From IMG/VR virus record IMGVR_UViG_3300034062_004844, positions 1-25,652 of that record: a stretch of DNA of 25,652 nucleotides; one strand, written 5' to 3'. How positions within the stretch are numbered: the stretch's first letter is position 1; each line of letters begins with the position of its first letter. Positions 1 through 25,652 of the stretch are shown in pieces. Below the pieces are notes generated by a model. It was not told the DNA's origin and did no database searches. It was given only the letters and a program-made list of their open reading frames with translations. This DNA comes from a virus. Made by a program: the position numbers and the translations under genes.

Positions 1-639
1 GAGGACGCCGTGGCGCGCCTCGAGCAAATCGCCCTTGCGAAGGCGGCAGAGGCCCGGATGCTGGAAAGCGCGCCGCCGACCGGGAATGAAGGAGAGATGG
101 AGGACCGGTCGGCAGCGGCCGGGGCCGATGTATCTCCCGCACACGCGGAGGCCATGGCCGACGTGGCTGAGGAGCTGGACGCCGCGGAGGCCGCGCTTGA
201 TGCGCTTGACCTCGACGAGGCGAACGCCCGCGTGGTGGCTGCTGTCATCGAGAGCCTCCGCGAGGCGCGCGGCTACCTGGGCATCGGGCCTAAGGTCGAG
301 GCCGAGACGGAGCTTCACGAGGAAGAGGACATGGCCGAGGAGGTCATGGCCGAGGCTGCGCCTACCGAGCCCACCGAAGGTACCCCGCAGGCCGCGGCGC
401 CGGAGGAGAGCGTGGCCGCTGCTGCTACGTCGGCAGGTGTCCCGGCCTCCGCGGTGGCGATGAACGGCGCCCAGGTGCAGGCCGCACAGGGCATCGTCCA
501 GGCGGTCGCCGAGGGCAAGCTCCCGCGCGCTACCGGTGTCGCGATGCTGGTGCAGTTCTTCAACATGCCGGAGGAGGCCGCTGACGCCATGATGGGCGAG
601 GTGGGCCGTAGCTTCACCATCACCACGGCGGCGCCCTAG
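1..639 (+). CDS. Portal protein, C-terminal part (cut by window edge)
   Basis: The frame is open to base 1, so the 5' part of the gene lies outside the window; the GTG at 10 is probably an internal valine. The visible part is an acidic, alanine-rich linker (about residues 60-150) followed by a compact helical end beginning MNGAQVQAAQGIVQAV and including a LPRATGVAMLVQFFNM-type segment. I recall this arrangement, NGAQV, a LPR turn and a methionine- or phenylalanine-rich helix, from the C-termini of dodecameric phage portal proteins, which form the DNA entry ring at the capsid vertex. Position just before scaffold and capsid genes fits. The stop TAG (637-639) overlaps the next GTG by one base. 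The family call rests on this tail only; an internal head protein cannot be excluded. Confidence 0.6.
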   Translation, partial: EDAVARLEQIALAKAAEARMLESAPPTGNEGEMEDRSAAAGADVSPAHAEAMADVAEELDAAEAALDALDLDEANARVVAAVIESLREARGYLGIGPKVEAETELHEEEDMAEEVMAEAAPTEPTEGTPQAAAPEESVAAAATSAGVPASAVAMNGAQVQAAQGIVQAVAEGKLPRATGVAMLVQFFNMPEEAADAMMGEVGRSFTITTAAP

Positions 640-1073
640 TGCCGTTCCTGTCCGACCGCCAGCGCGACTATCTGAAGCGGGAGGCCCCGGAGGTTTACCG
701 GCGCTTCCTGCGCGACGAGCGCGCGATGGGCTTTGAGCTGCGGGCGCCTGTCGAGGTGGCTGCGGTTGCGAAGCGTGGACTCGCGAACCGCGAGAAGTAC
801 AACCGAGGCGGGACCCTCGTCGGCGCGAGGAGGGCCTCCCAGCTCGCCGACCGCGAGGTCGTCAGCATCGACACGATTAGGCGCATGGTCGCATACTTCG
901 ATAGGCACGAAGGCGACCTCGACGCCCCCGCAGCGAAGCCAGGGCACCCGGAGTATCCGAGCGCCGGTCGCATCGCGTGGGACCTTTGGGGCGGAGCACC
1001 GGGTAGGGCGTGGGCGCGAAGGCAACTAGCAGTATGGGAGCGCGTGCAATCCGCACGCGAGGAGGAAGGATGA
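639..1073 (+). CDS. Conserved phage head-region protein of unknown function
   Basis: A 144-residue protein starting at GTG 639, overlapping the portal stop. It is rich in arginine and helical at the N-terminus. The middle carries RGLANREKYNRGGTLVGARR followed by a helix with IDTIRRMVAYFDRHEGD, and the C-terminal half has PSAGRIAWDLWGGAPGRAW. I recall the combination of a glycine-rich GGT turn, a RRM-x-x-[YF]F-x-RHE helix and an IAW-LWGG-GRAW segment from proteins of phage head gene clusters, sometimes as a domain of larger proteins near portal or protease genes. I do not know its biochemical role. It sits between portal and probable scaffold, so a part in capsid assembly is likely. The stop TGA 1071-1073 overlaps the next ATG. 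Confidence 0.6.
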   Translation: MPFLSDRQRDYLKREAPEVYRRFLRDERAMGFELRAPVEVAAVAKRGLANREKYNRGGTLVGARRASQLADREVVSIDTIRRMVAYFDRHEGDLDAPAAKPGHPEYPSAGRIAWDLWGGAPGRAWARRQLAVWERVQSAREEEG

Positions 1074-1624
1074 GCACCGAAGAGACGACGACGACGACGG
1101 CAGAGGCCAGCGACAACGGGGCGGGCGCACGTATCCGCCAGCTCGTGGCGCGGGTCAAGGAGCTGGAGGGGCGCGTGGCTGAGCTGGCGCCGCTCGCCGA
1201 GAACGCCGAGAAGTACAAGGCGCAGATCGAGGAGGTCAAGGCCGCGAGCAAGGCAGAGCGCGAGGCCCTCCGCACGGAGCGCGAAATCGCCGCGGCGGGC
1301 ATCACCGATGCCGAGGGGATTGACGTCGTGCAGACGTTCTACTCACGCCTCCCGCAGGAGGGGCGCCCTCCTCTCGCGGAGTGGCTCGGCAACAAGGACG
1401 GCCTCCCCAAGGCGGTTCGCGCCTACCTCGCGGAGGCCGCGCCAGCTGCGCCTGCCGCCCCCACGGGGCCGACCACTACCGCGATGCCAAAGGCCAACGC
1501 CGGTACGGTCACGCAGACCCCGCCCGCCACTACGGCGTGGACGCCGGAGAGCATCATGAGGCTCTCGCCTGCGGAGTTCAAGGCGAACGCGGCGGCAATC
1601 AAGGCGGCGCTCTCGGCGCCTTGA
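1070..1624 (+). CDS. Probable capsid scaffold protein
   Basis: A 184-residue protein. The start ATG 1070 overlaps the previous stop (ATGA) and is preceded by GGAGGAAGG, so the in-frame upstream start at 1010 is not used here. It opens with a threonine-rich acidic stretch, then a long charged coiled coil (about residues 20-75, with RQLVARVKELEGRVAEL heptads), a helical middle, an alanine/proline/threonine linker, and a short C-terminal helical end with SIMRLSPAEFKAN. Length, coiled coil, flexible linker and C-terminal helix directly upstream of the major capsid gene are typical of phage scaffold proteins, which template procapsid assembly and bind the capsid protein through their C-terminus. 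No protease is visible in the window. Moderately sure by context and architecture, not by a signature motif. Confidence 0.65.
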   Translation: MSTEETTTTTAEASDNGAGARIRQLVARVKELEGRVAELAPLAENAEKYKAQIEEVKAASKAEREALRTEREIAAAGITDAEGIDVVQTFYSRLPQEGRPPLAEWLGNKDGLPKAVRAYLAEAAPAAPAAPTGPTTTAMPKANAGTVTQTPPATTAWTPESIMRLSPAEFKANAAAIKAALSAP

Positions 1625-1650
1625 CAGTCTGTCACACGCGGGCATACCCT
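1621..1650 (+). promoter_or_regulatory. Candidate sigma70-like promoter upstream of the major capsid gene
   Basis: TTGACA at 1621-1626 is a perfect -35 hexamer; 18 bases later TACCCT (1645-1650) matches a -10 box at three of six positions. It starts inside the stop of the scaffold gene and lies about 90 bases upstream of the capsid start, in the first real gap (116 bases) of the head cluster. An extra promoter for the most abundant virion protein would make sense. The weak -10 keeps this tentative. Confidence 0.4.
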
Positions 1651-1654
1651 AGCG

Positions 1655-1672
1655 GTGGGGGGACACCCCCAC
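1655..1672 (+). other. G/C hairpin in the capsid leader
   Basis: A perfect 7-base stem, GTGGGGG and CCCCCAC, closes a 4-base loop (GACA). It lies in the leader between the candidate promoter and the capsid ribosome binding site (TAGGAGG around 1730). There is no T run, so it is not a classical terminator; 5' mRNA stabilisation is one possibility. Confidence 0.45.
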
Positions 1673-1740
1673 GCGCTCGGGGCAAGCTCCCGTAAAAAGC
1701 GACAGGCGCGGCAAACCTCGAACCTACATAGGAGGCCACT

Positions 1741-2664
1741 ATGGCCAATATCGATTTTGCCGCTCTCGACGGCAACGCCCGCGCCGCTGCGGTGCTCTAT
1801 CAGTCTATCGTGATGAAGCTCGCCGACACCGGCAGCCTCCGCAACGCGCCGTGCTTCCTCAACGTTGGCAGCGTGAACGGCAGCGGCTCCGACTCGATCC
1901 AGGTGCCCGTGGTCGGCCTCAACGGTACCGACATCATGAGCGCCCCCGGTGACGGTGTGAGCGTTTCCAATACCTCGATCACCTCTGCCGCGGCTACGGT
2001 CGTTGTGGCGCGGCAGGCGCTCCGATACGACCTTAGCGACCTGGCGCGCATCACGGGCTCTGTGCCCGGTGGCGTGGACCTCGAGGGCCTGTCGAACGCG
2101 ATGGTCGCGGCGTTTAACGGCCGCTTCAACCAGCTCGCGTGCGCGCTCTCCTCGGGCTTCGCTACGCAGGTTGGTTCTACCGGCGTTGACCTCACTACGG
2201 ATACCTTCTACTCCGCCATCTTCGCGCTTCAGCTCCAGAGCGTGATGGGTGAGTATGACTGCATCCTGCACCCGCAGCAGTACAACGACCTCATGTCCAG
2301 CCTCCGCGCTGAGACTGGCCCGGCGCAGTACGTCGCGGCGAACCAGGAGCAGACTTCTGCACTTGGATCGAGCTTCAAGGGAAAGTTGTTCGGGGTGAAC
2401 TGCCACGTGTCCTCGTATGTCCCGTCCGTCGGGGGCGTGGACTACAGGGGGATGATGCTTGGCAATGGCGCCATCGCATACGCCCTCGGCACCCCGGCCC
2501 CCATCCAGGCGGCTGGCGGTGTCATCATCCCGGCGGGCGCCCCCGTGGCGGTCGAGTGGGAGCGTGACGCGGCCTCGGGTCTGACCAAGGTTGTCGGCAG
2601 CGCCTTCCTCGGCGTTGCGGAGCTTCAGGACCTTAAGGGCGTCGGCATCCTGTCCGACCTCTAA
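1741..2664 (+). CDS. Major capsid protein (HK97-fold type)
   Basis: A 307-residue protein with ATG 1741 behind TAGGAGG. It forms the icosahedral shell. Features seen: low charge, many small residues, and a beta-rich core with alternating Gly/Ser/Thr/Val. A long central helix region (NAMVAAFNGRFNQLACALS) is followed by VDLTTDTFYSAIFALQ and a segment resembling the HK97 P-domain strand (YDCILHPQQYNDL). The C-terminus IIPAGAPVAVEWERDAASG is of the kind that ends many HK97-fold capsid proteins. It follows a scaffold-like gene directly and has its own leader with a candidate promoter. The protein has no long N-terminal delta domain, matching a separate scaffold. Two hairpins follow the stop. The call rests on gene position, length and composition; no signature sequence proves it. 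Confidence 0.8.
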   Translation: MANIDFAALDGNARAAAVLYQSIVMKLADTGSLRNAPCFLNVGSVNGSGSDSIQVPVVGLNGTDIMSAPGDGVSVSNTSITSAAATVVVARQALRYDLSDLARITGSVPGGVDLEGLSNAMVAAFNGRFNQLACALSSGFATQVGSTGVDLTTDTFYSAIFALQLQSVMGEYDCILHPQQYNDLMSSLRAETGPAQYVAANQEQTSALGSSFKGKLFGVNCHVSSYVPSVGGVDYRGMMLGNGAIAYALGTPAPIQAAGGVIIPAGAPVAVEWERDAASGLTKVVGSAFLGVAELQDLKGVGILSDL

Positions 2665-2671
2665 GGGGTCT

Positions 2672-2727
2672 GCTAGGCACCGCTGCCTAGCGCGCTGGCG
2701 TGTCCGTGCTTATGGTACGGGCACGCC
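2672..2727 (+). other. Tandem hairpins after the major capsid gene
   Basis: Two stem-loops stand side by side in the gap after the capsid stop. The first (2672-2691) is a perfect 8-base stem, GCTAGGCA with TGCCTAGC, around CCGC. The second (2697-2727) is an 11-base stem, GGCGTGTCCGT with ACGGGCACGCC including one G-T pair, around a 9-base loop. No T run follows and the next ribosome binding site (TAAGGAG, 2736) comes 8 bases later. They could be a partial terminator or a 3' end that protects capsid mRNA. Confidence 0.6.
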
Positions 2728-2748
2728 TTCGTGCGTAAGGAGAGAACA

Positions 2749-3378
2749 ATGGCGGCGAACTTCGGCGCACCCGACCCCACCTTTGCGGCCCAGCCCGCGT
2801 CCCGTCCGCAGGGGATGGCTACCCTGCTCAACCTGCCGAGCAATGCGGCGTGGTGGTACACCCATCACCCGGGCCACTGGCAATGCGTCGAGGGTGAGTG
2901 GCTCCCCGACCTCGGGCAGATGGTCGCCATCCCCGGGCTGAACCGGGTTGATAAGAACGGCGATACCGCCCTCGCAGAGGTCCACCTCGGGAAGAAGGGC
3001 ATCACGATCATCCCGTGGGAGGTCGAGCCCGGCGGCTATTGCATCCAGTATGCGGGGAGCAACGGGCCTGTCTTCCTCTCAAAGTGGGAGAAGCCTAAGC
3101 TCGTCGCCGGTCAGGTCCGCATGAGCGTGGACACCGAGGGCTACCGCGCGTTCTGCCGCCGCCTCGTCGCGGACGGGACGATCAAGATCCCGGACCCCGA
3201 CTTTATCGGCGTCATCATCGAGCGCCAGGAGCGGATCGTCACGGAGCATCAGACCCGTGCGCCGACGCACCCGGGTAGCGCCCTCGCACTGCCGGTCGAG
3301 TCCAAGCGCCTCGACGACATGCGCGCCGCACGTGAGCGCATGTACGCCGCGCCGAAGGCCTCCAAGGTGAAGCCGTGA
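2749..3378 (+). CDS. Head-region protein of unknown function
   Basis: A 209-residue protein. ATG 2749 is chosen over the in-frame GTG 2731 because TAAGGAG (2736-2742) is properly spaced before it. I do not recognise the family. The N-terminal third has tryptophans and histidines (WWYTHHPGHWQC), the middle looks beta-rich (GITIIPWEVEPGGYCIQY), and the C-terminal third is helical and basic, ending in KASKVKP. No signal peptide or membrane segment. Immediately after the major capsid gene one often finds decoration, head-completion or vertex proteins; the soluble basic tail would suit a protein touching DNA or the capsid interior, but this is inference from position only. The stop overlaps the start of the next small gene (GTGA). 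Confidence 0.65.
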   Translation: MAANFGAPDPTFAAQPASRPQGMATLLNLPSNAAWWYTHHPGHWQCVEGEWLPDLGQMVAIPGLNRVDKNGDTALAEVHLGKKGITIIPWEVEPGGYCIQYAGSNGPVFLSKWEKPKLVAGQVRMSVDTEGYRAFCRRLVADGTIKIPDPDFIGVIIERQERIVTEHQTRAPTHPGSALALPVESKRLDDMRAARERMYAAPKASKVKP

Positions 3379-3518
3379 GCGGGGAGCGCAAGGACATCGC
3401 CGCCGCAAAGGATGCGATGACGCGCCGCCTTGTCGAGGGCGGGATGCCAGCACGGCGTGCCGAGGAAATCGCGCGTGAGCAGGCGCGTAAGGCAGACCGG
3501 CGCGAACGCGATAAGTAA
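3375..3518 (+). CDS. Small basic helical protein (47 aa)
   Basis: A short gene starting at GTG 3375, overlapping the previous stop by four bases (GTGA), with AAGGTGA at 3364-3370 as ribosome binding site, and stopping at TAA 3516-3518. The product is very highly charged (begins MSGERKDIAAAKDAM, ends RKADRRERDK) and predicted helical, with GGMPARRAEEIAREQARK in the middle. The overlap, the ribosome binding site and the tight fit to the next gene (15 bases) support it as real. I recall similar tiny charged proteins between capsid and head-tail connector genes in other phages, without a known function. Confidence 0.6.
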   Translation: MSGERKDIAAAKDAMTRRLVEGGMPARRAEEIAREQARKADRRERDK

Positions 3519-3533
3519 CGGCAGGGGGGCACG

Positions 3534-4295
3534 ATGAGCATCGCCGAGACGCTTTACACCGCGCGGTTTCGCTCTAGCGAGACGATTGAGCGCGGGCGCT
3601 CCCAGGTGCTCCAGTGCCCCGTCTACCGGGCGGGTGCGCTCGTCGCTCCCATCTCTGGGGCGCTGACGGTCTACCGTGCGGATGGAACGGTCGTGGTCAA
3701 CGCCGCGGCTGTCGCCATCACGGGTAGCATCGCGACGTATGCGCTGGCCGACACGGTGACGTCCTCCCTCGCGCTCGAGGAGGGATGGCTCCTTGAGTGG
3801 ACGCTGGTAATGACGGCGACGGTTACCAATGTCTTCCGCAATGACGGCGCCCTCGTGAGGCGCACGCTCTACCCGGTCGTCACGGACGCTGACCTCTTCC
3901 GTCGGCATAGCGACCTCCCGGCGCTCCTCGCGGCGGGGACCACGTCGTATCAGGAGTACCTGGACGAAGCGTGGGCCACGCTCACGAACCGCCTCGTGGC
4001 GCAGGGGCGACGGCCCTATCTGGTCATTCAGCCGAGCGCGCTGCGGGACGTTCACGTGGCGCTGACGCTTCAGATGGTCTTCATCGATTTCCAGACCAGC
4101 GCCGGAGACGGCGGCCGGTGGCAGGCTCTCGCGGAGCATTACGGCCGGGCATACACGGAGGCATGGGGCCAGCTCCGTTTCAGCTACGACGAGGCGGACG
4201 ACAACCGCGTGAACCCGAACACGAAGAAGAGCGGGACTAGCACCGTTTGGCTGAACGGCCGCGGCGGCTACCCTCGCTTCGGTGGGTTCTACTAA
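3534..4295 (+). CDS. Probable head-tail connector/adaptor protein
   Basis: A 253-residue protein with ATG 3534 behind CAGGGGGGCACG. The N-terminal about 120 residues look like a beta sandwich (alternating APISGALTVYRADGTVVVN, then ALEEGWLLEWTL). The following segment is helical (TDADLFRRHSDLPALLA, YQEYLDEAWATLTNRLVAQG) and resembles the helical part of gp6/gp15-type adaptors. The end (RVNPNTKKSGTSTVWLNGRG) is polar and possibly extended. Such adaptors sit under the portal ring and join head to tail. The position between capsid genes and tail tube genes fits. The beta-plus-helix layout is not diagnostic, so the exact role stays open. The stop TAA overlaps the next ATG by one base. Confidence 0.5.
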   Translation: MSIAETLYTARFRSSETIERGRSQVLQCPVYRAGALVAPISGALTVYRADGTVVVNAAAVAITGSIATYALADTVTSSLALEEGWLLEWTLVMTATVTNVFRNDGALVRRTLYPVVTDADLFRRHSDLPALLAAGTTSYQEYLDEAWATLTNRLVAQGRRPYLVIQPSALRDVHVALTLQMVFIDFQTSAGDGGRWQALAEHYGRAYTEAWGQLRFSYDEADDNRVNPNTKKSGTSTVWLNGRGGYPRFGGFY

Positions 4296-4738
4296 TGGCG
4301 AGCAAGACCGTAAGGCAGCTCCGCGAGGACGTGACCGCGCGGATCCTCACGCTCACCGGGTGGAAAGAGTCACGCGTGGCTCCCGACAACTTTGGGCGGG
4401 ATGCGGACTCCATCGCGCATAAGGCGTTCGCGGTGCACCCCACCTCTACGGATGACCTGCGCGCCTACCGCGGGCGACCTGCCGAGGGCCTCCTCGTCGA
4501 GACTACCCTCGAGGTGCGGTATTCGTGGCGCCTCACGCCGAAGGGCATGAGCGACAGCTATGACGACGCCCTCGATGGCGAGCAGTCCATCGTGAACTGC
4601 CTCATGGCGTACGACACGGCGTGGCCGCAGTCGTACAAGGTGCAGCTCATGACCGCCACGAGGGAGTCCAACGTCATCGGCGAATGGGTCGTCGGTGTGC
4701 TAACGTTCCGCATCGTCCACACGCTTCCGCTTCAGTAG
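4295..4738 (+). CDS. Probable tail terminator / tail completion protein
   Basis: A 147-residue protein. ATG 4295 shares its first base with the preceding TAA, so the longer in-frame start (4247) inside the previous gene is rejected. The layout is an N-terminal helix (TVRQLREDVTARIL), a beta region with TTLEVRYSWRL, a helix SIVNCLMAYDTAW, and a last strand VVGVLTFRIVHTLPL. A short alpha-beta protein ending in a strand of the form L-x-F-x-I-x-H, placed one gene before the tail tube protein, is what is expected of a gpU/gp17-type tail terminator, which caps the tube and meets the connector. Inference from position and secondary structure only. Nine bases separate it from the tube gene. Confidence 0.5.
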   Translation: MASKTVRQLREDVTARILTLTGWKESRVAPDNFGRDADSIAHKAFAVHPTSTDDLRAYRGRPAEGLLVETTLEVRYSWRLTPKGMSDSYDDALDGEQSIVNCLMAYDTAWPQSYKVQLMTATRESNVIGEWVVGVLTFRIVHTLPLQ

Positions 4739-4747
4739 GGGGTTCTC

Positions 4748-5239
4748 ATGGCTCTTCCCATCGTTAAGAATTTTCGAGACGGCCAGATCGTTCTGAAGGA
4801 TGGGACCGGCACTCCCATCTCGATTACCGTCGAGTTCGAGAGTGGTGACTTCTCCATCTCGGGCGTGTCGGCGAACTCCAATACGGAGGTCACGACGTAC
4901 CTGGACCGAGGCTCCCTCGGGACCGTGCGCCTCACGTCGCAGAGCTTCCCCACGTGGTCGTTCTCGGCGCATATGACGGAGCTGTCTGATGCTACCTCCA
5001 AGACGCTTTGGGACGCGGTCAATAAGACCGGCACCTTCGCTACCGCCGTCAGCACGATCACCAACAGCGACGCCTATGGGCTTGACTGCCTCATCGTGAT
5101 CGAGGGAACCACGCTCGGGGAGGCCACGGATCACACCCTGACCCTCACCGCAAACCGCATCTCGATTGATTTCTCGGAGGGAGATCCGAACACTTTCACG
5201 GTGAACGGGACTTGCTACGGTACGATCACGGCCGTCTGA
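4748..5239 (+). CDS. Major tail (tube) protein
   Basis: A 163-residue, almost entirely beta protein (DGQIVLKDGTGTPISITVEF, then YLDRGSLGTVRLTSQSFPTW, and the end FTVNGTCYGTITAV). It builds the stacked hexameric rings of the tail tube. Supporting context: it comes directly before tail chaperone genes with a programmed frameshift and the tape measure, the order seen in siphoviruses. The pattern of a charged loop, the WSFSAHMTEL strand and helix (SDATSKTLWDAVNKTG) matches the HK97 gp6/lambda gpV-like tube fold in outline. There is no C-terminal Ig-like extension. The strong hairpin pair that follows the stop fits a gene whose transcript must be abundant. Confidence 0.7.
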   Translation: MALPIVKNFRDGQIVLKDGTGTPISITVEFESGDFSISGVSANSNTEVTTYLDRGSLGTVRLTSQSFPTWSFSAHMTELSDATSKTLWDAVNKTGTFATAVSTITNSDAYGLDCLIVIEGTTLGEATDHTLTLTANRISIDFSEGDPNTFTVNGTCYGTITAV

Positions 5240-5263
5240 ACCTGTAAGGATCGCTTACAGGTT
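5239..5263 (+). other. Perfect 10-base hairpin after tail tube gene
   Basis: AACCTGTAAG pairs perfectly with CTTACAGGTT around a 5-base GATCG loop. The stem begins on the last base of the tube gene stop codon. It is the first of two adjacent stem-loops; with the second (5268-5297) it forms a tandem terminator-like block. The right arm also contains the start of a GGTTGACG element that recurs in the window. Confidence 0.7.
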
Positions 5264-5267
5264 GACG

Positions 5268-5300
5268 CGCCCCCCGTGCTACATGGTGCGGGGGGCGTTT
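5268..5300 (+). terminator. Likely intrinsic terminator after tail tube gene
   Basis: CGCCCCCCG (5268-5276) pairs perfectly with CGGGGGGCG (5289-5297), and three inner pairs (two G-T) extend the stem to 12 bases around TACATG. It is followed by TTT. The stem is very stable; the short T run suggests partial rather than complete termination, which would lower expression of the chaperone and tape measure genes relative to the tube protein. Confidence 0.65.
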
Positions 5301-5320
5301 CACGTCCTGAGGAGAGAGAG

Positions 5321-5677
5321 ATGGAAATCAAGCTCGGGAAGTTCACCGGCACGCTGCGGAAGCCTGCCTCGTTCATGACCGCACGCGAGGTCACGATGGC
5401 CGTTGGGCAGAATGCCCTCCGCGGGCTCGGCGCTGCCCTCGGGGTGTGCTGGGGCGGGAAGCCCATGCGGTCCACGCTCGCCGCGTGCAAGTGGGACATG
5501 ATGGCGTACGGTGGCGCCGTCGTCGATGAGCTGGTCACGCTCGGCGTGCCGGAGGCGGACATTTACGCCGCCGGTCGTGAGGCGCTGGACCTCGTCATCG
5601 GGAGCCTCCCGCGCGAGGAGGAGGTGGCGACCGCCGAGGGTTTTACCGACGGGCCGACGGGGCCCTCGACGCCGTAG
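5321..5677 (+). CDS. Tail assembly chaperone, short form (gpG-like)
   Basis: A 118-residue protein. ATG 5321 is behind GAGGAGAGAG, so the in-frame ATG at 5276 inside the terminator hairpin is rejected. It starts MEIKLGKFTGTLRKPASFMT, followed by a helical body containing two glycine/alanine-rich helices, and ends in a short Gly/Pro/Thr tail after the slippery site. Proteins in this slot, between tail tube and tape measure, coat the tape measure protein during tail assembly and are absent from the finished virion. The identification is supported by the -1 frameshift signal near the 3' end and the in-phase downstream frame. Sequence itself diverges strongly across phages. Confidence 0.75.
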   Translation: MEIKLGKFTGTLRKPASFMTAREVTMAVGQNALRGLGAALGVCWGGKPMRSTLAACKWDMMAYGGAVVDELVTLGVPEADIYAAGREALDLVIGSLPREEEVATAEGFTDGPTGPSTP

Positions 5678-5871
5678 CCCTTGAGATAGGGCTCATCTAC
5701 TGCGGCGACCCGGGGGCGTTCTACACGTGGACGCGTGAGGAGCAAGAGCGCGTCCTCGCGTGGTGGCGCGTGAAGCACACCCCTCCGACGCCACCGAAGC
5801 GGGGGAAGCCGCGCGAAGGTGATAGTATGTCCCCCGAGGCGCGAGCCTTCTGGGGGCTAGGTGGCGGGTAA
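5321..5871 (+). CDS. Tail assembly chaperone, frameshifted long form (gpGT-like)
   Basis: The long product arises when ribosomes slip back one base on G GGT TTT (5638-5644) and continue in the -1 frame from TAC 5644 to TAA 5869-5871, adding 75 residues. The added domain contains VALEIGLIYCGDPGAFY, then TWTREEQERVLAWWRVK, then a proline/lysine-rich tail. The W-T-x-E-E-x-x-x-V-L-A-W-W core is of the type found in the T part of lambda-like gpGT proteins. The -1 frame has no usable start of its own ahead of this domain, so it can only be made by frameshifting. In lambda the T part recruits the tail tube protein to the tape measure complex. The next gene starts inside its last codons. Confidence 0.8.
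5638..5665 (+). promoter_or_regulatory. Programmed -1 ribosomal frameshift site
   Basis: The heptamer GGGTTTT (5638-5644) is in the right phase, read G GGT TTT in the zero frame, matching X XXY YYZ. Six bases downstream a stem GGGCC (5651-5655) with GGCCC (5661-5665) closes a 5-base loop, at the spacing usual for a stimulatory structure. The downstream -1 frame encodes a recognisable tail chaperone domain. Confidence 0.85.
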
Positions 5872-6442
5872 GCGAATCACGGTCGGGCGCGCATCGGTAG
5901 CTATCGGGCCCGAGCTTGAGGCCGCGCTCGACCGGATGATCTCCACGACCTACGTTGAAATCAAGCGCGAGGTCGAGAGCATTACGTCCGACGTGACGGA
6001 CCATGCTCGCGGGGAGTGGTACGACAACGTCACCCGCAGGACCGGGAAGACCGGCGGCGGCATTGACTACGAGATGCGCCTTACGCCCACGAAGCTACGC
6101 GGCGTCGTCTTCTCGCACACGAAGGACACGTATTACGTCCACCGTCCGGGCCCGTTCTCGCGGCTGCTCAAGCGTCTCAACGATGCGGAGTACCGCGACC
6201 TAATGACCTATTGGCGTAGGAACGGGACGCTCCCGCCGGAGTACGTGGCCGAGAGCATGACCGACCGACTAGGCCGCCGCCGTCCCGTGCGCGTGTCCAA
6301 GCGCATCGAGAACCCGCAGTCCTACGACGGGAAGAACCTATGGAAAGTCCTCGTCCTGGACTACGGTAAGCGCCTCGTAAAGATGCGCCTGCTGGACATT
6401 GACCGGGCACTTCAAGCGGCGGCTCGCCGTGTCGCAGCGTAG
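5861..6442 (+). CDS. Small tail protein of unknown role
   Basis: A 193-residue protein starting at GTG 5861, overlapping the frameshifted gene by 11 bases, with CTGGGGG just upstream. It is basic and mixed in fold: N-terminal helix (IGPELEAALDRMI), middle with HARGEWYDNVTRRTGKTGGG and an aromatic loop TYYVHRPGPFSRLLK, and a C-terminal basic helix (RLLDIDRALQAAARRVAA). The middle, a helix followed by RTGKT-G and a beta hairpin, resembles HK97 gp10-like head-tail or tail completion proteins (inference; no firm motif). Position between chaperone and tape measure is unusual for that family. No membrane segments. Confidence 0.5.
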   Translation: MAGKRITVGRASVAIGPELEAALDRMISTTYVEIKREVESITSDVTDHARGEWYDNVTRRTGKTGGGIDYEMRLTPTKLRGVVFSHTKDTYYVHRPGPFSRLLKRLNDAEYRDLMTYWRRNGTLPPEYVAESMTDRLGRRRPVRVSKRIENPQSYDGKNLWKVLVLDYGKRLVKMRLLDIDRALQAAARRVAA

Positions 6443-6450
6443 GGGGAAGC

Positions 6451-8445
6451 ATGGCCACCGTTGAACTAAGCGTAGACGCGAACCTTCAGGGCCTGCGCCA
6501 GCAGCTCGAGAGCATCAAGGGCATTACCGCAGAGCAGGCTAAGGCCATGGCTGCGGAACTGAACAAGTCAATCAAGGCAAGCGAGCGTGCCGCGAAGCAG
6601 GCGGCTGACGCCAGCAAGCGCGCGATGGAGCAGGCGCGGGCATCCGCGACGGGAGCGTCCGAGGCCGTCAACAACCTAGGCGACAAGTTCGGCAAGGCGG
6701 GCAGCAACTCCGCAAAGCTTGCCGGGGCTCTCGGCATGGTGAACCCCGGGCTAGCCGATGCCGCGCGAAACATCGCGGACCTTGCCGACGTGGGCGAGGT
6801 TGGCGCCAGCTTCGGAGAACTCGGCGTCATCGTGGGCGCGGCCGGTGCTGTCGTCGCTCTGTTTGCCGCAGGCCTCGCGCCATTGGGTGAGCTGTTCGCC
6901 GAGAATGCTCGCCGCGCGGAAGAGGCGGCTACGTCCATCGAGGCTTTCGCGGCTGCGTCCGAGTCTGCCGGTAACGCCGCCGAGGGTCTTACCGGGTTGC
7001 TCCGGTCTGCGAACGATGAGATCAAGATCAAGACCGGCCTAGAGACGGCGGAAGATCAGGCCGTCCGGAAGAAGACCGAGGCCCTTTACGCTAGCGTCGA
7101 TGCCCTCGCGGCGCAGTATGAAGCGGAGAACACTGCGGCGCAGCAGGTGCTGGACTCGACACGAACCGAGTACGGTTTGCTCGGCGCTAAGGTCATGACC
7201 AACAAGGCAACCGAGGAGGAGGCGAAGCGATACGCCGAACTCGGAGTTCAGGTCAACGCCGCGACGAAGACACTAGCGACAAACACCGCCGCGGTGGACC
7301 GCGCGCGAGTTGCGGCGAAGGGTACGGCAGAGGTCCTCGCAGACCTTGCGAAGGCTGAGCAGGTCGCGAAGGCTCGGGCAGAGGCCGCAGCCAAGGCACG
7401 CGAGGCCGCGGCTAAGCGTCAGGCCGCAGCCGAGAAGGCGAGCACCGATGCAATCAAGGCGGCAGAGCAGGCCGTCAAGGATGCGGAGACGGAGTACGCC
7501 GCCACGCAGAAGCGCCTCGAGGAGGCCGCCGCGCATCGTGCCGCGATGGAGAAGGAGGCGAACGACAAGGCGGTAGCTAGTTACGAAGGGTACGCCGCGC
7601 AGCTGGAGCGCCTCGTTCCGAGCAAGCCGCTGTCCGACATTGAGCAGCTTACGCAGCTCATCGTAGACCTCGACGTGGCGTTGCTGAAGGCCCCGACGGA
7701 GGAAGTGGGTAGGCGGTTCGCCACGATGTCCGCAACGGCTGTTGCTGCCCTTGAGGACATGAAGGCAAAGCAGGAGGAGGCCTTCGCGCTCGAGCGCCTT
7801 GAGGCCTTCTCGGGTCAGCTCGACAAGATCACCCAGGTCTTTGGCGTGCTCACCGAAGCGTCGGCATACTTCTCGGAAAAGTCCACGGAGGACTACCGCG
7901 CCGCGGTGGATGCTCGCGACTCGCTCGGGAAGAAGGCCACGAAGGCAGAGCGAGACGCTGCGAACGAGCGGGTGGACACTACCCGCAAGGCAGCGATCAA
8001 GGCCTTCATGGTGGACAAGGCGCTGAAGGTGGCGCAGGCAATTACCGCCACCGCGCTCGCAGCGACGCAGGCCCTCGCGACATTCCCCGCGCCGAACTTC
8101 TTCGCGGCAGGATTGGCCGCGGCGGCCGGAGCTATCAACGTCGCGCGCATCTCCTCCGAGAAGCCGAGCTTTCACAAGGGCGGGTTCATCGGCCAGCCCG
8201 ACGAGTCGATGGCGGTCGTAAGGTCTGGAGAGGCGGTGCTAAACCCGATGGGGCGCAGCGCCCTGGGTGACGATACCATCCGTGCGGCGAACGCTGGCAA
8301 CCTCCGAGGCAGCGACGGCGGCGCGGTCCAGATCGTCTATAAGCATAAGGCCTTCGACTACTTCATTCGCGACCATCTCCGGACGCGGGCAACCCTGCCG
8401 AGGGCGTTAGGTAGGGGCGGACGACTCGGACAGGCGGGAGGCTGA
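6451..8445 (+). CDS. Tape measure protein
   Basis: A 664-residue protein with ATG 6451 behind AGGGGGAAGC. It sets tail length; at roughly 1.5 angstrom per residue this predicts a tail near 100 nm. Seen: N-terminal coiled coil with alternating Ala/Lys/Glu (about 15-70), a hydrophobic stretch around 125-145 (VIVGAAGAVVALFAAGLAPL), very long Ala/Glu/Lys coiled coils (about 280-375), a second hydrophobic segment near 530-570, and a C-terminal FHKGGFIGQPDESMAVVRSG with GEAVLNP. The H-x-G-G-x-[IV]-G ... G-E-x-V-[LV]-[NT]-P end is a hallmark of tape measure C-termini. It is the longest coiled-coil gene after the tail chaperones, as expected. Confidence 0.92.
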   Translation: MATVELSVDANLQGLRQQLESIKGITAEQAKAMAAELNKSIKASERAAKQAADASKRAMEQARASATGASEAVNNLGDKFGKAGSNSAKLAGALGMVNPGLADAARNIADLADVGEVGASFGELGVIVGAAGAVVALFAAGLAPLGELFAENARRAEEAATSIEAFAAASESAGNAAEGLTGLLRSANDEIKIKTGLETAEDQAVRKKTEALYASVDALAAQYEAENTAAQQVLDSTRTEYGLLGAKVMTNKATEEEAKRYAELGVQVNAATKTLATNTAAVDRARVAAKGTAEVLADLAKAEQVAKARAEAAAKAREAAAKRQAAAEKASTDAIKAAEQAVKDAETEYAATQKRLEEAAAHRAAMEKEANDKAVASYEGYAAQLERLVPSKPLSDIEQLTQLIVDLDVALLKAPTEEVGRRFATMSATAVAALEDMKAKQEEAFALERLEAFSGQLDKITQVFGVLTEASAYFSEKSTEDYRAAVDARDSLGKKATKAERDAANERVDTTRKAAIKAFMVDKALKVAQAITATALAATQALATFPAPNFFAAGLAAAAGAINVARISSEKPSFHKGGFIGQPDESMAVVRSGEAVLNPMGRSALGDDTIRAANAGNLRGSDGGAVQIVYKHKAFDYFIRDHLRTRATLPRALGRGGRLGQAGG

Positions 8446-8446
8446 G

Positions 8447-11400
8447 ATGGGGTCTAGTGTCAACGTCAACGCCTTCCGCGGGATCCTCGTGCAGGACCCC
8501 CGCATCAATGCGGACACGGTGTCCGATGCGCTCTCCAGCTACACGCAGGCGGGCCCGCACCCGGGCGTGCCGGTGCCCACGGTGGCATCGCCGATGTCGC
8601 TCGAGACGAGCGGCGACACGAGCGCCGGGGGTACGCTCCTCATCCGGACCATCCGGGCCGGTGGCGCGGAGGCCTCCCCCGACGGCGAGACGCAGGCCGG
8701 GCAGTTCGCGTTTCAGAGCAACGGGACGAACTGGCTCGGGTGGAATGGCCCTCTCGTGTACCAGGGATGGAGCCCGCTGCACACGTTCGCATCCGGCATC
8801 GCGGCGAACCAGTATACGAACCTCCACGTGGTGCACTCCGACGTCGGGACGCAGCTCGTCGCCGCTCACCGCTTCACCTCCGGAGGGGCTACCGAGAACC
8901 TCGTTGTACTCCGCACCTATGCGGGCGTGACCTCTACAACGGTCATCACCACGCAGGCGAGCGCCCGGGTGAACTACCAGCCGTGCCTCGTCAAGCTCCC
9001 GAACCAGCGCCTTCTCCTCCTCTCGACGTACGCGACGACCGGCGGGCAGTACACCATCCGGGCGTACACCTCAAGCGATGACGGCGTCACGTGGACGAAG
9101 GCGGCTGACAGTGTCATCCGTGACGCACTCTCGGAGACGACGCAGGCCCCGCGCCGACTGCGTGCGGCGTACGCCGATGGTCAGGTCCTCCTGATGCTGG
9201 CGGTGCGAGACACGTCCTACACCATCCCCGACACCTTCCGGCAGTATGCCAGCGTGGACGAGGGTACGACCTTCGCGCTCGTCGAGGCCGTGTCCGGCGC
9301 CTCGTCGCTCAGCTCTGACACGGGCGGCGCTCACGACCTCGTGGCCATGGCCGACGGCGGTTTCATGGTGGCCTACTGCGGAAGCTCCCGCACGAACTAC
9401 GGCGCGAACTCCGCGGTGCTCTACAAGCTGCTGAGTTCCGCGTGGGTGCGGTGGACGAACGTCGGAGCTTCGACGCTCTCCTCGCTGACGGCGCCTAGCT
9501 CGAACCTCTCGGCCGGGAACCAGCTCGACGCGCAGACGGAGCTGGCCCTCGCGATGGACGAGGACGGCGCCATCTACGCGATGGCGGTCAACTTCACGAC
9601 CGGCAACCAGACGCAGCTCGCGAAGTGGCCTATCTCCGGGTTCGCCTCCTCGTGGGTGGACCTCTCGACGGAGAGCCTCACGACGGCCGACGTGCAGTTC
9701 ACGGCCGGAGGTCTTGAGTGGATTAGCGGGACCGCGAGCTGGTTCCAGGGCACGCTTCACCTCGTGTCGCAATGGGACTCCTCGGCATGGCCCGGGCAGA
9801 TTGGGACGGCGACGTTCGCCGGGTACACCACTGCGTGCGTCCCCTACTCCGACGATACCGAGGCGACGCCGGACGGGATGATGGGGTCGCGCCTGACGTG
9901 GGCTCCCTTCTGGCTTCCGAATAGCGCCGGGTGGACGCTGGCCACGGTCGGCGCTCCCGTCGTCGCGCTGAACGCCGCGGGCTACCTCCAGGTGGCGACG
10001 GCCGTCGCGGAGGTGAACACCTACACCGCGGCAGGTCCTGCCTACACGGTCACGCACACCATCTCCGGGTTCGCGGAGTGGAGCGCCATCACGAGCGCAA
10101 GCGAGATGCGCCTCCTGTCGAGCAACGGCACGGAGTCCTACGGCCTCCGCGTGAACATCAACGGCACGACGGTAACGGTGTTCGACCACTACAGCGGCGG
10201 CAGCCTCGGGACGTACACCATCACGTCCGGGCAGGCCGTCAGCATTCGCGCCTTCCTCGAGAACGACGGGGCCACCGGCCGCGCCGTTGTGTACCTGTGC
10301 ACGGCGACCGGCGCATACACCCGGTTGAAGCCTGCTGTCCGCATCGCGAACTCCGGGGCGCTGACGAACGGCGGCGTGTCGGCCGCGGCTACGTCCATGG
10401 TATGGGGCAACTTCGCGACGGCGACGTCTCGGTGGACCGCCGTCGGCTTTGGCGTGAGCACCTACGCCAGCAGCGTCTACAATCTCGCGTACCCGGCTGG
10501 ACTCTCCGGGCGTCCGTTCGCGACCCGTCCGCAGATGCTGGACTTCGACACGAAGGTTCGCGCGGTGGATGGGCCTACCCGCATCAATGATGAGTGGACC
10601 ATCACTAGCCGGTATGACTACGCCCTCGCGAATATCGACCCCGGCACGGCACCCTCCCCGCGTCAGAGTTGGCGAAGCCTGTCGGATGACCAGCAGGTCA
10701 TTGCGTGGACGGTGGCCCCCTCCGTGTCGCCGCTTCGTGGGGCGCTCGGCGCGATGTACCTGGGCGGGATCAACTTCCGCACCGCCACCCTTGAGGGGCG
10801 CAACGGTGCGGGCGCGTGGGTAACGGTCGGCACGGTGAACGCCAGCGCGGGCGCAGGTCCTCTCGCGTGGACCAATACCGGCGGGGTCGTTGAGCCCACG
10901 GCCGGAGTCGCGAGCACGGCTAGCTATTTCTGGCCCTACGGTTCGCTTGACGGGGCCCGCTTCGTGGACGACACGGCGGCCGGTACGGTGTACCTGATCC
11001 AGAGTCAGGCCGAAGGCAACTGGAACACGGCGGCATCGAAGCGTGCGCGCCTCCTCATCACGGAGGACACGTCGGGCCTTGGGGCCTCGGGGACTACCGG
11101 CGCCATCCTCCACCGGTCGGCGCTCCTGGTCTGGAACAATGACCCGGACTTCAACGCGTACCGGCTCACCATCCCGAACCAGCCCAACCGGGAGGGGTAC
11201 TACGAAATCGGGGTGTGCGTCCTCGGGCATGTGCTCGCCTTCGGGCGCCGGTACTCGTGGGGACGCCAGCTCGCGACGACCACGAACACGGACCTAACGA
11301 CGGGGCGCAGCGGGTTCCGCCGTGCGGTCATTCGTGGGCCGGTTCGCCGGTCGGTTGAATTCGGCTGGACCGACGGCGTGGACGTAACGATGGTCCGCAG

Positions 11401-11719
11401 CGCCAGCCCTGACGACTTCGTCTACGCCGGTACGACGGGGACGGACGTCGCAGCCGCGGCGCACGACGCCCCGCTCTCCGTGGCGGGCCTCGTGTCGCAG
11501 CTCGCGGGCGCAGCTACCCCGGTCGTCTACCTCCCGTGGATCGAGCGCAAGGCCTCGGGCACGGTGTACCAAGCGAGCCACCCGGACCTCATGATGTACG
11601 GCCGCATCGTCTCCGATGTAAGCGTCGAGGTCGTCCAAGGCGAGGAGTGGGTGGCCAGCGGCGAGGCTAATGGCGAGGTCGTGAGGACCTCCACCGTGCG
11701 CCTTGAGGAGGAGGTCTAG
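8447..11719 (+). CDS. Large tail protein with sialidase-like Asp boxes
   Basis: A 1090-residue protein; ATG 8447 lies one base after the tape measure stop. The N-terminal about 100 residues would attach to the tail. Residues about 105-480 look like a beta-propeller of the BNR/sialidase kind: an Asp box S-x-D-x-G-x-T-W at 209-216 (SSDDGVTW) and a degenerate second at about 269-276 (SVDEGTTF). Between about 490 and 690 lies a jelly-roll-like region with many Gly/Ser/Thr strands. The C-terminal about 400 residues are beta-rich and end in acidic EEEV. Asp boxes mark propeller folds, not activity by themselves; I cannot see the arginine triad of sialidases with certainty. Its slot right after the tape measure is where distal tail or side-fibre proteins sit. 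It may bind or cleave host surface glycans. Confidence 0.7.
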   Translation: MGSSVNVNAFRGILVQDPRINADTVSDALSSYTQAGPHPGVPVPTVASPMSLETSGDTSAGGTLLIRTIRAGGAEASPDGETQAGQFAFQSNGTNWLGWNGPLVYQGWSPLHTFASGIAANQYTNLHVVHSDVGTQLVAAHRFTSGGATENLVVLRTYAGVTSTTVITTQASARVNYQPCLVKLPNQRLLLLSTYATTGGQYTIRAYTSSDDGVTWTKAADSVIRDALSETTQAPRRLRAAYADGQVLLMLAVRDTSYTIPDTFRQYASVDEGTTFALVEAVSGASSLSSDTGGAHDLVAMADGGFMVAYCGSSRTNYGANSAVLYKLLSSAWVRWTNVGASTLSSLTAPSSNLSAGNQLDAQTELALAMDEDGAIYAMAVNFTTGNQTQLAKWPISGFASSWVDLSTESLTTADVQFTAGGLEWISGTASWFQGTLHLVSQWDSSAWPGQIGTATFAGYTTACVPYSDDTEATPDGMMGSRLTWAPFWLPNSAGWTLATVGAPVVALNAAGYLQVATAVAEVNTYTAAGPAYTVTHTISGFAEWSAITSASEMRLLSSNGTESYGLRVNINGTTVTVFDHYSGGSLGTYTITSGQAVSIRAFLENDGATGRAVVYLCTATGAYTRLKPAVRIANSGALTNGGVSAAATSMVWGNFATATSRWTAVGFGVSTYASSVYNLAYPAGLSGRPFATRPQMLDFDTKVRAVDGPTRINDEWTITSRYDYALANIDPGTAPSPRQSWRSLSDDQQVIAWTVAPSVSPLRGALGAMYLGGINFRTATLEGRNGAGAWVTVGTVNASAGAGPLAWTNTGGVVEPTAGVASTASYFWPYGSLDGARFVDDTAAGTVYLIQSQAEGNWNTAASKRARLLITEDTSGLGASGTTGAILHRSALLVWNNDPDFNAYRLTIPNQPNREGYYEIGVCVLGHVLAFGRRYSWGRQLATTTNTDLTTGRSGFRRAVIRGPVRRSVEFGWTDGVDVTMVRSASPDDFVYAGTTGTDVAAAAHDAPLSVAGLVSQLAGAATPVVYLPWIERKASGTVYQASHPDLMMYGRIVSDVSVEVVQGEEWVASGEANGEVVRTSTVRLEEEV

Positions 11720-11721
11720 CC

Positions 11722-13287
11722 ATGACTGACCGGTGGACCGAGGCGCAGCTCCGCGGGCAGCTCTACTGGGTGCTCTCACTCGAGTACGCCGGGGGGACGT
11801 GGTACCTCTCGACGGATGCGCTGGAGATTTCGTCCAGCATCACGACGAGCGCCCAGCTCGTGGACGTTCCGGACGTGTCCGAGGCGCTTGAAATCTGGAG
11901 CGTGGACGCGCCGACGATGTCGGTCCCGCTGTCGTTCCTCCTCCCGGTGGACGTGCCGCTCCTCATCTCGCAGGGTCACGCCCTCGACGGGGCCGTGGGT
12001 GAGCTGGCGCAATGGGCCGAAGGCACCTCGTGGGATGACCGGCGCATCATCGTGAAGGGTCGCCTAGTTGACCCTAGCTATGGCGCGGCGTGGGAGCCCA
12101 TCACGTGCAGCCTCGAGGAGCAGGTTCAGGATGATGCGACGAACGTCCCGCCGACGCCGGTCTATTGGCGGGCCACCTTCGGGGCACCGCTCGCGAACTT
12201 CACCACGACGTCCGCCACCCTTGAGGACGGCGAGCTGCTGCCGTTCGTGTACGGCAGACCGGGCAATGGCGAGGGCCCCGGTTCGAAGTGCTACGCCATC
12301 GGCCTCGATAGCAGCACGCTTGACGTTTACTACTGCATCGCAGCCCATGCGGTGGATGCGTCCACGGTGGACATCACCGACGGCACGGCCACGGCTACGT
12401 GCACGGTGTACCACCTCGAGGTCCCGCAGCTAAGCGAGCCTCTCGCCTACGTCATCCTCCCGGTGGCGTCCGGAGTCGCGCCCGAGCTGGCGAATTGGGT
12501 AGTATGGACCGGGCGTGCGCTTCAGGATGAAACCGGCGCCGTCGTCCGTGGTGCCGGTGACCTCCTCTCCTACCTCCTTCGGCGGTCCACGCTGCGGGTG
12601 GACTGGGGCAGGATGGAGGCCATGCGACAGCGGCTGAACATGTACCAAGTGGGCGGGTACGTGGACGAACCATGCGCCCTCGGGGAGTACCTCCGCGACG
12701 TTGTCGCCGATGTGGTGCCATTCGCATTCGCGTCCGGCTCGGGTGGGCTCTATCCCTATGCGTGGCCCATCTACCCGACGGCGGCAGAGGCCATCGCGCA
12801 CCTCGACTCCGGCGTTGACCCGAGTATCGAACGCGCGTCCTCCATCACGTACGAGGGTGCCGACGAGGTCGCGAACTACATCCAGCTCCGGTATGGGTGG
12901 AATCCGCTGACCGAGAAGTACACGGGCAATCGGCGCATCTCCGGTCAAGTGGACGTCGTCGATTCGCAGATGACCGCCGTTTCCTACCTCGCAGGCTCGC
13001 ACGCCCGGTACGGTCGGCGCCGGTCTACGGTGGAGTCCGTCATCGTGCACGACCGCGATACGGCGGACATGGTCCTCCTGGCTAAAGCCGCACGGTACGG
13101 GAACCCCTCCCGCCTCGTGTCGTACCGAGTGGGCCCGCGGTGGGGCTGGCTCCGGCGTGGTGATGTGGTGACGCTGAGCGACGACGAGGTCGCGGCTAGC
13201 CAGCAGGTCGCCTTCATCGAGTCCATCCAGTGGGACCCCGCCGGGGACTTGTCGGTTAGTCTGCGGTACATCGAGGCGGTGGGCTGA
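11722..13287 (+). CDS. Probable tail hub / tail tip protein
   Basis: A 521-residue protein; ATG 11722 follows the previous stop by two bases. It begins with beta strands (YWVLSLEYAGGTWYLSTDAL, ALEIWSVDAPTMSVPLSF). The last 80 residues have the form found in hub proteins that form the ring at the tail tip: LVSYRVGPRWGWLRRGDVV then TLSDDEV and IESIQWDPAGDLSVSLRYIE, meaning a strand, an R-G-D-V-V-x-L-[ST]-D turn and a final W-D-P-x-G-x-[LV] strand pair. I infer a gp27/gpJ-core-like hub that initiates tail assembly around the tape measure tip. No peptidase or lysozyme domain is visible inside. Stop TGA overlaps the next ATG. Confidence 0.6.
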   Translation: MTDRWTEAQLRGQLYWVLSLEYAGGTWYLSTDALEISSSITTSAQLVDVPDVSEALEIWSVDAPTMSVPLSFLLPVDVPLLISQGHALDGAVGELAQWAEGTSWDDRRIIVKGRLVDPSYGAAWEPITCSLEEQVQDDATNVPPTPVYWRATFGAPLANFTTTSATLEDGELLPFVYGRPGNGEGPGSKCYAIGLDSSTLDVYYCIAAHAVDASTVDITDGTATATCTVYHLEVPQLSEPLAYVILPVASGVAPELANWVVWTGRALQDETGAVVRGAGDLLSYLLRRSTLRVDWGRMEAMRQRLNMYQVGGYVDEPCALGEYLRDVVADVVPFAFASGSGGLYPYAWPIYPTAAEAIAHLDSGVDPSIERASSITYEGADEVANYIQLRYGWNPLTEKYTGNRRISGQVDVVDSQMTAVSYLAGSHARYGRRRSTVESVIVHDRDTADMVLLAKAARYGNPSRLVSYRVGPRWGWLRRGDVVTLSDDEVAASQQVAFIESIQWDPAGDLSVSLRYIEAVG

Positions 13288-13925
13288 TGGGAAGGATCCG
13301 GGTCACGCGGAACAGCACCACGAACTACGCGACCACGGCCGACATTGTGGCCGGGTCGAACGTCACGATCACCGAAGCCGTTACCGGCGACGTCATGACG
13401 CTGACGATTGCCGCCTCGGGTGGCGGTGGCGGTGGGACGCCTGCCTCTACCGTCGTATCGGAGCAATCATTCGGACAGAGCCCGGCCGTCGGGACTTCGA
13501 CGGACTACGCCCGCGGCGACCACTCGCACGGCACGCCGACGATACCTCTCGCTTCGTCGGTCGTTTCCGAGACGGCGTTCGGTCAGTCTGCTGCAATCGG
13601 CACAAGCTCTAACGTCGCTAGGCAGGATCACACCCACGGCACGCCCGCCGTCCCTGCTCACTCTGCCCTGTCGTCGCTGGCGTGGACCTCGAGCGGGCAC
13701 ACCGGCACCGCGCAATCCGTCGCCGTCTTCAACGGTGGGGGCGCCGCTGCTGTGTCCACCCCGTCCGCCGATGGGCAGGTCCTAAGCCGTCAGGGTGGCG
13801 CCCTAGTATGGATCACGCTGTCCACCGGTTTCGCGTTCTTCCCTGAGCTGACAGATGTACGGGTAAACGTTGAACCCATCGTCAGCCTCGGGCTCACCTT
13901 CACGCCTTCCGCGGGGACGCTTTAA
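13287..13925 (+). CDS. Tail fibre protein with HxH repeats
   Basis: A 212-residue protein starting at ATG 13287 (overlap with the previous stop). After a short N-terminal domain and a glycine run (GGGGGG) come two copies of a 40-residue repeat: SEQSFGQSPAVGTSTDYARG then DHSHGTP, and SETAFGQSAAIGTSSNVARQ then DHTHGTP. The D-H-x-H-G-T-P motifs are of the kind that bind iron in trimeric phage fibres (T4 gp37 HxH sites; established). A further SSGHTGTA and VLSRQGGALVW follow, typical of fibre shafts. The C-terminus (LTFTPSAGTL) is short and hydrophobic. It probably forms a trimeric shaft linking hub to the receptor-binding protein. Stop TAA overlaps the next ATG. Confidence 0.75.
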   Translation: MGRIRVTRNSTTNYATTADIVAGSNVTITEAVTGDVMTLTIAASGGGGGGTPASTVVSEQSFGQSPAVGTSTDYARGDHSHGTPTIPLASSVVSETAFGQSAAIGTSSNVARQDHTHGTPAVPAHSALSSLAWTSSGHTGTAQSVAVFNGGGAAAVSTPSADGQVLSRQGGALVWITLSTGFAFFPELTDVRVNVEPIVSLGLTFTPSAGTL

Positions 13926-14917
13926 TGCCGCTCGCTACTCTGAACTGGAAGCTCGTAGGTACGCAGACGCTAGTAGCCCCTGGCATCGCCGCGTGCCTCG
14001 ATGCAATCCACACGCTCGGCACCGCGACGACGTACGCAGACGGGACGACCCGCACGCCCGGGAGTGGGTCCGCGTGGACGTGGACGCGTCAGCAGATCGG
14101 AGGCATCACCGAGGCATGCTTCGGGGCGATGCCCTATGCGAATCCTGAGACGATCCGGTTTGTGGTGGCGGGCTCGGCGACTGCGCGCACCTACACGCTG
14201 TGCTCTCCTGACACCGTGGCAAGCCTGACGAATGCCCTTCTCTTCGCGATGAACCGTGGCGCCTCGTCGGTAACGGGCAACTGGTACGATGCGAATGGGG
14301 CATACGGTTCCGGTTCGTCCGGGTTCTGGCGTGGAGCCCGCCCGTTCACGACCATCGGGTTCGATAAAATCACGATGTACGAGAATGCCGAGGAAGTGAC
14401 CATCTACGTAAGTCGCGCATCGGACGGTGCTGTAGGTGCGCTCGGGATGTGGTCACTTGACCCAAAGGACACTGCGGCATCTGCTCAGGAATCGAGCGGG
14501 CGTAGGTGGATGATGTGGGGATGTGGAGCTAGCGCCAATCCCACGACAACTTTCTTAAACGACTACTTCACATCTACGGCGTCTAGTCCACTCACGCATG
14601 GCACGAGCAACGGCGCAGGACATTGCGGGATCTTCCTCATTGGGTCAAACACTGTGACCGCCGTCCAGCGTACCGTAGGCCCACTCGGGGGGTCTGCATT
14701 CCCCATCGGATGGCAAACCACGGGAGCGAAACTGCCTCTCGTTCAGGATGTCCTCTTCGGAGGTGCGAACGGTGCGGCGGCTGGGGTATGGCGCGCGGCG
14801 GCCTACACCCGGCAGGCCGTTGGCCTCACCACTTGGCTAGATGGTACGACCGTAAGGGGGTACTACATCGGCACGTCGACCACGTCGGCGACGCAAGGGT
14901 TCCTCCTCGTCACGTGA
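13925..14917 (+). CDS. Candidate receptor-binding / distal tail protein
   Basis: A 330-residue protein; ATG 13925 overlaps the fibre stop by one base. It is rich in Gly, Ser, Thr, Trp and Tyr, with strands such as EEVTIYVSRA and VRGYYIGTSTTSATQGF, and no transmembrane segment. I do not recognise a family. Being last in the tail cluster, after a fibre shaft, and having visibly lower G+C than its neighbours (about 50-60 per cent in lines around 14340-14590), it has the marks of a host-range gene swapped between phages. A virion protein of another kind is possible. The coding frame is intact. Confidence 0.5.
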   Translation: MPLATLNWKLVGTQTLVAPGIAACLDAIHTLGTATTYADGTTRTPGSGSAWTWTRQQIGGITEACFGAMPYANPETIRFVVAGSATARTYTLCSPDTVASLTNALLFAMNRGASSVTGNWYDANGAYGSGSSGFWRGARPFTTIGFDKITMYENAEEVTIYVSRASDGAVGALGMWSLDPKDTAASAQESSGRRWMMWGCGASANPTTTFLNDYFTSTASSPLTHGTSNGAGHCGIFLIGSNTVTAVQRTVGPLGGSAFPIGWQTTGAKLPLVQDVLFGGANGAAAGVWRAAAYTRQAVGLTTWLDGTTVRGYYIGTSTTSATQGFLLVT

Positions 14918-14926
14918 GGCCACGCC

Positions 14927-15115
14927 ATGGACTGCACTAGTTACCTATTCGCCATCATCGAAGCGCACCCGACTACGGCGCACATCCTCCTGCAACCTAG
15001 CGCCGTGTGCGACATCGACGCGCTACCCGATGGCGTCACAGTGGAGTCATGGGGAGAGGCCTACAGCGAGGCACGAGATGATGATGAACACGTGCTGGTG
15101 CGGTTCAACGTGTGA
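14927..15115 (+). CDS. Small acidic protein (62 aa) of unknown function
   Basis: ATG 14927, nine bases after the tail protein stop, with GTGAGG upstream. The product starts MDCTSYLFAIIEAHPTT and has an acidic C-terminus containing EARDDDEHV. The gene is preceded and followed by real genes on the same strand, which supports it. I see no family. Its place at the junction of tail and lysis genes does not say more. Confidence 0.5.
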   Translation: MDCTSYLFAIIEAHPTTAHILLQPSAVCDIDALPDGVTVESWGEAYSEARDDDEHVLVRFNV

Positions 15116-15134
15116 TGTGGTAGAACTCCACATC
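15114..15134 (+). other. Weak hairpin between the tail and lysis genes
   Basis: GATGTGG pairs with CCACATC around a 7-base loop, beginning inside the preceding stop codon. No T run follows. It fills most of the 32-base gap before the next start and could be a weak pause or processing signal; the evidence is only the symmetry. Confidence 0.3.
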
Positions 15135-15147
15135 TGACGGGGGCTAA

Positions 15148-15396
15148 ATGGACGCAGTGACCACGGCAGCCCTCGCGGTTGTGGCTGCCCTCTCTTCCCG
15201 TGAAGCGTGGGCATACTGGCAGCAGCGGGCGAAGGATGCCCAGCACGCGCGCCGCGACTTCGTGGACTTCCTCGCCCAGCGGGTGGACCGCTTGGACGCC
15301 GGGCTCGCTGAGTGCAACGCGAAGCATCAGAGGTGCGAGCAGGACACGGTGTCCCTCCGCGTCGAGCTGGCGACGATCAAGGCCCGGATCAAGTGA
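15148..15396 (+). CDS. Small membrane-anchored coiled-coil protein (82 aa), lysis region
   Basis: ATG 15148 behind GACGGGGGCTAA. The N-terminus is hydrophobic (TTAALAVVAALSS), followed by SREAWAYWQQRAKDA and a long charged helix with heptads up to KARIK. Two cysteines sit in the helix (AECNAKHQRCEQ). One short N-terminal membrane segment plus a helical outer domain is the layout of inner-membrane spanins (Rz) and also of small virion or accessory proteins. It sits in the cluster that ends in the endolysin gene. A spanin or lysis accessory role is inference. I recall similar proteins with an A-x-x-x-[SG]-R-E-A-W start in other high-G+C phages without assigned function. Confidence 0.5.
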   Translation: MDAVTTAALAVVAALSSREAWAYWQQRAKDAQHARRDFVDFLAQRVDRLDAGLAECNAKHQRCEQDTVSLRVELATIKARIK

Positions 15397-15416
15397 CCAC
15401 TCAATGGAGGCGCACT

Positions 15417-15602
15417 ATGCCGCTCACGCCTGACGAAGTTCTGAAGCTCCCGTCCGAGGTCGGCGCGCTCATCAAGGCGCTCGCCGATGCCCGCGCCGTG
15501 GACAGTGAGGGCGGTACCAAGATCACCCGCTCCGAGAAGCGCAAGCTCCTGGCCCTCACCGGCCGCCTCGTGTTCCTGCTCACTGTGGAGGGCCTCGACT
15601 AA
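15417..15602 (+). CDS. Small helical protein (61 aa) of unknown function
   Basis: ATG 15417 has TGGAGG (15404-15409) in front, and is preferred to the upstream in-frame start at 15312, which would run through the previous gene. The product is MPLTPDEVLKLPSEVG followed by two helices, ending in LVFLLTVEGLD. The middle holds TKITRSEKRKLLALTGRL. It may be a small soluble protein or a peripheral membrane one; the C-terminal segment is hydrophobic but too short for a membrane span. Overlaps the next ATG by one base. Confidence 0.55.
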   Translation: MPLTPDEVLKLPSEVGALIKALADARAVDSEGGTKITRSEKRKLLALTGRLVFLLTVEGLD

Positions 15603-15952
15603 TGCCTGCACTCGACCTTTCCGGCATCACGCAGTACCCCTATGTGTCGAGCACCACGACGCCGGGGACCTCGAACCAGTGCCGAATCATCCTCCTTCCC
15701 CAGGGCGCGAGCCTGCGGATCACGCTCCACAACCGTGAGAAGGCAACCAAGAACCTCGCGTTCAGCTTCGACCCGACCCTGACGGACGGCGGCGCTGCGC
15801 CTGCTACCTACTTCTCTGTGCACGACCCGGTCCATATGAAGTGCGGCCGTAACCGCATTAGCGGCTTCTCCGGCGTGACGCAGGTTGCGGTGTTCAGCTC
15901 GTCGCATACGAACGTGCAGTGCGAGATCCTCATCGAAGAGGACGGCATCTAA
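15602..15952 (+). CDS. Beta-rich protein (116 aa), possibly virion-associated
   Basis: ATG 15602 shares its A with the preceding TAA. The chain is mainly beta (ASLRITLHNREKATKNLAFS, VTQVAVFSSSHTNVQCEILI) without helices or membrane segments, ending EEDGI. I do not recognise it. The composition is that of capsid decoration or tail tip proteins rather than of enzymes, but the position among lysis genes is late and not informative. Overlaps the next ATG by one base. Confidence 0.5.
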   Translation: MPALDLSGITQYPYVSSTTTPGTSNQCRIILLPQGASLRITLHNREKATKNLAFSFDPTLTDGGAAPATYFSVHDPVHMKCGRNRISGFSGVTQVAVFSSSHTNVQCEILIEEDGI

Positions 15953-16518
15953 TGCCCGCACCCGAAGCCTTCACGATTGAGCAGTCCCCGCCTCTCGCCA
16001 CGGATGGGGAGGAGAACGCGCCCGCCGATGCGGCCTCCGAGGCCATGTCGCGGGATGCCTTCAAGGATGCGACCGTCGAGCGCGTGACCGATGACGCGCC
16101 CCTCGCCGGTCACACGGTGGCGCCTGCCGAGGTGCCCATCCCTCCCATCCCTCCCATCCCACAGGACGGTAGCATGGTGTCCGTCATCCTCGCCGTTGTC
16201 GCCGTCGCTGGCGGCGGTGCGGCGTGGAAGTTCTACAGTCAGTCCTCCCGCGAGAAGGCAGAGCAGCGCAAGCTTGAGGCTGAACAGGCCCACGATCTGG
16301 CGATGGCTGAGCTCAACGCGAAGATGGCACAGCCCACGGCTAGCCCTCCTCCGTGCATCGCGGCGCATACCTCCCTGGAGGCCCGCCTCTCCGCGGTGGA
16401 GGCGAAGACCTCGCGCGCCTCCGTCATGCTGCCCGACGACTTCAACGCCGAAGAGCTGACTACGCGCATCGCGAAGCTCGAGAAGGCATCCAAGGCGAAG
16501 CCAAAGAGGACCACGTGA
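15952..16518 (+). CDS. Single-span membrane protein; holin/spanin candidate
   Basis: A 188-residue protein. ATG 15952 overlaps the preceding stop. The first about 70 residues are acidic and disordered, ending in a proline motif with three P-[IP]-P repeats (IPPIPPIP). Residues about 75-95 (MVSVILAVVAVAGGGAAW) form one clear transmembrane segment. After it comes a long charged helix (SSREKAEQRKLEAEQAHDLA) with a coiled coil to residue about 175 and a basic end. One membrane span followed by a coiled coil, directly before an endolysin gene, fits an Rz-like inner membrane spanin or an unusual holin. A virion-membrane role is also possible. No lipobox is seen. Confidence 0.55.
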   Translation: MPAPEAFTIEQSPPLATDGEENAPADAASEAMSRDAFKDATVERVTDDAPLAGHTVAPAEVPIPPIPPIPQDGSMVSVILAVVAVAGGGAAWKFYSQSSREKAEQRKLEAEQAHDLAMAELNAKMAQPTASPPPCIAAHTSLEARLSAVEAKTSRASVMLPDDFNAEELTTRIAKLEKASKAKPKRTT

Positions 16519-16970
16519 TGCAGCTCTCCCCTCACTTCACCTTCGATGAGCTCACCTCCACCGGTCAGAGCGCCATGCTGGCGAAGAACCGCGAGGAGGC
16601 GAAGGCCGTACTCCCGGCGCTCACTGCGCTGGCCCAGATGCTGGAGGCCGTGCGCGCCCACTTCGGGAAGCCGGTCAAGATCAACAGCGCCTTTCGTGGC
16701 CCCAGCGTGAACGCCGCGGTCGGTGGCTCGAAGACATCGCAGCATATGAAGGGAGAGGCCGCGGACTTCTCCGTGGTCGGCGTGGACGATGCCGAGGTGC
16801 ACCGCTGGATCTGCACGGCGTCCGGGCTCGCCTTCGGGCAGTGCATCCTTGAGCGGCCGCCGGGGAAGTCGTGGGTTCACCTCTCGCTCGGCGCCCCCTG
16901 GCGGCCTGCGGCGAAGTCCGGGCAGGCCCTCGTGTTCAACGGCAAGGACTACCTGCCGTGGAAGGCGTAG
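16518..16970 (+). CDS. M15-family peptidase endolysin
   Basis: A 150-residue protein; ATG 16518 overlaps the preceding stop (ATG after GTGATG). Members of the Peptidase_M15_3 family cut peptide crosslinks of peptidoglycan. The zinc-site motif S-x-H-x-x-G-x-A-x-D is complete: S74 Q H76 M K G79 E A81 A D83. The third ligand is His121 in SWVHLSLG. An upstream RGPSVNAAVGG (about 60-70) is also typical of the family. No signal peptide and no separate cell-wall-binding domain, so access needs a holin. It is the last clear lysis gene and follows the membrane protein that may supply that function. Confidence 0.9.
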   Translation: MQLSPHFTFDELTSTGQSAMLAKNREEAKAVLPALTALAQMLEAVRAHFGKPVKINSAFRGPSVNAAVGGSKTSQHMKGEAADFSVVGVDDAEVHRWICTASGLAFGQCILERPPGKSWVHLSLGAPWRPAAKSGQALVFNGKDYLPWKA

Positions 16971-17284
16971 ACGTCTCGTGTGACGTCCAGGCGGGGGAGG
17001 TGCTCAGCATCTCAGACCCTCGCCTGCACTACTGTGCGTGGCCGGTGGGGCTCACCATCTCGGCGCATATCGTGGAGGTGGAGCCAACGGTCGTACGCAT
17101 CCGGGTGACGCAGCACCATCTCTGCACGCCCACCGATGACGAACGTGCAGAGATGCGGAAGCTATGGCGAGAGGGTGTCGCAAAGGCGCGCTCCAAGTGG
17201 GGAGACGCCTTCACGGTTGACTCAGTCCAGGGCGTCTGCGCCGACACGCGGTCGGTGGACGTCGAGGTCGTAGAGACGCGCTAG
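16958..17284 (+). CDS. Small protein (108 aa) at end of lysis operon
   Basis: GTG 16958 lies 13 bases inside the endolysin end and is the first start behind a ribosome-binding-like GGCAAGGA. A longer start at 16871 is less likely because it would run mostly inside the endolysin gene. The product has beta strands (GLTISAHIVEVEPTVVRIRV), then CTPTDDERAEMRKLWREG, an amphipathic helix, and a final VDVEVVETR strand. Cysteines in the first third and near the end could be structural. The 3' end overlaps a minus-strand gene by 63 bases. I do not recognise the family. Confidence 0.5.
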   Translation: MEGVDVSCDVQAGEVLSISDPRLHYCAWPVGLTISAHIVEVEPTVVRIRVTQHHLCTPTDDERAEMRKLWREGVAKARSKWGDAFTVDSVQGVCADTRSVDVEVVETR

Positions 17285-17431
17285 ACGCACTGCCTTCTCG
17301 AGGCCTTCCGCCTGATGCCGCAACCGGCGCACCTCCGCGATGAGCCACGCCACCCGGCCTACGTCGCCGTGCGGGTCCCAGCCGAGGTCCATCACCTCAC
17401 GCATCTGGGCTGGCGTGATGTGGCATTTCAC
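17222..17431 (-). CDS. Small protein (69 aa), last of the recombination operon
   Basis: GTG 17431 overlaps the stop of the gene upstream of it (GTGA), which supports translation. The product begins MKCHITPAQMREVMDLGWDP, with a long amphipathic helix (VGRVAWLIAEVRRLRHQAEG) and a short basic tail. Its 3' end runs 63 bases into the convergent lysis-end gene. I see no known domain. It is likely made with the exonuclease and ERF operon, but its link to recombination is inference from position. Confidence 0.5.
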   Translation of the reverse strand: MKCHITPAQMREVMDLGWDPHGDVGRVAWLIAEVRRLRHQAEGLEKAVRLARLYDLDVHRPRVGADALD

Positions 17432-17748
17432 GGTCGGGCCATCGCCGCGCGCACGTAGTGCTGCGCCGTCTCTGCCGTCACTTCGTAGAGGTGCGTCATG
17501 GTGCGGGCGTGGTCCTCCAGCGCCTTGACGTCACTTTCAAGGCGTTGGATGACGATGTCCCGATACGCGCACGCCTGCCTCAGCTGGACGTTCTCCGCGC
17601 GGACCTGCTCGAGTAGGGCCAGCCCTTCCGAGACGACCTCGGACGCGGTCACGCCCACGTGCTCCGGGTGATTGACCCGCCACGCGAGACGGCGGAAGGC
17701 GGACTGCGCCGCGTCGATGGCGGGGCAGGTGTGTCCGGGGGGGTTCAT
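17428..17748 (-). CDS. Small coiled-coil protein (106 aa), recombination operon
   Basis: ATG 17748 has AAGGGTGG just ahead and overlaps the preceding TGA (ATGA), so the longer in-frame start at 17985 is rejected. The product starts MNPPGHTCPAIDAAQSAFRR and then has long heptad runs (LEQVRAENVQLRQACAYRD, LESDVKALEDHARTM). I recall a H-T-C-P-x-I-D start with a coiled coil in many small phage early proteins, function unknown. The two CxH-like residues are too few for a zinc site. Translational coupling ties it to the exonuclease upstream. Confidence 0.6.
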   Translation of the reverse strand: MNPPGHTCPAIDAAQSAFRRLAWRVNHPEHVGVTASEVVSEGLALLEQVRAENVQLRQACAYRDIVIQRLESDVKALEDHARTMTHLYEVTAETAQHYVRAAMARP

Positions 17749-18506
17749 GTTCCACCCTTCATCGCGTCGCCGATGAGGCTCGCGACCTGCGCGCGGTCCA
17801 TGTTCATCCCCTGACGCTCGATGGCCTCGTGCGCCTCCTCCGCGTAGTCCCCGACGAGGGCGCGGTGGACTGCCCGCGTGAGGAGCACATCCTGGAGGCA
17901 GTATGCACGCAGCTCCACGTGCTGACCGTTTAGCCACATGTCGAGGACCTCCGAACCGTGGCCCGACTTCTCGCCAACGCCGCATGATGCCGCGAGGTCC
18001 GAGAGGCTCACGCGCTCACGCGTCGAGAAGGCAAGGGCCTGCGTATCGATGACCCGCGCTCGTGGGTTCCCGTTCAGCTCGCGAAACCATGCCGTGGTCC
18101 CATGCCGCACCCGCGCTGCGAGGAGATGAAGCCTCGGCAGGTCGAAGCCTAGGACGTTGTGACCGATGACTACCGCGTCGTACGCCCGCCACGTCGAGAG
18201 CATCAGCTCCAGGCTGTCCAGCATGCGGCGCTCTGCATCGTCGTTGGTGCCACCGTCGAGGACCGCCGTTTGAAGACTGCCCACCGTTTCGTAGGCGAGG
18301 CCGATGCACGCCACGCGTGACACCCTCCAATCCAGCGCGGCGCGGCCAAAGACCTCCTGCCGGTTCTCCTCGCACCACTGCGCGATGCTCTCCGGCTTCT
18401 TGTAGGTACCCGGCACGCGCTCTCGCACGTAGGCGTCCACCTTGTCGTCGGACCACGCGAGAGGCGGGAGCGTCTCAATGTCGATGTAGAGCCTGCCGCG
18501 GTTCAT
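17745..18506 (-). CDS. DEDDy 3'-5' exonuclease (RNase H-like fold)
   Basis: A 253-residue protein. ATG 18506 is behind CGGAGGCCGA and overlaps the stop of the membrane peptide (ATGA); the upstream in-frame start at 18575 is rejected. Exo motif I is YIDIETLP with D9 and E11, motif II is GHNVLGFDLPRL with D122, and motif III is Y202-C-L-Q-D206 (YxxxD, the DEDDy class). Length and motif spacing fit the phage exonucleases related to the proofreading domain of family B polymerases. There is no polymerase domain attached. In the same operon as an ERF annealing protein it could supply the single-stranded 3' or 5' resection for recombination, though DEDDy enzymes normally digest 3' ends; a repair or editing role is equally possible. 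Confidence 0.8.
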   Translation of the reverse strand: MNRGRLYIDIETLPPLAWSDDKVDAYVRERVPGTYKKPESIAQWCEENRQEVFGRAALDWRVSRVACIGLAYETVGSLQTAVLDGGTNDDAERRMLDSLELMLSTWRAYDAVVIGHNVLGFDLPRLHLLAARVRHGTTAWFRELNGNPRARVIDTQALAFSTRERVSLSDLAASCGVGEKSGHGSEVLDMWLNGQHVELRAYCLQDVLLTRAVHRALVGDYAEEAHEAIERQGMNMDRAQVASLIGDAMKGGT

Positions 18507-18607
18507 TCGGCCTCCGAGGAGTCGTCGGGGATGATGGGGGCGGCGCCGAGGATGAAGAGGCAGGCGGCGCACCACGTGATGGTGAGGATGATCATGTCGT
18601 TGCTCAT
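18503..18607 (-). CDS. 34-residue membrane peptide in the recombination operon
   Basis: ATG 18607 to TGA 18505-18503, with GAGGTTCCC as ribosome binding site and a four-base overlap (ATGA) with the exonuclease start; it begins 12 bases after the ERF stop (TAG 18622-18620). The product begins MSNDMIILTITWCAACLFIL, continues with GAAPIIP and ends in an acidic DDSSEAE tail. A hydrophobic helix with an acidic C-terminus suggests a small inner-membrane protein. Being wedged between two well-supported genes with tight coupling on both sides makes it likely to be translated. Function unknown; it could equally just couple translation. Confidence 0.5.
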   Translation of the reverse strand: MSNDMIILTITWCAACLFILGAAPIIPDDSSEAE

Positions 18608-18619
18608 GGGAACCTCAGA

Positions 18620-19369
18620 CTAGAACGGGATCTCATCGGGGGGCATCTGGGAGCGGTCGGCCTCGAGTGGCCCGCCGGGGATGGGCACGGGAGGAGGCGG
18701 AGCCTTGTATTTCCAGATGACGCCGCTACAGCCCTTGTCGCGACACTTGAAGTCCGGCGCCTTCGGGTTGGTCTTCTTCTCGCGGTTGTCCCACATCGGG
18801 CCGGAGCATTCGGGGCAATCGGTGGAGCGATGGTACTCCGGGTCAGACGCCCCCGGGAAGGCACGCTGAACGCGCTCAGCGGCCGCACGTAGCGACGCGG
18901 GAGGCTCGGCAGGGGTGGAGGTAGGCGGCGCGACCGGCGCAGGCTGGCGGCGCTCCTGCGTGGCGCTACGCACGGGTGCGGTACCGGCCTCCCCGTCATC
19001 GTCATCGGCGACCACGCCGACCGCAGACGCGAGGGCGTACCGGCGCAGGTAGGTCAGGATGGACCCCACGACCTGGGGGTTCTCCTGCGCGGCGCGGACG
19101 CTCATCGTGCTCCCGATGTGCTCGCCGCTCTCGTGCATAAGGATCGTCGTCAGACGGACGGAGCCGTCCTCCCCACGGTCGCTGAGCTGGCTCACCGCGA
19201 GGCCGTACTTGCTGAGCGGGGCGCGGCAGGCGTCCCACACGCTCGCGAGGTCGGCGTACCGGTTCTTAAAGTGCGGGTTCGTGGCGTCCTTGCTCGCGGC
19301 GTGAAGCTCGCCCTGAGCCTTCGCGAGGGCCTTCGCCAGCTCGCCGATGGTGCTGCTCTGAAAGTGCAT
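18620..19369 (-). CDS. erf: ERF-family single-strand annealing protein with zinc ribbon and SSB-like tip
   Basis: A 249-residue protein; ATG 19369 is behind GGAGGCACG. The N-terminal ERF domain (about 5-125) is clear: KDATNPHFKNRYADLASV, VRLTTILMHESGEHIGS, and LTYLRRYALASAVGVVADDD, matching the D-x-x-N-x-[FH]-[FK]-x-x-[KR]-Y-A-[DN]-[LI] and S-x-L-T-Y-x-[RK]-R-Y-A-[LM]-x-x-x-[LV]-G pattern. Proteins of this group anneal complementary single strands for phage recombination. A proline-rich linker leads to a zinc ribbon with C185-x2-C188 and C209-x4-C214, an unusual addition. The chain ends DEIPF, as in the C-terminal tip of bacterial SSB. It is the first gene of the minus operon; the promoter lies in 19411-19437 and a hairpin touches its ribosome binding site. 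Confidence 0.9.
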   Translation of the reverse strand: MHFQSSTIGELAKALAKAQGELHAASKDATNPHFKNRYADLASVWDACRAPLSKYGLAVSQLSDRGEDGSVRLTTILMHESGEHIGSTMSVRAAQENPQVVGSILTYLRRYALASAVGVVADDDDGEAGTAPVRSATQERRQPAPVAPPTSTPAEPPASLRAAAERVQRAFPGASDPEYHRSTDCPECSGPMWDNREKKTNPKAPDFKCRDKGCSGVIWKYKAPPPPVPIPGGPLEADRSQMPPDEIPF

Positions 19370-19378
19370 CGTGCCTCC

Positions 19379-19404
19379 GTGTCGGGTGGTTGACGTCCCG
19401 ACAC
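19379..19404. promoter_or_regulatory. Perfect inverted repeat: operator or leader hairpin
   Basis: GTGTCGGG and CCCGACAC, perfect 8-base arms separated by 10 bases. The repeat covers the -35 box of the rightward promoter. On the minus strand it lies in the ERF leader, with GGAGG (the ribosome binding site) directly after the second arm. It could be an operator for the Cro-like protein or an RNA hairpin controlling ERF translation. Confidence 0.55.
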
Positions 19405-19418
19405 CCCATAGTTATAAG
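19390..19418 (+). promoter_or_regulatory. Rightward early promoter
   Basis: TTGACG (19390-19395), 17-base spacer, TATAAG (19413-19418). Both hexamers match at five of six positions with ideal spacing. Transcription would begin near 19425 and lead straight into the Cro-like regulator (GTG 19456, ribosome binding site GAAGGGAG). Confidence 0.75.
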
Positions 19419-19437
19419 AGGGTTCACCGGGCGTCAA
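19411..19437 (-). promoter_or_regulatory. Leftward promoter for the recombination operon
   Basis: On the minus strand TTGACG (19437-19432) is followed after 15 bases by TATAAC (19416-19411). The spacing is shorter than ideal. The -10 region shares the palindromic TTATAA with the rightward promoter, so the two should compete. The ERF start is about 40 bases further on. Confidence 0.6.
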
Positions 19438-19455
19438 CCCCGGAAGGGAGAGAAA

Positions 19456-19662
19456 GTGGCAAGACTGAAAGACTTACGGGCACGGGCTGGGATGACCCAG
19501 TCTCAACTGGCCGCCGCCGTCGGCGTGACGGTGAGCGCGATCAAGGCGTGGGAGAACGGGCGCCGGGTGCCCTCTCATCGCTCCGTGTCGGCGCTCTACC
19601 GCGCCCTCGCGATGACGGCGGAGGACATCGTGGACGTGTGCGGCGTGGAGGTGAGGTCATGA
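19456..19662 (+). CDS. Cro/XRE-family helix-turn-helix regulator
   Basis: A 68-residue protein. GTG 19456 is behind GGAAGGGAGAG; the earlier in-frame ATG at 19390 lies in the promoter and is rejected. The XRE fold fills the protein: helix 1 ARLKDLRARAG, helix-turn-helix MTQSQLAAAVGVTVSAIKAW, then ENGRRVPS and LYRALAMTAEDIVD. Length and position, first gene downstream of a divergent promoter, are those of a Cro-like repressor acting on that control region. No separate CI-type repressor with a peptidase domain is in the window. Its stop overlaps the next ATG by three bases. Confidence 0.85.
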   Translation: MARLKDLRARAGMTQSQLAAAVGVTVSAIKAWENGRRVPSHRSVSALYRALAMTAEDIVDVCGVEVRS

Positions 19663-20000
19663 ATGCGTGGGCACTGTGGACCATCGCCGGTCATCGCTAC
19701 GCCGCCTACACGGCCGACGCTTTCGCCATCGAGGTAGTCCCGCACCACAAGGGCGGGTACTCGTGGCGCGTCGTGAATGAGCAAACCGACTCCAAGGTGG
19801 AGGGTGCCCCGGAAGGCTTCGATGCGACGATGGAGGACGCCATGCGGCACTCCGAGGGTGCCTTCCGCGAGTGGCTAGCCGTCGCCCAAGAGCGCGCCGC
19901 CGTGGTGGCGTGGCTTCGTGAGCGCTCCGACGATTGGAGGCCGGAGCATCTGGCCAGCTTCATCGAGCAGGGCAAGCACCGCCGGGAAGGTGGCGCATGA
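19659..20000 (+). CDS. Small early protein (113 aa) with shared C-terminal module
   Basis: ATG 19659 overlaps the stop of the regulator; the long upstream start (19371) is not used. The first 60 residues are mixed alpha-beta (begins MNAWALWTIAGHRYAAYTAD, then PHHKGGYSWRVVNE). The last about 40 carry a module, ERAAVVAWLRERS ... ASFIEQGKHRREGG, that recurs in the two genes at 20449 and 20636. No known domain. The last codons also provide the ribosome binding sequence for the RusA gene (GGGAAGGTGG). Early expression together with rusA is implied by the overlaps. Confidence 0.6.
   Translation: MNAWALWTIAGHRYAAYTADAFAIEVVPHHKGGYSWRVVNEQTDSKVEGAPEGFDATMEDAMRHSEGAFREWLAVAQERAAVVAWLRERSDDWRPEHLASFIEQGKHRREGGA
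19961..19999 (+). repeat. Copy 1 of the HRRE/SD repeat cassette
   Basis: A 39-base block that encodes the C-terminal FIEQGKHRREGG-type module and then runs through GGGAAGG to the ATG of the RusA gene. It aligns with copies at 20601-20638 and 20899-20936, with one inserted base and several substitutions. Confidence 0.55.
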
Positions 20001-20452
20001 TCGAGCGTGAATACGTCATCACGCTGGAGCCTCGCGGGAAGGGGCGCCCGGTCTTTACCCGTGCGACGGGGTCCGCACGCACGCCGGAGACGACGAGGGC
20101 GTGGGAGCACGAGGCGGCGCACCAGCTCCGGGAGCGGCACGCCACGTGGGCAACGCCGGAGGCCCTCGACACGCGGGCGCCGATGTGGGAGGTGGAGGTC
20201 CGCGCGTACCATCGTCGGCCGAAGACCCGACCGGCGCACTACAGCAAGGCGGCATGGGCGGACACGCTCTCGCGCCTGCATGCGACCTCACGGCATGACC
20301 TAGACAACGTCGTTAAGATTACGTTGGACGCCATGCAGATTGGCGGTGTCATTGCCAACGATAGGTGTATCGTGAGCATCATCGCCGGGAGCTACTACAT
20401 CCTGCCCGGAGAGGAGGCCCGCGTCGAGGTCACCATGCGGGAGGTCGTATGA
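19997..20452 (+). CDS. rusA: RusA-family Holliday junction resolvase
   Basis: A 151-residue protein; ATG 19997 overlaps the previous TGA (ATGA). RusA cuts Holliday junctions symmetrically; it works as a homodimer with magnesium. Seen: the N-terminal phosphate-binding PRGKGRP, then T-P-E-T segment, and the C-terminal acidic site R-H-D101-L-D103-N-V-V-K with LDA (D111) and AND122, corresponding to the D-L-D-N and D-D clusters of the family. Length is slightly above the 120 residues of E. coli RusA, with an insertion around 50-70. Together with the ERF protein and exonuclease across the control region it completes a recombination set. It is coupled to the genes on both sides. Confidence 0.9.
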   Translation: MIEREYVITLEPRGKGRPVFTRATGSARTPETTRAWEHEAAHQLRERHATWATPEALDTRAPMWEVEVRAYHRRPKTRPAHYSKAAWADTLSRLHATSRHDLDNVVKITLDAMQIGGVIANDRCIVSIIAGSYYILPGEEARVEVTMREVV

Positions 20453-20643
20453 CTACCCCCACCGACTGGAGCATGGCCGACACGGTGGCCCGCAGTGCGG
20501 AGCGTGCCGATGTCCTCGCGCTGCTGGACCGTGAGCTGGCCATCGCGGAATACCACGACCTCCTCGTCGGGACGAAGCGCCTGCGGGAGCTGCGGGACAT
20601 CATCGCGCGGGGTGAGCACCGACGGGAGGTGACCCGTGATTGA
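20449..20643 (+). CDS. Small protein (64 aa) with shared C-terminal module
   Basis: ATG 20449 overlaps the RusA stop (ATGA). Most of the protein is the shared module: SAERADVLALLDRELAI ... ELRDIIARGEHRREVTRD. It looks like a near-minimal version of the C-terminal part of the neighbours, with a short N-terminal MTTPTDWSMADTVAR. No known domain. The final codons hold GGGAGGTGA, which acts as ribosome binding site for the next gene (GTG 20636), so the coding repeat doubles as a translation signal. Confidence 0.65.
   Translation: MTTPTDWSMADTVARSAERADVLALLDRELAIAEYHDLLVGTKRLRELRDIIARGEHRREVTRD
20601..20638 (+). repeat. Copy 2 of the HRRE/SD repeat cassette
   Basis: A 38-base block identical to copy 3 at 34 of 38 positions (differences include A/C at two sites and the start codon region). 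It encodes IIARGEHRREVTR and ends on the GTG start of the following gene. Confidence 0.65.
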
Positions 20644-20947
20644 CCTCGACGCCCTGGATGCGGCCATCGCCGAGAGCGAGCGCCGGAACATGTTCACGGC
20701 GCCCATCGTGAAGGACCTTATCGCGGAGCTGCGAGAGGCCCGCAAGGCGCACCATGAAGTCCGCGTGAGCGCGTACTACGATGGCGTGCGCGACGGTACG
20801 CAGATGGGACGCGGCTTGGAGTGCGCCGATGTGCTGGCGTGGCTTCGCGCGAACCGTGAGGCCAGCCCGCTCCCAAAGACATGCTGGGAGGCGGACGCCA
20901 TCGCGCGGGGTGAGCACCGCCGGGAGGTGCCCGATGCTGATCGCTGA
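20636..20947 (+). CDS. Early protein (103 aa) with shared C-terminal module
   Basis: GTG 20636 overlaps the previous gene by eight bases and has GGAGGTGA upstream. The N-terminal two thirds are helical (IDLDALDAAIAESERRNMF, VKDLIAELREARKAHHEV). The C-terminal third repeats the shared module, ECADVLAWLRANRE ... EADAIARGEHRREVPDADR. The N-terminal half differs from its neighbours, so the module was combined with different partners. No known catalytic motif. Confidence 0.65.
   Translation: MIDLDALDAAIAESERRNMFTAPIVKDLIAELREARKAHHEVRVSAYYDGVRDGTQMGRGLECADVLAWLRANREASPLPKTCWEADAIARGEHRREVPDADR
20899..20936 (+). repeat. Copy 3 of the HRRE/SD repeat cassette
   Basis: Encodes AIARGEHRREVP and ends on the ATG of the gene at 20934. 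Differs from copy 2 by four of 38 bases. The GGGAGGTG core is retained in both copies. Confidence 0.65.
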
Positions 20948-21284
20948 ACCGGAGCTGGCGCTCCTCTGGCTCCTGCGCCTCGAGGAGATGCACGTGGAGG
21001 AGCTGGCACGCCGGGAGGGCGTGTCTCAGGCGATGGTCATCGAGACGTGCATGCACTACGGGTGGATTCCTCCGAGGGGGTGGACCGGTCGGCGCCCCGA
21101 CATGCACGAGCGACTCGTGATGTGGAACCACGGAATGAGCTGGGCGCAGGTCGCGGAGGAGTCCAGGTACGGCGGAACGTGGAAGACCTGCGCGACCGAG
21201 GTCCGCGCGTGGGCGAAGCTCAAAGGGTACCCCATCCGGAACTCGAAGCCATTCGGCGACAGGCAGAGGAGGAAGCATGGGTAG
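20934..21284 (+). CDS. Helix-turn-helix-like protein (116 aa)
   Basis: ATG 20934 lies 14 bases inside the previous gene and has GGAGGTG upstream; the longer start (20781) would lie wholly inside it and is rejected. It begins MLIAEPELALLWLLRLEEM, then HVEELARREGVSQAMVIETC, which has the spacing of a helix-turn-helix, and a second candidate at HERLVMWNHGMSWAQVAEE with KTCATEVRAWAK. The repeated pattern and the next gene's similar design suggest a DNA-binding accessory or regulator. The end overlaps the next gene by eight bases. No firm family. Confidence 0.55.
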   Translation: MLIAEPELALLWLLRLEEMHVEELARREGVSQAMVIETCMHYGWIPPRGWTGRRPDMHERLVMWNHGMSWAQVAEESRYGGTWKTCATEVRAWAKLKGYPIRNSKPFGDRQRRKHG

Positions 21285-21822
21285 ATACTGGACCGAAGCC
21301 GAGAAGGCGACGGCGCGGAGGATGGCCTCGGAGGGTGCGAGCCTGCGGCAAATCTCGGAGGCCCTCGGGCGCAGCTTTAAGTCCGTGACGTCGTGGGCCC
21401 ATGCCAACGGTGTGACCACGGGCAACGCGCAGCGGTGGACCGCGAAGGAGCATCGCCGGGCCATCACGCTCTACCAGGCGGGCATGACCTGCCGGGAGAT
21501 TGGCGAGAAGCTCGGGCGCACCCAGCAGAGCGTGAACGCGCGGCTCCACAAAGACGGCATCACCGCACGTCAGCGCAGCGGGTGGCGCCGGGTGAGGATG
21601 CACGGCATGCGGTACGCCCTCGCGCGTGAGGGGTTCTCTACGGTGGAGATCATCGCCATCCTGGGGCTTCGATGCCAGCCGGTGAGCTTCCGGGCGTGGC
21701 TCGTGAAGTACGCCGAGCGTGCGGGCCTGCCTCGTCATGAGTGGAAACGTGGACCGGCGCGCTTCCGGGTGGATGTCGTCGCCGAGAAGAGGCGAGAGCT
21801 TGGGATGGTTGACGCGCTCTGA
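21277..21822 (+). CDS. Multi-helix-turn-helix (Myb/SANT-like) DNA-binding protein
   Basis: A 181-residue protein with ATG 21277, overlapping the previous gene by eight bases. It has two tandem units of about 42 residues: YWTEAEKATARRMASEG with LRQISEALGRSFKSVTSW (about 4-40) and RWTAKEHRRAITLYQAGM with CREIGEKLGRTQQSVNARL (about 52-90). Each has W-[TS]-x-x-E then a helix and a [EK]-[IL]-[GS]-x-x-L-G-R-[ST] turn, as in Myb/SANT or GcrA-type motifs. A third, weaker unit follows (MRYALAREGFSTVEIIAIL). It should bind DNA; whether it regulates the phage or acts as a replication initiator that binds the box array at 24907 is open. The stop is 50 bases upstream of the next gene. Confidence 0.7.
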   Translation: MGRYWTEAEKATARRMASEGASLRQISEALGRSFKSVTSWAHANGVTTGNAQRWTAKEHRRAITLYQAGMTCREIGEKLGRTQQSVNARLHKDGITARQRSGWRRVRMHGMRYALAREGFSTVEIIAILGLRCQPVSFRAWLVKYAERAGLPRHEWKRGPARFRVDVVAEKRRELGMVDAL

Positions 21823-21836
21823 TGGGTGGGGCGTGC

Positions 21837-21842
21837 TATCCT
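21837..21842 (+). promoter_or_regulatory. Possible -10 element ahead of virion-like gene
   Basis: TATCCT at 21837-21842 lies about 30 bases before ATG 21873, in a 50-base gap. The only TTGAC-type hexamer (TTGACG, 21809) is 22 bases upstream, too far for a standard promoter. A weak promoter is possible. Confidence 0.25.
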
Positions 21843-21872
21843 CAGCGCGCACCCGCCCCGTAGGAGTCCACA

Positions 21873-22460
21873 ATGAGCAAGATCCCCGAGTTCATGCAGA
21901 GCCGCAGCCTTGACCACGACGCCGCCGTGACCGGCGTCATCACGACCAAGCGCGCCCTCACCACGCACCCCGCGGCGAAGGTCGGCGGGCAGATCTACGC
22001 CGTGCAGAGCGCGCTCGTGCAGAACACGACCGTCGCCACGTCCTTCGGTAGCGTCAACCTCCCGGCGGGCGCGCTGACCGCGGGCACTCACATCCGCGTC
22101 ATGGCCCTCGGGACCATCGTCGGGCAGAACAGCACGGACACCTTCGGCGTCGTGCTGAAGCTCGGGTCGACGACCATCACCACGATCGCCGCGCGTGACC
22201 CGGCGACGAGCGACGTGTTCCACCTTCGCGCCGACATCCTCGTCCGCTCGACGGGGGCCTCCGGTGCTGTGCGTGCGGCGAGCGAGCACCTCTTCGCCGC
22301 GGCGGGCGGGTACGTGGCTGGCGCCGGGGTCGTGGGCACTGCGAGCGTGACGGTCGACACGACCGCCGACCAGCTGCTCGACCTCGTCGGTACGTGGTCG
22401 GTGGCGAACGCCGGTAACATCGCACGCCTGGACGCCATGACCGTCGAGATCATCGGGTAG
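21873..22460 (+). CDS. Beta-rich virion-like protein in the replication region
   Basis: A 195-residue protein; ATG 21873 behind TAGGAGTCC. It is low in charge and rich in Ala, Gly, Thr, Val. Seen: a beta pattern with INLPAGALTAG-like turn (VNLPAGALTAGTHIRVMALG), NSTDTFGVVLKLGSTTI, DPATSDVFHLRADILVRSTG and a final VANAGNIARLDAMTVEIIG strand. I recall this set, [IL]-P-A-x-[AT]-L-x-A-G-[DT], [ST]-x-x-N-S-T-D-T-[LF], and V-A-N-A-G-N-x-x-R-L-x-x-x-x-V-E, from virion-associated (head fibre or decoration) proteins. No signal peptide. The gene stands alone between a regulator and the primase, with gaps on both sides; its product would be expected in late expression. Confidence 0.6.
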   Translation: MSKIPEFMQSRSLDHDAAVTGVITTKRALTTHPAAKVGGQIYAVQSALVQNTTVATSFGSVNLPAGALTAGTHIRVMALGTIVGQNSTDTFGVVLKLGSTTITTIAARDPATSDVFHLRADILVRSTGASGAVRAASEHLFAAAGGYVAGAGVVGTASVTVDTTADQLLDLVGTWSVANAGNIARLDAMTVEIIG

Positions 22461-22463
22461 TCG

Positions 22464-22493
22464 TTGACGCCAGCGAGGGGACGCCGTTAGGGT
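22464..22493 (+). promoter_or_regulatory. Candidate promoter upstream of the primase-helicase
   Basis: TTGACG (22464-22469), 18-base spacer, TAGGGT (22488-22493). The same -35 sequence as the divergent promoters; the -10 matches at three positions. It begins four bases after the stop of the virion-like gene. Confidence 0.4.
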
Positions 22494-22532
22494 ACGGATG
22501 TCCTGCACCGGGACGCGGGCTAGCTACCCGTA

Positions 22533-22555
22533 GCGGGGGGCGTCATGCCCCCCGC
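22533..22555 (+). other. Strong G/C hairpin ahead of primase gene
   Basis: GCGGGGGGC (22533-22541) pairs perfectly with GCCCCCCGC (22547-22555) around GTCAT. It sits between the candidate promoter and the primase start, with no T run. It may be an attenuator or leader structure. The ATG inside its second arm (22545) is not expected to be used. Confidence 0.55.
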
Positions 22556-22583
22556 GCCTCCCTCCGGTCGGACAGGTGCAGTG

Positions 22584-24905
22584 ATGACAGGTAGCAGAAT
22601 GGGGCAAGCAGCCCTGGTTTACGCGCGTAAGAAGGGTTGGTCGGTGTTCCCGCTGCGGGAGCGTGACAAGGTCCCTGCGACCGCCAACGGCTTTAAAGAC
22701 GCCACCAACGACGAAGAGAAGATCGGCCAGCTCTGGGGCGACCGAGACTTCAACATCGGCCTAGCCACTGGTGAAGCCTCCGGCGTCTTCGTGTTCGACG
22801 TGGACGGCGACGCCCCGAAGGGTGGGGGACTGACAGGTCCAGAGGCCTTAGCCATCCTTGAGGAGCGGCACGGGGAGCTGACGCCGACACTCTCCGTCCG
22901 CACCGGCAACGGGGCCCACTATTACTACCGGATGCCCGTGGGGCGTGACCTTCGGAACCGTGCGCGCATCACCATCGACGGCCAGCGCACGGGGCTCGAT
23001 GTCCGCGCAGACGGCGGGTACGTCGTCCTGCCTCCGAGCATCCATCCCAACGGGAGGACGTACTCGTGGGACACGGCCTGCCTCAACATCGCTGATGCCC
23101 CCGAGTGGCTTCTAGAGGCGCTCTACCCGAGCCAGCCGGAGGCGCCTCCACGTGCGGCACCGTCTGCCGTTACCGACGAGGACAGGGCCACGGGAGGCGA
23201 TGTGCTCGCGCTGGCGGCAGAGCGCATCCGGGCGTGCACCGATGGGCGACGCCATGAGACCATCTACCGGGAGAGCGCCATCATCGGCGAGCTTGTCGCG
23301 GGTGGGTGTATCGACCGTGGGCATGCGGAGGCCCTCCTCGTGGCGGCCGGGCTAGCCATCGGGAAGCCTGAGGCAGAGGTGCGGCGCACCGTGCGCGATG
23401 GGCTCGACAGGGGCGCCCAGCATCCTCGGAAGTTCTCCGATGCTCCGTCCACCATCCCACCGACGCCGTATCGGCCAAGCGACGTAGGCAACGCCGCGCG
23501 CCTCGTGGACCGCTTCGGTGGCGACGTGCGCTGGTGCGACACTGCACAGGGCGAGGGATGGCTCGTCTGGGATGGGCGGAAGTGGTCGCCCGATACGATG
23601 CGCCGGGTGGATGCGATGGCGCGGCAAGTGGCGGTGGACGTCGTCGTTTATGCCACGGAGCTACAGGAGCGCGCACGTGCGGCCTCCGCGGCGGCAGGGC
23701 AGACCGTCACGCCTGCCCAGCAACGCGCCCTTGTGCAGCTCCGCAGTGAGGCCAAGGCGTGGACCATCTGGGCACGTCAGAGTGAGATGCAGGCGCATCT
23801 AGCCGCGGTCGCGAAGGTTGCGCGTACCGATGTCGCCATCGAGCACGAGGCCCTCGACGCGGACCACTGGATGCTAAACGCTCAGAACGGGATCGTTGAC
23901 CTGCGGCAGGATGTCCTCCTCTCGCATGACCGAGCGGCACGCATGACGAAGATTGCGGGCGTGGACCTCGGTGAGCCCGATGCATGCCCGACGTGGATCG
24001 CGTTTCTGACTCGCATCATGGGCGGCGACCTCGACATGGTGGCGTTCATTCAGCGCGTCGTCGGGTACTGCCTCACCGGCAGCACGCGGGAACAATGCCT
24101 CTTCATCCTCTACGGCAACGGGAGCAACGGGAAGAGCACGTTCCTGGACACCCTCCGCGCAGTGATGGGAGACTACGCCATGCACGCCCGCGCGGAGACG
24201 TTCGTGCGCGACAGTCGCGGAGGCATCCCCAACGACATCGCCGCCCTGCGGGGGGCTCGCCTCGTGACGGCTTCCGAGCCTGAGCAAGGCGAGCAGCTAG
24301 ACGAGGGCCTCGTCAAGGAGATGACCGGCGATGCCGCCATGACGGCGCGTTTCATGCGGTCTGAGTTCTTCACGTTCACGCCCACGTTCAAGGTGCTCCT
24401 GGCGACGAATCATCGCCCCGTCATCCGAGGGACCGACCACGGCATCTGGCGCCGCATCCGGCTTGTGCCGTTCACGCAGACCATCGCCGAACATGAGAAG
24501 GACCGCGACCTCGGGGTAAAGCTCGCCGCAGAGGCGCCGGGCATCCTCGCGTGGGCGGTGCGTGGATGCATCGAGTGGCAGCGCATCGGGCTCGCGCCTC
24601 CGCACGCGGTCCTCGACGCGACGCAGGAGTACCGCGCCGACATGGACATCCTCTCGGAGTTCATCGAGGAGAAGTGCATCCTTCACGCGAGCGTCGGTAA
24701 TACGGCGCTCTACCAAGCGTTCAGCGCATGGGCCGCGGCGAATGGGGAGCGTCCCAGGTCGCACCGCTGGCTCACGCGGGCACTCACCGACAGAGGCTAC
24801 AAGCAGGACCCGAACCGAGCGGCGGGCAGACGTTGGCTCGGTCTGTCTCTGAGGGAGCAGCCGTCGCCCGGCTCAGCACGTGCAGACCGTTCGGCGTGGT
24901 ACTGA
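22584..24905 (+). CDS. Bifunctional primase-polymerase / SF3 helicase
   Basis: A 773-residue replication protein from ATG 22584; ATG 22599 is also possible, whereas ATG 22545 lies within a hairpin. The N-terminal PrimPol domain (about 1-170) has the metal site VFDVDGD (D72, D74) and the nucleotide-binding GNGAHYYYR. The middle is a helical linker (190-420) and a D5_N-type domain. The SF3 helicase has Walker A GNGSNGKST (about 511-519), Walker B-like RLVTASEPE (558-566), motif C FKVLLATNH (602-610) and an arginine region IWRRIRLVP (621-629). A winged-helix-like end follows (HRWLTRALTDRGYKQD). It makes primers and unwinds the origin, so it would start replication without host DnaB or DnaG. It is directly followed by the GGACACT array. 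Confidence 0.92.
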   Translation: MTGSRMGQAALVYARKKGWSVFPLRERDKVPATANGFKDATNDEEKIGQLWGDRDFNIGLATGEASGVFVFDVDGDAPKGGGLTGPEALAILEERHGELTPTLSVRTGNGAHYYYRMPVGRDLRNRARITIDGQRTGLDVRADGGYVVLPPSIHPNGRTYSWDTACLNIADAPEWLLEALYPSQPEAPPRAAPSAVTDEDRATGGDVLALAAERIRACTDGRRHETIYRESAIIGELVAGGCIDRGHAEALLVAAGLAIGKPEAEVRRTVRDGLDRGAQHPRKFSDAPSTIPPTPYRPSDVGNAARLVDRFGGDVRWCDTAQGEGWLVWDGRKWSPDTMRRVDAMARQVAVDVVVYATELQERARAASAAAGQTVTPAQQRALVQLRSEAKAWTIWARQSEMQAHLAAVAKVARTDVAIEHEALDADHWMLNAQNGIVDLRQDVLLSHDRAARMTKIAGVDLGEPDACPTWIAFLTRIMGGDLDMVAFIQRVVGYCLTGSTREQCLFILYGNGSNGKSTFLDTLRAVMGDYAMHARAETFVRDSRGGIPNDIAALRGARLVTASEPEQGEQLDEGLVKEMTGDAAMTARFMRSEFFTFTPTFKVLLATNHRPVIRGTDHGIWRRIRLVPFTQTIAEHEKDRDLGVKLAAEAPGILAWAVRGCIEWQRIGLAPPHAVLDATQEYRADMDILSEFIEEKCILHASVGNTALYQAFSAWAAANGERPRSHRWLTRALTDRGYKQDPNRAAGRRWLGLSLREQPSPGSARADRSAWY

Positions 24906-24906
24906 C

Positions 24907-25129
24907 GGACACTTCGACGGACACTTTCAACCCATCTACGATCAGCACACCATCTATGTGCGGACACTACGGACACTTCTTTTCAACATGATCCACGCGT
25001 AATGAGAAGGGATACACCTAGTCACCCTCACATATAAGCAGAGATGATGCCGTGAAATAGTGTCCGAAGTGTCCGCACGTCGGCAGGCACGGCATCGTAG
25101 GTGGGTACGAAGTGTCTGTAGAAGTGTCC
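24907..25129. repeat. Mirror-symmetric array of eight GGACACT boxes; candidate replication origin
   Basis: Four GGACACT boxes point right, starting at 24907, 24919, 24962 and 24971. Four inverted copies end at 25065, 25074, 25117 and 25129 (one reads AGTGTCT). Spacings are 12, 43, 9 and then 9, 43, 12; all four pairs are centred on 25018. The arms (24907-24977 and 25059-25129) also match in the sequence between boxes, 52 of 71 positions. The 81-base spacer is about 43 per cent G+C, well below the surroundings, and could melt. No gene reads through (24906-25145). Position just after the primase-helicase supports an origin with initiator boxes; a centromere-like or regulator array is possible. 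Confidence 0.7.
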
Positions 25130-25145
25130 GCACTAAGGAGACGAC

Positions 25146-25598
25146 ATGCAGAGAGCACGAACAACGGACGGCGACCTCGTGGCACCAGCACCTGGACAGA
25201 GGGCGACGTGCCCGTACTGCGATGCGACGATGACCGCGAAGTGCGGAGCCATTCTTAGCTGGCATTGGGCGCACATCGGACAGACGTGCATGGAGTGGGA
25301 GCTTCGGTACGGCAGGGGTGAGACGGCATCAAAGGAGAACCTCCCGCCAGCTGGCACCTGCTACACCTGCGATAGGTGGGAGCGTGGCTGCACCTTCGTC
25401 CATGATGCAGACGTCGATGCATGGCAGGAGCAATGGACGAGGCCGACGCCGCAGGGTCTAGTGCGGGTCTACGAAGATGCTCCACCGTGCCCCATGTACC
25501 GCATGGTCAAGCGGCGAACTCCTTACGGTGAGGTACCAGAACCGCAGAGGGTCGGCACAAGGGCCACCATCTTTGGATGGACTAGGAAGCAAGCATGA
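25146..25598 (+). CDS. CoiA-like zinc-binding protein (150 aa)
   Basis: ATG 25146 behind AAGGAGACGAC. The N-terminal part has CPYCDATMTAKCG followed by SWHWAHIG, the C-P-x-C ... [KR]-x-G ... H-[FW]-[AS]-H signature of CoiA-like proteins (competence protein family with a zinc-binding N-terminus and a nuclease-like core). A second cysteine group (CYTCDRWERGC, then CPMYRM) follows. At 150 residues it is about half the length of full CoiA, so the nuclease core may be missing. G+C is lower than upstream genes. It opens a further plus-strand operon whose expression probably starts in or near the box array. Function here is inference: nucleic-acid binding. Confidence 0.55.
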   Translation: MQRARTTDGDLVAPAPGQRATCPYCDATMTAKCGAILSWHWAHIGQTCMEWELRYGRGETASKENLPPAGTCYTCDRWERGCTFVHDADVDAWQEQWTRPTPQGLVRVYEDAPPCPMYRMVKRRTPYGEVPEPQRVGTRATIFGWTRKQA

Positions 25599-25642
25599 GC
25601 GTCTGGCGACGGATAGACCACCCTCGGAGGATGGAGAGATGA
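25595..25642 (+). CDS. Possible 15-codon coupling ORF
   Basis: ATG 25595 overlaps the previous TGA and its own TGA (25640-25642) overlaps the next ATG (ATGATC). The product MSVWRRIDHPRRMER is too short for a domain. It may only move ribosomes from one gene to the next, while GGAGG inside it serves the following start. Evidence is the double overlap alone. Confidence 0.25.
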   Translation: MSVWRRIDHPRRMER

Positions 25643-25652
25643 TCAACCGCGT
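25639..25652 (+). CDS. Start of next gene (cut by window edge)
   Basis: ATG 25639 is 8 bases after CGGAGG (25625-25630) and would begin MINR. Only four codons are visible, so nothing can be said about the product. The ATG at 25631 is a less well-spaced alternative in another frame. Confidence 0.4.

Follow-up and report, generated by a model that had tools for sequence, protein, structure and literature searches.

Architecture of the array

What is the function of a symmetrical array of short repeats that directly follows a phage primase-helicase gene? The array occupies 223 bases (24907–25129) of an IMG/VR virus contig, analysed here as a single window of 25,652 nucleotides. Four copies of the box GGACACT lie on the + strand: L1 (24907–24913), L2 (24919–24925) and the inner pair, L3 (24962–24968) and L4 (24971–24977), spaced by 9 bp. 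Four inverted copies lie on the − strand: R4 (25059–25065), R3 (25068–25074), R2 (25111–25117) and R1 (25123–25129). On the + strand these read AGTGTCC, except for R2 (AGTGTCT), which has one mismatch. As a preliminary description of this DNA had stated, all four box pairs share a common centre at 25018, with spacings of 12-43-9 and 9-43-12. Seven of the nine exact GGACACT sites in the window fall inside the array. A mirrored arrangement of boxes to this extent is far above chance expectation.

The array is intergenic. Box L1 begins 2 bases past the last base of the primase-helicase stop codon. Two iteron sets surround an AT-rich core of 81 bp (24978–25058), the presumed melting and priming zone. 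The core has a GC content of 43%, compared to 62–68% in the flanks and 65–67% for the genomes, and is thus AT-richer than its surroundings, as described previously. Each side of the core carries four boxes, inverted with respect to the other side, rather than the one-sided direct repeats of a classical iteron plasmid origin. A second motif, CTACGAT, is also mirrored. It is found at 24936–24942 on the + strand of the left arm and at 25094–25100 on the − strand of the right arm (ATCGTAG on +), and takes the form CTA[CG]GAT in relatives. The motif is a possible site for a second protein.

Similarity between the arms extends beyond the boxes. The inverted segments 24906–24942 and 25094–25130 are 84% identical; identity is 78% for 24958–24993 and 25043–25078. 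The preliminary description gave a match of 52 of 71 positions between boxes. In fact, this figure covers the whole arm, including boxes, and about 25 of 43 positions match outside them. Seven of these approximately 25 belong to CTACGAT. The remaining spacer positions match at 50%, against 28% (sd 7%) by shuffling. The arms are imperfect compared with a near-perfect stem-loop of the pRN1 type, yet the predicted fold is strong (z = −9.4 for the array strand folded as DNA). An Rfam search of the window gave no match. A switch in GC skew had been anticipated near 25018, but none clearly accompanied the array, either in the window itself or in two relatives analysed after rotation.

The layout is maintained in close relatives

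The window belongs to a small tailed phage that encodes a tape measure protein, an endolysin, RusA, Erf and a PolB-type exonuclease. Six records represent close relatives and five contain the complete array; the L012 record stops within it. All five retain eight boxes, as well as CTA[CG]GAT in both arms, and have mirror scores 8.5–19 sd above shuffles. Spacings in L001, L002 and L003 are 12-43-9 and 9-43-12, exactly as in the window; L013 departs from this by a single base, confined to one of its arms. In L011 the spacings are 12-53-20 and 20-54-12. Hence, both arms are lengthened, with each changed gap growing by 10–11 bp, approximately one helical turn. The sequences inserted at the inner pair of L011 are inverted copies of each other. 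The ORF downstream of the array varies among relatives; the array is constant. In the window, this position is taken by a small ORF (25146–25598) that weakly resembles CoiA_N, scoring under the curated cut-off, and other ORFs replace it in relatives.

Records G003 and G006 each begin and end with 11 bases that are identical or almost identical (CCCGTTAGGCT or CCCGTATGGTT). This suggests complete genomes of 28–29 kb with 11-nt cohesive ends. If so, a few hundred bases would separate the array from the right end. This 11-base end sequence, identical or nearly so, occurs at the contig ends of L003 and L013, at 7768–7778 of L001 and at about 3491–3501 of L002, and is preceded by a conserved cos-proximal block. 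A terminase is encoded by relative G002. Near upstream of that gene, outside the window, is a PAPS reductase-family gene (PF01507; L089, 3921–4805). We found no close prophage; the best bacterial match was 39%, in an Acidobacteria MAG.

The primase-helicase C-terminus is exchanged together with the array

The gene preceding the array (22545–24905, + strand) encodes our proposed initiator. Pfam domains PF09250, PF08706 and PF19263 were identified and the PHROG match was DNA primase (2e-160). Together with an AlphaFold model, these assignments describe a PrimPol domain, D5_N, an SF3 helicase and a C-terminal winged helix. The proposed initiator is a primase fused to an SF3 helicase, as at origins of the PICI and P4 kind. 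A profile search with the helicase matched PDB 7ola (E 2e-20), which we take to be SaPI5 PriRep1; D5/E5 were also among the matches. The AlphaFold model has a mean pLDDT of 87, and a fold search with it matched solved PrimPol-SF3 proteins over the model length. A winged-helix DNA-binding domain is predicted at the C-terminal end, with helices and strands at about residues 687–765, including helices 719–732 and 740–749.

Comparison of close relatives connects this domain to the boxes. L001 and L003 are 92–97% identical over most of the primase gene. Through the C-terminus and array, identity drops stepwise to 84, 73, 63 and 60%. It is 39–45% in the next ORF and returns to 97% near cos. The pattern is reversed when L001 is compared with L002. 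Box type switches along with the swap of the C-terminus and array: the window, L001 and L002 have CGGACAC, while L003, L012 and L013 have TAGGACAC or TGGGACAC. The swapped segment also includes the next small ORF. These identity patterns indicate that the C-terminus and the array form one cassette, exchanged between phages.

Across 50 dereplicated loci, box similarity covaries with C-terminal identity when helicase identity is accounted for (partial rho 0.16, permutation p = 0.003). The reverse comparison, box similarity against helicase identity given C-terminal identity, was not significant for the same loci (p = 0.18). The covariation is weak but specific, with phylogeny only partly controlled. 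Taking the structural model, the co-swap and the covariation together, the C-terminal domain (residues 698–775, encoded by 24636–24869 on the + strand) is the probable reader of the boxes.

A different gene, at 21277, was originally put forward as an initiator candidate. It is absent from the records of all six relatives, several of them incomplete, and five of these have eight boxes. Hence, a conserved initiator is unlikely to be encoded at 21277. We dropped this candidate; the primase-helicase is the better one.

Mirrored arrays are widespread 3′ of related genes

The preliminary description suggested looking for the same box layout downstream of PrimPol/SF3 genes in related phages. Linkage of such arrays to the PrimPol/SF3 gene is seen in both near and distant relatives. 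Regions 3′ of the gene were screened with a detector that requires a tandem pair of boxes on one side and its inverted mirror image on the other. Such 2+2 arrays were detected directly 3′ of PrimPol/D5-type primase-helicase genes at 112 of 176 loci, representing 34 of 55 clusters. Controls gave few matches: the detector fired in 5 of 175 stretches within the gene, in 8 of 168 taken from the 400 bases beyond the tested region, in none of 153 farther downstream and, after shuffling, in 1 of 176. Clusters were defined by single-linkage on downstream DNA and one of them contains 112 loci. Hence, per-locus counts overstate independence, and 34 of 55 is the safer figure. A fully mirrored array, first thought to be unusual, is so in comparison with classical iteron plasmids but is common in the PrimPol/SF3 replicon class. 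In the open literature that we searched, no description of the wider pattern was found for phages.

Box spacing in the detected arrays peaks at 9 and 10 bp and the median core is 63 bp. Among 50 dereplicated arrays, the left-arm unit has GAC reading toward the core in 37, and repeated GTC in none. Hence, box polarity looks fixed. Distant relatives, with 30–45% identity, have mirrored arrays just 3′ of the gene but with unrelated box sequences; these include phi105, O1205, A2, AcaML1 and LP-101. One locus, L153 (40% identical), has GGACACT boxes, an inner spacing of 9 and a 44-base gap to the outer tier. The box pair also locates such genes by itself. A DNA-only scan with two boxes at 9 bp produced 41 matches outside near relatives. 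Six lie just 3′ of a D5-type primase gene, compared to none of 83 for two control patterns (p = 0.001).

The 2+2 signal was absent at the other 64 of 176 loci, for instance in phiC31 and Streptomyces phages with a DNA polymerase gene directly after. The detector also found no mirrored box pair in BPP-1, the near-identical sister of BIP-1, for which a stem-loop has been described (PMC4234260).

GGACACT arrays at 9 bp also occur at the 3′ ends of other genes (L117, L129, L150, L151, L141 and L143). The preceding genes encode an AAA_25 helicase in L117, Toprim and AAA_25 in L150, and a DnaG-zinc-finger and DUF3987 primase in L151. Unrelated helicase families seemingly share this layout, and even the box sequence itself. 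A chance match of a scrambled control pattern revealed a two-tier mirrored array in L287 (436–760; TGCCGAGACT at 9 bp) with a CG run in its core. An alternating CG run (e.g. CGCGCGCGCG), or a similar GC-rich alternating stretch, is present in the cores of L023, L033, L057, L086, L099, L153 and L287.

A replication origin is the favoured interpretation

We consider it highly probable that the array serves as the phage's replication origin, with the adjacent PrimPol/D5-type primase-helicase binding it through its winged-helix C-terminus. The array layout stays in five relatives while downstream ORFs differ. The cassette swap, and the covariation of boxes with the C-terminus, argue for the same interpretation. 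So does the abundance of 2+2 arrays 3′ of such genes relative to controls, and the ability of the box pair alone to find these genes. In addition, an array of this type lies in the annotated rep_origin of Lactobacillus phage A2. The C-termini of SaPI Rep and Cch2, and the rep-ori unit of E. coli PICIs, offer precedents (PMC7581432, PMC6092414). Counted against an origin are the lack of a GC-skew reversal, the 64 loci without a 2+2 signal, the weakness of the covariation and the co-swapping of the next small ORF.

The mechanism would be as follows. Briefly, the C-terminal winged helix would bind the boxes in tandem pairs. With box orientation opposite on the two sides of the AT-rich core, two helicase rings would be placed facing each other across it. 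The facing rings may then melt the core and load on the two strands, allowing the PrimPol domain to prime bidirectional synthesis from the core. The outer box pairs and CTACGAT may contribute as well. The preliminary description had noted that the symmetry and core would suit an origin loading two helicases. This view is supported, as is the linkage to the PrimPol/SF3 gene, seen in near and distant relatives.

Other functions can be considered for such a structure. The arms could form a cruciform or hairpin recognised by shape, as proposed for pRN1, with the boxes merely part of the stem. The strong predicted fold is consistent with this, as is the rescue of a pRN1 stem mutation by restored symmetry (PMC4234260). 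Furthermore, spacer similarity between the two arms of L003 (0.58) exceeds that between these arms and their counterparts in L001 (0.34–0.37). However, tandem repetition at 9–12 bp is kept within each arm, which a stem does not need, and spacers pair at only about 50–58% while boxes are 86–96% symmetric. The gaps in L011 also grow in helical-turn steps. The periodicity within arms and the low spacer pairing favour box recognition, and we regard recognition by shape as unlikely. A regulatory role, as an operator cluster or a terminator acting on the primase or on the gene that follows the array, is very unlikely. The intergenic position would permit this and box binding could autoregulate as well, but the array is constant next to differing downstream ORFs. 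Neither the exact symmetry about an 81-bp AT-rich core nor the recurrence of this architecture in dozens of phages whose boxes differ in sequence fits such a role.

Proximity to the right end of a linear genome, with cohesive ends probably a few hundred bases away in complete relatives, raises the prospect of a cosB-like packaging site. Yet the array stays by the primase, a variable ORF separates it from the conserved cos-proximal block, and many unrelated phages and prophages have arrays of the same kind next to their primase genes. We judge a packaging function to be highly improbable. Still less credible is an attachment site (attP). A core flanked by integrase arm sites looks superficially similar, but no integrase or resolvase (tyrosine or serine recombinase) was found in seven records, some of them incomplete. 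Hence, attP is improbable in the extreme, and for known recombinase families it is ruled out in these records.

We conclude that the array is a real, conserved element and most probably an origin, one that belongs to a known kind but takes a new, unusually exact form. This pinpoints a probable origin and initiator for an uncultivated phage group. It also provides a rule for finding origins in many phages, namely mirrored 9–10 bp boxes just 3′ of a D5/PrimPol primase-helicase gene. Natural swaps of the C-terminus and boxes expose the recognition code to direct test.

Comparison with known replicons

The closest parallels are PICIs and SaPIs, in which a primase-helicase gene is followed by its own origin, with two iteron sets flanking an AT-rich region. 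The C-terminus of SaPI Rep recognises iterons directly downstream of its own gene, apparently as two hexamers, and the isolated C-terminus of Cch2 binds Cch2 repeats (PMC7581432). Origins of E. coli PICIs always have two iteron sets around an AT-rich region, and the rep gene plus ori replicates (PMC6092414). Unlike these elements, the window element is a tailed phage, with no integrase found, its own tape measure and endolysin, and a terminase in relative G002. It therefore lacks the integrase and dependence on helper-phage structural proteins that define a PICI satellite. The window array also differs in having eight boxes in two mirrored tiers, fixed spacing and the CTACGAT motif. In 2018 the PICI origin organisation was said to occur in no other known bacterial replicon (PMC6092414). 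Mirrored arrays are common in phages, which contradicts that claim and bears on the ancestry of the PICI replicon.

In P4, crr lies 3′ of the alpha gene. Its annotation lists type 1 repeats at 4314 and 4323, 9 bp apart, and inverted copies of them at 4366 and 4384. P4 differs from the window in carrying a pair of 120-bp repeats and, at a distance, a second origin. The P4 primase is of the Toprim type (PMC4234260). The record of Lactobacillus phage A2 annotates a rep_origin whose start coincides with the 3′ end of the D5 primase gene. This origin contains ACGGGAGG-type boxes, at spacings of 12 (outer) and 8 (inner), in three pairs on one centre. The box sequence is unrelated to that of the window and the symmetry is less exact.

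The archaeal plasmid pRN1 depends on a stem-loop of 100 bp, which follows the PrimPol-SF3 gene on its 3′ side; the authors who described the plasmid report no iterons (PMC4234260). As in the window, a symmetric element lies 3′ of the gene, here ORF904 (PrimPol-SF3-winged helix), and in pRN1 it is required. We find that the stem arms, TTATGTCCATAGTGTCCAACT and AGTTGGACACTATGGACATAA, can be interpreted as a 2+2 arrangement of GGACA boxes, spaced by 9 bp, with a core of 58 nt and 22% GC between the arms. The pRN1 stem-loop thus gains a testable re-reading as a box array. Box polarity is opposite to that of the window, the stem is perfect and there is a single tier. The likeness in box sequence may be coincidental.

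A joint design for phages, PICIs, P4 and the archaeal plasmid is an attractive idea that we advance tentatively, the balance being slightly against it. The gene immediately upstream would encode a PrimPol/SF3 protein, and the C-terminal winged helix of this protein would read tandem boxes spaced by 9–10 bp, of fixed polarity and mirrored about a core of 50–85 bp. The C-terminus and array would be an exchangeable specificity cassette. Changes in arm spacing would come in full helical turns and affect both arms together; the pRN1 'stem-loop' would be one such array.
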